64,000 nucleotides of DNA from an uncultured Oscillibacter sp. (GTDB lineage: Bacteria > Bacillota > Clostridia > Oscillospirales > Oscillospiraceae). The notes under the pieces were generated by a model that did no database searches, was not told the origin of the DNA, and saw nothing but the letters and a program-made list of their open reading frames with translations. Below are positions 1 to 64,000 of the stretch, one piece after another. The stretch spans positions 16,708 through 80,707 of the forward strand of contig CATNDJ010000002.1 of the NCBI GenBank assembly GCA_950097265.1, read 5' to 3'. The translations under genes were made by a program, and so were the position numbers. The first letter of the stretch is position 1. Each line of letters starts with the position of its first letter.

Positions 1-720
1 CCCGTCCGCCTCGGAGGGGCCTTCCCCCTCTTCTCCCTCCTCGCCGTTCTCCGCGGGCGGCCAGCCCTCCTCCGGCTCCGGCGGGTCCAGGAGAAACTCC
101 ACCAGGCCCGGGTCCCTCTCTCCGGGGTAGTAATTCACCACCCAGGGGATGGTCTCCGTCAGTTCCCGCTCCTCCCGGAGCTGCTGCATGGCCTCCTCCA
201 CCCGGGTTCCGCCGTTCTCTCCCCAATAGCCCATGCGGACCGCCAGTTCCGTCTTCCCCTCGTCCAGGGCGGCGGCCAGGAGGCTGTACAGGGCCTCGGG
301 GCTGGTGGCGTTCACCACCGCCTGAAGCTGCTCCAGGGTCCGGCGGTAGCCGATGCGCACCGCCACCTCGTAGTAGCCCCGCTGGGCGTGGCTGGAGGTG
401 GTGATAAATTCCACGGCGTAGGCCCCCATGGGGGTCTCCTGCTGGACCTCCGCCGCCGCCCGCTCCAGGGTGTCCGCCACGGCCAGGTCGCTCTTGAAGT
501 CGTACAGGCGCAGGGTGGCCGTCTCCCGGTGCTGGCCCACCAGCAGCAAAAGGTCGTTCACCACGTCCTGGTGGTTCTCCGCCCGGAGGGTCCCGGCGGC
601 CTCGCTCTCCCAAAACTTGCTGCTGTGGGGCTCCGCGGTGGAGTAGGTCCGCTCCAGCAGGGCCGAGCACCCCGTCAGAAGACAAAGCGCCAGGACCGTG
701 ACCAGCAGTTTTTTCAGCAT
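1..720 (-). CDS. Putative lipoprotein, function unknown (3' end beyond window)
   Basis: The reading frame opens at an ATG (718-720) preceded by a GGAGG-type ribosome site and runs off the left edge, so at least 240 codons are present and the C-terminus is missing. The N-terminus MLKKLLVTVLALCLLTGC is a classic lipoprotein signal with lipobox LTGC, so the mature protein should be a membrane-anchored lipoprotein outside the cell. The rest is soluble, with a repeated theme of aromatic/glycine segments (GYYEVAVRIGY, ELAVRMGYWG) and an acidic Pro/Glu-rich stretch at the window edge. It is followed on the same strand by an LUD-domain gene after a 34 bp gap upstream. I do not recognise the family. 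Confidence 0.75.
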   Translation of the reverse strand, partial: MLKKLLVTVLALCLLTGCSALLERTYSTAEPHSSKFWESEAAGTLRAENHQDVVNDLLLLVGQHRETATLRLYDFKSDLAVADTLERAAAEVQQETPMGAYAVEFITTSSHAQRGYYEVAVRIGYRRTLEQLQAVVNATSPEALYSLLAAALDEGKTELAVRMGYWGENGGTRVEEAMQQLREERELTETIPWVVNYYPGERDPGLVEFLLDPPEPEEGWPPAENGEEGEEGEGPSEADG

Positions 721-754
721 GACGGACCTCCTCCCCCTTTCTTCCCCAGCGGAT

Positions 755-1351
755 TTACATCCCTAAGTCCTCATCCACCAGCAGCACCTCGGCCTCCATG
801 CCCATCATGGGGCCCCAGAGGGTCACAAGCCCCCGGCAGATGCGCTCCGGGCTTCTGCAATCGTAGCAGCGGTCGCCCTTGACGGCGCAGGGGGTCTTCA
901 TCCCCAGCCGCTTGGCGTTCTGAGGCGAGGCGATGTTCCGGGCCCGCCAGACCGCCTGATCGTAGGTCGGGGCCAGCTTGTTCCGGCCCACGACGAAGAA
1001 GACCTTCTCATGGCCGAACAGCGTGGCGGCCACCCGGTTCCCCGCGCCGTCGATGTTGACCAGCTCCCCCGTCTCCGCCAGGCCGTTGACGGAGGTGAGG
1101 TACACGTCGGATGTCTGGGCCTCCCGCCGGGCGGCGGCCTTGTCCTCCCACTTCCAGTGCCAGATGGCCTTGTTGTGGCTCCCCAGGCGCTCATACAACC
1201 CCAGGGCATCCAGGGTGACGGACCCGCCGAAACCCACGGACTTGCCGTCGACGGCGGCGTCCAGGTAGTCCGCCGCCTCCTTCCCGGTGGAGAACACCCG
1301 GACCGTATAGCCCCGGGCCTCCAGATTCTTTTTCACCGCGTCGAAATTCAT
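755..1351 (-). CDS. LUD-domain (LutC/YkgG-like, DUF162) protein
   Basis: A 198-residue protein of the LUD superfamily, known from LutB/LutC lactate-utilisation proteins and from stand-alone family members in clostridia. It opens with an alpha/beta segment (GFGGSVTLDALGL, about residues 40-52), followed by SVNGLAETGELVNIDGAGNR (about 88-107) that matches the family core. Near the C-terminus are four cysteines (CAVKGDRCYDCRSPERIC, about 155-172) that could bind a metal or Fe-S cluster. The start ATG at 1349-1351 has a good GGAGG site. The stand-alone family has no firm function; an oxidoreductive role is inference. No lutA or lutB lies beside it here. Confidence 0.85.
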   Translation of the reverse strand: MNFDAVKKNLEARGYTVRVFSTGKEAADYLDAAVDGKSVGFGGSVTLDALGLYERLGSHNKAIWHWKWEDKAAARREAQTSDVYLTSVNGLAETGELVNIDGAGNRVAATLFGHEKVFFVVGRNKLAPTYDQAVWRARNIASPQNAKRLGMKTPCAVKGDRCYDCRSPERICRGLVTLWGPMMGMEAEVLLVDEDLGM

Positions 1352-1372
1352 CTTTGCAGCCTCCTTTGTTTT

Positions 1373-2224
1373 TTATATCTCGTCCCGCCGGTAGGGAGAG
1401 AATCCGTTTCCCAGCACGTCCCTGGCGTCGCAGACAATCAGGAACGCCTTCGGGTCCAGCTCGTAGACCCGGCGCTTTAAATCCACGATTTCCTTCTGTT
1501 TGAAAGCAATCATCAAAACCTGCTTTTCCGCCCCCGTATAGGCCCCCTGGCCCTGGAGGATGGTCACACCCCGGCGCTGGAGCAGCGTTTGGGAGAGGTC
1601 CTTCCAGCGGTCGGAGATGATATAGGCCACCCGGGAGTCCACCGCGCCATAGAGCACGGCGTCCATAGCCCGGGAGCAGGTATAGAGCTTGATGAAGCCG
1701 TACAGCATGGCGTCAAGCTCCCCGAAGGTCAGGGCCACCAGCAGCATGACGGCGGTATCCGGGACCACCACCAGCTTCCCGATGGGGAGCCAGGGCCATT
1801 TCAGCTTTAAGAGCTTGGCCACGATGTCGGTGCCCCCGGTGGTGGCCCCCTGGGCGAACACCAGCCCCAGGCCCACCCCCATCATCCCGCCGCCGAAAAT
1901 GGCCGCCAGAATGGGGTCCATGGGCTGGAAGCCGAAGAGCAGGTTTAAAGCGTCGATGGCGGCATTGCTGACCACCATGGCATAGAGGCTGCTGACCAGC
2001 AGGTGCCCCCCGATCTTCTTCCAGCCGATGAGGAACAGCGGCACGTTCATCAGCGCCGAGGCCACGCCCACGGTGACGCCGGGGAACAGGTAATGGGCAA
2101 TCTGCGCCAGGCCCGTGACGCCGCCCATGGCGAAATGATTGGGCGCGACGAACCAGTCGAAGGACAGCGCGTAAATCACGGAGCCCAGGGTGATGAGGGC
2201 ATAACTTTTCAAATGCTGCTTCAC
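1373..2224 (-). CDS. YitT family membrane protein (DUF161 + DUF2179)
   Basis: A 283-residue integral membrane protein of the YitT family. Several hydrophobic helices fill residues 1-170, including the family hallmark GGVTGLAQI near residue 34 and FAQGATTGGTDIVAKLL around residue 125. A soluble C-terminal DUF2179 domain follows (about 195-275, YIISDRWKDL and MIAFKQKEIVDLKRRVYELD). The start is GTG (2222-2224) with an AAGGAGG site just upstream. It is located 20 bp downstream of the topoisomerase subunit gene on the same strand, so co-transcription is possible. Substrate is unknown for most YitT proteins. Confidence 0.88.
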   Translation of the reverse strand: MKQHLKSYALITLGSVIYALSFDWFVAPNHFAMGGVTGLAQIAHYLFPGVTVGVASALMNVPLFLIGWKKIGGHLLVSSLYAMVVSNAAIDALNLLFGFQPMDPILAAIFGGGMMGVGLGLVFAQGATTGGTDIVAKLLKLKWPWLPIGKLVVVPDTAVMLLVALTFGELDAMLYGFIKLYTCSRAMDAVLYGAVDSRVAYIISDRWKDLSQTLLQRRGVTILQGQGAYTGAEKQVLMIAFKQKEIVDLKRRVYELDPKAFLIVCDARDVLGNGFSPYRRDEI

Positions 2225-2245
2225 AGCCGCCTCCTTACGGTCTTG

Positions 2246-4504
2246 TCACGTCTTGGGTTCTCCGTCCAGCAGGCCCAGCTGGACCTCCCCCGTGTCCTCC
2301 TGCCGCAGCAGGGCGCCCGCCGCGGGCACCGCCCGGACCCGGTAGCGGCTCTTGTTGGCGATAGCCGTTTCCTCCAGGGGGCGGACGGACTCCAATTGAT
2401 ACTTGGGCTTCAGGGTCATCACCGCCACGCCCTGGGTGGACCGGGTGGTCTTGGGGGCCAGCAGGGCGGTGTGGAAGATGAGGCACCGGGGCTCCGTGGA
2501 GTACGCCGCCAGCTCCATCTCCGCGTCCACCCGGAGAATCGTTTTCAGGGGGGACTTGTCCGAGTAGGCCCCGGTGAGCTTCCGGCGGTTGGAGGCGGTC
2601 TGGTACGCCTTGATCTCCACCCGGGCCGCCTTGCCGTTCTCAAAGAAGAAGAGGAGCCCGCCGGAGTAGTCCCCGGGGAGAACCATGAAAATGACGCTCT
2701 CCCCCGGGTCCATTCCCAGCTTCGCCGGGAGGTAGTCCCCCAGGACGCTGGCCTTGGAGTCCTCGAACTCGCTGAGGCGGGTCTTGTAGACCTGACATTT
2801 GTCGGTGAAGAACATGACCTCGGCCCGGCTGGCGGTCTCGAAGCTCTGCCGGAGGCCGTCTCCCTCCTTGTACTTCTGGGCCCCGCTCATGCGGAGGCTC
2901 TGGGGGGTGATCTTCTTGAAGTAGCCCTCTTTGGAGAGGAAGACGTGGACCGGGTATTCCTCCGGCCCCTCGTCCTCCCCCGGGTCCGGCAGCTCGTGGG
3001 CGTAGACGATGGCGGTGCGGCGGGGCTCGCCGTACTTCTTCGCCGCCTCCCGGAGCTCCTCCAGGATGATTTTTTTCACCCGCCGGGGGTCCTGAAGGAT
3101 ATCTTCCAGGTCGTCGATCTCATCCTGGAGGGCCTCGGTCTCCTTCACCCGCTTCAGGATGTACTCTTTATTGATGTTGCGGAGCTTGATTTCCGCCACG
3201 TACTCCGCCTGGACCTGGTCGATGCCAAAGCCGATCATCAGGTTGGGGATGACCTCGGCTTCCTCCTCCGTCTCCCGGATGATTTTGATGGCCTTGTCGA
3301 TGTCCAGCAGGATGCGCTTGAGGCCCTTGAGGAGGTGCAGCTTTTCCTTCCGCTTCCCCAGGACGAAGAACACCCGCCGCCGGACGGACTCGGTGCGCCA
3401 GGCGGTCCACTCCTCCAGGATCTGCCGGACCCCCAGCACCCGGGGCTGCCCGGCGATGAGAACGTTGAAGTTGCAGGAGAACGCATCCTCCAGGGGGGTC
3501 TGCTTAAAGAGGCGGGCCATGAGCTTCTCCGGGTCCGCGCCCCGCTTTAAGTCAATGGTGAGCTTTAGGCCCGAGAGATCCGTCTCGTCCCGCATGTCGG
3601 CGATTTCCTTGGCCTTGCCCGCCTTGATGAGCTCCGCCACCTTGTCCAGAATGGCCTCGGTGGAGGTGGAATAGGGAATCTCCGTGATCTCGATGAGGTT
3701 TTCCTCTTTCACATAGCGCCACTTGGCCCGGACCTTCACGCCGCCCCGGCCGGTGGCGTAGATGTCCCGCAGGGCGTCCCGGTCGCAGATGAGCTCTCCC
3801 CCCGTGGGAAAGTCCGGGGCGGGCAGGGTCTCCAGCAGGTCGCAGTCCGGGTTCTTGAGGTAGGCCGCCGCGGTGTCGCAGACCTCTTTTAAGTTGAAGC
3901 CGCAGAACTGGGAGGCCATGCCCACGGCGATGCCCATGTTGGCGGAGACCAGGATGTTGGGGAAGGTGGTGGGCAGCAGGGCGGGCTCCTTCATGGTGTT
4001 GTCGTAGTTGTCGACAAAGTCCACCGTGTCGGAGTCGATGTCCCGGAAGAGCTCTTGGCAGATGGGGGTGAGCTTTGCCTCGGTGTACCGGGGGGCGGCG
4101 CAGGACATGTCCCGGGAGTAGTGCTTGCCGAAGTTGCCCTTGGAGTCCACGAAGGGGGTCAGCAGCGCCCCGTAGCCCCGGGAGAGGCGGACCATGGTGT
4201 CGTAGATGGCGGCGTCCCCGTGGGGGTTCAGGCGCATGGTCTGGCCCACGATGTTGGCGGACTTCGTCCGGGCCCCCGTCAGGAGGCCCATCTTGTACAT
4301 GGTGTAGAGGAGCTTGCGGTGGGAGGGCTTGAAGCCGTCGATTTCCGGAATGGCCCGGGAGACGATGACGGACATCGCGTAGGGCATGTAGTTGGTCTCC
4401 AGGGTGTCGGTAATGGGCTGCTCCACCACGGCGGCGTGTAACCCTAAGACGTTGGGGTTGCCGGATTTGGGCTTTCCGGTCTCGGGTGTTTTCTTCTTTG
4501 GCAT
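2246..4504 (-). CDS. parC: DNA topoisomerase IV subunit A (ParC-like, clostridial type)
   Basis: A 752-residue type IIA topoisomerase breakage-reunion subunit, distinct from the true GyrA encoded at 42.9-45.4 kb. The first motif reads AIPEIDGFKPSHRKLLYTM instead of the gyrase [13 protein letters not shown]. The catalytic tyrosine is Tyr140 in AAPRYTEAKL. A coiled-coil tower (about 350-490) precedes a partial beta-propeller C-terminal domain, and I see no gyrase-type QxxGGxG box, which fits a decatenase role. It pairs with the ATPase subunit at 5.75-7.74 kb, separated from it by a small membrane-protein gene and a RAYT gene. Calling it topo IV rather than a second gyrase is inference from motif and context. 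Confidence 0.88.
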   Translation of the reverse strand: MPKKKTPETGKPKSGNPNVLGLHAAVVEQPITDTLETNYMPYAMSVIVSRAIPEIDGFKPSHRKLLYTMYKMGLLTGARTKSANIVGQTMRLNPHGDAAIYDTMVRLSRGYGALLTPFVDSKGNFGKHYSRDMSCAAPRYTEAKLTPICQELFRDIDSDTVDFVDNYDNTMKEPALLPTTFPNILVSANMGIAVGMASQFCGFNLKEVCDTAAAYLKNPDCDLLETLPAPDFPTGGELICDRDALRDIYATGRGGVKVRAKWRYVKEENLIEITEIPYSTSTEAILDKVAELIKAGKAKEIADMRDETDLSGLKLTIDLKRGADPEKLMARLFKQTPLEDAFSCNFNVLIAGQPRVLGVRQILEEWTAWRTESVRRRVFFVLGKRKEKLHLLKGLKRILLDIDKAIKIIRETEEEAEVIPNLMIGFGIDQVQAEYVAEIKLRNINKEYILKRVKETEALQDEIDDLEDILQDPRRVKKIILEELREAAKKYGEPRRTAIVYAHELPDPGEDEGPEEYPVHVFLSKEGYFKKITPQSLRMSGAQKYKEGDGLRQSFETASRAEVMFFTDKCQVYKTRLSEFEDSKASVLGDYLPAKLGMDPGESVIFMVLPGDYSGGLLFFFENGKAARVEIKAYQTASNRRKLTGAYSDKSPLKTILRVDAEMELAAYSTEPRCLIFHTALLAPKTTRSTQGVAVMTLKPKYQLESVRPLEETAIANKSRYRVRAVPAAGALLRQEDTGEVQLGLLDGEPKT

Positions 4505-4528
4505 GATGTTGATTCCTTACTTAAATAT

Positions 4529-5146
4529 TCAGTTCTGCGGGGAGCCCTCCGGCCCATCCGGCGGCGCGGTCCCGTTCAGGGCGTCCACGAACGCGTCCAC
4601 CTGGTCCAGGTAGGCCTCGACGGTTTCAACGAGATTGCCCTCTGCCTGGAAGCCCTGGTGAATGGCCACGGCCCACAGGGCGCCGGAGCCTCCCCCCTCG
4701 CCGGAGAGGGCGTAGGCCATAGCGGGGTCGTCGTAAAAGAGCTGCTGCGGGTTCCGGTAGAGGGCGCAGCGGGCCATATGGGCTGCCGCCTCGCAGATCA
4801 GCTCCTCGCTGGCGAAGTAGTTCAGCCGCTCCGGCTCCTCGGTCCGATAATACTCGAACACGCTGTGAATCTGTTCCTTGGCGTAGACGGTATACTGGCT
4901 TTTCAGGTTGGCGGTTTCGGCGTTGTATTCCTCCGCCTGGGCGGCCAGGGCTTCATCCAGATAGCGGAGGTAGTCGGCGGGGATGACTTCCCGGGCCAGC
5001 ACCATGTCCCGGACCTGGGCCCGAATCTCCGCCTGCGGGTCCTCCGGAACGGCGGCTGCGGCGGGGGCGGCGGTTTTGACGGCCCAGCACAGGGCCAGGG
5101 CGGAGACCAGGATGGACGCCGCCAGAGCGTAGAGGGCTTGTTTCAT
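4529..5146 (-). CDS. Single-pass membrane protein, function unknown
   Basis: 205 residues with one N-terminal hydrophobic segment (LYALAASILVSALALCWAV, about residues 4-22) acting as signal anchor, then a mostly helical acidic extracytoplasmic domain rich in Ala, Glu and Tyr. The in-frame codons upstream of 5146 are ignored because the ATG at 5144-5146 has a strong AGGAGG site and directly begins the membrane segment. It lies between parC and the RAYT gene, 24 bp upstream of parC, suggesting co-transcription with the topoisomerase genes. I do not recognise a family. Confidence 0.7.
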   Translation of the reverse strand: MKQALYALAASILVSALALCWAVKTAAPAAAAVPEDPQAEIRAQVRDMVLAREVIPADYLRYLDEALAAQAEEYNAETANLKSQYTVYAKEQIHSVFEYYRTEEPERLNYFASEELICEAAAHMARCALYRNPQQLFYDDPAMAYALSGEGGGSGALWAVAIHQGFQAEGNLVETVEAYLDQVDAFVDALNGTAPPDGPEGSPQN

Positions 5147-5207
5147 TTCAGGGCCTCCTGTGGGTGAATTGAAATCGGGCGCTGGGGGCATCGAGGTTGC
5201 GCGGCGG

Positions 5208-5753
5208 TCATTCTTTGCTTGATATCCATTTCTGGGGGTTGTCAAGGATGTATTGGCGGGTGGCTTTCAGGTCTTCTTGGTTGCGGATGATGTGGTCGTA
5301 ATAGCTGGTTTGCCACAATTTTGTTTCAGATGGCATCCCTAAAATTCGATATTGCCGGTCTGTATAGGATTTCATGGCTCCAATAATGTCTTGTAGGGGG
5401 CGGGCTCTGTCCCACCCCGTTTTACAGGTTTCTGCCGTGCTTTTTGCTATGGACAAAATTAAATGCACATGGTCCGGCATAATACAATAGGTGTCAACCT
5501 GTACCCCGGCATACCGTTGCGGAATCCCACGAATGGATTCATCCACCACCTGCCCAATAGGCGTCAGGACAATAACGGGGGAAAAATCGGCAGTTCCGTC
5601 AGGCGGGGCGGGACAGAGCCCGCCCCCTACACGGATGGTCGACAGAAGGTCCTGTCCCCGCACAGCCGTGCAAACCGTCACAAAATAATATCCCGCCCTG
5701 CCGTAATCATATCCCCGCAATCGAAGGGGCTTTCTCTGCACCCAATCGTTCAT
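5208..5753 (-). CDS. REP-associated tyrosine transposase (RAYT, IS200/IS605 Y1 superfamily)
   Basis: A 181-residue HUH single-strand nuclease. The N-terminal GYDYGRAGYYFVTVCTA and the metal-binding HUH motif in MPDHVHLIL (about residues 93-101) are typical, and WQTSYYDHIIRNQEDL (about 147-162) holds the candidate catalytic tyrosine. RAYTs are domesticated transposases that mobilise short REP palindromes. Its ATG overlaps the stop of the ParE-like gene (ATGA, 5750-5753), so it is translationally coupled to it. Two REP-like palindromes in inverted orientation lie inside this coding region (5392-5419 and 5604-5631) and are translated as loops. Related palindromes are scattered through the window and are likely substrates. 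Confidence 0.85.
   Translation of the reverse strand: MNDWVQRKPLRLRGYDYGRAGYYFVTVCTAVRGQDLLSTIRVGGGLCPAPPDGTADFSPVIVLTPIGQVVDESIRGIPQRYAGVQVDTYCIMPDHVHLILSIAKSTAETCKTGWDRARPLQDIIGAMKSYTDRQYRILGMPSETKLWQTSYYDHIIRNQEDLKATRQYILDNPQKWISSKE
5392..5419 (+). repeat. REP-like palindrome inside the RAYT gene (plus orientation)
   Basis: TGTAGGGGGCGGGCTCTGTC continues as CCACCCCG. The core GGGCTCTGTCCC and its neighbours match REP units at 24069, 24130, 59274 and 59323. It lies in the RAYT coding sequence and encodes part of KTGWDRARPLQ on the minus strand. Confidence 0.7.
5604..5631 (-). repeat. REP-like palindrome inside the RAYT gene (minus orientation)
   Basis: The reverse complement of the unit at 5392, with core GGGACAGAGCCCGCCCCCTA. 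Together the two form an inverted pair 184 bp apart within the transposase gene. This copy encodes VGGGLCPAPPDGT in the transposase. Confidence 0.7.
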
Positions 5754-7741
5754 GAGATGTCGGCCATTTCAAGGTATTTATACCCATTCTCCGCAATGTG
5801 GTCCTTCCGCCCCTGGAGGTTGTCTCCCAGGAGGAGGTCGAAGACCTGGGCCGTCCGCTCCACGTCCTCCGGCATGACCCGGATGAGCCGCCGGGTCTCC
5901 GGGTTCATGGTGGTCAGCCACATCATGTCCGGGTCGTTCTCGCCCAGGCCCTTGGAGCGGTCGATTTTTACTTTCTTCCCCTCCAGGTCCTTCACAATGT
6001 CGTTTTTCTCCTTGTCCGAGTAGGCAAACCAAGTCTTCTCCCCGCAGTTGATTTCAAACAGCGGGGTCTCGGCGATATACACGTACCCCTCCCGGATCAG
6101 GGTGGGGGTCAGGCGGTAGAGCATGGTCAGCACCAGCGTCCGGATCTGGAAGCCGTCCACGTCGCCGTCGGTGCAGATGACCACCTTGCTCCAGCGGAGG
6201 TTCCCCAGGTCGAAGGAGGACACGTCCTTGGCGTGTTTGTTTGTAACCTCCACGCCGCAGCCCAGGACCTTGATGAGGTCCGTGATGATCTCGCTCTTGA
6301 AGATCCGGGCGTAGTCCGCCTTCAGGCAGTTCAGGATCTTCCCCCGGATGGGCATGATGCCCTGATACTCCGAGTCCCGGGCCAGCTTCACGCTGCCAAG
6401 GGCCGAGTCGCCCTCCACGATGTAGATTTCCCGGCGGTTCACGTCCTTCGTCCGGCAGTCCACGAACTTCTGCACCCGGTTGGCGATGTCCACGCTGCCG
6501 GAGAGCTTTTTCTTGATGCTCAGCCGGGCCTCCTCCGCCTTCTCCCGGCTGCGCTTGTTCAGCAGCACCTGCTCCGCGATCTTCTCCGCGTCAAAGTGGT
6601 TTTCAATAAAGTAGATCTCCAGGTTGGACCGGAGAAACTCCGTCATGGCCTCCTGGACGAAGCGGTTGGTGATGGCCTTTTTCGTCTGGTTTTCATAGGA
6701 GGTCTGGGTGGAGAAGTTGCTGGTGACCAAGATCAGGCAGTCCTCCACGTCCGCCCAGGTGACCTTGCTCTCGTTCTTCTGGTACTTCCCCTGCTCCCGC
6801 AGGTACTTGTCCACGGCGGAGACGAAGGCGGAGCGGCTGGCCTTCTCCGGGCTTCCCCCGTGCTCCAGCCAGCTGGAGTTGTGGTAGTGCTCCACCACGT
6901 TCACCCGGTTGGAAAAGCAGAAGGCCGCGCTGAGCTTCACCTTGTACTCCGGCTTATCCTCCCGGTCCCGGCCCTTCTTCTCCGCCTGCCAGAAGGCCGG
7001 GGAGGTCAGGGCCGTCTCTCCCGCCAGCTCCGCCACATAGTCGGCGATGCCGTTCTCGTAGACGAACTCCGTCTCCTCGAAATTCCCCGGCTTCGTCTCA
7101 TTTTTAAAGTGGAAGGTGAGCCCGGCGTTGACCACCGCCTGGCGCTTGCACACGCCCTCGAAATACTCCGGCGGCACGGCGATGTCCGTGAACACGTCCA
7201 GGTCCGGGAGCCAGCGGGTCCGGGTGCCGGTCTTCTTGGCCTGGGATTTGGGCAGGGGCGTTTTCTGGAGCTCCCCCACAATCTCCCCCCGCTCGAAGCG
7301 CAGGCGGTACTCGAAGCCGTCCCGCCAGACGGTCACGTCCATATACCGGGAGGCGTACTGGGTGGCGCAGGAGCCCAGGCCGTTGAGCCCCAGGGAGAAC
7401 TCGTAGTTGTCCCCGGAGACGTTGTCGTACTTGCCCCCGGCGTAGAGCTCGCAGAACACCAGCTCCCAGTTGTACTTCTGCTCCTTCTCGTTCCAGTCCA
7501 CGGGGCAGCCCCGGCCCGCGTCCTCCACCTCCACGCTGCGGTCCAGAAAGCGGGTGACGGTGATGGCCTTCCCGTGGCCCTCCCGGGCCTCGTCGATGGA
7601 GTTGGATAAAATCTCGAACACCGCGTGCTCGCAGCCGTCCAGGCCGTCGGAGCCGAAAATGACCCCGGGGCGCTTCCGCACCCGGTCCGCGCCCTTTAAG
7701 GCGGAAATGCTGTCGTTGCCGTAATCCTGTTTCTTCGCCAT
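5750..7741 (-). CDS. parE: DNA topoisomerase IV subunit B (ParE-like ATPase subunit)
   Basis: A 663-residue type IIA topoisomerase ATPase subunit. The GHKL ATP-binding domain shows EILSNSIDEAREG (about residues 44-56) and a glycine-rich lid region SLGLNGLGSCATQ. The transducer follows, then the TOPRIM domain with [11 protein letters not shown] (about 440-450) and ICTDGDVDGFQIRTL (about 520-534), carrying the acidic metal ligands. It differs clearly from the GyrB at 45.4 kb ([11 protein letters not shown]). Start ATG at 7739-7741 with GGAGG site. It is first in a minus-strand run parE-RAYT-membrane protein-parC, transcribed from the 7.74-8.14 kb gap. Confidence 0.9.
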   Translation of the reverse strand: MAKKQDYGNDSISALKGADRVRKRPGVIFGSDGLDGCEHAVFEILSNSIDEAREGHGKAITVTRFLDRSVEVEDAGRGCPVDWNEKEQKYNWELVFCELYAGGKYDNVSGDNYEFSLGLNGLGSCATQYASRYMDVTVWRDGFEYRLRFERGEIVGELQKTPLPKSQAKKTGTRTRWLPDLDVFTDIAVPPEYFEGVCKRQAVVNAGLTFHFKNETKPGNFEETEFVYENGIADYVAELAGETALTSPAFWQAEKKGRDREDKPEYKVKLSAAFCFSNRVNVVEHYHNSSWLEHGGSPEKASRSAFVSAVDKYLREQGKYQKNESKVTWADVEDCLILVTSNFSTQTSYENQTKKAITNRFVQEAMTEFLRSNLEIYFIENHFDAEKIAEQVLLNKRSREKAEEARLSIKKKLSGSVDIANRVQKFVDCRTKDVNRREIYIVEGDSALGSVKLARDSEYQGIMPIRGKILNCLKADYARIFKSEIITDLIKVLGCGVEVTNKHAKDVSSFDLGNLRWSKVVICTDGDVDGFQIRTLVLTMLYRLTPTLIREGYVYIAETPLFEINCGEKTWFAYSDKEKNDIVKDLEGKKVKIDRSKGLGENDPDMMWLTTMNPETRRLIRVMPEDVERTAQVFDLLLGDNLQGRKDHIAENGYKYLEMADIS

Positions 7742-7987
7742 AGTTCCTCCAAAACCGGCGGCGTCCGCCGGAAATTCCTCTTTTTCGTCCCGAAAAATAC
7801 CCAGGATTTTGAAACGGTTCGATTATATCACAAGAGCTCCCCGGGTTCAACCCCCCTCCGGCAAAGGGCCCCTTTCCCGCCTTTTCCCGTCCGGGACCGC
7901 TGTTTTTCTGAAAAATGTTACTTTTGTTACTTTTTCATAACGGCCCGTCACCCGTCCAGAGCCCTTCCGGGAAGGGACTTTTGCACA

Positions 7988-8008
7988 TTATCCACAGAGT
8001 TGTCCACA
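7988..8008 (+). promoter_or_regulatory. Two tandem DnaA-box-like sites
   Basis: TTATCCACA at 7988-7996 is a perfect DnaA box. TTGTCCACA at 8000-8008 has one mismatch and lies exactly 12 bp further on, the same face-related spacing seen in DnaA-box clusters. They precede the degV promoter by about 60 bp. Confidence 0.6.
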
Positions 8009-8067
8009 CTGTTATGTCAACCGTGGATTCCTCAAAAAAATTCCCGGGGAGAATTTCCCTTTTTTCG

Positions 8068-8096
8068 TTGACAGCCGGCGGGGAATACTGTATGAT
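8068..8096 (+). promoter_or_regulatory. Sigma-A promoter upstream of degV
   Basis: A consensus -35 TTGACA (8068-8073) is separated by 17 bp from -10 TATGAT (8091-8096), 45 bp before the degV start codon. Confidence 0.75.
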
Positions 8097-8140
8097 AACA
8101 GAAGACATGATATCAGAAACCATATTATGGGGTGTGTTGT

Positions 8141-8980
8141 ATGATTTGTAAAATCGTGAGCGACAGCAGCTGCGACCTGCGCATGAGCGAGTTTGACGGC
8201 GGGGAGATTTTATTTGAGACGGTGCCCCTGCGGCTCCAGGTGGGGGAGCGGGAGTTTACCGACAACGACGCGCTGGAGATCCCCCAGCTCCTGGGGGCCA
8301 TGGCGTTGGAAAAGACCGCCGCTTCCACCGCCTGTCCCTCCCCCGCGGCCTTCGCCAAGTCCTTTGAGGAGGCGGACCGGGCGGTGTGCTTTACCATCTC
8401 CGCCAACCTGTCGGGGACCTATAACGCCGCCGTCCTGGGCCGGAACATGGTGCTGGAGGAGCACCCGGAAAAGGAAATCTGCGTCATCGACTCCAAGGCC
8501 ACGGCGGGGGCCATGATTCTCCTCATCCGCCGGGCCAAGCAGCTTCTGGAGGCCGGAGGGGACTTTGAGGAGATCTGCGCCCAGCTGCGGCTGTACCAGG
8601 CGGCCCTGCGGACCTGCTTCACCCTGGAGAACTTCGACAACCTGATCAAGAACGGGCGGATGCGCCCGCTGGTGGGCACCCTGCTCCACTCCCTGGGCAT
8701 CCACGTCATCGCCGACGCCACGCCCCAGGGGACCATCCACGTGGCGGGGAAAGCCCGGGGGGAGGCAAAAACCTACCAGACCATCACGGCGCTGATGAAG
8801 GACAGCAAGGACTGCACCGGGGCCGAGGTCATCCTCTGCCACTGCGAGAACCTGCCGGGAGCCATGAAGCTGAAGGAGCAGATTCTGAAGGACCTGCCGG
8901 TGAAGAGCGTGGAGCTCTTCCCCTGCCGGGGCCTCACCAGCTTTTACGCCATGGAAAAGGGGCTGATCGTCGGGTACTGA
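8141..8980 (+). CDS. DegV family fatty-acid-binding protein
   Basis: 279 residues of the DegV family, two-domain cytosolic proteins that bind a fatty acid and, in some Firmicutes, act as FakB partners of fatty acid kinase. The N-terminus ICKIVSDSSCDL is the typical DegV opening. ISANLSGTYNAA (about 88-99) supplies the conserved Ser/Thr lipid-binding loop, and FTLENFDNLIKNGRMRPLVG (about 165-184) is the family signature. I chose ATG 8141; an in-frame GTG at 8132 has no better ribosome site. It is a single-gene unit with its own promoter and a strong terminator at 9003. A FakB function is plausible but unproven. Confidence 0.9.
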   Translation: MICKIVSDSSCDLRMSEFDGGEILFETVPLRLQVGEREFTDNDALEIPQLLGAMALEKTAASTACPSPAAFAKSFEEADRAVCFTISANLSGTYNAAVLGRNMVLEEHPEKEICVIDSKATAGAMILLIRRAKQLLEAGGDFEEICAQLRLYQAALRTCFTLENFDNLIKNGRMRPLVGTLLHSLGIHVIADATPQGTIHVAGKARGEAKTYQTITALMKDSKDCTGAEVILCHCENLPGAMKLKEQILKDLPVKSVELFPCRGLTSFYAMEKGLIVGY

Positions 8981-9002
8981 GCCCGCCGGAAGACCGAAAA
9001 AG

Positions 9003-9037
9003 AAGAGGAAGGACAGATCTGTCCTTCCTCTTTTCTA
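9003..9037. terminator. Bidirectional terminator between degV and the DUF4365-type gene
   Basis: A perfect 15 bp palindrome AAGAGGAAGGACAGA / TCTGTCCTTCCTCTT (9003-9032), flanked by A-rich and T-rich tracts, lies between two convergent genes. Confidence 0.85.
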
Positions 9038-9046
9038 TGCCGCGCC

Positions 9047-9982
9047 TTAAAACAGCGGCAGCATGTTTTCCAGCCGGTATTGCTCCAGCTCCGGCAGATT
9101 CTTCCTGGAGACGTTGACGGTGTAATCCGGCCTGGACTTCTTTCCCTCGTACGCATGGGAGACAAACACCGGACTCTCCCGCCGCCAGGCGGAGGCCGGA
9201 ATGACGTACAGATCCGGCTCCTCCCCGTCTATCAGCAGAATCAGGATCAAAAACATGGCGTCGTCCTCGATGTCAAACTTTTCCTTCTCCATAAAGACCT
9301 GGGAGAGCCCCCGGGCGCCCTTCACCTGGAATTTCAAAAAGCCCGTCCGGCCCTCCGCCACAAAGTCGATTCCATGGTCGTCGATCTCCGGGGTGTAGAT
9401 TCTCACCCCGTAGGACAACAGGGCCATTTTCGCGTAATACTCGCAGAATTTCCCCAGCGCCTGCCTCGTCAGTTGGTCTCTCGCCCACTGCACATTGTAG
9501 GTTCTCTTCTTCTCCATCCCGCTTTCCTCTCCTCTTTTTTCCTCCTCCGGTTCCGCTGAGCCGGTTACATTCTCACCGGCCGCGTCCCCAACGGCGGCGG
9601 GCTCCAGCGCCGCCAAATCGGACAGGGCCCCAATGGGGACGGGCTCTATTTTGATCCATGGGCTCTCCCCGTTCCACATGTGATGAAAGGGGTGGTCGTA
9701 TTGCTCCACCCACAGGCCGGATAAATCCCGCTTCACCACCAGGCAGACCTCCGGCATATCGTCGATGCCGTACAGGTCCCTGAGGTACTGCCGGAAGGGA
9801 TAGGGCGCGTCAAACACCTCTTCCGCCATTTCCCTCCGGTAGTCCTTTTGGATTTCAATGACCTCTTCGGCGTCCGCTCCCCCCGCGTCGATCTCATATT
9901 CCGCGGCCAGCCTGCGGTACTCGTCCCAGGCCGCGTCCACAAAGAAGAAGCCGTCCTCCGGGTCATACGACAGCACTCTCAT
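9047..9982 (-). CDS. DUF4365-like (PD-(D/E)XK nuclease-fold) domain protein with unknown N-terminal domain
   Basis: 311 residues. The N-terminal half (about 1-130) is acidic and unrecognised. A low-complexity linker rich in Glu, Ala and Gly (about 130-158) leads to a second domain beginning MEKKRTYNVQWARDQLTRQ. That domain has IDDHGIDFVAEG followed by FLKFQVKGARG, resembling the D...QxK active-site pattern of DUF4365 and related nuclease-fold domains. I chose ATG 9980-9982 because it has a GGAGGG site. An internal ATG at 9515-9517 also has a good GAGGAGAGG site, so the C-terminal domain might also be made separately. The gene has its own promoter and stands alone between terminators. A DNA-acting or defence role is speculation. 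Confidence 0.65.
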   Translation of the reverse strand: MRVLSYDPEDGFFFVDAAWDEYRRLAAEYEIDAGGADAEEVIEIQKDYRREMAEEVFDAPYPFRQYLRDLYGIDDMPEVCLVVKRDLSGLWVEQYDHPFHHMWNGESPWIKIEPVPIGALSDLAALEPAAVGDAAGENVTGSAEPEEEKRGEESGMEKKRTYNVQWARDQLTRQALGKFCEYYAKMALLSYGVRIYTPEIDDHGIDFVAEGRTGFLKFQVKGARGLSQVFMEKEKFDIEDDAMFLILILLIDGEEPDLYVIPASAWRRESPVFVSHAYEGKKSRPDYTVNVSRKNLPELEQYRLENMLPLF

Positions 9983-10016
9983 TTTGATCCCTCCCCGGTT
10001 TGCCGGACTGTCTTTT

Positions 10017-10045
10017 ATCATAGCACAGAGTGGCGAAAATCACAA
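10017..10045 (-). promoter_or_regulatory. Promoter of the DUF4365-like gene
   Basis: On the minus strand, TTGTGA (10040-10045) and TATGAT (10017-10022) are separated by 17 bp, 35 bp upstream of the start codon. Confidence 0.6.
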
Positions 10046-10186
10046 CCGGTTTCCGGTTTTGTAAATTTTTTCGATTCTTCGGAAATTCTTGTGGCGAACC
10101 CCCGCCGGGTGTGTTATACTGTATGCTGTCAAATTACGCAGTCCGCTCCCGGGGGGCCGCCCTCCGGGGCCGAAGGAGGTTTTTTT

Positions 10187-10519
10187 ATGGCAAACCGCGT
10201 GGTCGTGACCATCTGCGGGGAGGACTACACCTTCGTGGCGGAGGAGTCCCCCTCCTACATGCAGAAGGTGGGCGCTTACGTAGGCGACAAAATGGACGAG
10301 GTGCTGAACAGCACCCGGGTGGGCAAAACCGACGCCGCCGTCCTCACCGCCGCCAACATCGCCGACGAGCTCTTCAAGGCCCAGGCCGCCGCCGAGCAGC
10401 TCCGCCGCCAGATCAAGGGCTACCTGGATGAGGCCGGGAAGGCTCAGAGCCAGGCCAGCGAGCTGAAGCGGGAGATTGTCCGCCTCCAGCAGCGGCTGGA
10501 CAGCCGGGGCTCCAAGTGA
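10187..10519 (+). CDS. zapA: Cell division protein ZapA
   Basis: 110 residues. The N-terminal VVVTICGEDYTFVAEESPSY (about 5-24) is the ZapA beta-hairpin domain and the rest is a long amphipathic coiled coil (about 65-108) used for tetramerisation. ZapA bundles FtsZ protofilaments at the division ring. The start ATG has a perfect AAGGAGGT site. Its stop overlaps the GTG start of the U32 peptidase gene (GTGA), an arrangement often seen in clostridia. Confidence 0.9.
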   Translation: MANRVVVTICGEDYTFVAEESPSYMQKVGAYVGDKMDEVLNSTRVGKTDAAVLTAANIADELFKAQAAAEQLRRQIKGYLDEAGKAQSQASELKREIVRLQQRLDSRGSK

Positions 10520-12609
10520 GCCGGAGGCCCGAGCTGCTGGCCCCCGCCGGATCCCCGGAGGCTTTGCGCGCCGCCGTGGACGGCGGCGCGGACGCGGTCT
10601 ACCTGAGCTGGGGGGCCTTCAACGCCCGCCGGGGGGCCCGGAACTTCTCGGAGGAGGAGTTCGCCCGGGCCGTGGCCTGGTGCCACGTCCGGGGCGTCCG
10701 GGTCTTCCTCACCTTAAACATCCTCCTCTCGGACCGGGAGCTGCCCGAGGCCCTGGAGACCGCCCGCGCCGCCTCCCGGCTGGGGGTGGACGCGGTGCTG
10801 GTTCAGGACTGGGGCCTGTTCGCCCTGCTCCGGCGGGCCCTGCCGGACCTGCCCCTGCACGCCAGCACTCAGATGAGCATCTTTACCTCCAACGGAGCCT
10901 GTGAGATTGCCGCCGGGGGCTGCGAGCGGGTGGTGGCCGCCCGGGAGTGCTCCAAGGAGGAGACGGCGGCCATCTGCCAAAACTGCCCCGCGGAGGTGGA
11001 AGCCTTCGTCCACGGGGCGCTGTGCATGTGCTACTCCGGCCAGTGCGCCATGAGCGCAATTCTCGGCGGGCGCTCCGGAAACCGGGGGCGCTGCGCCCAG
11101 CCCTGCCGTCTGCCCTACGGGGTCAATGAGGCGGCGAGGGACCGGCGGCCCCTGAGCCTGAAGGACTCCTGCCTGGCGGACCATCTTGGAGAGATGGGAG
11201 ACATGGGGGTGGCCTGCCTGAAAATCGAGGGGCGGATGAAATCCCCCGGCTACGTGGCCGCCGTGACGGAGATTTACGCCCGGCTTCTGGAGGAGGGGCG
11301 GAAGCCCACCCCTCAGGAGCGGGAGACCCTGGAGCGGGCCTTTTCCCGCTCCGGCTTTACCGACGCCTATTGGCGGGGAACCAAGGGCCCTGAAATGCTG
11401 GGCTTCCGGCCGGAGAACGCGCCGGAGGCGGCGGAGCCCGCCCCGGGCGGAACGGACCGGCGGGTCCCCGTCCGCTTCTCCTGCCGGGTGGAGGCAGGGT
11501 CCCCCTGTCTGCTGACGGCGGAGGACGAAGACGGCCGCGCCGTCACCGTCACCGGCCCCGTGCCGGAGGCCGCGGGAAACCGGGCTCTGACGGCGGAGGA
11601 TCTGACGGCCCGCCTGTCCAAAACCGGCGGGACCCCTTACCGCTGCGCCGGGGCGGACGTGACGGCGGAGCCCGGCCTGTACCTCTCCGCCGCCGCGGTG
11701 AACGCTCTGCGGCGGGAGGCCCTGGAGGCCCTCAGCGCCGCCCGGTCCCGGCCTCCGGAGCGGCGGGAGCTGGAGGCCCCGCCCCTGCCGGACGTGGACT
11801 GCTCCGAGGCGGAGCCCCGGCTGACCGTCTCCGTGACCAATGCCGCCCAGCTGACGGGGGGAATCTTGGGCTTCCGGCCCGCCAGGGTGTATGTGCCCCT
11901 GGAGCTGCTGGCGGAGGTCCCCTCCCTGCCGGAGGGAGTCCCTCTGCCAAAGGCGGAAACCGAGTACTGCGCGATTCTCCCCCGGGTCTGGCGGGACAGG
12001 GATGAGGACCTGCTCCGCCGGTGGCTGGAAAAGGCCCGGACGCTGGGAGTCGCCGGCTTGCTGCTGGGGAACCTGGGGCATTTCCCCCTGGTCCGGGGCA
12101 TGGGCTTCCGGCTCTACGGGGACTATGGGCTGAACGTCTTCAACAGCCGTTCCCTGGCCTTCCTCCGGGAGAAGGGGCTGGAGTCCGCCTGCCTCTCCTT
12201 TGAGCTGCGCTTCTCCCAGATCCGGGATATGAAAAAAATCCTCCCCGCCGAGGCGATTGTCTACGGGCGGCTGCCCCTGATGATCACGGAGAACTGCCTG
12301 ATTCAAAATACCGTGGGCTGCCGCTGCGACCGGCTGGCAGAGGGCCGCCCTCCTAATTTCTTAAACGACCGCACCGGCGCGTCCTTTCCCCTCCTGCCCG
12401 CCTTCGGGCACCGGACGGAGATACAGAACAGCCGCCCCCTCTACCTGGCGGACCGGCCGGACTGGCGGCGGCTGGGCCTTCGCTACGCCCGCCTCCGCTT
12501 CACCACGGAATCGCCGGAGGCGTGCGCGGAGGTTTACCGGAGCTACCTGGATCGCGCCGCTCCTTCCGGGGAATTTACCCGGGGGCTGTATCTGCGGGGC
12601 GTGGAGTGA
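10516..12609 (+). CDS. U32 family peptidase (RlhA/YdcP-like, with DUF3656)
   Basis: 697 residues starting from GTG 10516, overlapping zapA's stop. The N-terminal ELLAPAGSPEALRAAVDGGA and the signature around AFVHGALCMCYSGQCAMS through RGRCAQPCRLPY (about 172-205) define peptidase family U32, with conserved cysteines that in relatives take part in tRNA or rRNA hydroxylation. The long middle and C-terminal region fits the DUF3656 collagenase-like extension of E. coli RlhA, which modifies 23S rRNA C2501. A modification function is more likely than proteolysis, but this is by family analogy only. Confidence 0.85.
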   Translation: MSRRPELLAPAGSPEALRAAVDGGADAVYLSWGAFNARRGARNFSEEEFARAVAWCHVRGVRVFLTLNILLSDRELPEALETARAASRLGVDAVLVQDWGLFALLRRALPDLPLHASTQMSIFTSNGACEIAAGGCERVVAARECSKEETAAICQNCPAEVEAFVHGALCMCYSGQCAMSAILGGRSGNRGRCAQPCRLPYGVNEAARDRRPLSLKDSCLADHLGEMGDMGVACLKIEGRMKSPGYVAAVTEIYARLLEEGRKPTPQERETLERAFSRSGFTDAYWRGTKGPEMLGFRPENAPEAAEPAPGGTDRRVPVRFSCRVEAGSPCLLTAEDEDGRAVTVTGPVPEAAGNRALTAEDLTARLSKTGGTPYRCAGADVTAEPGLYLSAAAVNALRREALEALSAARSRPPERRELEAPPLPDVDCSEAEPRLTVSVTNAAQLTGGILGFRPARVYVPLELLAEVPSLPEGVPLPKAETEYCAILPRVWRDRDEDLLRRWLEKARTLGVAGLLLGNLGHFPLVRGMGFRLYGDYGLNVFNSRSLAFLREKGLESACLSFELRFSQIRDMKKILPAEAIVYGRLPLMITENCLIQNTVGCRCDRLAEGRPPNFLNDRTGASFPLLPAFGHRTEIQNSRPLYLADRPDWRRLGLRYARLRFTTESPEACAEVYRSYLDRAAPSGEFTRGLYLRGVE

Positions 12610-12667
12610 ATACAAATCGTAGTATTTTGATAAGATTATATAAACTGTAATGACATGGAGCGTGCGC

Positions 12668-13105
12668 ATGAGAGAGACAAAGGAATGTAAGGTAAAATAC
12701 TTTGTGGAGGACCTGGAGGAGCTCCGCTGCGTCCCCGGGTCCGACTGGGTGGACCTGCGGGCGGCGGAGGACGTGACCCTGAAGGCCGGGGAGTTCCGTC
12801 TGATTCCCTTGGGCGTGGCCATTGCCCTGCCGGAGGGGTACGAGGCCCATGTGGTTCCCCGGAGCTCCACTTTTAAGAACTACGGGCTTTTGCAGGCCAA
12901 CTCCATGGGGGTGGTGGACGGCTCCTACCGGGGGGACGGGGACCAGTGGCGCTGGCCCGCCTACGCCACCCGGGACGTGAGCATCCCCAAGAACACCCGG
13001 CTCTGCCAGTTCCGCATTGTGGAGAACCAGCCTCCCCTGCTGTTCACCCGGGTGGAGAGGCTGGAGGGCCCCGACCGGGGCGGCTTCGGCTCAACCGGCA
13101 AGTAA
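12668..13105 (+). CDS. dut: dUTP diphosphatase
   Basis: 145 residues of the trimeric dUTPase family, which hydrolyses dUTP to dUMP and pyrophosphate. Conserved motifs are all present: motif 1 around WVDLRAAEDVTL, motif 2 PRSST (about 65), motif 3 GVVDGSYRGD (about 83-92), motif 4 around RLCQFRI and the C-terminal motif 5 GGFGSTGK. ATG 12668 is preferred over an upstream in-frame ATG at 12650 because of the GGAG site eight bases before it. It lies 9 bp before maf; together they form a nucleotide-pool sanitation pair. Confidence 0.88.
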   Translation: MRETKECKVKYFVEDLEELRCVPGSDWVDLRAAEDVTLKAGEFRLIPLGVAIALPEGYEAHVVPRSSTFKNYGLLQANSMGVVDGSYRGDGDQWRWPAYATRDVSIPKNTRLCQFRIVENQPPLLFTRVERLEGPDRGGFGSTGK

Positions 13106-13114
13106 GGAGGACCT

Positions 13115-13690
13115 ATGGCACAAATTGTATTGGCTTCCGGGTCTCCCCGGAGGCGGGAGCTCTTGGAGCGCATCGGCGTGACGGACTTTGTCGTCCGGGT
13201 TCCGGAGGTGGAGGAGTCCTTTCCCGAGGGGCTGACGCCGCCGGAGGTGGTGGCCTACATCTCCCGGGAGAAGGCGGAGGCCGCCGCCAGGCTCTGCGGG
13301 CCCGGCGACATCGTCATCACCGCGGACACCATGGTCTTCCTGGACAACCGCCGCCTGGGCAAGCCCCGGGATGAACGCCACGCCCTGGAGATGCTCACCG
13401 CCCTCCAGGGGCGGAAGCACACCGTGTGCACCGGCGTTTCCGTCTGTCAGGGGGCCAAGCGCCTGACGGAGAGCGAGTCCACGGACGTGTTCTTTCGCCC
13501 CGCCACGGAGGCCCAGCTTCTCCGCTACATCGCCACCGGCGAGCCCATGGACAAGGCCGGGGCCTACGGCGTCCAGGGCCGGGGGGCCCTGCTGGTGGAG
13601 CGGCTGGAGGGGGACTTCTTCAACGTCATGGGCCTGCCGGTGCTGCGCCTGGCCAGGATGCTGGAGCGGTTCGGCGTGTCCCTGCTGTGA
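13115..13690 (+). CDS. maf: Maf-like nucleoside triphosphate pyrophosphatase
   Basis: 191 residues. The N-terminal IVLASGSPRRRELL is the Maf phosphate-binding signature, followed by ITADTMVFLDNRRLGKP (about 68-84) with the catalytic aspartate and GAYGVQGRGALLVERLEGDF (about 150-169). The family hydrolyses dTTP/UTP or modified pyrimidine nucleotides. It sits between dut and mreC, a location common to many Firmicutes (maf next to mre genes), and shares the plus-strand operon. Confidence 0.92.
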   Translation: MAQIVLASGSPRRRELLERIGVTDFVVRVPEVEESFPEGLTPPEVVAYISREKAEAAARLCGPGDIVITADTMVFLDNRRLGKPRDERHALEMLTALQGRKHTVCTGVSVCQGAKRLTESESTDVFFRPATEAQLLRYIATGEPMDKAGAYGVQGRGALLVERLEGDFFNVMGLPVLRLARMLERFGVSLL

Positions 13691-13730
13691 CCTTCCCCCT
13701 TTATCTTTGATCTTACGATAGGTGACCGGT

Positions 13731-14573
13731 TTGAAAAATTTCCTGAAACAGCACGGGCTCTGGGTGCTCTTCGCCGCCGCCGTCCTCTCGGTGGCCCTGG
13801 CGGTGATGTCGGTGCTCAGCGCCAGTTCCTCCCCGCTGGTGAACCTGACGGGGATCCTGGTCTCGCCCTTCCGGGCGGGCTACACGGTAGTTGCCAACTG
13901 GTTCAACGACTTGCAGAATTACTATAAGGACACCACGGACCTCCAGGCGGAAAACGCCGCCCTGCGCCAGCAGATCGCCCAGATGGAAGAGACCATCCGC
14001 CAGGCCAAGGCCGACGTGGAGGAAAACGCCAAGCTCCGGGAGCTGCTGGACCTGACCCGGCAGCGCCGGGACCTGACGGACTTCGAGGCCTGCATGATTA
14101 CGGAACACGAGGTGACCAACTGGACCTCCTCCCTGACGCTGAACAAGGGGACCTCCCTGGGCGTCGAGGTGGGGGACTGCGTCACCGACGAGTGCGGCAA
14201 CCTGGTGGGCGTGATCGACCGGGCGGGGACCAACTGGTCCACCGTGCTGACCCTGGTGGACACGGACACCTCCCTGGGCGCCCAGGTCTTCCGCACCAAG
14301 GAACTGGGCATCGCCCAGGGGGACTTCTCCCTGATGCGGGAGAACCGGCTGCGGCTGGACTACCTGCCGGCGGACTGCGCCCTGCTGCCCGGGGACGTGG
14401 TGGTAACCTCCGGCTTAAACGGCTACTACCCCTCCGGGCTGGTCATCGGCTATGTGGAGGAGGTCCAGCTGGACGACTCCGGGGCGTCCTCCTACGCCAT
14501 TTTGGCCCCCGAGGCGGACTTTGACGCCCTGACGGAAGTCTTTGTCATCAAATCCTTTGAAATCGTCACCTGA
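13731..14573 (+). CDS. mreC: Rod shape-determining protein MreC
   Basis: About 280 residues. A short cytoplasmic N-terminus is followed by a single membrane helix (LWVLFAAAVLSVALAVMSVL), a coiled coil (roughly 60-105) and a double beta-barrel periplasmic-type domain containing LSGLNGYYPSGLVIGYV-like sequence near the end. I chose the TTG at 13731 because AGGTGA lies five bases upstream; a GTG at 13722 is the alternative. MreC scaffolds the elongasome. No mreB is adjacent; mreD and PBP2 follow after an inserted palindromic repeat. Confidence 0.88.
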   Translation: MKNFLKQHGLWVLFAAAVLSVALAVMSVLSASSSPLVNLTGILVSPFRAGYTVVANWFNDLQNYYKDTTDLQAENAALRQQIAQMEETIRQAKADVEENAKLRELLDLTRQRRDLTDFEACMITEHEVTNWTSSLTLNKGTSLGVEVGDCVTDECGNLVGVIDRAGTNWSTVLTLVDTDTSLGAQVFRTKELGIAQGDFSLMRENRLRLDYLPADCALLPGDVVVTSGLNGYYPSGLVIGYVEEVQLDDSGASSYAILAPEADFDALTEVFVIKSFEIVT

Positions 14574-14575
14574 GC

Positions 14576-14681
14576 CGTCGCAAAGTCCGCTTAGCTCCGT
14601 TCCCGCCTTACGGCGAGAACTCCGCCCGCTCCCTTGCTCCGCCTCTCCCTCGACAAACGCTACGCTGGTTTGTCTCGGGGC
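14576..14681. repeat. Palindromic module copy G (free-standing) between mreC and mreD
   Basis: It begins CGTCGCAAAGTCCGC and contains two hairpins. The first has outer arms GTTC/GAAC around CGCC TTAC GGCG. The second has arms CTCGACAAAC and GTTTGTCTCG around GCTACGCTG. It aligns with modules nested at 29.4-29.5 kb, 32.65-32.77 kb and 40.18-40.29 kb, with compensatory changes in both stems. It occupies nearly all of the gap before mreD. Confidence 0.7.
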
Positions 14682-14718
14682 ACGGGTATATTTTCCCTTT
14701 TCCGAAAGGATTCTCCTA

Positions 14719-15231
14719 ATGATCGCAAGAAATGAAACCATCTTCAAGTGGACCCTGTACGCCGCCGCCACGGCCCTGTGCCTTCTGGTGCAGACGGGGC
14801 TCCTCCAGCGGCTGACGGTCTGGGGGGTCGTCCCCTTTCTCTATCCCCTCTTGGCGGCCATTCCCGCCACCTACCAGGGGCCCCTGGCGGGAACCATTTT
14901 CTCTTTGTGCGTAGGGGTGGTCTGCGACCTGCTCCTGCCGGGGCCCATCCCCTGCCTGCACACGATGATGTTCCCCCTGGCGGGCCTCTGCGCGGGACTC
15001 CTCTCCCAGAGCTGGCTCCCCGCCGGGTTCCTCTGCTCCCTGGTCTCCGCCGCCGCCGCCTTTTTGATGACGGACAGCTTTCGCTGCCTCCTCCTCTGGA
15101 TGCGGGGCAAGGCCGCCTGGGAGGCCGGGGCCCTGGTCATGGTCCGGGAGTTCTGCGTGGCGGCTCCCTTCATCATCCCCGTGACGCTGCTCTACCGCGC
15201 CGTCTACCGAAAAACGTATCGAGACGACTGA
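14719..15231 (+). CDS. mreD: Rod shape-determining protein MreD
   Basis: 170 residues, almost entirely hydrophobic, with about five predicted membrane helices (YAAATALCLLVQTGLLQRL, FLYPLLAAIPATYQG, LFSLCVGVVCDLLLPGP and so on). The internal GVVCDLLLPGPIP resembles the MreD signature of a helix pair with an acidic residue. The ATG at 14719 has GAAAGGA upstream; the longer open frame starting at 14542 runs through a repeat and is rejected. Position between mreC and mrdA supports the call. Confidence 0.85.
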   Translation: MIARNETIFKWTLYAAATALCLLVQTGLLQRLTVWGVVPFLYPLLAAIPATYQGPLAGTIFSLCVGVVCDLLLPGPIPCLHTMMFPLAGLCAGLLSQSWLPAGFLCSLVSAAAAFLMTDSFRCLLLWMRGKAAWEAGALVMVREFCVAAPFIIPVTLLYRAVYRKTYRDD

Positions 15232-15248
15232 CTTACGAAAGGCACCCT

Positions 15249-17435
15249 ATGGACCGCAAGGAAATGCAAAACACCCGGCTCTACCTGCTGGCCGCCTTCC
15301 TGGTGCTGGCGCTGACCGCCTATCTGTTCGTGCTCTACGACGTGCAGGTCATCCATTACGAGAAATACGCCGCTCAGGCCGTCCGATCCATCGTGCGACC
15401 GGAGAAGGTGGAGGCCTCCCGGGGCATCATTACCGACCGCAACGGCAAGCCCCTGGTGGGCAACCGCTCCACTTACGATCTGACCTTCGACGCCGATCTG
15501 CTCTCCCCCGGCGAGGACAGCAGCGAGGCCATTCTGCGCCTCGTCCAGCTCTGCCAGCAGGAGGGCGTGGCCTGGAGCGACAACCTGCCCATCTCCCGGC
15601 TCTCCCCCTACACCTACACCGTGGACCAGCTGGACAAACAGCAGAAAAAGCTCTTCCTGGCCTATCTCAAGAGCCTGAAGCCCTGTGCCGAGGCCCTGGG
15701 GGAATACCTGCTCCGCCACCCGGAGGCGGTCTCCACCCCGGAGCCCGAGCCGGAGGAGGGACAGGAAACCACTCCCGCGGAGGAGCTCTCCCCCAGGAAG
15801 CAGGCTCAGGCCCTGCTGGAACGGCTGGTCCCCGGCGACCTGACGGCGGAGCTGCTGGTGGAATCCGGCGTCACCCCTGCCCAGCTCATCGGCGCCATGC
15901 GGGAGGAACTGAACATTCCTGAACAATACACCATGACCCAGGCCCGGATGGTCCTGGGGGTCCAGTACGAGCTCTCCGTCCGGAAGCTGGACAATTACGC
16001 CGCCTACGTCCTGGCCCAGGACATCGACACCCCCTTCATCTCCCTCCTCAGCGACGGGAACTACGCCGGGGCCAAGGTCACCCTGTCCTCCGCCCGGGAG
16101 TACAAGACCACCTACGCCGCCCACATCCTGGGCTATGTGGGCAAAATCGGCGTGGAGGACGACTACCCCACCCTGAAAAAAAGGGGCTACGACTACGACG
16201 ACCTTATCGGCAAGGAGGGAGCGGAGCTGGCCTTTGAGGACTACCTGAAGGGTCAGGACGGCCGCCGGCTGGTGGCCGTCAACGACGAGGGCAAGGTCAC
16301 CGGGGAATACTACTTCACGGAGCCCGTCCCCGGAAACACCGTGGAACTGACCATCGACCTGGACTTCCAGGCCCAGGTGGAGGGCTTCCTGGAAGAAACC
16401 GTCACCCGCCTCAACGCCGACGGCGACGAGCGGCGGGGCGCGGGGGCCGCGGTGGTTCAGGTGGGCACCGGCGAGGTGCTGGCCCTGGCCTCCTACCCCT
16501 CCTATGACCTCTCCACCTGGCGGGAGGACTTTTCCCAGCTCAACACCGATCCCCGCACCCCCATGTACAACCGGGCCACGATGAACGGCTATCCCCCCGG
16601 TTCCACCCTGAAACCCTTCACCGCCATGGCGGCCCTGCTGGACGGGAAGGTGACCTTAAAGGAGAAAATTAAGGACACCGGCTCCTGGCGTTACCCGGGA
16701 GACGAGCAGAACAGCTACGCCAACTGCTGGAAGACCTCGGGCCACGGAAATCTGAACGTCACCGGGGCCATCACCAACTCCTGCAATTATTTCTTCGCCG
16801 AGATGGGCTTTCGCTTGGAGATGGAGGGACTTCGGAAATACCTGGTCCAGTTCGGCCTGGGGGAGAAAACCGGCATCGAGATTCCCGAGACCGCCGGACT
16901 CCTGCCGGAGAACCCCCAGGGCCAGAACCAGGCCCCCTGGGCGGCCTTCGGCCAGGGCACCCAGCTCTACTCTCCCCTGCAATTGGCCAACTACGTGGCC
17001 ACCCTGGTCTCCGGCGGGAAGCACTGCCAGGCCCACCTCCTCAAAGCCGCCAAAACCTATGACAACTCCGCGGTCGTGGCCACGGGGAACACGGAACCCC
17101 TGAACACCATCGACATCAGCGACGAGAACCTGCGGGCGGTGAAAGAGGGCATGAAGGGCCTGGTGGAGGGCACGCTGTCCCCCTACTTCAAAAACTGCGT
17201 GGTTCCCGCCGGGGCGAAAACCGGCACCTCTCAGGTCAAGGCCGACACCAAGAACCACGGCGTGTTCATCTGCTTCGCCCCCTACGACGACCCGGAGATC
17301 GCCGTGGCCATCGCCATCGAGCGGGCGGACGCCGGCGCCGCCCTGGCCTCCACGGCGGTGAACATCTTAAACGCCTACTTCACCCCCAGCGAGGACAGCT
17401 CCACCATCTCCGGGGAGAATCAGCTTCTTCCCTGA
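15249..17435 (+). CDS. mrdA: Penicillin-binding protein 2 (elongasome transpeptidase)
   Basis: 728 residues, class B PBP. One membrane helix (LYLLAAFLVLALTAYLFVLY, about 9-28) anchors it, followed by a pedestal/dimerisation domain with the conserved SRGIITDRNGKPLVGNRSTYDL (motif split around residue 58). A transpeptidase domain follows with active-site Ser452 in STLK, Ser511 in SCN and KTG at 657-659. An acidic Pro/Glu linker (PEPEPEEGQETTP, about 163) inside the pedestal region is unusual. It follows mreCD and should cross-link lateral-wall peptidoglycan. The coding region ends two bases before a parS site. Confidence 0.92.
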   Translation: MDRKEMQNTRLYLLAAFLVLALTAYLFVLYDVQVIHYEKYAAQAVRSIVRPEKVEASRGIITDRNGKPLVGNRSTYDLTFDADLLSPGEDSSEAILRLVQLCQQEGVAWSDNLPISRLSPYTYTVDQLDKQQKKLFLAYLKSLKPCAEALGEYLLRHPEAVSTPEPEPEEGQETTPAEELSPRKQAQALLERLVPGDLTAELLVESGVTPAQLIGAMREELNIPEQYTMTQARMVLGVQYELSVRKLDNYAAYVLAQDIDTPFISLLSDGNYAGAKVTLSSAREYKTTYAAHILGYVGKIGVEDDYPTLKKRGYDYDDLIGKEGAELAFEDYLKGQDGRRLVAVNDEGKVTGEYYFTEPVPGNTVELTIDLDFQAQVEGFLEETVTRLNADGDERRGAGAAVVQVGTGEVLALASYPSYDLSTWREDFSQLNTDPRTPMYNRATMNGYPPGSTLKPFTAMAALLDGKVTLKEKIKDTGSWRYPGDEQNSYANCWKTSGHGNLNVTGAITNSCNYFFAEMGFRLEMEGLRKYLVQFGLGEKTGIEIPETAGLLPENPQGQNQAPWAAFGQGTQLYSPLQLANYVATLVSGGKHCQAHLLKAAKTYDNSAVVATGNTEPLNTIDISDENLRAVKEGMKGLVEGTLSPYFKNCVVPAGAKTGTSQVKADTKNHGVFICFAPYDDPEIAVAIAIERADAGAALASTAVNILNAYFTPSEDSSTISGENQLLP

Positions 17436-17436
17436 T

Positions 17437-17452
17437 TGTTCCACGTGAAACG
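17437..17452. promoter_or_regulatory. parS site 1
   Basis: TGTTCCACGTGAAACG matches the Firmicute parS consensus TGTTNCACGTGAAACA at 15 of 16 positions. It lies immediately downstream of the PBP2 stop codon. Confidence 0.85.
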
Positions 17453-17570
17453 CCCCCTTTCTCCGCGCCTTCCGGCCGGGTCCCTCCCGGCCTTTTTCCC
17501 CTCAAAAGCGAACAGTAAAAAAATGTCAGTTGCTGGAACCCCTTATTTTAACAAACAAGGAGTTTTTCCC

Positions 17571-19424
17571 ATGAACACACCTGCCGTCTTCGACTCCCGC
17601 GACCTCCAGTGCAAGAAGCCCTACGGGGCCCTTCCCTGCGGGAAGGAGTGGTCCCTTACCTGCCGCCCCCTCTCCGCCGATGGATTCACCCACTGCTCCG
17701 TCATCATCCGCCGCGAATTTGCCGGGCACGAGATGGAGGCGGAAATGCCCTTCTCCGGGTTCTGGGAGGACCGGGCCCTCTTTTCCCTTCCCCTCATGCC
17801 CTTTCAGGCGCCGGAGCTGGTCTGGTACTGGTTCCGCCTCTGGCGGGACGACGGCACCGGCTGCCTCCTGGACAAGACCGGCTACCGCAGCGAGGGGGAC
17901 CCCCTTCCCTGGCAGCTCACCGTCTATGAGGAGAGCCATATCCCCGCCTGGTTCGGCGAGGGAGTGACCTATCAGATTTTCCCGGACCGTTACTGCCGCT
18001 TAGAGCTTCCGGACCCGGCGGGGCTCATCGGGGACCGCTGGGTCCACGAGGACTGGAACGACGGCCCCGCCTGGCGTCCAGAGGACGGCGAGATTAAAAA
18101 CCGGGACTTCTTCGGCGGGTCCCTGGCGGGCGTGGCCGCCCACCTGGACGATTTGGCGGCCCTGGGAGTCTCCACCCTTTACTTCTGCCCCATTTTCGAA
18201 TCCGCCTCCAACCATCGCTACAACACGGCGGATTACACGAACATCGACCCCATGCTGGGCACGGAGGAGGACTTTCGGGACCTCTGTGCCAGGGCCAGGG
18301 AAAAGGGCATCCGGGTCCTGCTGGACGGCGTCTTTAACCACACCGGCTCCCAGAGCGTCTACTTCAACGCCGACGGCTTCTATCCCACCCTGGGCGCGGC
18401 CCAGAGCAAGGACAGTCCCTACTACGACTGGTTCCAGTTCAGCGACTGGCCCGGATCCTACGACGCCTGGTGGGGCATCAGCACCCTGCCCAACGTCCGG
18501 GAGGACTGCCCGGACTACGTGGACTATATCATTACCGGCGAGAACTCCGTGGTGAAGCGCTGGCTCCGGGCCGGGGCCTCCGGCTGGCGGCTGGACGTGG
18601 CCGACGAGCTCCCCGACGAGTTCATCGAGAAGCTCCGCACCGCCGTGGAGGAGACGGACCCCGACGCCATGGTCATCGGCGAGGTCTGGGAGGACGCCAG
18701 CAACAAAATCTCCTACTCCCGCCGCCGGAAGTACTTCCAGGGCAGAGAGCTCCACGGGGTGATGAACTACCCCTTCCGCACCGCCCTTTTGAACTACCTG
18801 CTGGACGGCCCGGCGGAGGATTTCAAGGAGGCCATGGAAACCATTCGGGAGAACTATCCCCCCGCCGCCTTCTACTCCGCCATGAACTTCCTGGGCACCC
18901 ACGACACGCCCCGGATCCTGACCGTGCTGGGGGGCGTGCCCCTGCCGGAGGGCCGGGACGCCCAATCCGTCTTCCACCTCTCCCCCGTCCAGCGGGAGGC
19001 GGGGCTGGAGCGGCTTCACGTGGCGGCGGCCATTCTCTTCACCTTCCCCGGCTCCCCCATGATTTATTACGGCGACGAGGCCGGCATGGAGGGCGCGGCG
19101 GACCCCTTCAACCGCCGGACCTATCCCTGGGGGCATGAAAACCAGGAGCTGCTGCGCTGGTTCCGCTTCCTGGGGCAGCTCAGAAGGGACCGGGCCTCCC
19201 TGCGCCGGGGAACGATTCGCTGGCTGGCGGCGGAAGGCCCCCTGCTGGCCTATGTCCGGGAGACCTTCGACGAGGTCACCGCCGCCTTGGTGAACGCCGG
19301 GCCGGAGGAACGGACCGTCACCCTGCCGGAGGCGGGTTACCGGGATCTCTGCACCGGGGAGGTTCTTTCCGGCGAGGCGGCCGGGGTTTCCCCCTACAGC
19401 GTTCGCCTTTTGGGCCGGGGCTAA
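17571..19424 (+). CDS. Glycoside hydrolase family 13 alpha-glucanase (neopullulanase/maltogenic amylase-like)
   Basis: 617 residues. An N-terminal beta-domain (about 1-125) precedes the TIM-barrel starting GVTYQIFPDRYC (about 132). All four GH13 motifs are seen: DGVFNHTG; GWRLDVADE with nucleophile Asp342; GEVWED with acid/base Glu371; and GTHDTPR with Asp445. There is no signal peptide, so it should degrade maltodextrin, cyclodextrin or glycogen-derived glucans in the cytosol. The ATG at 17571 has AAGGAG upstream; an earlier TTG-initiated frame would read through parS. It is flanked by parS sites on both sides. Confidence 0.9.
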   Translation: MNTPAVFDSRDLQCKKPYGALPCGKEWSLTCRPLSADGFTHCSVIIRREFAGHEMEAEMPFSGFWEDRALFSLPLMPFQAPELVWYWFRLWRDDGTGCLLDKTGYRSEGDPLPWQLTVYEESHIPAWFGEGVTYQIFPDRYCRLELPDPAGLIGDRWVHEDWNDGPAWRPEDGEIKNRDFFGGSLAGVAAHLDDLAALGVSTLYFCPIFESASNHRYNTADYTNIDPMLGTEEDFRDLCARAREKGIRVLLDGVFNHTGSQSVYFNADGFYPTLGAAQSKDSPYYDWFQFSDWPGSYDAWWGISTLPNVREDCPDYVDYIITGENSVVKRWLRAGASGWRLDVADELPDEFIEKLRTAVEETDPDAMVIGEVWEDASNKISYSRRRKYFQGRELHGVMNYPFRTALLNYLLDGPAEDFKEAMETIRENYPPAAFYSAMNFLGTHDTPRILTVLGGVPLPEGRDAQSVFHLSPVQREAGLERLHVAAAILFTFPGSPMIYYGDEAGMEGAADPFNRRTYPWGHENQELLRWFRFLGQLRRDRASLRRGTIRWLAAEGPLLAYVRETFDEVTAALVNAGPEERTVTLPEAGYRDLCTGEVLSGEAAGVSPYSVRLLGRG

Positions 19425-19439
19425 GGATTCCCGCAAAAC

Positions 19440-19455
19440 TGTTTCACGTGAAACG
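19440..19455. promoter_or_regulatory. parS site 2
   Basis: TGTTTCACGTGAAACG, 15 of 16 matches to consensus, located 15 bp after the amylase stop codon. Confidence 0.9.
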
Positions 19456-19460
19456 CGCAA

Positions 19461-19490
19461 GGGCCCGCCGGAAACGGCGGGCCCTCTTGT
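19461..19490 (+). terminator. Terminator between amylase and parA, bracketed by two parS sites
   Basis: A 10 bp GC stem GGGCCCGCCG / CGGCGGGCCC with GAAA loop (19461-19484) is followed by TCTTGTTT. The T-rich tail runs into parS site 3. Confidence 0.75.
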
Positions 19491-19503
19491 TTCACGTGAA
19501 ACT
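19488..19503. promoter_or_regulatory. parS site 3
   Basis: TGTTTCACGTGAAACT, 15 of 16 matches, 48 bp from site 2 and about 50 bp upstream of the parA promoter. Confidence 0.9.
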
Positions 19504-19548
19504 TTTCCACGGTCCAGCCAATTTTTATAAAAATTGTGGGTTTTGACC

Positions 19549-19577
19549 TTGCAAGGCCGGGACGGGCTTGTTATAAT
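19549..19577 (+). promoter_or_regulatory. parAB promoter
   Basis: TTGCAA (19549-19554), 17 bp spacer, TATAAT (19572-19577), 28 bp before the parA start codon. The nearby parS pair could allow ParB spreading over this promoter. Confidence 0.7.
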
Positions 19578-19605
19578 GAAATTTCGATAGAAAGTAGGTG
19601 CTTTT

Positions 19606-20352
19606 GTGTCTAAGATTATCGCTGTTGTGAATCAAAAGGGCGGCGTGGGGAAAACCACTACCTGTGTCAACCTGGCCGCCGCTTTGACGGAGGCGGGGAA
19701 AAAAGTCCTTCTCTGCGACTTTGATCCCCAGGCCAACGCCACCTCCGGCATGGGAGTGGACAAGACCGTCTCCAAGGGAATCTACTCCGCCGTCATCGGG
19801 GAGCTGCCCGCCGCCGAGGCGGTGTCCCGCACCCGCTATGGAGACGTGCTTCCCTCCAACAAGGCCCTGGCCGGGGCGGGGGTGGAGCTTATCGGCATGG
19901 AGCGCCGGGAATTTCTGCTGAAGGACGCCCTGGAGCCTCTGCGGGAGAGCTACGATGTGATTCTCATTGACTGCCCGCCCTCTCTGGAGCTGCTGACCTT
20001 AAACGCCCTGTGCGCGGCGGACTCCATTCTGGTGCCGGTGCAGTGCGAATACTTCGCCCTGGAGGGCCTCTCCGATTTGATGAACACCGTGCGGCTGGTG
20101 CGGCGGTCCCTGAACCCCTCCCTGGAGCTGGAGGGGGTGCTGCTGACCATGTTCGACGGGCGGACGAACCTATCCTTACAGGTGGCGGAGGAAGTCAAGC
20201 ACTACTTCCCCGGCAAGGTCTACGCCTCGGTGATTCCCCGGAATATCCGCCTCAGCGAGGCTCCCAGCCATGGCAAGCCCATCAGCGCCTACGACCGGGC
20301 CTCCCGGGGGGCGGACGCCTACGCGGCCTTCGCGGCGGAGTTCTTGAAATAA
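19606..20352 (+). CDS. parA: Chromosome partitioning ATPase ParA (Soj)
   Basis: 248 residues of the small Soj type. The deviant Walker A QKGGVGKTT is at residues 10-18, with signature Lys11, followed by LLCDFDPQANATSG (about 34-47) and the Walker B segment ILIDCPPS near residue 120. There is no N-terminal HTH, so it is a Type Ib-like chromosomal ParA. The start is GTG with AGGTG upstream. It drives segregation of the parS-ParB origin complex and in Bacillus also regulates DnaA. It is first of a four-gene overlapping or tightly spaced unit with parB and two membrane proteins. Confidence 0.93.
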   Translation: MSKIIAVVNQKGGVGKTTTCVNLAAALTEAGKKVLLCDFDPQANATSGMGVDKTVSKGIYSAVIGELPAAEAVSRTRYGDVLPSNKALAGAGVELIGMERREFLLKDALEPLRESYDVILIDCPPSLELLTLNALCAADSILVPVQCEYFALEGLSDLMNTVRLVRRSLNPSLELEGVLLTMFDGRTNLSLQVAEEVKHYFPGKVYASVIPRNIRLSEAPSHGKPISAYDRASRGADAYAAFAAEFLK

Positions 20353-20379
20353 ACTGCCTTTTTGAAAGGAGTGCGTGTT

Positions 20380-21270
20380 ATGGCAAGCAAAAAGCCCACC
20401 GGCCTGGGACGGGGACTGGGGGCCCTGCTGGGCGACGACGTATTGAAGCCCGAGGCCGCGGGGAACCTGTACCTGCCCATCTCCCAGGTGGAAAGCTGCT
20501 CCTCCCAGCCCCGGAAGCTCTTTGACGAGGACGCGCTGGCGGAGCTGGCGGATTCCATCCGGGAACACGGGGTTATCCAGCCCCTGACGGTGCGAAAGCT
20601 GTCCTCCGGCTATTACCAGATTATCGCCGGGGAGCGCCGCTGGCGGGCCGCCCGGATGGCGGGATTGACGGAGATTCCCGCCGTGGTCGTCGAGGCCGAC
20701 GACCAGAAGGCCGCGGAGCTGGCATTGGTTGAGAACCTCCAGCGGGAGGATTTGAACCCCATGGAGGAGGCCGCGGGCTACCAGTCCCTGATTCAGACCT
20801 ACCACATGACCCAGGAGGAGGCCGCCCAAAGGGTGGGCAAATCCCGCAGCGCCGTGGCCAACGCCATGCGGCTGCTTGGTTTACAGCCCCCGGTGCGGAA
20901 GCTGGTGGAGGACGGCGCCCTCTCCGCCGGGCACGCCCGGGCCCTGCTGCCCCTCTCCCCCGCTCTCCAGACCAAGGCGGCGGAGACTGTGGTTCAGGAC
21001 CGGCTCTCCGTCCGGCAGACGGAGGCCCTGGCCAAGAAGCTGCTGACGGAGCCCAAGGAGGAGCCGGAGCTGCCGGAGCCCCCGAAAGAGGTGGACTACG
21101 CCGCCGAGGCCCAGCGCTCCCTGGCCTCCCGCTTAGGAAGGGGCGTGCGCATCGTCACCGGCCGGAAGAAGGGCCGGATTGAGCTGGAGTACTACGGCCT
21201 GGATGATCTGAACGATCTGCTGGAGGCCTTGGCCCTCCTGAAAACCAGCCGGAAAGGACCGGAGGCATGA
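20380..21270 (+). CDS. parB: ParB/Spo0J chromosome partitioning CTPase
   Basis: 296 residues. The N-terminal GLGRGLGALLGDD is the ParA-stimulating motif. The ParB/Srx CTP-binding domain includes GERRWRAARMAG (about 86-97) and ENLQREDLNPMEEA (about 117-130). A central HTH region (VGKSRSAVANAMRLL, about 149-163) reads parS and a C-terminal dimer domain ends the protein. ATG 20380 has AAAGGAG upstream. Four parS sites occur within about 3 kb on either side. The stop overlaps the ATG of the next gene (ATGA). Confidence 0.93.
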   Translation: MASKKPTGLGRGLGALLGDDVLKPEAAGNLYLPISQVESCSSQPRKLFDEDALAELADSIREHGVIQPLTVRKLSSGYYQIIAGERRWRAARMAGLTEIPAVVVEADDQKAAELALVENLQREDLNPMEEAAGYQSLIQTYHMTQEEAAQRVGKSRSAVANAMRLLGLQPPVRKLVEDGALSAGHARALLPLSPALQTKAAETVVQDRLSVRQTEALAKKLLTEPKEEPELPEPPKEVDYAAEAQRSLASRLGRGVRIVTGRKKGRIELEYYGLDDLNDLLEALALLKTSRKGPEA

Positions 21271-21842
21271 AGTTGGAAAAACGAAGCGACGGCGGCCCCG
21301 TGGAGCCCCAGGAGGATACGGCCCCCAAGGGGAAAAAGCCCGTGGTCCTCTATATCATGATCCTCTTTATCGCGGCCTTCCTGCTCATGGCCTGGTCCTT
21401 CGCCTCCCACCAGCGGAGCAACACGGAGGCCCTCGGGAAGCTCCAAAGCTCCGTCACCGCCATGCAGGGGGTACAGGACCGGATGCTGACCCTCCAGGAC
21501 GAGCTGGAGGCCGCCCAGTCCCGCATTGAAGAGCTGGAACGCCAGGCAGAGCTGCACGGCGCCGAGCTGGAGGCCAAGAACCGGCAGTACCAGGCCCTGG
21601 CGAACCTCAACGCCCTGGAGCGGCTCTACCGCCAGGAGAATCTGGAAGGCTGCCGGAAGGTCATCGACGAGATGGAGGCGGAGGACTTGGCAGTCTGCCT
21701 CAGCGACAACCTCCCCCTCTCCGAGCAGGAGCTGGGCCTTGCCGTCTCCGCCTGGGAGCGCTACCACCAGCTGAAGGAGGCCGTAGAGACGAAAGAAGCG
21801 GAAGCCGCCCAGGAAGAGACGCCGGAGGAGGCGGAGCCGTGA
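21267..21842 (+). CDS. Single-pass membrane coiled-coil protein coupled to parB
   Basis: 191 residues: a charged cytoplasmic N-terminus (1-24), one membrane helix (VVLYIMILFIAAFLLMAWSF, about 26-45), an extracytoplasmic coiled coil (about 55-110) and a Glu-rich C-terminal tail. It overlaps parB by ATGA and the next gene by GTGA, so translation is coupled along parB and both membrane genes. I do not recognise the family. A role linking the partition complex to the envelope would be inference from the operon only. Confidence 0.7.
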   Translation: MKLEKRSDGGPVEPQEDTAPKGKKPVVLYIMILFIAAFLLMAWSFASHQRSNTEALGKLQSSVTAMQGVQDRMLTLQDELEAAQSRIEELERQAELHGAELEAKNRQYQALANLNALERLYRQENLEGCRKVIDEMEAEDLAVCLSDNLPLSEQELGLAVSAWERYHQLKEAVETKEAEAAQEETPEEAEP

Positions 21843-22342
21843 CCCGGCTCAAGGCCCACTGGAAACCCCTGGCCGTCCTCCTGGCTCTGGTCCTGTGGGC
21901 GGCGTGGTATTCCCGGCCCGTGGACGTCTATACCCTGGCCCCCGGAACCAGGGAGCCGGATATGATGGATTTTGTCCTGTACGACCTGGGGGAGAACCGC
22001 AAAGACTACCCCATTAAGAACATCACCCCGGAGGACCCGGAGTGGGACGCGGCCCTGGAAGCAGTGGAAGCCCTTCGGTTCCGCCGCCCGCCCTGGAACG
22101 CGGTCTTGCAGTTCATCCCGGAACGCGCCATCACCGGACGCGCCACCCACGACGGGGACCTGCACATTATGTTCTACCTGGGCAGGCAGACCAAGGGCAG
22201 CATTCAGGCACAGTTTTTCATCGACGAGTGGATGTATCACTCCCCCCACTCCAGCCGAAACCTCACCCTCTGGGTGGAGGATTCCCGTAAGGCCGGAGAG
22301 ACCCTGGCGGCGGCGTTCCGCCCGCTGCTGGAGGACGGTTGA
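21839..22342 (+). CDS. N-terminally anchored protein of unknown function in the parAB operon
   Basis: 167 residues beginning at GTG 21839, overlapping the preceding stop. A hydrophobic segment (PLAVLLALVLWAAWY, about 10-24) acts as membrane anchor; the remaining domain is soluble, aromatic and contains two WV/WM segments (DEWMYHSPHSS, LTLWVEDSRKAG). No known motif seen. Its end is followed by a block of repeats rather than a terminator. Confidence 0.65.
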   Translation: MTRLKAHWKPLAVLLALVLWAAWYSRPVDVYTLAPGTREPDMMDFVLYDLGENRKDYPIKNITPEDPEWDAALEAVEALRFRRPPWNAVLQFIPERAITGRATHDGDLHIMFYLGRQTKGSIQAQFFIDEWMYHSPHSSRNLTLWVEDSRKAGETLAAAFRPLLEDG

Positions 22343-22343
22343 A

Positions 22344-22429
22344 GGAGGGGGCAGAGCCCCTCCCCTACAGGGTGTTCTACCGATAGAGGGGCGTTCCCGG
22401 GGAACGGGCGGCAGATTGCCGCCCCTACA
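22344..22429. repeat. REP-like palindrome pair downstream of the parAB operon
   Basis: Unit 22344-22369 has core GGGGCAGAGCCCCTCCCCTA. A linker follows whose first part (GGGTGTTCTACCGATAGA) recurs almost unchanged at 59300. A second hairpin GGGCGGCAGATTGCCGCCC then ends in the same CCCTACA terminus (22406-22429). It may substitute for a terminator. Confidence 0.65.
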
Positions 22430-22448
22430 GGAGGGATGGTTCCCCCCA

Positions 22449-22690
22449 CCGCCAGGTTAGCGGCAGCGAGGAGGGCCGGACAGTCCTTGCATCGACTACC
22501 AAAACCCCCGCCCGCACCACGCCGCGGGCAGAAGATATGCGTAACAAACAGTCCGTACCATAGCCGCGCCCCTCGTTTTCTCTCTTCCACCGTGCACGGC
22601 GCATTCTCTCTTTTCGCAAAAGAGAGAATGCGGGGTGCATTGCACCAGCCATCGCTGACCACCAATCCGCCCCGCCCGTCAGGGCGAGCA
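22449..22690 (+). repeat. Large modular palindromic element, copy A
   Basis: It starts CGCCAGGTTAGCGGCAGCGA and ends CGCCCGTCAGGGCGAGC. Internal landmarks shared with copies B-E are ACGCCGCGGGCAGAAG, CCACCGTGCACGGCGCA and the hairpin with arms TTCTCTCTTTT / AAAAGAGAGAA. It lies in the serS upstream gap, directly beside a parS site. Open frames inside it are translations of repeat, not genes. Confidence 0.8.
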
Positions 22691-22696
22691 AAGCCC

Positions 22697-22712
22697 CGTT
22701 TCACGTGAAACA
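22697..22712. promoter_or_regulatory. parS site 4
   Basis: CGTTTCACGTGAAACA, 15 of 16 matches to the consensus, 52 bp upstream of serS and directly after repeat copy A. Confidence 0.9.
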
Positions 22713-22763
22713 ACTTTTTCCTTGTGACGTATGATATAAATTTTAGGAAAGAAGGAAATCATT

Positions 22764-24068
22764 ATGCTTGACATCCGTTTCATCCGGGAGAACCCCGAGG
22801 CCGTCAAGGAGAACATCAAAAAGAAATTCCAGGAAGAAAAGCTCCCCCTGGTGGACGAGGTCATCGGCCTGGACGCCAAGCGCCGGGCGGCCATCGCCGA
22901 GGCGGACCAGCTCCGGTCCAACCGGAACACCCTCTCCAAACAGATCGGCATGCTGATGGGCCAGGCCAAGAAGGACCCCGCCAAGCTTCAGGAGGCCGAG
23001 GCCGTCAAGGCCCAGGTGAAGGAGCAGGCGGACCGGCTGGCGGAGCTGGAAAAGCAGGAAAACGAGCTGGAAGCGGAGCTCCACAAGCGGATGCTGCTGA
23101 TCCCCCAGATCATCGACCCCTCCGTACCCATCGGGAAGGACGACAGCGAAAACGTGGAGGTCCAGCGCTTCGGCGAGGCGAAAACCCCGGACTTCCCCAT
23201 CCCCTATCACACGGAAATCATGGAGTCCTTCGGCGGCATCGACCTGGATGCGGCGGGCCGGGTCTCCGGCAACGGCTTCTACTATCTCCTGGGCGACATC
23301 GCCCGGCTCCACGAGGCGGTGCTGGCCTATGGCCGGGACTTTATGATCTCCAAGGGCTTTACCTATTGCATCCCCCCCTTCATGATCCACGGAAACGTGG
23401 TGGAGGGCGTCATGAGCCAGACGGACATGGACGGCATGATGTACAAAATCGAGGGGGAGGACCTGTATCTGATCGGCACCAGCGAGCACTCCATGATCGG
23501 CCGGTTTATCGACCAGATCCTGCCCGCCGGGAAACTGCCCCAGACGCTGACCTCTTATTCCCCCTGCTTCCGGAAGGAGAAGGGGGCCCACGGCATCGAG
23601 GAGCGGGGTGTGTACCGCATTCACCAGTTTGAGAAGCAGGAGATGATCGTGGTCTGCAAGCCCGAGGAATCCCCCTTCTGGTACGAGAAGCTGTGGCAGT
23701 TCTCCGTGGAGCTGTTCCGTTCCCTGGATATCCCCGTGCGGCAGCTGGAGTGCTGCTCCGGCGATTTGGCGGACCTGAAGGTGAAGAGCTGCGACATCGA
23801 GGCCTGGTCCCCCCGGCAGCAGAAGTACTTCGAGGTTTGCTCCTGCTCCAACCTGGGCGACGCCCAGGCACGGCGGCTCCGCATCCGCTACAAGGACGAC
23901 TCCGGCAAGACCCAGCTGTGCCACACCCTCAATAACACCTGCGTGGCCCCGCCCCGGATGCTCATCGCCTTCCTGGAAAACAACCTCCAGGCCGACGGCA
24001 CCGTGACAATCCCCGAAATCCTCCGCCCCTACATGGGTGGGACGGAAAAGCTGGTCCCGCAGAAATAA
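22764..24068 (+). CDS. serS: Seryl-tRNA synthetase
   Basis: 434 residues, normal for class II SerRS. The N-terminal MLDIRFIRENPEAVK and long antiparallel coiled-coil arm (about 30-105) contact the tRNA-Ser long variable arm. Class II motif 2 is in YSPCFRKEKGAHGIEERGVY-like sequence (about 265-285) and motif 3 around NNTCVAPPRMLIAFLEN (about 390-406). The ATG at 22764 has an AAGAAGGAAA site. No T-box is visible upstream. Confidence 0.93.
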   Translation: MLDIRFIRENPEAVKENIKKKFQEEKLPLVDEVIGLDAKRRAAIAEADQLRSNRNTLSKQIGMLMGQAKKDPAKLQEAEAVKAQVKEQADRLAELEKQENELEAELHKRMLLIPQIIDPSVPIGKDDSENVEVQRFGEAKTPDFPIPYHTEIMESFGGIDLDAAGRVSGNGFYYLLGDIARLHEAVLAYGRDFMISKGFTYCIPPFMIHGNVVEGVMSQTDMDGMMYKIEGEDLYLIGTSEHSMIGRFIDQILPAGKLPQTLTSYSPCFRKEKGAHGIEERGVYRIHQFEKQEMIVVCKPEESPFWYEKLWQFSVELFRSLDIPVRQLECCSGDLADLKVKSCDIEAWSPRQQKYFEVCSCSNLGDAQARRLRIRYKDDSGKTQLCHTLNNTCVAPPRMLIAFLENNLQADGTVTIPEILRPYMGGTEKLVPQK

Positions 24069-24158
24069 TTTGTAGGGAAGGGGCTCTGTCCCCTTCCGCC
24101 CCTCAGGAAACTCCACGTTCCCAGGAAACGGGCCGGGACAGAGCCCGGCCCCTACAAA
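24069..24158. repeat. Inverted REP pair (BIME/MITE-like) downstream of serS
   Basis: Two REP units face each other. One runs 24069-24097 beginning TTTGTAGGGAAGGGGCTCTG, the other 24130-24158 ending CCCGGCCCCTACAAA. The outer arms TTTGTAGGG and CCCTACAAA pair, making the whole 90 bp one large palindrome. It starts at the serS stop region and may act as a terminator. Confidence 0.7.
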
Positions 24159-24227
24159 GCGTATTAAAATAGCGGCATCATTACAAATAGTTGAACGGTT
24201 TTCCAGCCAATAGGAGAAAGTCGAACG

Positions 24228-25271
24228 ATGAAACGTATTCTCGGAATCATTTTAACGGCTGTATTCCTGTCTGCGCTCTCAATCCCTTGCGGCGCAACGG
24301 ATACAGAGGCCACAACATATAGGGATTACCCCGGCTTCGCCGACGTGGCGGAGGGAAGCGCGTCCTACGAGGCCATCAAGCTCTGCTACGAGCGGGGATT
24401 GATGAACGGGACCTCCGACACGGCCTTCAACCCCCAGGGGAAGCTGACCGTGGCCCAGCTGGTGGTCCTGGCGGCAAGGCTGTACGACCTGCAATGCGGC
24501 GGGGACGGGACCGTCCCGGACCTGCCGGACCTGAGCCAGCCCTACCTCCGGTTCTACGACGGGGAGGGAAACCTGATCGCGTCCTATTCCAGGCTGGAGG
24601 AGCTCCCCGCTTACAATGCTGCGGCGAACCCGTATATTGCCCTCAGCGAAACCCCCGACGACCCCGCCCTGCCGGAGACCTGCACCTTGCAAATCGGCTA
24701 CGAGGGCTATAACTGGGTGGGCAGCTATGAGGGCGTGCGGGAGTCCCACGAGAGCGCCGGCGGCGTCATGCACCAGGGCCTTGTGGGCACGGGCTACCGC
24801 TTCGCGGACCCGAAGGCGGGCCGCTTCACCAACCTCCCCGGCCAGCAGTATGTCGAGCGGTACAAGGACGCCTGGTGGTTCCCCGCCGTCTTCTACCTGG
24901 GCAGCGAGGGCGTCATGAATTTCTGGGGCGAACTGGTCTACCGGGCCAGCAACGGGAACAACGGAGACGACAGCGGCTACGACCCGGCGGTCCGCTTCTC
25001 CAAGGACAACGCCACCCGTTCCCTCTTCGCCTGGCTGGTGGACCTGACCGCCGGACCTCTGGAGACCGTCAACGAAACCGCCTCCGCCCCCGATGTGGAG
25101 ATCGGGGAGACCCGGGACGCCGAATCCATCCTCCGCCTCTACCAGGCGGGCGTCCTCACCGGCGTAGACGCCGCCGGAAATTTCGGCGGCGACCGGGAGC
25201 TGACCCGGGCCCAGGCCGCCATCATGATGGCCCGGGTGCTGGAGCCCTCCCTGCGGGTGAGAACCGCGTAA
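24228..25271 (+). CDS. SLH-domain surface protein
   Basis: 347 residues with a Sec signal peptide (MKRILGIILTAVFLSALSIP, cleavage near CGA). An S-layer homology repeat runs from YPGFADVAEGSASYEAIKLC (about 33-52) to FNPQGKLTVAQLVVLAARLY, and a second, degenerate one lies at the C-terminus (ILRLYQAGVLTG ... DRELTRAQAAIMMARVLEP). The central domain (about 90-260) is unrecognised and aromatic. SLH repeats bind pyruvylated wall polymers, so this should be a wall-associated protein. It is a single-gene unit between serS and mscL. Confidence 0.82.
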   Translation: MKRILGIILTAVFLSALSIPCGATDTEATTYRDYPGFADVAEGSASYEAIKLCYERGLMNGTSDTAFNPQGKLTVAQLVVLAARLYDLQCGGDGTVPDLPDLSQPYLRFYDGEGNLIASYSRLEELPAYNAAANPYIALSETPDDPALPETCTLQIGYEGYNWVGSYEGVRESHESAGGVMHQGLVGTGYRFADPKAGRFTNLPGQQYVERYKDAWWFPAVFYLGSEGVMNFWGELVYRASNGNNGDDSGYDPAVRFSKDNATRSLFAWLVDLTAGPLETVNETASAPDVEIGETRDAESILRLYQAGVLTGVDAAGNFGGDRELTRAQAAIMMARVLEPSLRVRTA

Positions 25272-25324
25272 TTTCGCTCCTATCCGTATTTGCAATATGA
25301 ATTTATACGAAAGGGAATCCGATT

Positions 25325-25723
25325 ATGGCTGACAAGACCTCCGGTTTCTTCGCCGAGTTCAAGACCTTCATCGCCCGGGGCAACGTGATGGACATGGCGG
25401 TAGGCGTGATTATCGGCGGAGCCTTCTCCAACATCACCACCTCCTTAATCAACGATATCGTCATGCCCATCCTGGGGATTTTCACCAGCTCCGTGTCCTT
25501 CGCCGAGCTGACGCTGAACCTCGGCCCCGCCGTGATTACCTACGGCAACTTCATCCAGGCCGTTTTGAACTTCCTGATTATGGCTCTGGTGGTCTTCTGC
25601 ATCGTGAAGGCCCTGAACCGCTTCCATAAAAAGAAGGAGGAGGCCGCGCCTCCTCCGCCCCCGGGCCCCTCCGCCGAAGAACGGCTGCTGACGGAAATCC
25701 GGGACCTGCTGAAAAGCAAATGA
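25325..25723 (+). CDS. mscL: Large-conductance mechanosensitive channel MscL
   Basis: 132 residues. FKTFIARGNVMDMAVGVIIGG (split over residues 12-32) is the highly conserved TM1 pore helix, and a second membrane helix follows (FIQAVLNFLIMALVVFCIVKAL, about 78-99). The C-terminal bundle helix follows a Pro-rich linker (APPPPPGPSAEE). The channel opens on osmotic downshock. The stop overlaps the rsmG start (ATGA at 25720). Confidence 0.95.
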   Translation: MADKTSGFFAEFKTFIARGNVMDMAVGVIIGGAFSNITTSLINDIVMPILGIFTSSVSFAELTLNLGPAVITYGNFIQAVLNFLIMALVVFCIVKALNRFHKKKEEAAPPPPPGPSAEERLLTEIRDLLKSK

Positions 25724-26418
25724 TGGAAGCCATTCTCCGGGAGGGCCTGTCCGCCCTCTCCCTCCCCGGGGAGGGCATCCCGGCCCTGCTCCGCTACTGG
25801 GAGCTGCTGGCGGAGAAAAACAAGGTGATGAACCTGACCGCCATCACGGACCCCGATGAGGCCGCCCGGCTCCACTTCCTGGACAGCGCCGCCCTGCTCA
25901 GTCTGGCGGACCTCCGGGGGAAGTCCGTGGTGGACGTGGGCACCGGGGCGGGCTTCCCGGGGCTGCCCCTGCGGATCCTCGAGCCCTCTATCCGCCTCAC
26001 CCTGCTGGACGCCCAGCGGAAGCGGGTGGACTTCCTCCGGGAGGTCTGCCGGGACCTGAGCCTTTCGGATGTGGAGTGCGTCCACGGCCGGGCGGAGGAG
26101 TTCGCGGGGTCGCGCCGGGAGTCCTTCGACTTCGCCGTGAGCCGGGCGGTGGCGGCCCTGCCGGTGCTGGCGGAGCTGTGCCTGCCCCTGGTCAAAGTGG
26201 GGGGTAAATTCCTTGCCATGAAGTCCGTGGACACGAACGAGGAGCTGAACGCCGCAGGCCGGGCCGTCAATCTGCTGGGAGGGCGGCTGGAAAAGCCCAT
26301 AGATTATGTGATTTCCGGCACAGATATTCCCCGGCGGCTGGTCATTATCACAAAAATGTCCGAAACGCAAAAAAAGTACCCCAGAACGTTTGCAAAAATC
26401 AAGAAGAATCCGCTATAA
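25720..26418 (+). CDS. rsmG: 16S rRNA (guanine527-N7)-methyltransferase RsmG
   Basis: 232 residues, class I SAM methyltransferase formerly GidB. Motif I is VVDVGTGAGFPGLPLRIL (about 70-87), preceded by the RsmG-typical NKVMNLTAITDPDEAARLHF (about 34-53). The ATG at 25720 overlaps mscL's stop; an ATG directly after it (25723) is an alternative. In most Firmicutes rsmG sits next to mnmG and parAB near the origin; here mnmE/mnmG are not in the window and mscL is its partner. Confidence 0.93.
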   Translation: MMEAILREGLSALSLPGEGIPALLRYWELLAEKNKVMNLTAITDPDEAARLHFLDSAALLSLADLRGKSVVDVGTGAGFPGLPLRILEPSIRLTLLDAQRKRVDFLREVCRDLSLSDVECVHGRAEEFAGSRRESFDFAVSRAVAALPVLAELCLPLVKVGGKFLAMKSVDTNEELNAAGRAVNLLGGRLEKPIDYVISGTDIPRRLVIITKMSETQKKYPRTFAKIKKNPL

Positions 26419-26419
26419 T
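26390..26419 (+). promoter_or_regulatory. Promoter of the MinD-like gene (inside the 3' end of rsmG)
   Basis: TTGCAA (26390-26395), 18 bp spacer, TATAAT (26414-26419). The -10 overlaps the rsmG stop codon. Confidence 0.65.
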
Positions 26420-26459
26420 AGAAACTGCGAAATCAGCGTTTGGAAGGGAGGCGCATTCC

Positions 26460-27206
26460 ATGGCGGGCCAATGCGTGGCCGTGGTCTCCGGCAAGGGGGG
26501 CACGGGCAAGACCTCCTTTACCGCCGGGGTGGGCTCCGCCCTGGCGCAGCTGGGGCAGAAGGTGCTGTGCGTGGACTGCGACGTGGCCCTGCGGAACCTG
26601 GACCTGGCCCTGGGGCTGACGGACAAGGCCATTATGGACTTCACCGACGTGGCCCAAGAGCGCTGCTCCCTGGACATGGCGGCGGTGGAACACCCGGATA
26701 TCCCGGGCCTCTTCCTGCTGACGGCCCCCACCCGGAGCCGGGGCCGCCCGGTGATGGAGGAGCAGATGGCCGTCATGCTGGAGGCCGCCCGGGAACGGTT
26801 CGACTACTGCTTCCTGGACGCGCCGGCGGGACTGGACGGCGGCTTTCAACTGGCCACCTGCGCCGCGGACCGCTGCGTGGTGGTGGCCACGGCGGACGCA
26901 TCCTCTCTCCGGGACGCCCAGCACACGGTAATGGAGCTCCACCGCTTCCCCACGGGGCGGCTGCACCTGGCGGTGAACCGGGTGCGGAAGAAGATGCTCC
27001 GCAGCATGCACGCCACTATAGACGACGCCATCGACCGGGCGGGCCTGCCCCTCATCGGGGTCATCCCCGAGGACGACGCCCTGCCCCTCTCCCTGAACAA
27101 GGGGGTGCCCCTGCTGCTCAGCGGCAATCAGGGCGCGGCGGCGGCCTACCGGAACATCGCCAAGCGGCTCCAGGGCCAGCGGGTCCCGCTGCTGCGCATT
27201 CGTTAA
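26460..27206 (+). CDS. minD: MinD/ParA-superfamily septum-site ATPase
   Basis: 248 residues with deviant Walker A SGKGGTGKTS (residues 10-19; signature Lys12, catalytic Lys17), switch region CVDCDVALRNLDLALG and Walker B CFLDAPAGLDGGF (about 118-130). The pattern matches MinD rather than Soj. However, no MinC or MinE lies nearby, and the C-terminal end (QGQRVPLLRIR) has only a short possible amphipathic targeting helix. A good GGGAGG site precedes the ATG. It could be MinD or a MinD-like positioning ATPase. Confidence 0.75.
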   Translation: MAGQCVAVVSGKGGTGKTSFTAGVGSALAQLGQKVLCVDCDVALRNLDLALGLTDKAIMDFTDVAQERCSLDMAAVEHPDIPGLFLLTAPTRSRGRPVMEEQMAVMLEAARERFDYCFLDAPAGLDGGFQLATCAADRCVVVATADASSLRDAQHTVMELHRFPTGRLHLAVNRVRKKMLRSMHATIDDAIDRAGLPLIGVIPEDDALPLSLNKGVPLLLSGNQGAAAAYRNIAKRLQGQRVPLLRIR

Positions 27207-27253
27207 ACCGGCTTTTCGCCTATCCCTCATCCGTTTCGAGAAAGGAGCATGAC

Positions 27254-27670
27254 ATGAACATCGCCCTGATGGCCCATGACAACAAGAAGGAACTCATGGT
27301 CCAATTCTGCACCGCCTATGCCGGCATTCTGGCCCGGCACCAGCTCTACGCCACCAACACCACCGGACACATGGTGGCGGACGCCACGGGCCTGGATGTC
27401 CACTGCTTCCTGACCTACGCCCACGGCGGCAGCCAGCAGATCGGCGCCCGCATCTCCTACAATGAGTTCGACCTGGTGCTGTTCTTCAACGACCCCGCCA
27501 ACGAGGAGCGGGCGGAGGACATCTCCTACATCTCCCGCCTCTGCGACCAGAACCGGGTCCCCTTCGCCAGCAACATCGCCACGGCGGAAATGCTGGTCCT
27601 GGGCCTGGCCCGGGGCGATCTGGACTGGCGGCTGATCGTCAATCCCTCCTCTTCCCGGCCCTTGGCGTAA
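27254..27670 (+). CDS. Methylglyoxal synthase-like protein lacking catalytic residues
   Basis: 138 residues that align end to end with methylglyoxal synthase (MgsA), which converts dihydroxyacetone phosphate to methylglyoxal. The opening NIALMAHDNKK, the phosphate loop YATNTTG (32-38) and SNIATAEMLV match. The catalytic Asp of GGDQQIGA is Ser60 here (GGSQQIGA), and the usual PHEPD segment with a conserved His and Asp is replaced by EERAED (84-89). The comparison uses the remembered B. subtilis/E. coli sequences. It probably binds a phosphorylated ligand without making methylglyoxal, so I leave the symbol empty. It is 47 bp after the MinD-like gene. Confidence 0.8.
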   Translation: MNIALMAHDNKKELMVQFCTAYAGILARHQLYATNTTGHMVADATGLDVHCFLTYAHGGSQQIGARISYNEFDLVLFFNDPANEERAEDISYISRLCDQNRVPFASNIATAEMLVLGLARGDLDWRLIVNPSSSRPLA

Positions 27671-27743
27671 GACGTTTTAACCCCCCATTTCTTCATTGCG
27701 CCCAAAAATGGAGTTCCCAAATTCTGGAATTTGGGCAGATGAT

Positions 27744-27788
27744 GAGCGCTCTCGTCCCAAAGCGGTTTGGGAGGACGGCGCTCTTTTT
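27744..27788 (+). terminator. Terminator of the minD-mgsA-like unit
   Basis: Arms GAGCGC (27744-27749) and GCGCTC (27778-27783) enclose an inner hairpin with arms CGTCCCAAA and TTTGGGAGGACG, followed by TTTTT. It is preceded by a smaller hairpin CCCAAATT ctgg AATTTGGG (27716-27735). Confidence 0.7.
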
Positions 27789-27808
27789 CGGCGGTTCCGC
27801 CGCCTATT

Positions 27809-27999
27809 TATAGTCAGCACAGCTGAAAAGAATCCTTTGGATTCTTTTCAGCGAGGCGCTGTTTTACAGCGCCTCAAGCCGCATAAGCGGCTTGCTGTGC
27901 TTGACTTCATAGGAAACACATGGACGCTTTGCGCCCCGGCAAACCTTTGGTTTGCCGGTTGAAAAGAAGTTTTACTTCTTTTCAACTGTGTTGACTATA
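27809..27999. mobile_element. 191 bp MITE-like palindromic element with cloverleaf core, upstream of hisS
   Basis: The left end TATAGTCAGCACAGCTGAAA (continuing AGAA, 27809-27832) and the inverted right end (27976-27999) match at 22 of 24 positions. Inside are five perfect hairpins: 27823-27851, 27853-27875, 27876-27893, 27936-27958 and 27959-27985. The first three are closed by an alternative pairing of 27813-27823 with 27894-27905, giving a four-way junction. A TA duplication may flank it. No open frame codes for a transposase, so it would be non-autonomous. Confidence 0.75.
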
Positions 28000-28022
28000 C
28001 AAGAGAGAAAAGGAGCAGCGTT

Positions 28023-29378
28023 ATGGCAAAACAAACACCCCGTACCCTCTCGGGCTTCATGGAGCTCCTCCCCGCCCCCCAGCGGCAGATGGAGCGCATC
28101 ATGGAGATTCTCCGGGAGACTTACAGCCTCTATGGCTTCACCCCCCTGGACACTCCGGTTATCGAGTCCAGCGAGGTTCTCTTGGCCAAGGGCGGCGGCG
28201 AGACGGAAAAGCAGATCTACCGCTTTCAGAAGGGGGACGCGGACCTCTCCCTGCGCTTCGACCTGACGGTCCCCCTGGCCAAGTACGTGGCCCTGCACTA
28301 CAGCGACCTCACCTTCCCCTTCCGCCGCTTCCAGATCGGCAAGGTCTACCGGGGCGAGCGGGCCCAGCGGGGCCGCTTCCGGGAGTTCTACCAGGCGGAC
28401 ATCGACGTGATCGGCGACGGGAAGCTGTCGATTCTCAACGAGGCGGAGATCCCCGCCATCATCTACCGGACCTTCTCCGCCCTGGGGCTGAAGCGCTTCC
28501 GCATCCGGGTGAACAACCGGAAGATTCTCAACGGCTTTTACGCCTCCCTGGGCCTCTCGGACAAGGCCGGGGATATCATGCGCACCGTGGATAAGCTGGA
28601 AAAGATCGGCCCGGAGAAGGTGCAAACCATCCTGACGGAGGATTTCGCCGTCAGCCCGGAGGCCGCCCGGGAAATCATCGGCTTCATCTCCACCGGCGGC
28701 GGCACAGAGGAGGTTCTCTCCGCCCTGGAGTCCCGCCGGGGACCGAACGAGACCTTCGACCAGGGGCTGGACGAGCTGAAAACCGTGGTGCGGTACCTGG
28801 GGGCCTTCGGCGTCCCGGCGGAGAACTTTAACCTGGACCTGACCATCGCCCGGGGGCTGGACTACTACACCGGCACGGTCTATGAAACGGTCCTGCTGGA
28901 CCACCCGGAGATCGGCTCCGTGTGCTCCGGCGGCCGGTATGATAACTTAGCGGAATATTATACAGAAAAGCAACTGCCCGGAGTGGGCATTTCCATCGGG
29001 CTCACCCGGCTGTTCTATGTTCTGGGGGAACAGGGCATGCTGAATCCGGAGCTTCCCACGGCCCCGGCGGACGTGCTGATCCTGCCCATGACGGAGGACC
29101 TGAGCGCCGCCATCGCCCTGGCAACCCAGCTGCGGGACAATGGGGTCCGGGCTCAGCTTCACTGTGAGGAGAAGAAGTTCAAGCAGAAGATTTCCTACGC
29201 GGACAAGCTGGGCATTCCCTATGTGATCTTCCTCGGCGAGGATGAGATCAGCGCCGGGGTGGTGGCCTGTAAGGACATGGCCACCGGAGAACAGACCAAG
29301 CTGGACGCCGGGGCGACGATTTACCGCATCAAGGCCGGGCTGGACGCCCGGAACAAGGGGTTTGTCATTCGGGAATGA
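28023..29378 (+). CDS. hisS: Histidyl-tRNA synthetase
   Basis: 451 residues, class II. Motif 1 region GFTPLDTPVIESSEVL (about 38-53), motif 2 RRFQIGKVYRGERAQRGRFR (about 101-120), the histidine-specific ARGLDYYTGTVYE (about 276-288) and motif 3 GGRYDNL / GVGISIGLTRL (about 304-330) are all present. The C-terminal anticodon-binding domain follows. ATG 28023 has AAAGGAG upstream. No T-box is seen; the upstream gap is filled by the MITE-like element. Confidence 0.94.
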   Translation: MAKQTPRTLSGFMELLPAPQRQMERIMEILRETYSLYGFTPLDTPVIESSEVLLAKGGGETEKQIYRFQKGDADLSLRFDLTVPLAKYVALHYSDLTFPFRRFQIGKVYRGERAQRGRFREFYQADIDVIGDGKLSILNEAEIPAIIYRTFSALGLKRFRIRVNNRKILNGFYASLGLSDKAGDIMRTVDKLEKIGPEKVQTILTEDFAVSPEAAREIIGFISTGGGTEEVLSALESRRGPNETFDQGLDELKTVVRYLGAFGVPAENFNLDLTIARGLDYYTGTVYETVLLDHPEIGSVCSGGRYDNLAEYYTEKQLPGVGISIGLTRLFYVLGEQGMLNPELPTAPADVLILPMTEDLSAAIALATQLRDNGVRAQLHCEEKKFKQKISYADKLGIPYVIFLGEDEISAGVVACKDMATGEQTKLDAGATIYRIKAGLDARNKGFVIRE

Positions 29379-29385
29379 CAGAGCT

Positions 29386-29797
29386 TGTACTCGCCCGTTC
29401 GGGCGGGGAGATTGGCAACCAGCAATGGCTGGTCCAATGCACCCCCCATTTCGTCGGAAGAAACTCCGCCCGCTCCGCCCCCGCCTAACGGCGAGGTCTT
29501 CGCTCTGCTCCGTTCCTTCCTCCTCTCCCCACCGCGCGGGGCGCGGCGGGGGCCCCTGTTTTGCGAAAAGAGACTGCGTCCGCAGACGCGTGTCGGAGGC
29601 CAACCGCCGCAAAGCGGCGGCTCTTAGGCCGGAGACGAATGCGCCGTGCACGGTGGAAGAGAGAAAACGGGGGCGCGAAAGAAGTACCGACTGTTTGGTA
29701 CGCAAGTCTTCTGCCCACGGCGTGGTGCAAGCGGGAGTTTTGGAGGTTGATGCAAGGCCCGCTCTCCTCTCCTCGCTGCCGCTAACCCGGCGCTTGC
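29386..29797 (-). repeat. Large modular palindromic element, copy B, with two nested insertions
   Basis: In minus orientation relative to copy A: it begins TGTACTCGCCCGTTCGGGCG and ends CCGCTAACCCGGCGC. One nested module of about 105 bp (from CGTCGGAAGAAACTCCGC near 29452 to GGGGGCCCC near 29555) interrupts the right arm of the main hairpin. A second, 63 bp insertion (about 29574-29636) carries palindromes GCCGCCGC TTT GCGGCGG-like and CGTCTGCGGACG. It lies directly after the hisS stop codon. Confidence 0.75.
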
Positions 29798-29836
29798 AGC
29801 AGAACTGTGTTTAACGCATTCTCTTTCGGCCCCTAC

Positions 29837-30117
29837 CAGCGCCAGGTCAGCGGCAGCGGAAAGAGTAGCTGATCGATTCGACGAACTCCAAACCCCCGCT
29901 AGCACCACGCCGCGGGCAAAAGACATTCGTGAAACCAGAGGCACTGCCTGCGCGTCCCCCCGTCCAAACGTACGCGTCCCCAAATACTTCCTTTTCTCTT
30001 TTGGACCGTGCACGGCCCGTTTTCTCTTTTCCTTTTGGAAGGAAAAGAGAAAATGGGGGGTGCAATGAACCAGCTATCATCATAGCTGCAATCCACCCCG
30101 CCCGTCAGGGCGAGTAC
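29837..30117 (+). repeat. Large modular palindromic element, copy C
   Basis: It begins CAGCGCCAGGTCAGCGGCAG and ends CGCCCGTCAGGGCGAGTAC. The main hairpin is longer than in copy A (15 bp arms TTTTCTCTTTTCCTT / AAGGAAAAGAGAAAA). The small hairpin AGCTAT CATC ATAGCT replaces AGCTATC AA GATAGCT of copy E. Copies B and C face each other in the 794 bp hisS-aspS gap. I see no gene in this gap. Confidence 0.78.
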
Positions 30118-30172
30118 AACCCGTAATTAAGATATCAATTATTCCATTTTGTAATAGAAAAGAGGAACCACC

Positions 30173-31948
30173 ATGACACAAAACCGCACCCACACCTGTG
30201 GGGAACTTCGCCTTACCGACGCCGGTAAGGAAGTCAAGCTCTCCGGCTGGCTGGAAAACATCCGAGAGGTTGGCGCCGAGCTGGCCTTCATCGTCCTTCG
30301 GGACTTCTACGGCACCACCCAGGTGGTGGCCGAGACCCCGGAGATGGTGGCCCAGTTCAAGGCCATCAACAAGGAATCCACCGTCTCCATAGAGGGGACC
30401 GTCCGGGAGCGGGCCAGCAAAAACCCCAAGCTGCCCACCGGCGATGTGGAGGTCGTGCCCTCCAAGGTGGAGGTCCTGGGCCGCTGCCGCCACAACGAGC
30501 TCCCCTTCCAGATCAACCGCAGCCGGGAAGCCGACGAGGCCCAGCGGCTGAAATACCGCTACCTGGACCTGCGGAACCCGGCGGTAAAGAGCAACATCGT
30601 TTTGCGGTGCCAGGTGGTCTCCGCCATCCGCAAGGCCATGACGGACCACGGCTTCCTGGAGATCACCACCCCCATCCTCACCGCCTCCTCCCCGGAGGGG
30701 GCCCGGGACTACCTGGTCCCCGCCCGGAATCACCCGGGGAAGTTCTACGCCCTGCCCCAGGCGCCCCAGCAGTTCAAGCAGCTTCTCATGACCTCCGGCT
30801 TTGACCGCTATTTCCAGATCGCCCCCTGCTTCCGGGACGAGGACGCCCGGGCGGACCGCTCCCCCGGCGAGTTCTATCAGCTGGACATGGAGATGTCCTT
30901 CGCCAGCCAGGAGGACGTGTTCGCCGTCATCGAGGACGTGCTGCCCCCCATCTTCGCCCAGTACGGCAAGTACAACCGGGCCAGCGCCGCCCCCTTCCTG
31001 CGCATCCCCTACGCCGAGGCCATGGAGAAATACGGCACCGACAAGCCGGACCTGCGCATCGACCTGACGGTCCAGGACGCCACGGACATCCTGACCGGCT
31101 GCGGCTTCGGGCCCTTCGACGGGAACGTGGTGAAGGCCGTCGTTGTCTCCGATTTCCACGAAACCCGGAAGTTTATCGACAAGACCCTGGCGGAGGTGGA
31201 AGTGGTCTCCGGCGGGAAGCCCTACTGGTTCCGCCTGGACGAGAGCGGGGAGATTGTGGGCGGCATTGCAAAATTTGTCCAGCCCATCAAGGACGCGGTG
31301 GTCTCCGCCCTGGGGCTGAAGCCAAACGACTTCGTGGCCCTTTCCGCCGGGAAGCTGGGGGCCGCCCAGAAGACCGCCGGGGTACTGGTGAAGACCCTGG
31401 GCGCCGCCGTCCCCGGCCATCAGGACCGCGACCAGTACGCCTTCTGCTGGATTGTGGATTTCCCCATGTACGAGATTGGGGAGGAGTCCGGCGAGCTGGA
31501 GTTCTGCCACAACCCCTTCTCCATGCCCTCCGGCGGGCTGGAGGTGCTGCTGAAGGCCGAGCGGGGCGAGATCGACCCCTTAAGCATCACCGCCGACCAG
31601 TACGACCTGGTCTGCAACGGCGTGGAGCTCTCCTCCGGCGCGGTGCGGAACCACGACCCGGAGATCATGGTGAAGGCCTTTGAGATGGTCCGCCTGGGGG
31701 AGGAGGACGTGAAGGCCAAGTTCCCCGCCATGTACAACGCCTTTACCTACGGCGCGCCGCCCCACGCGGGCATCGCCCCGGGCATCGACCGGATGGTCAT
31801 GCTGCTGGCGGGCGAGGAGTCCATCCGGGAAATCATTCCCTTCCCCATGAACAAGAACGCCATGGACGTAATGATGAGCGCCCCCAGCGAGGTGACCCGG
31901 AAGCAGCTGGACGAGCTCCACATCGCCCTGGTGAAGCCGGAGGAGTAA
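30173..31948 (+). CDS. aspS: Aspartyl-tRNA synthetase
   Basis: 591 residues, the bacterial type with N-terminal OB-fold (KLSGWLENIREVGAELAFI, about 25-43), class II core and the inserted GAD domain (about 285-410). Motif 2 is in CFRDEDARADRSPGEFYQLD (split about 220-239) and motif 3 in GAPPHAGIAPGIDRMVMLL (about 530-548). Whether it is discriminating or charges tRNA-Asn as well cannot be settled here. The DUF1275 gene starts one base after its stop. Confidence 0.94.
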   Translation: MTQNRTHTCGELRLTDAGKEVKLSGWLENIREVGAELAFIVLRDFYGTTQVVAETPEMVAQFKAINKESTVSIEGTVRERASKNPKLPTGDVEVVPSKVEVLGRCRHNELPFQINRSREADEAQRLKYRYLDLRNPAVKSNIVLRCQVVSAIRKAMTDHGFLEITTPILTASSPEGARDYLVPARNHPGKFYALPQAPQQFKQLLMTSGFDRYFQIAPCFRDEDARADRSPGEFYQLDMEMSFASQEDVFAVIEDVLPPIFAQYGKYNRASAAPFLRIPYAEAMEKYGTDKPDLRIDLTVQDATDILTGCGFGPFDGNVVKAVVVSDFHETRKFIDKTLAEVEVVSGGKPYWFRLDESGEIVGGIAKFVQPIKDAVVSALGLKPNDFVALSAGKLGAAQKTAGVLVKTLGAAVPGHQDRDQYAFCWIVDFPMYEIGEESGELEFCHNPFSMPSGGLEVLLKAERGEIDPLSITADQYDLVCNGVELSSGAVRNHDPEIMVKAFEMVRLGEEDVKAKFPAMYNAFTYGAPPHAGIAPGIDRMVMLLAGEESIREIIPFPMNKNAMDVMMSAPSEVTRKQLDELHIALVKPEE

Positions 31949-31949
31949 C

Positions 31950-32630
31950 ATGCCCCGTCAGGAGACCCGGGCCCACCACGCCATGGCGGCTGTGGGCGGC
32001 TTCTTCGGCGTCTACGCCCTGCTGATCCGGGGCGGGACCTTCGGTTCCTCCGAGACCTCCAATCTCATCTACTTGGTGGTGTCCGGCCTGGACGGGACCT
32101 GGGGTCCCGCCCTGGTCCGGCTGGGGGGCACGGCCTGTTACATCGCGGGCATCGTCTTCGCCGTGCTGCTCCGGCGGGCGGGGAAAGCGGCCCCGCTCCG
32201 CTGGGCGGCCGTATTCATTGACCTGGCCGCCTGCCTGGCGCTGGCCCGGATTCCGGCGGAGACGGACCCCATTCTGGCCCTGTACCCCATGTTCTTCGCC
32301 ACGGCGGTGCAGTGGGTGGCCTACTCCCAGGCGGCGGGGTACAACTGCGCCACGATTTTCTCCACCAACAACCTTCGCCAGTTCACCGAGGGGGTCACGG
32401 AGTACCTCTGCGGCCGGGACCCGGAGCAGCTGCGGAAGCTCCGCTTCTACGGCGGGACCCTGGTGTGCTTCCATCTGGGGGCAGCCTGGGGGTGGTGGTG
32501 CGTGAGGCGGTGGGGGATTCCCGGCATCTATGGATGCCTGCCGCTACTGGCGCCGCCGGTGGGGTCTTTGGTCCCCCAAAAGGGGAGGGTTTGTACTCGC
32601 CCTGACGGGCGGGGTGGTCAACAGCCATGA
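31950..32630 (+). CDS. DUF1275 (YoaK-like) membrane protein with repeat-derived C-terminus
   Basis: 226 residues with about six hydrophobic helices. The opening AAVGGFFGVYALLIRGGTFG resembles the DUF1275 signature (GGF.dayt...rgg.F) and IFSTNNLRQFTEG recurs in the family. It starts one base after aspS with GGAGGAG upstream, so it is probably co-translated. The final 14 or so residues (VCTRPDGRGGQQP) and the stop codon are encoded by repeat copy D, which appears to have inserted into the 3' end of the gene. Function unknown. Confidence 0.75.
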   Translation: MPRQETRAHHAMAAVGGFFGVYALLIRGGTFGSSETSNLIYLVVSGLDGTWGPALVRLGGTACYIAGIVFAVLLRRAGKAAPLRWAAVFIDLAACLALARIPAETDPILALYPMFFATAVQWVAYSQAAGYNCATIFSTNNLRQFTEGVTEYLCGRDPEQLRKLRFYGGTLVCFHLGAAWGWWCVRRWGIPGIYGCLPLLAPPVGSLVPQKGRVCTRPDGRGGQQP

Positions 32631-32981
32631 TGATGGCTGGTTCATTGCACCCCCCATGTCGTCGGAAGAAATTCCGCTCTGTTCCGTCCCCGCCTGACGG
32701 CGAGGACTCCACCCGCTCCATTCCTTCCTCCTCTCCCCACCGCGCGGGGCGCGGCGGGGGCCCCTGGTTTCCTTCCAGAAGGAAACGAGAAAACGGGCCG
32801 TGCACGGTCCAAAAGAGAAAAGGAAGTATGCCCCCTCGGGGGGATCAAAGACGGAGGGACGCGCAGGGCGTGCCTCCGTTTTTTACGCAGGTCTTTGGGC
32901 CGCGGCGTGGTGCAAGCGGGGGTTTTGGCAGTCGATGCATGGACTATCCGTCTATCCTCGCTGCCGCTAACCTGGCGCTGG
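32591..32981 (-). repeat. Large modular palindromic element, copy D, with nested module
   Basis: In minus orientation, beginning TTGTACTCGCCCTGACGGGC and ending CCGCTAACCTGGCGCTG. A nested module (from CGTCGGAAGAAATTCCGCTC near 32659 to GGGGGCCCC near 32763) splits the main hairpin. A further GC-rich tail hairpin (GGAGGGACGCGCAGGGCGTG, about 32851) replaces the corresponding region of E. Together with copy E it brackets the HTH gene in inverted orientation. Confidence 0.75.
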
Positions 32982-33024
32982 CGTCATTTGCCAGGAGCCG
33001 AATCACTTCTTGTTCACTTTGCAT
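32944..33024 (-). pseudogene. 5' remnant of a gene cut by repeat copy D
   Basis: On the minus strand an ATG (33022-33024) with a strong AAGGAGGG site opens MQSEQEVIRLLANDAS and then runs into repeat sequence (ARLAAARIDG) and stops after 26 codons. The excellent ribosome site and divergent promoter region suggest a real gene whose body was replaced or displaced when copy D inserted. The parent protein cannot be recognised from about 16 residues. Confidence 0.5.
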
Positions 33025-33078
33025 AACCGCCCTCCTTGGTTTATATATCGCCTATATAGTATCATATATCGCCCGCCT

Positions 33079-33106
33079 TTGACAAGCCTTTTCAGTACAG
33101 TATTCT
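33079..33106 (+). promoter_or_regulatory. HTH-gene promoter and adjoining direct repeats
   Basis: TTGACA (33079-33084), 16 bp spacer, TATTCT (33101-33106). Just upstream the decamer ATATATCGCC occurs twice (about 33043 and 33065) separated by TATATAGTATC, a plausible operator between the divergent genes. Confidence 0.55.
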
Positions 33107-33132
33107 TAGAATTGTCTGAGAGGAGCGGTCAA

Positions 33133-33375
33133 ATGGACACCCGGTCAGCCGTTGCCAACCGAATCACTGTGCTCTGCGGCCGGCGGGGCTGGACCATCCA
33201 TAAACTGGCCACGGAATCCGGCGTATCCCCTTCCACCGTTAAGAGCATTTTATACGGCAGGAGCAAAAACCCAGGAATCGTAACCCTCAAAATTCTCTGC
33301 GACGGCCTGGGCATTTCCCTGGAGGAATTTTTCTCCGCCCCCGAGTTCCGGCAATTGGAACAGGAGCTTCAATAA
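33133..33375 (+). CDS. Small XRE-type HTH transcriptional regulator
   Basis: 80 residues, nearly all one Cro/CI-type helix-turn-helix: ITVLCGRRGWTIHKLATESG (about 11-30), recognition helix region VSPSTVKSILYGRSKNPGI (about 31-49) and LKILCDGLGISLEEFFSA (about 53-70). ATG 33133 has AGGAG upstream. It probably represses its own divergent promoter region. It is flanked by inverted repeat copies D and E. Confidence 0.82.
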   Translation: MDTRSAVANRITVLCGRRGWTIHKLATESGVSPSTVKSILYGRSKNPGIVTLKILCDGLGISLEEFFSAPEFRQLEQELQ

Positions 33376-33420
33376 CGCATCTCCAGACCCAGAGAATGAT
33401 TGGAAGAGCATGCCCCAGCT

Positions 33421-33662
33421 CAGCGCCAGATTAGCGGCAGCGAGGAGGGCCGGGCAGTCCTTGCATCAACCTCCAAAACCCCCGCTTGCACCACGCCGCG
33501 GGCAGAAGACATTCGTGAAACCGGAGGTATTGCCTGCGCGCCCCCGTTTTCTCTCTTCCACCGTGCACGGCGCATTCTCTCTTTTCGCAAAAGAGAGAAT
33601 GGGGGGTGCAAATGGACCAGCTATCAAGATAGCTGTTGACCACCCCGCGCGTCAGCGCGAGC
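33421..33662 (+). repeat. Large modular palindromic element, copy E
   Basis: The cleanest copy, 242 bp. It begins CAGCGCCAGATTAGCGGCAG and ends CGCGCGTCAGCGCGAGC. It has CCCGC...GCGGG, palindrome CCGTGCACGG, a 12 bp hairpin (ATTCTCTCTTTT CGC then its complement), AGCTATC AA GATAGCT and CGCGC GTCA GCGCG. It lies between the HTH gene and the glyS promoter. Confidence 0.8.
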
Positions 33663-33691
33663 ATCAGCCCCCCTTTTAGGGGGCCCCCCCC

Positions 33692-33720
33692 TTGACAACC
33701 CACCAAAAACATGATACAGT
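33692..33720 (+). promoter_or_regulatory. glyS promoter
   Basis: TTGACA (33692-33697), 17 bp spacer, TACAGT (33715-33720), immediately upstream of the T-box leader. Confidence 0.7.
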
Positions 33721-33734
33721 GACACTCGTGTCAA

Positions 33735-33968
33735 AGGCATGAAGGGGAGAAGCCTCCCCCATCCCGGCGAAGAGAGAGGGCGGACGGTGCAAGCCCTCCC
33801 GGGAGGGGCAGCGCTTGGCGCCCCTTTCCAAAGCCGCGGGGAGGCAATGCCCCGCCGGCCTCCCGCCGTTACCGGGCAGAGCGTCCCCCGCCTCCGGGGG
33901 AAATTCAGGTGGAACCGCGGACGGTATGTTCGCCCTGAGCCAATGAAGGCTCGGGGCATTTTATTTTT
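33735..33968 (+). promoter_or_regulatory. T-box riboswitch (glycine) controlling glyS
   Basis: The leader carries the Stem I motif GAGAGAGGGCGGACGGTGCA (near 33772) and the T-box sequence AGGTGGAACCGCG (33907-33919). It ends in a terminator with arms GCCCTGAGCC (33932-33941) and GGCTCGGGGC (33948-33957) followed by ATTTTATTTTT. Uncharged tRNA-Gly would stabilise the antiterminator and turn on glyS. Specificity is inferred from the downstream gene. Confidence 0.88.
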
Positions 33969-33985
33969 AAGGAGTGGATCACACT

Positions 33986-35401
33986 ATGGACAACCGGCAA
34001 AAGACCATGGACAAAATCGTCGCCCTCTGCAAGGGCCGGGGCTTCGTCTTCCCCGGCAGCGAGATCTACGGCGGCCTCGCCAACAGCTGGGACTACGGCC
34101 CCTTGGGCGTGGAGCTGAAGAACAACGTGAAGCGGGCCTGGTGGAAAAAGTTCGTTCAGGAGAACCCCTACAACGTGGGGCTGGACGCCGCCATCCTCAT
34201 GAATCCCCAGGTGTGGGTGGCCTCCGGCCACGTGTCCACCTTCAACGACCCCCTCATCGACTGCAAGGCCTGCAAAATGCGCCACCGGGCCGACAAGCTC
34301 GTCGAGGGCTACGTCCAGGAGAACGGCCTGGACGTGAACGTGGAGGCCATGACCCAGGAGGACCTGGTGGCCTTCATCCGGGAAAAGGAAGTCCCCTGCC
34401 CCGGCTGCGGCAAGCACGACTTCACCGACATCCGCAAGTTTAATCTCATGTTCAAAACCCACCAGGGCGTTACGGAGGATTCCGCTAACGAGGTCTACCT
34501 CCGGCCCGAGACCGCCCAGGGCATCTTCGTCAACTTCCCCGCCATCCAGCGGACCACCCGGCGGAAGCTCCCCTTCGGCGTGTGCCAGGTGGGCAAGAGC
34601 TTCCGCAACGAGATCACCCCGGGCAACTTCATCTTCCGCATCCGGGAGTTTGAGCAGATGGAGCTGGAGTTCTTCTGCAAGCCGGACACGGACCTGGAGT
34701 GGTTCCAGTACTGGCGGACCTACTGCCACGACTGGCTCATCGGGCTGAACGTGAAGGAAGAAAACCTCCGCCTCCGGGACCACGAGCCCGAGGAGCTGGC
34801 CTTCTACTCCAAGGCCACCACGGACTTCGAGTACCTCTTCCCCTTCGGCTGGGGCGAGCTGTGGGGCGTGGCGGACCGCACCGACTACGACCTCAGCCAG
34901 CACCAGAAGTTCTCCGGCCAGGACCTGACCTACTTCGACCAGGAGAAGAACGAACACTACGTCCCCTACGTCATCGAGCCCTCCCTGGGCGCGGACCGGA
35001 TGACCCTGGCCCTGCTGGTGGAGGCCTATGACGAGGAAGTGGTGGACGAGGCCAAGAACGACGTCCGCACCGTCATGCGCTTCCACCCCGCCATCGCGCC
35101 GTTCAAGGTGGCGGTCCTGCCCCTGAGCAAAAAGCTCAGCGCCAAGGCCCAGGAGATTCAGCAGGAGCTCTCCAAGGACTGGATGGTGGACTTTGACGAG
35201 ACCGGGTCCATCGGCAAGCGCTACCGCCGGGAAGACGAGATTGGCACCCCTTACTGCGTCACCGTGGACTTCGACACCGTGGGCGACGGGGAGAAGGCCG
35301 GAGATAACTGCGTCACCGTCCGGGAGCGGGACTCCATGGCCCAGGTCCGCATCCCCATCAGCGAGCTGAAAGCCTATCTCACCGAGAAGCTGGCGTACTA
35401 A
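33986..35401 (+). CDS. glyS: Glycyl-tRNA synthetase (single-chain, dimeric type)
   Basis: 471 residues of the alpha2-type GlyRS found in Firmicutes of this type. The N-terminal [20 protein letters not shown] (about 24-43) is diagnostic. A zinc-ribbon insertion has CKACKMRH and CPGCGKHD. Class II motif 2 is [20 protein letters not shown] (about 203-222) and motif 3 [14 protein letters not shown] (about 332-345), followed by the anticodon-binding domain. ATG 33986 is preferred to the in-frame GTG at 33974, which overlaps the ribosome site AAGGAG. Controlled by the T-box upstream. Confidence 0.94.
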
Positions 35402-35412
35402 TCAAACCATCC

Positions 35413-35438
35413 GGGCCGTGGGGAAAACCCCACGGCCC
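35413..35438 (+). terminator. Hairpin after glyS
   Basis: An 11 bp stem GGGCCGTGGGG / CCCCACGGCCC with AAAA loop, with no strong T tract after it. It could terminate weakly or protect the message. Confidence 0.55.
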
Positions 35439-35455
35439 CTGCCCATTTGTGAAAC

Positions 35456-37405
35456 ATGAAAAAACCGTTTGCTTTGAAAAAACGTCCCCTCGGGCCCCCC
35501 TGGCTCCGGCTCTGCCTCTTCGCCGCCGCCTCGGCCTGCATGGGGCTGGCGGTCACCTCCGCCATGCAGTGGATTTCCATCGGGACCCTGCCCGGCGTTT
35601 TGGAGTGGGCCCGGGACTGCCCCGGCTGCCTGGCCATGACCGCCCTGCTCTGGGCCGTGCCCGTGGCCGTTTTGGGCACGCTGACGGGGCGGCTCTGGAT
35701 CGCCGCCCTGCCCGTGGGGGCCGCGGGGCTGATTCTGGCCCTGGTGGACTACTTCAAAAACGCCATCAACGGCACGCCCTTAGAGCTGGCGGACTTCGGC
35801 CTGGCGGGGGCGGCGGGAAACGTGGCGGGCCTGGCGGGGGACCTGACCCCGCCGGAGGATTTCTGGCTGGCGGGGGCGGTCTTGGTTTTGTGCGTCCTGG
35901 TCCTGTTCCTCACCCGGCGGCTCACCGCCCTGGAGGGGGCGGCCCGGGGGCGGGCCTGCCTGTTCTCCCTGACCCTGGCGGGCATCCTCCTCACGGGGAC
36001 CGGGACCCGGGCCCTGGGCGGGGCGCTGGGAGTGGACTTCTACACCCGGATGGACCCGGCGGAAAACCACAGCCTCCACGGATTGACCCTCAGCCTCTGG
36101 CGGGATGCCTTTCCCCAGCCCAAGACCCCGCCTGAGGGCTATGATCAGGACTACATGCTGGAGGTGCTGGCCCGGGTGGACCAGCTTCTGGAGCCTGTGG
36201 AGGAGCCGGAGGCAAAGCCCAACATCCTGTTTATCCTCTCCGAGTCCTTCTACGACCTGACCCGCCTGCCGGTGCTCCAATACGAGGGGGACCCCCTGGA
36301 GAACTTCCACGCCCTGGAGTCCGAGAGCGTCAGCGGGACCTTCCACAGCCACTACCTGGGCTACGGCACCGGGTATCTGGAGGTTCCTATGCTCTACGGC
36401 CTGAACGCCCTGGACCTGCCGCCGGGGACCAATATCTGCTTCCAGGACGAGGCGGTCTACGAGCGCTTCGACGCGCTGGCGGAGCAGTACACGAAATCCG
36501 GCGATTACACCGCCGAAATGCTTCACGCTTATGATAACACTTTGTATAACCGAACCGTGACCTATCCCCTGCTTGGATTCAACAATTTGTATTTTTCCGA
36601 CGATATTCAACAAATGGGCATTGAGCGGGCGGACGGGGCTTACGGCGGGTTCTACATGCGGGACGGCTACTTTTTCCAGGGGATGCTGGAGCGAATAGAA
36701 ACAGTGAACGAGAGCGGGAAGCGGGCCTTCCTCTACGGCATCACCATGGAGAACCACCAGCCCTTTGAGCCCCAGAAGTTCAACTACGAATGCCAGATCC
36801 CCCTGGTGGCCCCGGACTTTACCCCCGCCCAGCGGGACATCATCCGGGTCATGCTGGAGGGGATTACCCGGGCGGACCAGGCCCTGGGGGAGCTGACGGA
36901 CTACCTGAGAACCTGCGGCGAGCCCACCATTGTGGTCTTCTTCGGGGACCACCGGCCCAACCTCTTCATGCCCGGCGGGGACACGGTGTACACTCTGCTG
37001 GGCCTCTGCCCGGAGAACGACACCGTGAACTGGACCACGGAGCAGATCAACGACCTGTACTCCACGGACTATCTGATCTGGGCCAACGACCCGGCGCTGC
37101 TGAAGGGCCTTGCGGGAACCCGGAGGGACAGCAGCATTACCGCCCTGGGGCCCCAGCTTTTGGAGCTGACGGGGACCCCCGTCAGCCGGTACTGGGGACT
37201 GCTGGAGAAGGTGAGCGAGGTCTGCTTAACCCAGACAGACCTCTACTTCGTGGACGGCGAGGGAAAAGCCAGCTTCACCCGGGAGGAAGCGGGCCTGAGC
37301 CCCCAGGCGCTGGAGCTGCTGGAGCTCCGGGACGCGGTGGTCTATGACGCGGTATACGGCAAGCAGTATATTACGGAGCAGATGAACCAGCCCCCTGGGG
37401 CATGA
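35456..37405 (+). CDS. LtaS-like phosphoglycerol transferase / sulfatase family membrane protein
   Basis: 649 residues. The N-terminal third has about five membrane helices (to about residue 180). An extracellular sulfatase-fold domain follows: KPNILFILSESFYDL (about 257-271, metal-binding Glu), YGTGYLEVPMLYGLN (about 302-316, holding the probable catalytic Thr), ENHQPF (about 430) and FFGDHRPN (about 496-503). The family transfers glycerophosphate from phosphatidylglycerol to make lipoteichoic acid or modify glycans. ATG 35456 lacks a good ribosome site, so the exact start is uncertain; coverage of the first helix supports it. It follows glyS with a short gap and ends at a strong terminator. 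Confidence 0.82.
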   Translation: MKKPFALKKRPLGPPWLRLCLFAAASACMGLAVTSAMQWISIGTLPGVLEWARDCPGCLAMTALLWAVPVAVLGTLTGRLWIAALPVGAAGLILALVDYFKNAINGTPLELADFGLAGAAGNVAGLAGDLTPPEDFWLAGAVLVLCVLVLFLTRRLTALEGAARGRACLFSLTLAGILLTGTGTRALGGALGVDFYTRMDPAENHSLHGLTLSLWRDAFPQPKTPPEGYDQDYMLEVLARVDQLLEPVEEPEAKPNILFILSESFYDLTRLPVLQYEGDPLENFHALESESVSGTFHSHYLGYGTGYLEVPMLYGLNALDLPPGTNICFQDEAVYERFDALAEQYTKSGDYTAEMLHAYDNTLYNRTVTYPLLGFNNLYFSDDIQQMGIERADGAYGGFYMRDGYFFQGMLERIETVNESGKRAFLYGITMENHQPFEPQKFNYECQIPLVAPDFTPAQRDIIRVMLEGITRADQALGELTDYLRTCGEPTIVVFFGDHRPNLFMPGGDTVYTLLGLCPENDTVNWTTEQINDLYSTDYLIWANDPALLKGLAGTRRDSSITALGPQLLELTGTPVSRYWGLLEKVSEVCLTQTDLYFVDGEGKASFTREEAGLSPQALELLELRDAVVYDAVYGKQYITEQMNQPPGA

Positions 37406-37407
37406 GA

Positions 37408-37434
37408 AAAGACCGCCTGACGGCGGTCTTTTTT
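37408..37434. terminator. Bidirectional terminator between convergent genes
   Basis: AAAAGACCGCC TGAC GGCGGTCTTTTTT: a 9 bp stem flanked by A and T tracts. It marks the plus/minus polarity switch at 37.4 kb. Confidence 0.85.
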
Positions 37435-37439
37435 CGCGC

Positions 37440-37754
37440 TCACATGAAGAGGCCCATAAATCCGTCCGGCCGCTCCTGGGCCTGGTTCCAGATCTCGTAG
37501 AACAGTCCCGGGGAGATCTCATGGGCGGAGAAGTCCCCCTCCTCCCCCGGCGGGGGGAGGTCCCGCAGGTCCTCCGGGAAGGGCTCCTGAGACAAGGACC
37601 CCTCGTTTCCCCGCTCGCCGCCGTAGGAAAAAGTGATCCCGTTCCGGTAAAACTCCACCCGGCGCTTCTCCCGGCGGCTCTCGTCCAGCTCGGAGTAAAC
37701 CAGATAGGGCTCGTCGTCCAGGTCGTGGTCCCACTCCGCCAGCACGTATCTCAT
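37440..37754 (-). CDS. DUF6881-like small protein
   Basis: 104 residues. The segment LAEWDHDLDDEPYLVYSELD (5-24), followed by EKRRVEFYRNGITFSYG, resembles the DUF6881 domain (W.HD..DEP...YSEiD......rkve.frdG). Its function is unknown; relatives appear near toxin or immunity genes, but nothing here indicates that. ATG 37752-37754 has AGGAGGTG upstream. It is the last gene of the nadE-GH3-alaX run, 4 bp after alaX's stop. Confidence 0.65.
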   Translation of the reverse strand: MRYVLAEWDHDLDDEPYLVYSELDESRREKRRVEFYRNGITFSYGGERGNEGSLSQEPFPEDLRDLPPPGEEGDFSAHEISPGLFYEIWNQAQERPDGFMGLFM

Positions 37755-37758
37755 CGGC

Positions 37759-38916
37759 TCACCTCCTGAAAAAATCCTCAATGGCCTCCCGGCCCGCCGA
37801 CACGCTGCCCTGGGCGAAGCCGTTCCGGCCCCCGCCCCGGCCCTGAAGGGCCTGATTCAGCGCCTTCACCAGGGGAAAGATATCCGCTCCATCCGCCCGG
37901 ATGAGAGCATAGCTCCACTTCTCCCCCTCCCCGGAGAAGACGGCGGCAAGGCCCCCGCAGCTCTTGCCCACCGCGTCCGCCAGGCGGCGGAGGCTGTCCG
38001 GCCGCATGGGGGGCTGAAAGAGGGTCACGTCCCCCCGGCCCGCCTGCTCCGCGGCGACGGCGGCAAAGGCGGTCTGCTCCAGATCCGCGACGCGGGCCTT
38101 GGCGGCGGACAGCTCGTCCTCCAGCCGCTCCACCGCCCCCAGGATCTCCAGGGGCTTCACGCTGAGGCGCTGGCCCACGGCCCGGGCCTGGTCGTAGGCC
38201 CCCGAGAGATACCGGAGGGCCCGGGCCCCGCAGAGGAGCTCGATCCGCACCCCCTCCCGGAACTTCTGGCAGGAGAGGACCTTGATGGGGCCCGCCTGAC
38301 CCGCCCGCTCCACGTGGGTGCCGCAGCAGGCGCAGCGGTCCGCCTCCGGGAACTCCACGATGCGGACCTGGCCGGTGAGCTCCTTTTTGCTCCGGTAGTC
38401 CAGGGCCGCCAGCTCCTCGGGGGAGGGGTAGGAAATTTCCGTCTCCTGGTCCGCCCAGACGGCCTCGTTTGCCAGCCGCTCCGCCTCCAGGGCCTGTTCC
38501 CAGGTGATATCCGTGTTGTAGTCGATGGTGACGGTCTCCGCTCCCAGGTGAAAGCCCACGTTGTCGCAGCCGTACAGGCGGCAGAGGATGCCGCTGATGA
38601 TATGTTCTCCCGAGTGCTGCTGCATGTGGTCGAAGCGCCGGGCCCAGTCCAGGGCCCCGGCCACCACCGTCCCCGGCTTCAGGGGGGCGGAGCAGGTGTG
38701 GACCACCGCGCCGTTCTTTTCGTGGACGTCGGTGACGGGGATTTCCCGGCCGCCGGTTTTCAAAACGCCGTGGTCGGCGGGCTGGCCGCCCCCCTCGGGG
38801 TAGAAGGCCGTCTGGTCTAAGACCACCTTCCACGCCTCCCCGGCGGGCTCGCAGGAGAGGACCTCGGCGGGGAACTCCCGCAGATAGGCGTCGTCGTAGT
38901 AGAGCTTTTGGGTCAT
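37759..38916 (-). CDS. AlaX-type alanyl-tRNA editing protein (AlaX-L)
   Basis: 385 residues. The N-terminal TAFYPEGGGQPADHG (36-50) is the AlaRS/AlaX beta-barrel signature. The zinc/editing site shows HSGEH (His101, His105) and CACCGTHV (about 195-202, Cys and His). A C-terminal DHHA1-like domain (about 300-385) with GGGRNGFAQGS ends it, giving the AlaX-L architecture. It hydrolyses Ser- or Gly-tRNA-Ala in trans. It is in an operon with GH3 and nadE; the link is not obvious. Confidence 0.9.
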   Translation of the reverse strand: MTQKLYYDDAYLREFPAEVLSCEPAGEAWKVVLDQTAFYPEGGGQPADHGVLKTGGREIPVTDVHEKNGAVVHTCSAPLKPGTVVAGALDWARRFDHMQQHSGEHIISGILCRLYGCDNVGFHLGAETVTIDYNTDITWEQALEAERLANEAVWADQETEISYPSPEELAALDYRSKKELTGQVRIVEFPEADRCACCGTHVERAGQAGPIKVLSCQKFREGVRIELLCGARALRYLSGAYDQARAVGQRLSVKPLEILGAVERLEDELSAAKARVADLEQTAFAAVAAEQAGRGDVTLFQPPMRPDSLRRLADAVGKSCGGLAAVFSGEGEKWSYALIRADGADIFPLVKALNQALQGRGGGRNGFAQGSVSAGREAIEDFFRR

Positions 38917-38936
38917 TTGATGTTCTCCTTTCCGCC

Positions 38937-40325
38937 TCAGTACAGCGCCGCGGACACCAGGGCCCCCGCCTCCGTCAGCTCCAAAAGGCCCAGCTCCAGC
39001 TTCCAGCGGAGCACCCGGAGGCAGGCCGCGTCCACGGTCTCTTCCGCCAGGGTCCCGTCCTTCACGGCCTGAATGACCCGGGGGATCTGGGTGCGGTAGT
39101 CCGTGGTCACCACCAGGTCGTTCCCCGCCTGGAGGGACATCACCGCCACGTTTCCGTCCGCGGCGTAGGCCGACACGGCCTTCATGGCCAAATCGTCGGT
39201 CATCGCCACGCCGTCAAAGCCCAGGTCCTCCCGGAGGATACGGTGGACCTCCGGGGAGAGGGACGCGGGCAGGTCCGGGTCCATGCAGTTCACAATATTG
39301 TGGCTCACCAGCACGGCGGGCCGGAGCCGGCGGAGTTCACCGGAGGGCCAAACCGTCTCCTCCACAGCGATGCCCGCCTGAAAGGGAAGAAAATCCTGCT
39401 CCAGGAATGTCTCCATAGACCGGTCATCCACGGCTATGCCGGTGTGAGTATCTTTGTTGTTCCCATAGCCGGGGAAGTGCTTCAAGACGCTGCCCAGGCC
39501 ATAGAAGGACTGGGCCTCCGTCACTCGGGCGGTATAATCCGCAGTCTCCTCCGCGTCCATGCCGGTGGTCCGATCATAGATGAAGTCGCCGGAGTTGATG
39601 GACACGTCCGCCACCGGAGCCAGGTTCACATTGAAACCCAAGGTCTTCAAAAGGATGGACTTCTCCCGGGTCTCTCGGAGCAGGGCGTCCAAGCCCTCCT
39701 TCCAGAGCTTGCCGGGGCTGGAGAACTTTTTGCTCCGCAGCTTGGGGTTGGAGCTGACCCGGACCACGGACCCGCCCTCCTCGTCCACGCCGATGAGCAG
39801 GGGCACGCCGGTATCGTAACGCACCGCCTGAGCCTGCCAGGAAGCAATCGTCTGGATCAAATCATTGGCCGTTTTCTCCTGGGTGTCCCGGCCGAAGAGG
39901 AGGTAGCCCCCCAGGTGATAGGTGGTCACGTCCTCCAGAGCGTTCTCCGCCGGGACCCGGACGAAGAAGAGCTGGCCGGTTTTCTCCTCCAGGGTCAGGC
40001 CTTCCAAAAGGGACTCCAGGGCGGCCTCCTCCGCGTCTCCGGGTTCTTCCGGCTCCTCAGGCTCCGGCGGCGTTTCCGGAGTTTCCGCCTGGGGCGGGTC
40101 CGGGACCTCCGGCGCGTCCTGCACCATCTCCCCGCCGCAGGCGGTGAGGAGCAGGGCCAAAAGCAGGGCCGCGCACATCGTCGGAAGAAATTCCGCTCTG
40201 CTCCGTTTCCGGCTTCCGCCGAAAACTCCGCCCGCTCCATTCCTTCCTCCTCTCCCCACTCGAACCGCTTCGCTGGGTTCGAGCGGGGGCCCCATATAGG
40301 CGATTGGCTTTCTGCTTTCTCTCAT
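38937..40325 (-). CDS. GH3 family beta-N-acetylhexosaminidase lipoprotein with in-frame repeat insertion
   Basis: 462 residues. ATG 40323-40325 overlaps nadE's stop (ATGA). Residues 1-11 (MRESRKPIAYM) precede 38 residues encoded by palindromic module F (12-49), then MCAALLLALLLTAC (50-63) supplies a hydrophobic helix and lipobox LTAC. Without the insert the two parts form a canonical lipoprotein signal. After a Glu/Pro-rich linker the GH3 domain shows IGVDEEGGSVVRV, KHFPGYGNNKDTHTG (catalytic Asp-His loop of the NagZ type) and GVAMTDDLAMKA with nucleophile Asp. It probably trims muropeptides or wall glycans at the cell surface. An internal start at Met50 (40178) is possible but lacks a ribosome site. 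Confidence 0.85.
   Translation of the reverse strand: MRESRKPIAYMGPPLEPSEAVRVGRGGRNGAGGVFGGSRKRSRAEFLPTMCAALLLALLLTACGGEMVQDAPEVPDPPQAETPETPPEPEEPEEPGDAEEAALESLLEGLTLEEKTGQLFFVRVPAENALEDVTTYHLGGYLLFGRDTQEKTANDLIQTIASWQAQAVRYDTGVPLLIGVDEEGGSVVRVSSNPKLRSKKFSSPGKLWKEGLDALLRETREKSILLKTLGFNVNLAPVADVSINSGDFIYDRTTGMDAEETADYTARVTEAQSFYGLGSVLKHFPGYGNNKDTHTGIAVDDRSMETFLEQDFLPFQAGIAVEETVWPSGELRRLRPAVLVSHNIVNCMDPDLPASLSPEVHRILREDLGFDGVAMTDDLAMKAVSAYAADGNVAVMSLQAGNDLVVTTDYRTQIPRVIQAVKDGTLAEETVDAACLRVLRWKLELGLLELTEAGALVSAALY
40179..40292. repeat. Palindromic module copy F, inserted in frame in the GH3 gene
   Basis: 114 bp (38 codons) from CGTCGGAAGAAATTCCGCTC to GCGGGGGCCCC. Hairpin 1 is GTTTCCGGC TTCC GCCGAAAAC. 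Hairpin 2 has arms CTCGAACC and GGGTTCGAG around GCTTCGCT. The same module occurs at 14576 and nested at about 29452 and 32659. It is free of stop codons in the GH3 frame. Confidence 0.78.
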
Positions 40326-42235
40326 TGCAGCGCCTCCACCTCGGAAAGCCACAAACTGGCTTGAGCGTCCGACGGCATCCGCCAATCCCCCCGGGGAGAC
40401 AGGGAGACGGTGCCGATCTTGGGCCCGTCGGGGACGCAGTCCCGCTTGAACTGCTGGGAGAAGAAGCGGCGGTAGAAGGACTTCAGCCACTTCAAAATGA
40501 CCTCCCGGCCATACTTCCGCCCCAGGGCGTGCTGGGCCAGGCGGAAGACCTTCCCCGGGGCGAAGCCCCAGCGGATCACATAGTACAGGAAGAAGTCGTG
40601 GAGCTCGTAGGGGCCCACCAGGTCCTCGGTCCGCTGGGAAATCTCCCCCTTCACGGCGGGAAGCAGTTCCGGGGAGACGGGGGTGTCCAGAATGTCCTCC
40701 AGCACGTCGTGAAGCTCCGGTTCCTCCCCGTCCCGGGAGAGGTAGCCCACCAGGTGCCGGACCAGGGTCTTGGGGATGGAGGCGTTGACCCCGTACATGC
40801 TCATGTGGTCCCCGTTGTAGGTGCACCAGCCCAGGGCCAGCTCGCTCAAATCCCCGGTGCCGATGACCAGGCCCCCGCTGGCGTTGGCGACGTCCATGAG
40901 CACCTGGGTCCGCTCCCGGGCCTGGGCGTTCTCATAGGTGACGGAGTGATCCTCCGGGTCGTGGCCGATGTCCCGGAAGTGGCTCCGAACGGACTGGGAA
41001 ATATCCACGGTCCGCAGCGTGGCCCCCATCTGCTCCGCCAGGATGACCGCGTTGTTTCTCGTCCGGTCCGTGGTGCCGAAGCAGGGCATGGTGACGGCGA
41101 TAATGTCCGACAGGGGCCGGTCCAGCAGCTTCATGGCAAGGCCGGTGATCAGCACCGCCAGGGTGGAGTCCAGCCCGCCGGAGAGGCCCACCACGGCGGT
41201 CTTCGCCCCGGTGTGCTCCAGGCGCTGCTTCAGCCCTAAGGAGGCCAGCAGCAGGATTTCCCGGCACCGCTCGTCCCGGTCCTCCTTCCCCTCGGGGACG
41301 AAGGGCATGGGAGAGACGTAACGGGTCAGCTTGGTTTTGCCCTCCGTCAGGGTGAAGGTCTCCTCGCAGCCCCCATTCCCGGACCCCGCCCCCAGGGACT
41401 GGGTCCGGCGGCGCTCGTAGTTAAGGCGCTGCACGTCGATTTCCGAGACCAGCAGGCCGCCGTCGAACCGGCGTTCCGCCAGCAGGGTCCCGTTCTCCGC
41501 GATGAGCTGGTGGGCTCCGAAGACCAGGTCGGCGGTGGACTCCCCCGCCCCGGCGCTGGAATAGACATAGCCGCAGAGGAGCTTGGCGCTCTGGGTGGTG
41601 ACCAGCTGGCGGCGGTAGGCGTCCTTCCCAACCAGATCGTTGCTGGCGGAGAGGTTGCCGATGATCACCGCCCCGTCCCTGGCCATCCCCAGGGAGGGAG
41701 AGTCCGGGGACCAGAGGTCCTCGCAGATCTCAAAGCCCAGCGCCAGCCCGGGGATATTCTCGCACCGGAAGACCTGCCCCGCCCCGAAGGTGACGAACTC
41801 CTGTCCCAGCAGGGGGAGGCTCTCCGGCTCCGCCGGGGCGGGGGCGAACCAGCGCTTCTCGTAAAACTCGCCGTAATTGGGGAGATGAGTCTTGGGGACT
41901 GCGCCCAGAATCTTTCCTTTTTGTATTACTATAGCGCAGTTATACAGTTCGTTGTGAACCCGCAGGGGCATGCCCACCGCCGTCACCACTTCCAGGTTCC
42001 GCGTCGCGGCCAGGACGGTTTTCAGGGCCTCCTCCGCCTCCCGGAGCAGGGCTTCCTGATAAAAGAGGTCCCCGCAGGTGTAGCCCGTCAGGCCCAGCTC
42101 CGGCAGGACCAGGACCTTGACCCCCGCTTTTTCCGCGGAGCGCATGAGCTGAAAGGTCTGCTCGGCGTTATAGGCGCAGTCCGCCAGGCGGAGCTTGGGC
42201 GCGCCGCAGGCAACGGAAATAAATCCGTCTCTCAT
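40322..42235 (-). CDS. nadE: Glutamine-dependent NAD+ synthetase
   Basis: 637 residues with the two-domain architecture of glutamine-dependent NadE. The N-terminal nitrilase domain has Glu in LPELGLTG (about 43-50), Lys in VPKTHLPNYGEFYEKRW and Cys in GFEICEDLW (about 170). The C-terminal ATP pyrophosphatase domain carries the P-loop GLSGGLDSTLAVL (about 352-364) and TMPCFGTTDRTRNNA. It amidates nicotinate adenine dinucleotide to NAD using glutamine ammonia. ATG 42233-42235 has AGGAGGGA upstream. It heads the operon nadE-GH3-alaX-DUF6881. Confidence 0.93.
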   Translation of the reverse strand: MRDGFISVACGAPKLRLADCAYNAEQTFQLMRSAEKAGVKVLVLPELGLTGYTCGDLFYQEALLREAEEALKTVLAATRNLEVVTAVGMPLRVHNELYNCAIVIQKGKILGAVPKTHLPNYGEFYEKRWFAPAPAEPESLPLLGQEFVTFGAGQVFRCENIPGLALGFEICEDLWSPDSPSLGMARDGAVIIGNLSASNDLVGKDAYRRQLVTTQSAKLLCGYVYSSAGAGESTADLVFGAHQLIAENGTLLAERRFDGGLLVSEIDVQRLNYERRRTQSLGAGSGNGGCEETFTLTEGKTKLTRYVSPMPFVPEGKEDRDERCREILLLASLGLKQRLEHTGAKTAVVGLSGGLDSTLAVLITGLAMKLLDRPLSDIIAVTMPCFGTTDRTRNNAVILAEQMGATLRTVDISQSVRSHFRDIGHDPEDHSVTYENAQARERTQVLMDVANASGGLVIGTGDLSELALGWCTYNGDHMSMYGVNASIPKTLVRHLVGYLSRDGEEPELHDVLEDILDTPVSPELLPAVKGEISQRTEDLVGPYELHDFFLYYVIRWGFAPGKVFRLAQHALGRKYGREVILKWLKSFYRRFFSQQFKRDCVPDGPKIGTVSLSPRGDWRMPSDAQASLWLSEVEALQ

Positions 42236-42271
42236 AGTTGATCCCTCCTGTGTGAATTGTTTGACGGGTCT

Positions 42272-42300
42272 ATTTTATACTGTTCGGCCGGGTTTATCAA
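42272..42300 (-). promoter_or_regulatory. nadE promoter
   Basis: On the minus strand TTGATA (42295-42300), 17 bp spacer, TAAAAT (42272-42277). Confidence 0.55.
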
Positions 42301-42307
42301 GGCGCAA

Positions 42308-42336
42308 AACGAAAAACGGACCGCCAAGCGGTCCGT
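42308..42336 (-). terminator. Terminator of the gyrA-rnhA unit
   Basis: A 9 bp stem ACGGACCGC / GCGGTCCGT with three-base loop; on the minus strand it is followed by TTTTTCGTTTT. The 130 bp between it and rnhA hold nothing I recognise. Confidence 0.75.
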
Positions 42337-42466
42337 CTTCCGTGTGTGTTTATTTTAGGAGGGAGAAAACGCATCGGGCTGGGAGTACCCTTTGCTGATT
42401 CTTATGGTAGCCAAAACTTTTTGCAAAATTATGAGTCGGGTGTAAACAGTTTGTGAATGTTGGATT

Positions 42467-42900
42467 TTATTTGAACTTCCGGCTCTCCGCCACGGCCATC
42501 TCGTCGCAGCGGTTGTTGTATTCGTTTTCCGCGTGGCCCTTCACCCAGTGGCAGCGGAGGTCGTGGACCTCCAGCAGGTTCAGCAGCCGCTCCCACAGGT
42601 CCGGATTCAGGGCGGGCTTCTTGTCGGCCTTCACCCAGCCCCGGGCCCGCCAGCCCTTGGCCCAGCCCTTCTCCAGGGCGTCGACGAGGTATTTGGAGTC
42701 GGACCAGAGCTCCACGGCGCAGGGCTCCTTCAGGCACTCCAGGGCCCGGATGACGGCGGTGAGCTCCATGCGGTTGTTGGTGGTCCGGGCCTCGCCGCCG
42801 GAGAGCTCCTTTTTGTGCTCCCCGTACATCAATACGGCCCCCCAGCCCCCGGGGCCCGGGTTCCCGGAGCAGGCCCCGTCGGTGTAGATGGTGACGGTTT

Positions 42901-42904
<4 letters not shown>
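42467..42904 (-). CDS. rnhA: Ribonuclease HI
   Basis: 145 residues with the full catalytic set: Asp9 ([10 protein letters not shown]), Glu47 (NRMELTA), Asp69 (SDSKY), His124 (KGHAEN) and Asp134 (RCDEMA). The basic handle region [12 protein letters not shown] is present. It cleaves RNA in RNA:DNA hybrids. The ATG (42902-42904) overlaps the gyrA stop (ATGA), so it is translationally coupled to gyrase, an unusual pairing that could link R-loop removal to supercoiling. Confidence 0.93.
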
Positions 42905-45393
<2,489 letters not shown>

Positions 45394-45429
45394 AACGCTT
45401 CCTCCTTATCTGGAACTCAGCGGGTCTCA

Positions 45430-47379
45430 TCAGTAGTCCAGGTTCACCACGTACTTGGCGTTCTTCTCAATGAACTCCTTCCGGGGCTCCACCTTCTCCC
45501 CCATGAGGATGGTGAAGGTCTCATCCGCCCGGACGGCGTCGTCCAGGGTGATGCGGCGCAGGGTCCGGGTGGCCGGGTCCATGGTGGTCTCCCAGAGCTC
45601 GATGGCGTCCATCTCGCCCAGGCCCTTGAACCGGCTGATTTCTACCTTGGCGTTGGGATTGTCTCCCCGGAGCTCGGCGGCGATGCGCTCCCGCTCCGGG
45701 TCGTCGTAGGCGACCCGGGTGGTTTTCCCCCGGGTGAGTTTGAAGAGGGGGGGCACGGCGGAGTAGACGTAGCCCTGCTCGATGAGGGGCCGCATGAAGC
45801 GGAAAAAGAAGGTCAGCAGCAAGGTCCGGATGTGGCTTCCGTCCACGTCGGCATCCGCCATGATGATAACTTTATGATACCGGAGCTTGTTGGCGTCGAA
45901 CTCGTCCCCGATGCCCGCCCCCAGGGCGGTGATGACGGGCTGGAGCTTGTCGTTCCCGTAGACCTTGTCCGCCCGGGCCTTCTCCACGTTCAGCATCTTG
46001 CCCCAAAGAGGCAGGATGGCCTGGAAGCGGGAGTCCCGGCCCTTGGTGGCGGAGCCTCCGGCGGAGTCGCCCTCGACGATATAGAGCTCGGTGAGCTCGG
46101 GGTTGTTCTCGTTGCAGTCCCGGAGCTTATCCGGCATGGCCGCGCCGCTGAGGGCGGTCTTCCGGCGGATGGACTCCCGGGCCTTCTTCGCGGCCTCCCG
46201 GGCCCGGGAGGCGGTCAGGGCCTTGTCCAGAATCATCCGGCCCACCTGGGGGTTTTCCTCCAGGAAGGTGTCCAGCTTCTCCGCCACAATGTTGTTCACC
46301 AAGGTGCGGATTTCGGAGTTGCCCAGCTTGGCCTTGGTCTGGCCCTCGAACTGGGCGTCCGTCAGCTTCACGGAAATGACGCAGGTGAGGCCCTCCCGGC
46401 AGTCCTCGCCGGAGACCTTCTCATCGTCCTTCAGCAGCTTGATTTTTTTGCCGTAGTTGTTCAGCACGGTGGTCAGGGCCCGCTTGAAGCCCTCCTCGTG
46501 CATACCCCCCTCCGGGGTGTGAACGTTGTTGGCGAAGGACAGAATGGTTTCGCTGTAGCCGTCGTTGTACTGCAAGGCCACCTCCGCCACGGAGTCGTCC
46601 CGCTGGCCGGACATGTAGATGACCCCGGGGTGCAGGGCGTCCTTGCTCTTATTGAGCCAGGTGACGAACTCCCGGATGCCCCCCTCGTAGCACATGGAGT
46701 CCTCCTGCTCCCTCCCGGGGCGGAGGTCCACGGTGCGGATGCGCAATCCCGCGTTTAAGAAGGCCTCCTCCCGCATGCGGGTGTGGAGGGTGTCGTAATT
46801 GTAGACCGTGTCCTCGAACATCTCGGGGTCCGGCTTGAAGGTGACGGTGGTGCCGGTGCGGTCCGTCTTCCCCACGATTTTCATTTCCTGGGTGATCTGG
46901 CCCCGGGAGAATTTCATTTCGTAAATCTCGCCATTCTTGTGGACCTGCACCGTCAGCCACTCGCTGAGGGCGTTGACCACCGAGGCGCCCACGCCGTGGA
47001 GGCCGCCGGAGACCTTGTAGCCCCCGCCGCCGAACTTGCCGCCGGCGTGCAGGATGGTGTAGACCACCTCCAGGGCGGGCTTGCCGGTCTGGGCCTGGAT
47101 GTCCACCGGGATGCCCCGGCCGTTGTCCACCACGGTGATGGTGTCGCCCTCGTTGATCTGGACCAGGATTTCCGTGCAGAAGCCCGCCAGAGCCTCGTCG
47201 ATGGCGTTGTCCACAATTTCATACACCAGGTGGTGCAGGCCCGAGGCGGAGGTGGAGCCGATATACATGCCGGGCCGCTTCCGCACGGCCTCCAGGCCCT
47301 CCAGAACCTGAATTTCCGAGGCGTCGTACTCGTTGCCCGCGTCCACGGCGGTGGAATTTAGGATCTCATTGTCTTCCAT
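45430..47379 (-). CDS. gyrB: DNA gyrase subunit B
   Basis: 649 residues, the short Gram-positive form. The GHKL ATPase motif [15 protein letters not shown] (52-66) contains the catalytic Glu54 and Asn58; [16 protein letters not shown] is the ATP lid. The TOPRIM domain has [17 protein letters not shown] (about 432-448) and [16 protein letters not shown] (about 506-521). ATG 47377-47379. It lies in the conserved dnaA-dnaN-recF-gyrBA order. Confidence 0.96.
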
Positions 47380-47526
47380 AAACGTTCTCCTTTACATGCT
47401 CAGAGCGGAAAAAGCCGGGTTGGAAAAGCCCTCCCGGGGCCGGGGGCTGTTCCCTCCAGCCCGCCTTTCCCCGCTCCAAATAAAACTGCCGGAATACTTT
47501 TGGTCAAAGCCGCATAGGATGTCCCA

Positions 47527-47793
47527 TCACTCCAGTTTCCCGCTCTCCGCCCGCTTCCGGAGGGCCCCGGGGCTCAGCTGGCTCAGATAGACGATCTGCC
47601 GGTGATACGGGTGGTCGCAGACCACGAAGGACCGGGGCAGGTTTCCCCCGGAGGCGTCCAGGACGACCCCCTCTTTCTCGGCGGCGGCCAGATAATCCCG
47701 GGTGCGCTTTTCATAGCTGCACTTGTCCAGGTCGAAGACGCCGAGAATGCGGCGCTGGGGGATGATCTCGTTTTGTCCCAGGTGCAGATACAT
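47527..47793 (-). CDS. remB: RemB/YaaB-like DUF370 protein
   Basis: 88 residues beginning MYLHLGQNEIIPQRRILGVF, typical of the DUF370 protein encoded between recF and gyrB in Bacillus (RemB, an extracellular-matrix regulator related to RemA). I chose ATG 47791-47793 because it matches the family start; a longer frame from 47838 overlaps recF. Later VVCDHPYHRQIVYLSQLSP shows the second half of the fold. A DNA-binding or regulatory role is by analogy. The 147 bp between it and gyrB shows nothing distinctive. Confidence 0.82.
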   Translation of the reverse strand: MYLHLGQNEIIPQRRILGVFDLDKCSYEKRTRDYLAAAEKEGVVLDASGGNLPRSFVVCDHPYHRQIVYLSQLSPGALRKRAESGKLE

Positions 47794-47809
47794 AATACGA
47801 CCCCCTGTC

Positions 47810-48916
47810 TCAGGGTAAAATTCTTCCCCGCTCCACATGGAAGACCTTTCCCCCCAGAAGGCTGGGCAGCCGGTCCTCCTCGCAGCAGGTAATAAAGACC
47901 TGCCCCCCCGCGATGCGGTTCAGGACAAACTCCTGGCGCTTGGGGTCCAGCTCGGAGAGCACGTCGTCCAGCAGCAGCACCGGGTACTCCCCCGCGGCGG
48001 TCCGGTAAATTTCCCGCTCCGCCAGTTTCAGCGCCAGGGCGGCGGTCCGGGTCTGGCCCTGGGAGGCGTACTGCTTCGCCTCCCGGCCGTCGATGGCCGC
48101 CAGAAGGTCATCCTTATGAGGCCCGGAGAGGCAGAGGCGGGAGGCAAGCTCCGCCTCCCTATGGCTCTCCATGTGCCGGCGGAGCCGGTCTGCCAGTTCC
48201 GCCGGGTCCGCCCCCGGGTCCTCGACGGAAGAAACCGTCTGATACCGGAGCGTCAGGGCCTCTCTTCCGCCGGAGCACTCCCGGTGGCAGGCGGAGGCGA
48301 TTTCCGCCAGGCGGAGGCAGAACTGAAAGCGGTACTGAATCAGCACGGCCCCCAGGCGGATCATCTGCTCGTTGAACTCCGGCAGGGCTTCCAGCAGACC
48401 GGGCCGCTGGTTGTAATCCCGGAGGATCCGGGTTTTTTGCTCCCGGGCCCGCTCGTAGCCCGCCAGGGCCGCGGCATACCGGGGCCGGAGCTGGCACAGC
48501 GCCGTGTCCAGGAAGCGCCGCCGGGCGGCGGCTCCCTCCCGGATGAGGGTCAAATCCTCCGGCTGGAAGAGAACCGTGCGGTACACATCCCCCAGGGCGG
48601 CGTTGGTCTTGACGGGGACCTGGTTCACGGTGATTCTCCGGCGGCGGCCCCGGAACAAATCCGCCTGGACCTTAAATTCCCGCTGCCGGGACTCCGCCCG
48701 GACCAGGAGGCGGGCGGAATCCGCCTGAAAGCCGATCATCTCCCGGTCCGTCCGGGCCCGGGGGGACTTCCCCCGGGAGAGGTAAGCCAGGGCTTCCAGC
48801 AGGTTTGTCTTTCCCTGGGCGTTCTCGCCGCAGATCACGTTGCACCGGGGATCGAAGTCCGCGGCCTCCCGGACGTAGTTCCGGAAGCCCTCCAGCTCCA
48901 GGCGGTCAATCCGCAT
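47810..48916 (-). CDS. recF: DNA replication and repair protein RecF
   Basis: 368 residues. Walker A GENAQGKT (30-37), the ABC-type signature region LSGPHKDDL (about 265-273) and Walker B VLLLDDVLSELD (about 318-329) with the D-loop identify RecF, which loads RecA at gaps with RecO and RecR. ATG 48914-48916 overlaps the 3' end of the S4-domain gene by 11 bp, the usual arrangement. Confidence 0.95.
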   Translation of the reverse strand: MRIDRLELEGFRNYVREAADFDPRCNVICGENAQGKTNLLEALAYLSRGKSPRARTDREMIGFQADSARLLVRAESRQREFKVQADLFRGRRRRITVNQVPVKTNAALGDVYRTVLFQPEDLTLIREGAAARRRFLDTALCQLRPRYAAALAGYERAREQKTRILRDYNQRPGLLEALPEFNEQMIRLGAVLIQYRFQFCLRLAEIASACHRECSGGREALTLRYQTVSSVEDPGADPAELADRLRRHMESHREAELASRLCLSGPHKDDLLAAIDGREAKQYASQGQTRTAALALKLAEREIYRTAAGEYPVLLLDDVLSELDPKRQEFVLNRIAGGQVFITCCEEDRLPSLLGGKVFHVERGRILP

Positions 48917-49121
48917 ACTTCACGCCCAGGGTCTCCCCGGCGAAGCTCACCGCGTCCCCGGGGCGGATTTTCCTCCCCCGCTGGAAGCAGGGCTCGCCGT
49001 TCACCAGGGCTTCCCCGGACTGCACGCGTTCCTTGGCCTCGCCGCCGGTTTCCACCAGGCCCGCGAACTTCAAGAGGTCCTGGAGCTTGATGAACTCGGT
49101 GGTAATCGTGATTTCTCTCAT
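48906..49121 (-). CDS. S4-domain RNA-binding protein YaaA
   Basis: 71 residues consisting of one S4 domain: IKLQDLLKFAGLVETGGEAK (11-30), ERVQSGEALVNGEPCFQRGRK and KIRPGDAVSF. In Bacillus the homologue between dnaN and recF (RlbA/YaaA) has been implicated in 50S ribosome assembly. It starts at ATG 49119-49121, 13 bp after dnaN's stop. Confidence 0.93.
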   Translation of the reverse strand: MREITITTEFIKLQDLLKFAGLVETGGEAKERVQSGEALVNGEPCFQRGRKIRPGDAVSFAGETLGVKYAD

Positions 49122-49134
49122 AGCTCCTCCCGCC

Positions 49135-50250
49135 TCAGTCGGAGTTCTTCAGCCGGACCGGCAGAACCATATAGAGGAAGTTATCCTTGTCGTCCGTGGG
49201 AACGATGATGGCCGGGGACACCCCGGTGTTCAGCTCGATCCGCACCGTGTCCGCCGGGGCGTAGCGCAGGGCCTCCATCAGATAGCGGTTGTTGAAGCCG
49301 ATTTCCAAACCGTCGCCGCCGCCCTCCAGGCGGCAGACGTCCTTGGCCTCGCCGCTGCCGGTCTTGGCCGAGAGGAGGACCTTCCCTTCCTCAAAGCGGC
49401 AGCGCACGGGGCTCTTCAGCTTGTCGGAAATGACCACCGACACCCGGTCGATGCTCTCCATCAGGGCCTTGGCCTCCACGGTGACGGCAATGGGGTTCTT
49501 TTTCGGAATGGCGTTCCGGTAGTCCAGGAACTCCCCCTCCAGGCGGCGGCAGATCAGCTCCACGTCGCCCACGGTGAAGAGGATGTGCCGCTTGCCCAGG
49601 GTGATTTCCGCCAGGTCCTCCACGTCGCCGCAGATGCCCTTCACCTCGTTCAGGGCGGAGCCGGGGGCCACGAAGGAGAACGCGCCTCCCTCCAGCTTTT
49701 CCAGGGGCTCTCTCCGCACCGCCAGGCGGAAGCCGTCCACGGCGGCCATGGTCAGGCCTCCCTCGCCGATTTCAAACAGGGCCCCGGTATGGACCGGGCG
49801 GCTCTCGTTGGTGGAGACGGCGAAAGCCACCTCTTCAATCATGGCCCGAAGAACCTTCCGCTGGATGGACACGGCGTACTCGTCCTCCACCTCGGGAAGA
49901 TCCGGATAATCCGCGGCGGAGAGGCCGGGGATTTCAAAATCTGCGTCGCCGCAATGAAGGCGGACCTGCAGCTTTTCGTTGGAGGTGAAGGAGACAACGT
50001 CGTCGGGCATCCGGCGGATGATGTCGCCGAAGAGCCGGGCGTTCAGCACGATTTCACCCTGTTCCTCCACCCCGGCGGAGATCCTGGCCCGGATGCCGGT
50101 CTGCATGTTGTAGCCGGAGACCGTCAGCCCCTCGCCGCCGGCGTGGAGCAGAAGCCCCTCCAGGGCGGGAATGGAACTCTTGGGGGACACAGCGCGGCTG
50201 GTGACGGAGATGACGCTTTGCAGCAGGGCTTTTTCACAGCTAAATTTCAT
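49135..50250 (-). CDS. dnaN: DNA polymerase III beta sliding clamp
   Basis: 371 residues from ATG 50248-50250, which has a perfect AAGGAGGT site; the longer upstream frame covers the dnaA-dnaN gap and is rejected. MKFSCEKALLQSVISVTSRA and SIPALEGLLLHA open domain 1, and the protein ends with the typical VLPVRL motif (YMVLPVRLKNSD). Three repeated clamp domains span the length. It forms the ring that tethers PolC/DnaE to DNA. Confidence 0.96.
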   Translation of the reverse strand: MKFSCEKALLQSVISVTSRAVSPKSSIPALEGLLLHAGGEGLTVSGYNMQTGIRARISAGVEEQGEIVLNARLFGDIIRRMPDDVVSFTSNEKLQVRLHCGDADFEIPGLSAADYPDLPEVEDEYAVSIQRKVLRAMIEEVAFAVSTNESRPVHTGALFEIGEGGLTMAAVDGFRLAVRREPLEKLEGGAFSFVAPGSALNEVKGICGDVEDLAEITLGKRHILFTVGDVELICRRLEGEFLDYRNAIPKKNPIAVTVEAKALMESIDRVSVVISDKLKSPVRCRFEEGKVLLSAKTGSGEAKDVCRLEGGGDGLEIGFNNRYLMEALRYAPADTVRIELNTGVSPAIIVPTDDKDNFLYMVLPVRLKNSD

Positions 50251-50507
50251 AAGTGACCTCCTTGCGCCCGAAAGCGCGGAAACGGCGAACGCCGTCTTTT
50301 CAAGAAAGGAAAAATATATTTTTAGGGGAAGTAGACGTAGAAGGGCGCCTTTGTGGAAAAAGGGAAATTTGCCCGAAACCGCAAGGCTTTCCTGTTCCAC
50401 GCCTTCTGTTGAAAAAAGGGGGGGATTTTCCACGGCGGCGGTCGAAGGAAGGGTTATCCACAGAAACGTTTTCCTTTTCCACCGGGCGCTGTGGAAACCG
50501 GTCCGCC
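50251..50507. other. dnaA-dnaN intergenic region, candidate oriC component
   Basis: 257 bp with one perfect DnaA box TTATCCACA (50454-50462). Several TTTTCCAC / TGTGGAAA near-matches lie around 50351, 50396, 50426, 50476 and 50491, and an AT-rich run AAAAATATATTTTTA is at about 50310. This resembles the incC-type part of Firmicute origins. Confidence 0.65.
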
Positions 50508-51827
50508 TCAGTGCCGGGCGGTGATGTTGGTTTTCAGCTCCTTGACCGTCTCGGCGAAGGCCGGGTCTTTTTTCATCTTCTGCTCCACCTGGCGGATGGA
50601 GTGGATGACGGTGGAGTGGTCCCGGTTGTCGAAGAGCTGGCCGATGTTGTCCTGGGAAAGGTTCGTCATCACCCGGATGAGGTACATGGCGATCTGGCGG
50701 GCCTCCACGGCGGTGCGGACCCGCTGCTGGCCCCTGACCACGGACTCGTCCACCTGGTAATAGCGGCTGACATAGGACAAGATGCCCTCCGGCGTGGGAA
50801 TGTACTCGTTGCTTCCCTTGAGGATGTCCTGCATGGCCCGGTTCACGGTGGCCTCGTCGGTCTCCCGGTCCAGAAGCTCCTTGTAGGCCAGGACCTTGTT
50901 TACGGTGCCCTCCAGCTGGCGGACGTTGGCGGTGACCTTCTGAGCGATCATCACGGCGATTTTGTCCGGCAGGTCCATGCCCAGCAGGGCCGCCTTGTTC
51001 TTCACAATGGCAAGGCGTGTCTCAAAGTCCGGGGGCGTCACGTCGGCCAGCAGTCCCCACTCAAAGCGGGTGCGCAGCCGGTCGTCCAGCAGGGTCATCT
51101 CGGAGGGGGGCCGGTCGGAGGTCAGAACAATCTGCCGCCCGGACTCGTAGAGGGTGTTGAAGGTGTGGAAAAACTCGTTCTGCACCTGCTCCTTCCCCGC
51201 CACGAACTGCACGTCGTCCACCAGCAGAAGGTCCGCCTCCCGGTACTTGGCCCGGAACTCGCTGCCCCGGTTGGCCCGGACCAGCTCTACGAACTCGTTG
51301 ATAAACTCGTCGCCCTTGATGTAGACGATTTTGGAGGCGGGGTCGTTTTGCCGGATGACGTTGGCGATGGCGTAGAGCAGGTGGGTCTTCCCCAGGCCGG
51401 AGTCCCCGTAGATGAGCAGGGGGTTGTAGTTCTGGGCCGGATGCTCCGCCACGGCCATGGAGGCCGCGTGGGCCAGCTTGTTGGAGGGGCCCACCACGAA
51501 GTTCTGGAAGGTGAACTCGGCGTAGGTGAAGCGCTCGGACTGGCGCTTCGGCGCCGCGCCGCCCTGAAACTCCGCCAGGCCCGCATCATCCAAAATCTTC
51601 ACCTCGAAATCCGTAGAGAAGATGTCGCGGAGGGCCGCCTTGATGTTGTCCAGAAAAAGGGATTCCAGGTATCCCCTTTTAAAATCGCTGGCGCAGTGGA
51701 GGTAGCAGGTGCTTCCCTTGATATCCACAATGCGCAGCTCGTCGAACCAGGTGGAAATGGTGGTTTCGGAGAGCGTCCCCCGGAGCTGGCGCAGGACATT
51801 CTCCCAGATGTCGGTGACGGAGTTCAA
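50508..51827 (-). CDS. dnaA: Chromosomal replication initiator DnaA
   Basis: 439 residues from a TTG start (51825-51827) with AGAGGTGG upstream. Domain I occupies about 1-80. AAA+ Walker A GDSGLGKT is at 141-148 and Walker B LLLVDD at 200-205, followed by sensor and box VII regions (RLRTRFEWGLL). The C-terminal helix-turn-helix DNA-binding domain includes the DnaA signature NRDHSTVIHSIRQVE. It opens oriC. Transcribed leftward with dnaN and gyrase. Confidence 0.97.
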   Translation of the reverse strand: MNSVTDIWENVLRQLRGTLSETTISTWFDELRIVDIKGSTCYLHCASDFKRGYLESLFLDNIKAALRDIFSTDFEVKILDDAGLAEFQGGAAPKRQSERFTYAEFTFQNFVVGPSNKLAHAASMAVAEHPAQNYNPLLIYGDSGLGKTHLLYAIANVIRQNDPASKIVYIKGDEFINEFVELVRANRGSEFRAKYREADLLLVDDVQFVAGKEQVQNEFFHTFNTLYESGRQIVLTSDRPPSEMTLLDDRLRTRFEWGLLADVTPPDFETRLAIVKNKAALLGMDLPDKIAVMIAQKVTANVRQLEGTVNKVLAYKELLDRETDEATVNRAMQDILKGSNEYIPTPEGILSYVSRYYQVDESVVRGQQRVRTAVEARQIAMYLIRVMTNLSQDNIGQLFDNRDHSTVIHSIRQVEQKMKKDPAFAETVKELKTNITARH

Positions 51828-51860
51828 GAAGGAACCACCTCTCTTTCAAAACATTTATTT

Positions 51861-51889
51861 ATTATAGCAGAAAGGGAGACGAAAGGCAA
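51861..51889 (-). promoter_or_regulatory. dnaA promoter
   Basis: On the minus strand TTGCCT (51884-51889), 17 bp spacer, TATAAT (51861-51866), 34 bp before the TTG start. Confidence 0.75.
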
Positions 51890-51956
51890 TACTTATTCTA
51901 ATAATAAGCGGCGGGTTTTAAACATCGCCGCGGAAAACTCCCGGTGGAAGCGCTTC

Positions 51957-51985
51957 TTGACATCCCCGGGAGTTTCTCTTATAAT
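51957..51985 (+). promoter_or_regulatory. Promoter of the phosphohexomutase gene
   Basis: TTGACA (51957-51962), 17 bp spacer, TATAAT (51980-51985): a full consensus sigma-A promoter, divergent from the dnaA promoter. No clear DnaA box is seen in this 260 bp divergent gap. Confidence 0.85.
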
Positions 51986-52087
51986 ATTTTTGTGCGGCAT
52001 GGATAATTTTGCCGACGGTCAGGAAACGAACCTTGTCAAAATCCATCAAAAAAGATAAGGAACGTTCATCAAAGGAGGAGCAACGCT

Positions 52088-53815
52088 ATGGACTTCATGA
52101 AGGAATATGAGAAGTGGCTTGGAAGCCCCGCCCTGAGCGAGGCGGAGCGGGCCGAGCTGGAGGCCATCAAAAACGATCCCAAGGAGATTGAGGCCCGGTT
52201 TTACGGCCCCCTGGAATTTGGCACCGCCGGCCTCCGGGGCACCATGTACACCGGCCTGCACAACATGAACATCCACGTGATCCGCTGGGCCACCCAGGGC
52301 TTCGCGGACGTGATCTGCGCCGAGGGCGAGGAGGGCAAAAAACGGGGCGTGGCCATCTGCATGGACTGCCGGAACCACTCCATGGAGTTCGCCCGGGCCG
52401 CCGCGGAGGTCTGCGCCGCCAACGGCATCCACGTGCGCATCTTCGAATCCCTCCGCCCCACTCCCGAACTGAGCTTCGCCGTCCGGGAATACCATTGCCA
52501 GGCGGGCATCAATGTGACGGCCAGCCACAACCCCAAGGAGTACAACGGCTATAAGGTCTACTGGCAGGACGGCGCCCAGCTTCCCCCCCACCACGCCGAC
52601 GCCATCGCCAAGCGGCTGGGGGAAATCGACATCTTCACCGACATCAAGCGGATGGACTACGGCGAGGCCGTCAAGGCCGGAATCATCGAGGTCCTGGGGG
52701 CCGAGACCGACGAGAAATTCCTCTCCAACGTCATGGCCCAGGTCAACGACGCGGAGACCGTGGCAAAGGTGGCGGACCGCTTCAAGATGGTCTATACCCC
52801 CTTCCACGGCACGGGCCACAAGCTGATTCCGGAGGCCCTGAAGCGCCTGGGGGTGAAACATCTGATCTGCGTGCCCGAGCAGATGGTCATCGACGGGGAC
52901 TTCCCCACGGTGGTCTCCCCCAACCCGGAAAACCCCGAGGGTTTCTACCTGGCGGTGGACCTGGCCAAGAAGGAGGGCGCGGACTTCATCCTGGGCTCCG
53001 ACCCCGACGCGGACCGGGTGGGCATCATGGTCCGCACGAAGGACGGAGAGTTTAAGGTCATCACCGGCAACCAGACCGGCGTGCTGCTGCTGGACTACCT
53101 CATCGGCGCGAAGAAGCGGGCGGGCACCCTGCCGGAGAAGCCCGTGGCCCAGAAAACCATCGTCACCACGGAGATGGCCCGGAAGGTGGCGGAGGTCAAC
53201 GGCCTGCAATGCTTCGACACCTTCACCGGCTTCAAGTTCCTGGCGGAGAAGAAGGACAAGCTGGAATCCAGCGGCGAGGGCAAGGTCATCTTCTCCTATG
53301 AGGAGAGCTACGGCTACATGCTGGGGGACTACGTCCGGGACAAGGACGCCGTCACCGCCGCCCTGCTGCTGACGGAAATGGCCGCGTGGTACGCCGCCCA
53401 GGACATGACCCTGGCGGACGCCCTGGACGCGCTGTATGAGAAGTACGGCTATTACGCCGAGCACACCTACAACCTGGTCATGCCCGGCCTGGACGGACTG
53501 AAGGACATGGCGAATCTGATGAAGGGCCTCCGGGAGAATCCTCCGGCGGAGCTCTCCGGCGTGAAGACGGTCCAGTTTAAGGATTACAGCGACGGGTCCG
53601 TGACGGACTGCGCCACCGGGGCGAAGACCGCTATGGAGCTCTCCGGGTCCAACGTGCTGCGGTTCGAAATGGCGGACGGCACCAGCGTCATCGTCCGGCC
53701 CTCCGGCACGGAACCCAAGATTAAGGTCTACATCCTCACCCAGGGGAAGGACGCCGGCGACGCCCAGGCCAATGTGGATAAGTACGGCGAGTGGGTAAAA
53801 TCCCTGCAAAAATAA
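52088..53815 (+). CDS. Phosphoglucomutase / phosphomannomutase family enzyme
   Basis: 575 residues of the alpha-D-phosphohexomutase superfamily (PGM2-like length). Domain 1 carries the phosphoserine loop TASHNP (Ser146). Domain 2 has the metal loop SDPDADR (about 305-311), domain 3 the sugar-binding FSYEESYG (about 402-409), and domain 4 the phosphate-binding RPSGTEPK (about 538-545). It interconverts hexose 1- and 6-phosphates, feeding glycogen and envelope glycan synthesis. Strong consensus promoter, AAAGGAGG site, and a terminator at 53829. Confidence 0.92.
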   Translation: MDFMKEYEKWLGSPALSEAERAELEAIKNDPKEIEARFYGPLEFGTAGLRGTMYTGLHNMNIHVIRWATQGFADVICAEGEEGKKRGVAICMDCRNHSMEFARAAAEVCAANGIHVRIFESLRPTPELSFAVREYHCQAGINVTASHNPKEYNGYKVYWQDGAQLPPHHADAIAKRLGEIDIFTDIKRMDYGEAVKAGIIEVLGAETDEKFLSNVMAQVNDAETVAKVADRFKMVYTPFHGTGHKLIPEALKRLGVKHLICVPEQMVIDGDFPTVVSPNPENPEGFYLAVDLAKKEGADFILGSDPDADRVGIMVRTKDGEFKVITGNQTGVLLLDYLIGAKKRAGTLPEKPVAQKTIVTTEMARKVAEVNGLQCFDTFTGFKFLAEKKDKLESSGEGKVIFSYEESYGYMLGDYVRDKDAVTAALLLTEMAAWYAAQDMTLADALDALYEKYGYYAEHTYNLVMPGLDGLKDMANLMKGLRENPPAELSGVKTVQFKDYSDGSVTDCATGAKTAMELSGSNVLRFEMADGTSVIVRPSGTEPKIKVYILTQGKDAGDAQANVDKYGEWVKSLQK

Positions 53816-53828
53816 AAAACGGAGCACA

Positions 53829-53859
53829 GGCCCGCCGTGGGAATACGGCGGGCCTTTTA
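53829..53859 (+). terminator. Terminator of the phosphohexomutase gene
   Basis: A 10 bp stem GGCCCGCCGT / ACGGCGGGCC with loop GGGAAT, followed by TTTTA. It overlaps the only available upstream start codon of the next open frame. Confidence 0.85.
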
Positions 53860-55219
53860 CCCGGAGCTCACGGCCAAAAACCAAGGGGAAGCCTCCAAGG
53901 GCTGGTATATGCCCTATGTCCGGGCCCTGTGGCTGACGAACGCCATTGAGGAGACGGCCTTTTCCAGCTACGCCGACTTTCCCTCCCGTGCGGACCGGTT
54001 CATTTCCCGGTACGACATGGCGCAGATGGCGAAACAGATTCTTTACCGCCATAGGACCAAAGCCACAGAGGAGCAGATGGCAGCCGCCCAGGCGAACATC
54101 GGAGACTGGGACGCGATTCCCGAGAACTACCGAAAAGCCGTCTCCACCTGCTATGCCCTGGGCATTCTGGGCGGGCAGAAGGACGGGACCTTCGGCGGAG
54201 ACAGGTACATGAACCGGGCCCAGGGCTGCGTGGTCATCCGGCGGCTGGATCAGCTTCTGGGGGAAACGAAGCCCTTCATGGCCTCGGACCAGGCCGCGTC
54301 CGAAGCGGCGGGCCGGGCCGCCGCCCCCCCGGTTCAGCAGTCTCCCGCGCCGCAGCCTTCCACATTTCAGACTCCGGTTCAGCCCGCCGCGGATCCCGCC
54401 CAATTTCCGGAAATCCGCTGCCTCACCTGCGGTTACCTGATGCGGCAGGCCGGGAGCCCGGTGATGGACTACAACAACGGCGGGGCGAACGGCGCCATGT
54501 TCCACAGCTGTGAGCTCTGCAACGCGGCATACATCTGCAACCAGTGCTCAAAAAACATGGAGGACGCGGCGTTCGACATGCGCCGCCACGAGGCGGTCTG
54601 CGCCTCCGGCGGCGGCATGATCCCGGTCGCGGACCTTTGCTCCCCCTATTACAGGGACAGCGTCTATCACCAACGGCTGAAAAGCGTGACCCTCACCGGG
54701 GATTACCGGCGGGATATCCTGGCCGTGGCCGCCTCCCAGATCGGATACATGGAGGGCGACAACGAAACCCAGCTGGACGGCTCCTACGGCGGCCGGGGGG
54801 ATCACTCGGAATACAGCTGGTTTCTGAGCGGGGACAGCAGCGGCGCGTGGTGCTCGGAGTTTGCCAGCTGGTGCGCCCGGCAGGCGGAAATCCCCTCCAG
54901 CATCCTCCATACCAGTTACGGCGCCTGCCCGGACACGTTTGGCGGGACGGCCTACGCCTGGAGCGATACGGTCTTTGCCGGAGGCGGCTACATGCCCCAG
55001 CCCGGCGACCTGATGCTCATCTGCCACTCCAACCGCGCCGTCTCCACCGCCGACGCCATGGACCACACCACCATCGTGGAGAGCGTGTCCTGGGATGGAA
55101 ATACGGTAACGGTGACAACTATAGAGGGCAATTCCAACAACATGGTCCGGCGGTATGACTATATCTATAACGCCTCCCGGGGCTTCTGCGGTTACTTCGT
55201 GGCCCCGGATTATCCCTGA
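53837..55219 (+). CDS. SLH / CHAP-domain protein, probably truncated at its 5' end
   Basis: Up to 460 codons. The frame's first start (GTG 53837) lies inside the preceding terminator hairpin and has no ribosome site; the next Met is at 53909. There is no signal peptide although the domains are extracellular in type. SLH-like sequence covers about 1-145 (YMPYVRALWLTNAIEE, ISRYDMAQMAKQILY, GILGGQKDGTFGGDRYMNRA). A Pro/Gln linker and a cysteine cluster follow (CLTCG, CELCNAAYICNQC, HEAVC; about 195-258), which could bind zinc. A CHAP-type amidase domain closes it (AWCSEFASWCA with Cys, MDHTTIVESV with His). It is most likely a 5'-truncated surface hydrolase. Confidence 0.7.
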   Translation: MGIRRAFYPELTAKNQGEASKGWYMPYVRALWLTNAIEETAFSSYADFPSRADRFISRYDMAQMAKQILYRHRTKATEEQMAAAQANIGDWDAIPENYRKAVSTCYALGILGGQKDGTFGGDRYMNRAQGCVVIRRLDQLLGETKPFMASDQAASEAAGRAAAPPVQQSPAPQPSTFQTPVQPAADPAQFPEIRCLTCGYLMRQAGSPVMDYNNGGANGAMFHSCELCNAAYICNQCSKNMEDAAFDMRRHEAVCASGGGMIPVADLCSPYYRDSVYHQRLKSVTLTGDYRRDILAVAASQIGYMEGDNETQLDGSYGGRGDHSEYSWFLSGDSSGAWCSEFASWCARQAEIPSSILHTSYGACPDTFGGTAYAWSDTVFAGGGYMPQPGDLMLICHSNRAVSTADAMDHTTIVESVSWDGNTVTVTTIEGNSNNMVRRYDYIYNASRGFCGYFVAPDYP

Positions 55220-55347
55220 ACCGGGCAAGGAATCGGGGAAAGGCTTCATGGCGCGTTGGATTCCTTTTGTTTCCATATTGAAATTGACGAAAATTTCACC
55301 ATCCTTTTGGCAGTCCAGCATAAATGTGATTTTGACCAAAATTTCTG

Positions 55348-55376
55348 TTGTAATCCGCCGCCGGGTGTTGTATAAT
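55348..55376 (+). promoter_or_regulatory. Promoter of the EF-G-like gene
   Basis: TTGTAA (55348-55353), 17 bp spacer, TATAAT (55371-55376), 63 bp before the ATG. Confidence 0.6.
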
Positions 55377-55439
55377 TCATATATTGGACGCTTGCGGCCC
55401 CGGCCGCATGGACAGCAAAAATAAGGAGTGGAACGAATC

Positions 55440-57509
55440 ATGAGCTATTCTGTACAGAACATCCGCAACGTCTGTCTGCTGGGGCACAGCGGCAGCGGCA
55501 AGACCGCCCTGGCCGAGAGCCTGCTCTACATGACCGGCGTCATCGATAGAATGGGCCGGGCCGCCGACGGAAACACCGTCTGCGACTATGACCCGGAGGA
55601 GACCAAACGTCAGATTTCCCTGTCCCTCTCCATGGCGCCCCTGGACTACAAGGGCAGCCGCATCAACCTGATGGACACTCCCGGCGCCTTTGACTTCGCC
55701 GGAGAGGCCATGGCCGCCCTCCGGGCCGCCGACGCCGCCATCATCGTCTGCTCCGCCAAGGACGGCGTGTCCGTGGGCCTGGAGAAGGCCTGGAAATACT
55801 GCGAGGAGCGGAACATGCCCCGCTTCATCTACATCTCCAAGACCGACGAGGACAACTCCGACTACAACGCCACCTTCGAGGCCCTGCGGGAGCGCTTCGG
55901 CAAGAAGATCGCCCCGGTGGTGGTCCCCATCTGGGACGGCGACAAGCGGGTCACCGGCGTCATCGACGTGCTGAACAAGCGGGCCTATGAGATGCAGAAG
56001 CTCAAGCGGGTGGAAATCGAGCTGCCCGCCGACAAGGCCGACGTAGTGGCCGAGTTCAACGACGCGCTGAAGGAGTCCGTGGCCGAGACCAGCGAGGACT
56101 TGATGGAGAAATTTTTCGGCGGCGAGGACTTCACCTACGCCGAGATGATCCAGGGCCTGCGCCAGGGCGTGCGGGAGCTGAGCCTGTTCCCCGTTCTCTG
56201 CGGCTCCGCCATCAACTGCCTGGGCTCCCTGATGCTGATGGACAACATCGTGGACCTGCTGCCCAATCCCGTGGAGGGCAACTATCACAAGGCCACCAAG
56301 GCCGACGGCGAGACCGAGGAATTTGTGGTCTCCCCCGGCGGCGTGCCCACGGCCTTCGTGTTCAAGACCATCTCCGACCAGTACGGCAAGTACTCCTTCG
56401 TCAAGGTCCTCTCCGGCACCATTACGCCGGACATGCCCATGGTCAACGCCCGCACCGGCGAGAAGGTGAAGCTGGGCCGCCTGTATATGATCCGGGGCAA
56501 GAAAAACGCCGAGGTTAAGGAGCTGGTCTGCGGCGACATCGGCGCCATTGCCAAAATGGACATCAAGACCGGGGACACCCTCTGCGACGAGCGGAAGGTG
56601 GTCAGCCTGAAGAACATCCCCTTCGCCGAGCCCTGCTACTCCGTGGCCATCCAGCCCAAGACCCGGGGCCAGGAAGACAAGATCGCCCAGGGCCTCACCC
56701 GGCTGAACGAGGAGGACCCCACCTTTACCGTGGTGAACAACGCCGAAACCCACCAGATGGTCATTTCCGGCGCGGGCGACATGCAGATGGACGTGCTGGT
56801 GAGCAAGCTCAAGGACCGCTTCAAGGTGGAGGCCGAGCTGAAGCCAACCCGGGTTCCCTACCGTGAAAAGATCCGCAAGACCGTCCAGAAGCAGGGACGG
56901 CACAAGAAGCAGACCGGCGGCAGCGGCCAGTTCGGCGACGTGTGGGTCCGGTTTGAGTACAACCCCGAGGAAGAGGACATGGTCTTCGCCGAGGAGGTCT
57001 TCGGCGGCTCCGTGCCCCGGAACTTCTTCCCCGCCGTGGAGAAGGGCCTGCGGGAAGCGTGCCTCCACGGGCCGCTGGCGGGCTATCCCCTGGTGAACCT
57101 GAAAGCGGTTCTCTACGACGGGTCCTACCACCCGGTGGACTCCTCCGAAATCGCCTTCAAGACCGCGGCGCAGCTGGCCTATAAGGCCGCCATGCCCGAG
57201 GCGAACCCCGTACTGCTGGAGCCCATCGGCGAGCTGAAGGTCACCGTGCCGGAGAACTACACCGGCGACGTCATGGGCGACATCTCCAAGCGCCGGGGCA
57301 CCCCCATGGGCATGGACCCCGTGGGCGACGGCACCCAGGTGATTACCGCCGAGGTCCCCATGGCCGAGATGGGCACCTACGCCATCGACCTCCGGGCCAT
57401 GACCCAGAGCCGGGGATCCTTCACCTTCCACTTCGTCCGCTATCAGGACTGCCCCCCCGCCGCCCAGGAAAAGGCGATTGCGGAGGCCAAGGCCATGGCG
57501 GAGCAGTAA
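55440..57509 (+). CDS. Elongation factor G-like translational GTPase (FusA2 type)
   Basis: 689 residues, close to EF-G in length and domain order. The G1 loop is GHSGSGKT (15-22) rather than the AHIDAGKT of canonical EF-G, G3 is DTPGAFDF and G4 is SKTDEDN rather than NKxD. Domain IV contains TGGSGQFGDVWVRFEY, and domain V ends GDISKRRGTPMGMD / SFTFHFVRYQDCPP. These features place it with the EF-G-II / FusA2 paralogue group, of uncertain role. ATG 55440 with AAGGAG upstream is preferred to GTG 55428, which overlaps the site. Monocistronic with its own promoter and terminator. Confidence 0.85.
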   Translation: MSYSVQNIRNVCLLGHSGSGKTALAESLLYMTGVIDRMGRAADGNTVCDYDPEETKRQISLSLSMAPLDYKGSRINLMDTPGAFDFAGEAMAALRAADAAIIVCSAKDGVSVGLEKAWKYCEERNMPRFIYISKTDEDNSDYNATFEALRERFGKKIAPVVVPIWDGDKRVTGVIDVLNKRAYEMQKLKRVEIELPADKADVVAEFNDALKESVAETSEDLMEKFFGGEDFTYAEMIQGLRQGVRELSLFPVLCGSAINCLGSLMLMDNIVDLLPNPVEGNYHKATKADGETEEFVVSPGGVPTAFVFKTISDQYGKYSFVKVLSGTITPDMPMVNARTGEKVKLGRLYMIRGKKNAEVKELVCGDIGAIAKMDIKTGDTLCDERKVVSLKNIPFAEPCYSVAIQPKTRGQEDKIAQGLTRLNEEDPTFTVVNNAETHQMVISGAGDMQMDVLVSKLKDRFKVEAELKPTRVPYREKIRKTVQKQGRHKKQTGGSGQFGDVWVRFEYNPEEEDMVFAEEVFGGSVPRNFFPAVEKGLREACLHGPLAGYPLVNLKAVLYDGSYHPVDSSEIAFKTAAQLAYKAAMPEANPVLLEPIGELKVTVPENYTGDVMGDISKRRGTPMGMDPVGDGTQVITAEVPMAEMGTYAIDLRAMTQSRGSFTFHFVRYQDCPPAAQEKAIAEAKAMAEQ

Positions 57510-57537
57510 GACGCAGGTTGCAGACTTGGATAACAAG

Positions 57538-57567
57538 GGCCCCGCTCCACTCGGAGCGGGGCCTTTT
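57538..57567 (+). terminator. Terminator of the EF-G-like gene
   Basis: An 11 bp stem GGCCCCGCTCC / GGAGCGGGGCC with ACTC loop followed by TTTT. Confidence 0.85.
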
Positions 57568-57596
57568 CAACATGGCTTGAAAAAATCTCGAAGCCC

Positions 57597-57627
57597 TGTA
57601 ACGTTTCCCCCGGCGGGGGGATATATA
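57597..57627 (+). promoter_or_regulatory. Putative ECF-sigma autoregulatory promoter
   Basis: TGTAACG (57597-57603), a common ECF -35 shape, is followed after a GC-rich palindromic spacer (CCCCCGGCGGGGG) by ATATATA (57621-57627). There is no good sigma-A match in the gap. Autoregulation is inference. Confidence 0.4.
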
Positions 57628-57664
57628 GGCAGAGACAAGGACGGGGCGAAGGGAGGGAAGCTCC

Positions 57665-58153
57665 TTGGAGGACATGGAAAAAGTCTACCAACAGCACGCC
57701 CGGACGGTGTACAAATTCCTTTTGGCGAAGACGCGGGACGAGCACCTGGCGGAGGAGCTGACCCAGGAGACCTTTTACCAGGCCGTCCGGTCCGTGGACC
57801 GCTTCGACGGAAGCTGCAAGGTGTCCGTGTGGCTGTGCCAGATCGCCAAGCACCTGTGGTATCAGAGCCTTCGGAAGCGGAAGCGGGAGGGGCCGCCCCT
57901 GGAGGAGCTGCCGGAGGCCCCCGGACCGTCGGCGGAGGAGGGGCTGCTGGAGCAGGAGGGGCGGATGGACCTTTTAAAGCTGGTCCATGGCCTGCCGGAG
58001 GCCCAGCGGGAGGTGGTCTATCTCCGGGCCTTCGGGGGTTTGAGCTTCCGGGAGATCGGAGACGTAATGGGAAAGACGGAGACCTGGGCCCGGGTGACCT
58101 TTTACCGGAGCAAGGAGAAACTCAGGAACGGAGGCGCGAGTGATGAAGAATGA
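57665..58153 (+). CDS. ECF-family RNA polymerase sigma factor
   Basis: 162 residues. Region 2 is AEELTQETFYQAVRSVDRFD (about 29-48) with VWLCQIAKHLWYQSLRK (about 55-71), and region 4 is LPEAQREVVYLRAFGGLSFR and EIGDVMGKTETWARVTFYRS (about 110-150). There is no region 3 or 1.1, as usual for ECF sigma factors. TTG 57665 is chosen because GGGAGGG lies seven bases upstream; ATG 57674 is an alternative with too close a site. It overlaps the anti-sigma gene, indicating co-translation. Confidence 0.88.
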   Translation: MEDMEKVYQQHARTVYKFLLAKTRDEHLAEELTQETFYQAVRSVDRFDGSCKVSVWLCQIAKHLWYQSLRKRKREGPPLEELPEAPGPSAEEGLLEQEGRMDLLKLVHGLPEAQREVVYLRAFGGLSFREIGDVMGKTETWARVTFYRSKEKLRNGGASDEE

Positions 58154-59207
58154 TTTGACCTGCGGCGTGGTGCGGGATTTGCTGCCCAGCTACATCGAGG
58201 GCCTGCTGGGAGAGGACTCCCGGAAGGCGGTGGACCGGCATCTGGAATCCTGTCCCGCCTGTACCGCCCAGAAGGAGGCTATGGCCGCCATGCCGAGGGC
58301 GGAAGAGGCGGAGGAGACTGCCAAGGAAGTCAATTACCTCAAGCGGGTGAAGAAGGGGACGGCCAAAAAAATCGTCCTGGCGGTGGCCTGTACGGCTCTG
58401 GTCCTGCTGGGGGGCGCCGCCTTGAAGCTCTTCGTTATCGGAACGCCCCTCCAGCCCCAGAGCGTGGCGGTGGCGGTGGCGGACCGCCAGGACAACAACA
58501 CCTTGTATCTGTCGTTGAGCTCCGTGGGCTCCGGCAACGCCTTCCACGGCTGGAAGGTGGAGACGGTGGACGGCGTGACCTCCATCTACGCGAGAGATGT
58601 GCTTGCCTCTCCCCTTTATTCCTCCGGCCAGGCGGAGCTGTCCGTGCCCCTGAACTTCGTCCGGGAGGTCTGGCTGGGGGGAACGACCGGCAGGCTTCTC
58701 TGGGCGGACGGCCTGGTCATCAGCCGGAACACCATGGACCTGCTGGACGCGAAGACCCCCTACTGCGGCGACGCCCCGGCCCTGGGGCGCATCGCGGAGC
58801 TGCTGCAAATCTCCCGGGTGATGGGGCCCTACACCACCACCCTCCACACCAGCAGCGAGCCCTACGTCTGGGCCCTGGAGTTCCAGGAGGAGTTCGGCGA
58901 GGGGGACCTGCGGCAGCTGCGGTACTACGCCTATCAGATGCTGGCCCTGGTGGAGAACCTGGATAAAATCGCCTACGTCTACGAGCCGGAGGCCGCCAAC
59001 GGCAGAACGCGGGAGGAGCGGCTCCAGAGGGGCACCGTCAGCGCCCAGAATGCGGCGCGGCTTTTGGCCGGACTGACGGAGAAGTACAACCAGGAGCACA
59101 ACACCGACTGGCCCATCCATGAGAGCGTCAAGGAGTACGCGGAGAGCCCCCTGGAGTACCAGCGCATGGTGACGCTGCTGACGGAGCACCTCATTTACCG
59201 ATACTGA
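58143..59207 (+). CDS. Membrane-anchored anti-sigma factor with zf-HC2 domain
   Basis: About 354 residues. The N-terminal zinc-binding anti-sigma domain shows CGVVRDLLPSYIEGLLGEDS (8-27) and RHLESCPAC with the His-x3-Cys-x2-Cys pattern. A single membrane helix follows (KIVLAVACTALVLLGGAALKLF, about 75-96), then an extracytoplasmic sensor-like domain of about 250 residues without recognised fold. It overlaps the sigma gene by 11 bases. It would hold the ECF factor inactive at the membrane until an envelope signal arrives; the signal and regulon are unknown. Confidence 0.82.
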   Translation: MKNDLTCGVVRDLLPSYIEGLLGEDSRKAVDRHLESCPACTAQKEAMAAMPRAEEAEETAKEVNYLKRVKKGTAKKIVLAVACTALVLLGGAALKLFVIGTPLQPQSVAVAVADRQDNNTLYLSLSSVGSGNAFHGWKVETVDGVTSIYARDVLASPLYSSGQAELSVPLNFVREVWLGGTTGRLLWADGLVISRNTMDLLDAKTPYCGDAPALGRIAELLQISRVMGPYTTTLHTSSEPYVWALEFQEEFGEGDLRQLRYYAYQMLALVENLDKIAYVYEPEAANGRTREERLQRGTVSAQNAARLLAGLTEKYNQEHNTDWPIHESVKEYAESPLEYQRMVTLLTEHLIYRY

Positions 59208-59211
59208 CGCG

Positions 59212-59240
59212 AAAGGACCGCCCGGGAGGGCGGTCCTTTT
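59212..59240 (+). terminator. Terminator of the sigma/anti-sigma operon
   Basis: A stem GGACCGCCC / GGGCGGTCC with GGGA loop, flanked by AAA and TTTT. Confidence 0.85.
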
Positions 59241-59273
59241 GGTTTGTTCCGGCATGGCGGGTCCGGAGAAGCG

Positions 59274-59349
59274 GGAGGGGACAGAGCCCCTCCCCTACAG
59301 GGTGTTCTGCCGGTAGAAGGGGTGTAGGGGGCGGGATCTGTCCCGCCCT
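59274..59349. repeat. Inverted REP pair between convergent operons
   Basis: The unit at 59274-59299 (core GGGGACAGAGCCCCTCCCCT) and the opposite unit at 59323-59349 (core GTAGGGGGCGGGATCTGTCC) are joined by a linker sharing GGGTGTTCTGCCGGTAGA with the block at 22370. It lies 8 bp from the end of carB-dapF, so it may also terminate it. Confidence 0.7.
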
Positions 59350-59356
59350 GTTTTCC

Positions 59357-62300
59357 TCAATATTCAATCTCCCCCGTATACACCAGCTTGGCGTCCCCGG
59401 TCAGGGTGACGAAATCGTCGGTGTAGTGGACAATCAGTTCTCCGCCCTTCACCCGGACGGTGACGTCCCGGCCCTTCTCGCAGAAGCCGTTGGCCACGGC
59501 GGCCACTACCGCCGCGCACGCTCCCGTTCCGCAGGCCATGGTCTCCCCGCTGCCCCGCTCCCAGACCCGCATTTTGATGGTGCTGGGGTTGACGACCCGG
59601 ATAAACTCGGTATTGATGCGCTCCGGGAAGTAGGGCGCGTGCTCGAACCGGGGGCCGATGAAGCCGATGTCCACATCGTCCACCCGGTCGCAGAACACCA
59701 CGCAGTGGGGATTCCCCATGTCCACACAGGTGATGCGGTAGGGCCGCCCGGCGATGCGGACGGGATAGTTTACCACCTGGGGGTCCGTGATGGTGAATTT
59801 CAGCGCCGCCGTGTCCAGGGCGGCTTTTCCCATGTCCACGCTGGCGGAGGTGGCCTTTCCCCCCACGGTGTAGAGAGTCACGGCCTTCACGCCGCTGGCG
59901 GTCTCCACGGTCAGGGACTCCTTGTTTACGAAGCCGTTGTCGTGGAGGTACTTCCCCACGCACCGCAGGGCGTTGCCCGCCATTTTTCCCTCGCTGCCGT
60001 CGGCGTTGAACATGCGCATTTTCGCGTCGGCAATCTCGGAACGCTCCAGAAGCACGATACCGTCGGCCCCCACGCCGAAGTGGCGGCGGCAGAAGGTGAC
60101 GCAGAGGGACTCCGGGCAGGTGATGCGGCCGTCGAAGTTCTCCAGGAAGATGTAGTCGTTGCCGCAGGTCTGCATCTTGGTGAAGGGCAGCTTCTCCCGG
60201 CGCTCCCGGAGGTGGCAGATGTCCACCAGCTCCGTGTTGTCCTGGTTGTACCGGGACTCCAGGATGTCCGCCAGGGCCCCGGCGGTGTCCAGGGAGGTGA
60301 GGCAGGGGATGCCCAGCTGGACGCAGCGGTGGTTCAGGCGGATGAAGTCCCGGATGTACTCCGGCTCCGTGGACCCGGTGAGGATGACATAGTCGATTTT
60401 TCCGTCCTCCAGGAGCTGGAAGACCCGGTTGTCCCGGCCCAGCTTGCCCACGATTTCCACGCTGGTCCCCAACCGCTCGATCTCATGGGCGGTGCCGTCG
60501 GTGGCGTAAAGCCGGAAGCCCAGCTCGTCCAGCTTCCGGGCGGTGTCCAGGATCTCGGGCTGGTCCCGGCGGTTGACGGAGATGAGGACGCCGCCCTTTT
60601 CCTGCTTCTCGACTTTGTATCCGGCGGAGACCAGGCCCTTGAAGAGGGCCTCCTGCATGTTCTTGCCCAGGCCCAGCACCTCGCCGGTGGACTTCATCTC
60701 CGGGGAGAGGGCGGCGTTGGCGTCGGTGAGCTTCTCGAAGGAGAAGACGGGGACCTTGACGGCGGTGTAGGGGGGCTGCTTGTAAAGGCCGGTCCCATAG
60801 CCCAGGGACTTCAGGGGCTGCCCCACCATGACCCGGGTGGCCAGGTCCACCATGGGGACGCCGGTGACCTTGGAGATATAGGGCACCGTTCGGCTGGCCC
60901 GAGGGTTCACCTCGATGACGTAGAGCTCGCCCTGGTAGATGAGGTACTGGATGTTGATGAGGCCGCGGGTCCCCAGGGACAATGCCAGCTTCTCGGAGCA
61001 GTCCACGATGACCTTCAGCATCCGGTCCCCGATGGAGAAGGGCGGGTAGACGGCAATAGAGTCCCCGGAGTGAACGCCGGTGCGCTCGATGTGCTGCATG
61101 ACGCCGGGGATGAGGACGTCCGCGCCGTCGGAGATCACGTCCACCTCCAGCTCCTTGCCCATCAGGTACTGGTCCACCAGGACGGGGTTTTCCACCTTCC
61201 CGGAGAGGATGACGTTCATGTAGGTCCGCACGTCCGTGTCGTTGTGGGCGATGACCATGTTTTGCCCGCCGATGACGTAGGAGGGGCGGAGCAGAACGGG
61301 GTAGCCCAAGTCGTTTGCCGCCGCCAGGGCCTCCTCCATGCCCAGGACTCCCCGGCCCTGGGGGCGCTTGATGTGGAAGCGCTCCAGCAGCCCGTCGAAG
61401 CGCTCCCGGTCCTCGGCCATGTCGATGGACTCGGCGCTGGTGCCCAGGATTTGGATGCCGCGGCTGTCCAGGTACTGGGTGAGCTTGATGGCCGTCTGGC
61501 CGCCGAAGGCCACTACCACGCCCACGGGCTTTTCCACGGCGATGATGTGCATGACGTCCTCGGGGTACAGGGGCTCGAAGTAGAGGCGGTCGGCGGTGTC
61601 GTAGTCCGTGGAGACTGTTTCGGGGTTGTTGTTGACGATGACCACGTCGTAGCCCAGCTCCTTCAGGGTCCAGACGCAGTGGACGGAGGAGTAATCGAAC
61701 TCGATGCCCTGGCCGATGCGGATGGGGCCGGAGCCCAGAACCATGATCACCGGGCGGCCCGACCGGGGGAAGGCCCGGGACTCGCAGAACTGATCGAAGC
61801 TGGAGTAGAAATAGGGAGTCTCCGCGTCAAACTCCGCGCCGCAGGTGTCCACCATTTTGTAGACGGCGGTCCGGGGCTCCTCGGGGAGCTTGTCCGTCTT
61901 GGCAAGGCGGCGCAGGGTTTCGTCGGGGTAGCCCAGGCGCTTGCCCTCTTCGTAATTCTCAGAAGTCAGGCCGTCCCGCTCCAGGGTTTTCTCAAAGTCC
62001 GCCAGCCCCTGGAGCTTCCAGAGGAACCAGCGGTCAATCCTGGTGATGGAGAAAATCTCGTCCACGGAAATCCCGGCTTTCAGCGCCTCGAAGACGGTGA
62101 AGATGCGCCGGTCGTCCACCCGGCGGAGGCGCTCCCAAATGGGGGCGGGGTCCGTGTTCTTCCGGTTCAGGGAGTCCTGTCCGATCTCCGCCCCCCGGAC
62201 GGCCTTCATCAGGGCCATCTCGAAGGAGGGGGCGATGGACATGACTTCGCCGGTGGCCTTCATCTGGGTGCCCAGGGTCCGAGAGGCGTCGGCGAACTTG

Positions 62301-63388
62301 TCGAAGGGCCACTTGGGCATCTTCACCACGATGTAGTCCAGGGTGGGCTCGAAGCAGGCGCAGGTCTTCCCGGTGATGTCGTTCTTGATCTCGTCCAGAG
62401 TGTACCCCAGGGCGATTTTCGCCGTGATCTTGGCGATGGGGTAACCCGTGGCCTTGGAGGCCAGGGCGGAGGACCGGGACACCCGGGGGTTCACCTCGAT
62501 GACGGCGTACTCGAAGCTCTCGGGGTTCAACGCCAGCTGGACGTTGCAGCCGCCCACGATTCCCAAGTGGGTGATGATGTCCAGGGAGGCGGAACGGAGC
62601 ATCTGGAACTCCCGGTCCGCCAGGGTTTGGGTGGGGGCCACCACGATGGAGTCCCCGGTGTGGACCCCCACGGGGTCCAGGTTCTCCATGGAGCAGACGG
62701 CGATGACGTTGCCCGCGCCGTCCCGCATGGTCTCGAACTCGATTTCCTTCCAGCCGAAGATGGCCTTCTCAATCAGCACCTGGGTGATGGGGGACGCGTC
62801 CAGGCCCGTCTGAGCGATGACCCGGAGCCCGGCTTCGTCCCGGGCCGCGCCGCCTCCCGCGCCCCCCAGGGTGAAGGCGGGGCGGACAATGACGGGGTAG
62901 CCGATTTTCGCGGCGACGGACAGGGCCCCCTCGACGGTCTCCGCGATGCCGGAGGCGATGACGGGCTGGCCGATCTCCGCCATGGCCTCCTTGAAGAGCT
63001 CCCGGTCCTCGGCCCGGGAGATGGCGGCGGCGTCCGTGCCCAAAAGGCGGACGCCCTGCTCTTTCAAAAAGCCCTCTTTATCGAGCTGCATGGCCAGGGT
63101 CAGGCCCGTCTGGCCGCCCAGGCCCGCCAGGAGGGAGTCGGGCTTCTCCTTGCGGATAATGCGTTTCATGGTTTCCACGGTGAGGGGCTCCAGGTAGATC
63201 TCGTCCGCCATGGCCTGGTCCGTCATGATGGTGGCGGGGTTGGAGTTGCAGAGAACCACGTCCACCCCGGCCTCTTTCAGGACCCGGCAGGCCTGGGCCC
63301 CGGCGTAGTCGAACTCGGCGGCCTGGCCGATGACGATGGGGCCGGAGCCGACGACCAGGACTTTTTTAATCGTCTTGTCCAGGGGCAT
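59357..63388 (-). CDS. carB: Carbamoyl-phosphate synthase large subunit fused to a diaminopimelate epimerase domain
   Basis: 1343 residues in one uninterrupted frame. Residues 1-1065 are a full CarB: two ATP-grasp halves (KVLVVGSGPIVIGQAAEFDY at 9-28 and VMVLGSGPIRIGQGIEFDYS around 560) and an MGS-like allosteric domain (GGVLISVNRRDQPEILDTAR onward, about 940-1060). Residues 1066-1343 are a complete DapF-like domain opening LPFTKMQTCGNDYIFLENF and closing with ACGTGACAAVVAAVANG. The family's first catalytic Cys (MCGNxxRC) is Ala1137 here (KMAGNALRC); the second, Cys1286, is kept. There is no stop or plausible ribosome site between the parts. The ATG overlaps carA's stop by one base. Confidence 0.9.
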   Translation of the reverse strand: MPLDKTIKKVLVVGSGPIVIGQAAEFDYAGAQACRVLKEAGVDVVLCNSNPATIMTDQAMADEIYLEPLTVETMKRIIRKEKPDSLLAGLGGQTGLTLAMQLDKEGFLKEQGVRLLGTDAAAISRAEDRELFKEAMAEIGQPVIASGIAETVEGALSVAAKIGYPVIVRPAFTLGGAGGGAARDEAGLRVIAQTGLDASPITQVLIEKAIFGWKEIEFETMRDGAGNVIAVCSMENLDPVGVHTGDSIVVAPTQTLADREFQMLRSASLDIITHLGIVGGCNVQLALNPESFEYAVIEVNPRVSRSSALASKATGYPIAKITAKIALGYTLDEIKNDITGKTCACFEPTLDYIVVKMPKWPFDKFADASRTLGTQMKATGEVMSIAPSFEMALMKAVRGAEIGQDSLNRKNTDPAPIWERLRRVDDRRIFTVFEALKAGISVDEIFSITRIDRWFLWKLQGLADFEKTLERDGLTSENYEEGKRLGYPDETLRRLAKTDKLPEEPRTAVYKMVDTCGAEFDAETPYFYSSFDQFCESRAFPRSGRPVIMVLGSGPIRIGQGIEFDYSSVHCVWTLKELGYDVVIVNNNPETVSTDYDTADRLYFEPLYPEDVMHIIAVEKPVGVVVAFGGQTAIKLTQYLDSRGIQILGTSAESIDMAEDRERFDGLLERFHIKRPQGRGVLGMEEALAAANDLGYPVLLRPSYVIGGQNMVIAHNDTDVRTYMNVILSGKVENPVLVDQYLMGKELEVDVISDGADVLIPGVMQHIERTGVHSGDSIAVYPPFSIGDRMLKVIVDCSEKLALSLGTRGLINIQYLIYQGELYVIEVNPRASRTVPYISKVTGVPMVDLATRVMVGQPLKSLGYGTGLYKQPPYTAVKVPVFSFEKLTDANAALSPEMKSTGEVLGLGKNMQEALFKGLVSAGYKVEKQEKGGVLISVNRRDQPEILDTARKLDELGFRLYATDGTAHEIERLGTSVEIVGKLGRDNRVFQLLEDGKIDYVILTGSTEPEYIRDFIRLNHRCVQLGIPCLTSLDTAGALADILESRYNQDNTELVDICHLRERREKLPFTKMQTCGNDYIFLENFDGRITCPESLCVTFCRRHFGVGADGIVLLERSEIADAKMRMFNADGSEGKMAGNALRCVGKYLHDNGFVNKESLTVETASGVKAVTLYTVGGKATSASVDMGKAALDTAALKFTITDPQVVNYPVRIAGRPYRITCVDMGNPHCVVFCDRVDDVDIGFIGPRFEHAPYFPERINTEFIRVVNPSTIKMRVWERGSGETMACGTGACAAVVAAVANGFCEKGRDVTVRVKGGELIVHYTDDFVTLTGDAKLVYTGEIEY

Positions 63389-64000
63389 TAGAGGTCGCCT
63401 CCCTTCATCAGGTCCACGAAGCGGTCGAACAGGAACGCGGTGTCATGGGGGCCGCCCCGGGCCTCGGGGTGGAACTGGACGGTGAAGGCCCGGAGGCCGG
63501 GGTAATCCATCCCCTCGCAGGTTCCGTCGTTGGCGTTGGCAAAGGAGACCCGGCCGGCGCTTACGGAGGCCCCGTCCACGGCGTAGCCGTGGTTCTGGCT
63601 GGTGATGTAGGTCCGCACGCCGTTCAAATCCCGGACGGGCTGGTTTGCCCCCCGGTGGCCGTACTTCAGCTTGTAGGTCTTCCCCCCCGCCGCCAGGGCG
63701 GTGAGCTGGTGGCCCAGGCAGATGCCGAAGAGGGGGACCTTCCCCAGGAGCTTTTTGATCTGCTCAATCTGGCAGACGTTCTCCGCCGGATCCCCGGGGC
63801 CGTTGGAGAGCATGACGCCGTCGGGGTTTTGGGCCAGCACGTCCTCCGCCGACGCGGAGGCCGGGAGTACCGTCACCTCGCAGCCCCGCTTCCGGAGCTC
63901 CTGGATGATGTTGTATTTCGCGCCGTAGTCCAGCAGGGAGACCCGGAAGCGGGGGGAGCCGCCCTCCGCCGGGAAGACGGCAGGGGCCTTCCCGGTGACG
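63388..64000 (-). CDS. carA: Carbamoyl-phosphate synthase small subunit, C-terminal part
   Basis: The open frame enters from the right edge; about 203 codons of the class I glutamine amidotransferase domain are present and the N-terminal half lies outside. SLLDYGAKYNIIQELRKRGC opens the domain. VMLSNGPGDPAEN, nucleophile Cys in FGICLGHQL, YGHRGANQPV and the catalytic His-Glu in FHPEARGG follow. It supplies ammonia from glutamine to CarB for arginine and pyrimidine synthesis. TAATG overlap with carB. Confidence 0.93.
   Translation of the reverse strand, partial: VTGKAPAVFPAEGGSPRFRVSLLDYGAKYNIIQELRKRGCEVTVLPASASAEDVLAQNPDGVMLSNGPGDPAENVCQIEQIKKLLGKVPLFGICLGHQLTALAAGGKTYKLKYGHRGANQPVRDLNGVRTYITSQNHGYAVDGASVSAGRVSFANANDGTCEGMDYPGLRAFTVQFHPEARGGPHDTAFLFDRFVDLMKGGDL

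What the first reader, a model, noticed from the sequence alone, without database searches (positions are those of the whole stretch)
40179..40292. Palindromic repeat module inserted in frame into a lipoprotein signal peptide
The GH3 gene starts by ATGA overlap with nadE and encodes MRESRKPIAYM, then 38 residues from repeat module F, then MCAALLLALLLTAC. Excising exactly 114 bp restores a textbook lipoprotein signal (basic n-region, hydrophobic core, lipobox LTAC). The insertion length is a multiple of three and the frame is open. This recalls Rickettsia palindromic elements, which insert into genes without destroying them. The insert may lengthen the n-region, impair export, or be tolerated because an internal Met50 is used.
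Basis: partly seen in the sequence, partly recalled or inferred. Interest (0 to 1): 0.85.

Follow-up and report, generated by a model that had tools for sequence, protein, structure and literature searches.

The report
Palindromic repeat fused into enzyme gene
A short folded DNA repeat that is scattered through a group of gut bacteria sits behind one gene; in this genome a small deletion appears to have joined it in frame to the next gene, so it now lengthens that protein's export signal, and some related copies are followed by a second copy of their neighbour gene's end.

Summary
The repeat, its coordinates and the open frame are real, but it did not land inside a signal peptide. It is one copy of a structured ~115-nt element (E) found in 73 of 86 genomes of the genus. 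In two relatives (G047, G002) E sits at the same place, after the nadE stop, followed by a second copy (B) of the nadE 3' end (A) and a normal GH3 lipoprotein start. The window lacks 71 bp relative to G047 (B plus the GH3 start and basic n-region), which fuses E in frame to the hydrophobic core. The 114-bp excision that "restores" a signal is thus a coincidence. The Rickettsia analogy holds for the family: E lies in frame inside MetK, a FliB-like and a DUF6017 protein elsewhere. The surprise is the architecture of 18 of 125 copies: A, E, then B starting at E's end; often with a 10-15 nt spacer complementary to the A boundary. Outside nadE, 38 of 40 A/B codon differences are synonymous, as if both ends had evolved as coding sequence; nadE itself goes the other way and some B copies there are broken. 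I propose a mobile palindromic element; how it moves is open.

The parts
40179..40293 (-). Element E (115 nt): hairpin H1, stem P2 closing hairpin H2, 3' tail GACG
   Evidence: 94% identical to E at the same locus in G047, the best of the 134 other fetched copies; E at the same locus in G002 is 88%, no closer than copies from other places such as L149 and L144
40299..40308 (-). X': GCCAATCGCC, complementary (9 of 10) to X in nadE
   Evidence: 9 or 10 of 10 at the same place in 11 of 29 nadE loci
40381..40390 (-). X: GGGGATTGGC in nadE, spanning the left edge (T|GG) of the segment duplicated in relatives
40319..40383 (-). A: nadE 3' end (limits by analogy with G047), duplicated as B behind E in G047, G002, G097, G100, G073, G016 and G087; B is absent here
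40177..40178 (-). Scar: 71 bp present in G047 (second nadE end B plus GH3 start and n-region) are missing here
   Evidence: pairwise alignment
38937..40325 (-). GH3 lipoprotein gene, 462 aa, N-terminus now spacer plus E
   Evidence: Pfam PF00933 at residues 111-440
40137..40178 (-). MCAALLLALLLTAC: hydrophobic core and lipobox, where similarity to GH3 relatives begins

Best explanation
E is a short, structured, mobile-type palindromic repeat of this genus. An ancestor acquired it directly behind the nadE stop codon, together with X' and a second copy (B) of the last ~65 bp of nadE; in that state a small relay ORF runs from the ATGA at the nadE stop through E and B to the ATGA at the GH3 start, which may keep the two genes translationally coupled (inferred). 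In the window's lineage a 71-bp deletion removed B plus the GH3 start and basic n-region, so translation coupled to nadE now most likely starts at 40325 and reads through spacer and E into the lipoprotein core, giving a 49-residue stretch before it. Shown: E at the same junction in relatives, the duplication, the missing 71 bp, the open frame. Inferred: order of events, start codon used, continued export and lipidation, and that E is selfish rather than useful.
For: E with B at the same junction in G047 and G002; G000 E is 94% identical to G047 E, above the 133 other copies compared, those of its own genome included; 71-bp gap in the alignment; relay ORFs of 69 codons in G047 and G002 ending CAATGA at the GH3 start; plain ATGA junction in G005, G098, G104; E in 73 of 86 genus genomes, and by DNA search in 21 of 25 genomes of the genus looked at and 0 of 15 of other families; covariation; in-frame copies in FliB-like, MetK and DUF6017 proteins.
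Against: G051, G098 and G005 have nadE more similar to G000 (95, 93, 93%) than G047 and G002 (92%) yet lack E, so repeated loss or horizontal exchange must be assumed. E of G002 is no closer to that of G000 than copies from other loci. The 71-bp gap is clean against G047 but not against G002. No read, expression or lipidation data. The genomes are draft assemblies.
Confidence: 0.8

Rival explanations
1. Direct in-frame insertion of a 114-bp module into an existing GH3 signal peptide.
For: Excising 114 bp leaves an open frame with a basic stretch before the core; the family does lie in frame inside proteins elsewhere.
Against: E stands between nadE and GH3 in G047 and G002 with B and an intact GH3 start; MRESRKPIAYM corresponds to spacer in both and holds X'; none of the 29 GH3 relatives has it as n-region.
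Confidence: 0.05
2. How the duplication arises, ordinary version: E inserts by a target-primed or staggered-cut mechanism with one cut at T|GG and the other a variable distance on, giving long target duplications; recombination between strains, using E and the duplicated ends as homology, later mixes A and B from different lineages.
For: The base before the left edge is T in 9 of 11 genes, the base after it G in 10 of 11, both in 8 of 11, and the E tail joins B within 0-3 nt; duplication length varies, 25-130 bp; Ser AGT in A against TCC in B of G100 smc needs two lineages; tandem arrays in G097, G100 and G016; broken B copies at nadE of G097 and G087 fit a dispensable second copy.
Against: Does not explain the complementary X'. 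107 of 125 testable copies show no duplication adjoining E at the score used. No driver found: among 42 genomes at least 90% complete copy number rises with Y1 transposases (rho 0.42) and reverse transcriptases (0.41), but also with genome size (0.64); allowing for size leaves 0.28 and 0.00. Of 24 genomes with 20 or more copies, 6 have neither family; five of these six are 56-83% complete.
Confidence: 0.47
3. E is a useful 3'-UTR RNA (stability, termination or coupling) kept by selection rather than a mobile parasite.
For: Conserved covarying fold; X-X' pairing at 9 or 10 of 10 in 11 of 29 nadE loci, with two positions changed on both sides.
Against: Patchy presence between close relatives; copies inside proteins, in both orientations; very unequal copy numbers, 0 to 42 per genome, lower bounds because only 43 candidates per genome were scored.
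Confidence: 0.2
4. A-X'-E is removed from the RNA (a tiny intron-like unit) so that the gene body joins B.
For: X' spans both would-be exon ends; outside nadE both ends look coding.
Against: No Rfam intron match in 10 loci; 115 nt holds no known group I or II core (recalled); A already completes the gene; some B copies at nadE are broken.
Confidence: 0.04

Closest known systems
Rickettsia palindromic elements (RPE)
   Same: About 100-150 bp, palindromic, dispersed, found in frame inside unrelated protein genes
   Different: Oscillospiraceae-like hosts, so another phylum; several frames and both orientations; gene-end duplication and complementary spacer in part of the copies; sequence homology not tested
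PARCEL, palindromic amphipathic repeat coding sequence (PMC2996958, passages seen)
   Same: Palindromic DNA read as protein, spread between lineages, Firmicutes among them
   Different: PARCELs are tandem repeats inside mostly membrane or surface proteins; E copies lie singly or in arrays with gene ends and few are inside proteins; no sequence comparison made
CGTC-tagged REP repeats (PMC3733652, section 4 part 1 and passages seen)
   Same: CGTC (as GACG) next to one end in 112 of 130 copies; that paper too found no dedicated transposase; mosaics with other repeats
   Different: Those are single 8-9 bp stems with A/T first pairs, reported from five phyla without Firmicutes; E is a three-helix, 115-nt unit
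MITEs
   Same: Short, non-coding, dispersed, fold into hairpins
   Different: No terminal inverted repeats seen by eye in alignment A1; no parent transposase found
Integrative elements that carry a replacement gene end (recalled, e.g. prophage e14 in icd)
   Same: Gene end A, element, displaced end B; outside nadE the differences are mostly synonymous
   Different: E carries no gene and occurs behind many different genes

Membership tests
Rickettsia palindromic elements | Palindromic, ~100-150 bp, dispersed | tested here: met
   size from passages of PMC10969869
Rickettsia palindromic elements | In-frame insertion inside unrelated proteins | tested here: met
   FliB-like, MetK and DUF6017 clear; sortase and HTH protein weaker. 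130 distinct copies searched for spanning ORFs, but ORFs running past the fetched 900 bp were dropped by the script (the window's own GH3 among them), 18 were translated and 7 proteins scanned, chosen by eye
Rickettsia palindromic elements | Encodes one conserved peptide in a preferred frame | tested here: inconclusive
   Frame 2 in GH3, zinc finger, FliB-like and MetK; frame 1 sortase; frame 0 HTH; antisense in the DUF6017 protein
Rickettsia palindromic elements | Sequence homology to RPE families | not tested
   No RPE sequences were compared; Rfam gave no match to E
CGTC-tagged REP | Terminal CGTC | tested here: met
   GACG at the 3' end in 112 of 130 copies
CGTC-tagged REP | Stem of 8-9 bp with A/T in the first two positions next to the tag | tested here: not met
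   By eye on alignment A1 against the text
RAYT-driven REP (GTAG) | GTAG end and an associated Y1 transposase | tested here: not met
   End is GACG/CGTC. PF01797 in 36 of 86 genomes, none found in copy-rich G005, G006, G099, G107; a weak rise with copy number remains after genome size, rho 0.28 over 42 genomes
MITE | Terminal inverted repeats | tested here: not met
   By eye on alignment A1
MITE | Short fixed target duplication | tested here: inconclusive
   Long variable duplications at 18 of 125 copies; the FliB-like copy may have one of about 6 bp; most copies have no empty site compared
Group I or II intron | Conserved catalytic core | tested here: not met
   No Rfam intron match at E<=1 in 10 loci

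The most novel reading that the evidence does not exclude
The moving unit is not E alone but [gene end A - X' - E]: a minute guide-bearing homing element in which X' recognises the empty target T|GG inside a conserved gene's 3' end, E is the scaffold for an enzyme supplied in trans, and the carried end A keeps the host gene intact while the native end is displaced as B. Because X and A stay intact, the site can be entered again, which gives the tandem arrays.
Probability: 0.17. Interest if true: 0.88.

Novelty: new variant of a known kind. Interest (0 to 1): 0.6.

Why it matters
Protein-coding palindromes are known from Rickettsia and Wolbachia, and as PARCEL repeats in other microbes (passages). 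A family in gut bacteria with filled and empty sites across many species makes the spread of such elements testable. The combination of a gene-specific complementary spacer, a T|GG edge and two copies of the gene end matches no short repeat known to me and would, if the spacer is a guide, be a very small gene-sparing mobile system.

Tried and rejected
Group I/II intron or known RNA: no Rfam match to E. Reverse transcriptase as driver: its rise with copy number vanishes when genome size is allowed for; Y1 transposase: a weak rise remains, so it is not excluded. My first text said that neither tracks copy number; the check did not bear that out, and the odds of the ordinary insertion reading went from 0.45 to 0.47, of the intron reading from 0.05 to 0.04 and of guided homing from 0.20 to 0.17 with that and the nadE recount. 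Selection for an open frame in E: all six frames are about equally open. Neutral decay of B after an old duplication: not compatible with the synonymous excess outside nadE, but it fits nadE, where B has a stop codon in G097, a frameshift in G087 and no stop in place in G073 and G016. The first version of the codon count chose wrong frames for L140 and L157 and was replaced. The last lines failed with an error; the earlier part ran. Plasmid or phage carriage: no match in annotated phages or plasmids at E<=1e-5 with one copy as query, but two viral contigs hold a 28-base core pattern, one of them with a duplicated gene end. Papers: no description of this family turned up in searches (open-licence library only; listings seen); a paper with RPE definitions was not held, so RPE features rest on passages of PMC10969869 and on recall. 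Also seen: passages of PMC2694212, PMC3733652 (section 4 part 1) and PMC2996958.

Full report
What is in the sequence. On the - strand, nadE (40322-42235) ends in TGA that overlaps the ATG of the next ORF (38937-40325). That ORF reads MRESRKPIAYM, 38 residues from a repeat, then MCAALLLALLLTAC and a GH3 domain. The repeat occurs 15 times in the own genome by DNA search at E<=0.001, this copy included, and 26 times at E<=0.1 with a covariance model built from 19 copies. With that model 73 of 86 genomes of the genus have it, 0 to 42 matches each; only 43 candidates per genome were scored, with stricter filters, so the numbers are lower bounds. A DNA search found it in 21 of 25 genomes of the genus and 0 of 15 of other families. 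The best named nadE relative is an Oscillospiraceae MAG at 81% (a capped list); the genus itself is not named by the tools.

Structure. E has a hairpin H1, a stem P2 enclosing hairpin H2, and a GACG tail. On 19 copies 93.9% of 558 cells pair, 18 of 31 pairs show changes on both sides, and 0 of 500 shuffles reach the observed value on four of five measures (81 of 500 on the number of pair types). I drew the structure from these same rows, which favours it; slid versions fall to 44-56% paired. GACG lies at the 3' end in 112 of 130 copies.

The GH3 locus in relatives. In G047 and G002, E is at the same junction, but there the order is nadE end (A), stop, spacer, E, a second nadE end (B), then the GH3 start. 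G005, G098 and G104 have the plain ATGA junction; G051 has a different sequence there. E of G000 is 94% identical to E of G047, more than to any of the other 133 copies compared, those of its own genome included; E of G002 is 88%, level with copies from other loci such as L149 and L144. Aligned with G047, the window lacks 71 bp from behind the E tail to the GH3 core; against G002 the alignment is not clean. In G047 and G002 the ATG at the nadE stop opens a 69-codon ORF through E and B that ends CAATGA on the GH3 start. The loss of 71 bp puts E and the GH3 core in one frame. So the present fusion looks like a later deletion, not the insertion. The difficulty is that G051, G098 and G005 are nearer to G000 by nadE identity (95, 93, 93%) than G047 and G002 (92%) and lack E; recombination between the direct repeats A and B could remove E cleanly (inferred), and horizontal exchange is the alternative.

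Gene-end duplications elsewhere. Of 135 fetched copies 130 are distinct and 125 had enough flank. In 18 of 125 a direct repeat scoring 48-249 begins 0-3 nt after E and has its other copy ending 0-42 nt in front of E. Mismatched flank pairs (373) had a 99th percentile of 30 and a maximum of 61, above two of the 18 (L249, L240). One of the 18 (L224) repeats E's own tail rather than a gene end. The other 107 show no such repeat at that score. The hosts include smc, nadE, comM, rnhA, ilvC, an EF-G-like gene, a TelA-like gene and a phage portal gene (names recalled from the translations; no family search).

The left edge. Over 11 genes the base before the edge is T in 9 and the base after it G in 10; both in 8. 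A twelfth case (L028) was left out because its edge could not be placed. In smc only L266 shows the edge directly; the other loci have 1-3 changed bases there.

The complementary spacer. Directly in front of E several copies carry 10-15 nt complementary to the gene sequence across that edge (X'). In one search, nine of 21 duplicated loci had a match equalled by 0 of 200 control windows (L266, L247, L165, L257, L222, L161, L142, L254, L025; five of these are smc). L140 scored 9, but so did 25 of 200 controls. For L168 the spacer, and for L241 and L270 (tandem arrays) the edge, was not placed right by that script; L168 and L241 show X'. L237, L218, L157, L216, L249, L240, L019 and L028 show none. 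nadE was found in 74 of 86 genomes and the 30 best loci were fetched; one lacked the search motif. Of 29, 11 have X' at 9 or 10 of 10 at the same place, 76-79 nt on, and 18 have at most 8 of 10 at scattered places. Of the 11, G063 shows no E and G081 only a truncated one. Two positions change on both sides (C-G to T-A in G000 and G002; C-G to G-C in G097); G000, G002, G047, G081 and G087 each have one mismatch.

How the two ends differ. Over 21 duplicated loci in 10 genes, 48 codons differ between A and B: 39 synonymous, 9 not. Outside nadE it is 38 of 40; random single changes would be synonymous in 14-31%. Loci of one gene are not independent (8 of 21 are smc). nadE goes the other way: 1 of 8 synonymous, and the loci not counted there are no better: B has a stop codon in the last unit of G097, a frameshift in G087, amino acid changes and no stop in place in G073 and in the last unit of G016. 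L168 was also left out of the count; its two coding ends are identical. In G100 smc a serine is AGT in A and TCC in B, which points to two smc lineages, and the G073 nadE B reads KMNLWQAELETLE, like the end of G008 and the inner units of G100 but for the last residue. In G017 and G062 (smc 99% identical) A of G017 equals the empty G062 end except at the last codons, and B differs. Outside nadE simple decay of a redundant copy does not fit; exchange between strains, or transfer of A with E, does. At nadE, decay of B is visible.

In-frame copies. ORFs spanning E were sought in 130 copies; the script dropped ORFs that run past the fetched 900 bp, so this is a minimum. Eighteen were translated; six of these and GH3 were scanned, chosen by eye. 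The gene of G007 that I call FliB-like (name recalled; no Pfam family) is interrupted in frame by E while G042, G093, G043 and G107 are uninterrupted at 82-87% identity. MetK of G073 carries E between its N-terminal and central domains. A G048 protein has HTH_36 before and DUF6017 after an antisense E. A sortase (G064), an HTH protein (G051) and a DUF3268 zinc finger with E at its start (G000) are weaker: one side only is recognised. So the analogy with Rickettsia elements is fair for the family.

Mobility. Among 42 genomes at least 90% complete, copy number rises with genome size (rho 0.64), with PF01797 (0.42) and with PF00078 (0.41); with size allowed for, 0.28 and 0.00 remain. Of 24 genomes with at least 20 copies, 11 have no PF00078 match, 10 no PF01797 match and 6 neither (G001, G002, G005, G051, G082, G107); five of the six are 56-83% complete. 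No driver is identified and a Y1 enzyme is not excluded. One E copy had no match in annotated phages or plasmids. A 28-base core pattern hit two viral contigs; in one (L415) the ORFs on the two sides of E end in near-identical peptides, WLQANNALAQEIRG and WLQANNALAREIRG, so phages may carry the arrangement.

Judgement. The finding in hand is explained: old insertion behind nadE, later 71-bp deletion, in-frame fusion. The more interesting matter is the family: its T|GG edge, complementary spacer and paired gene ends. I favour a mobile element plus recombination between strains, and leave guided homing as an open, testable possibility.

Noticed in passing
window 14573-14684, 29452-29556, 32660-32764 (- strand): Three further E copies in the window; the last two are followed by ATGGGGGGTGC as in larger mosaics.
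   Followed up: partly
L360, L361, L363 (G017): E forms the two inverted ends of 0.8-0.9 kb mosaics bounded by CACCCCCCATTG and AATGGGGGGTGC-like boxes; G017 has many similar-scoring copies, several at contig ends.
   Followed up: partly
L010-L015 (own genome): An E variant ending in GAGCTGG lies against the 3' ends of tRNA-like genes and of the tmRNA gene, in opposite orientation; only L010 and L012 were checked against Rfam, the rest by eye.
   Followed up: partly
L285, L300, L301 (G097, G100, G016): Tandem arrays of nadE end plus E behind nadE, three or four gene ends in a row, as if the site had been entered more than once.
   Followed up: partly
L276 (G051) and L302 (G045): A different hairpin sequence (TTTCTTGAAAGAAA, then AAGAACTTTT) directly after the nadE stop in two species.
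   Followed up: no
L415, about 5900-6500: Viral contig with E between two copies of a gene end, beside a long tape-measure-like ORF (name recalled).
   Followed up: partly
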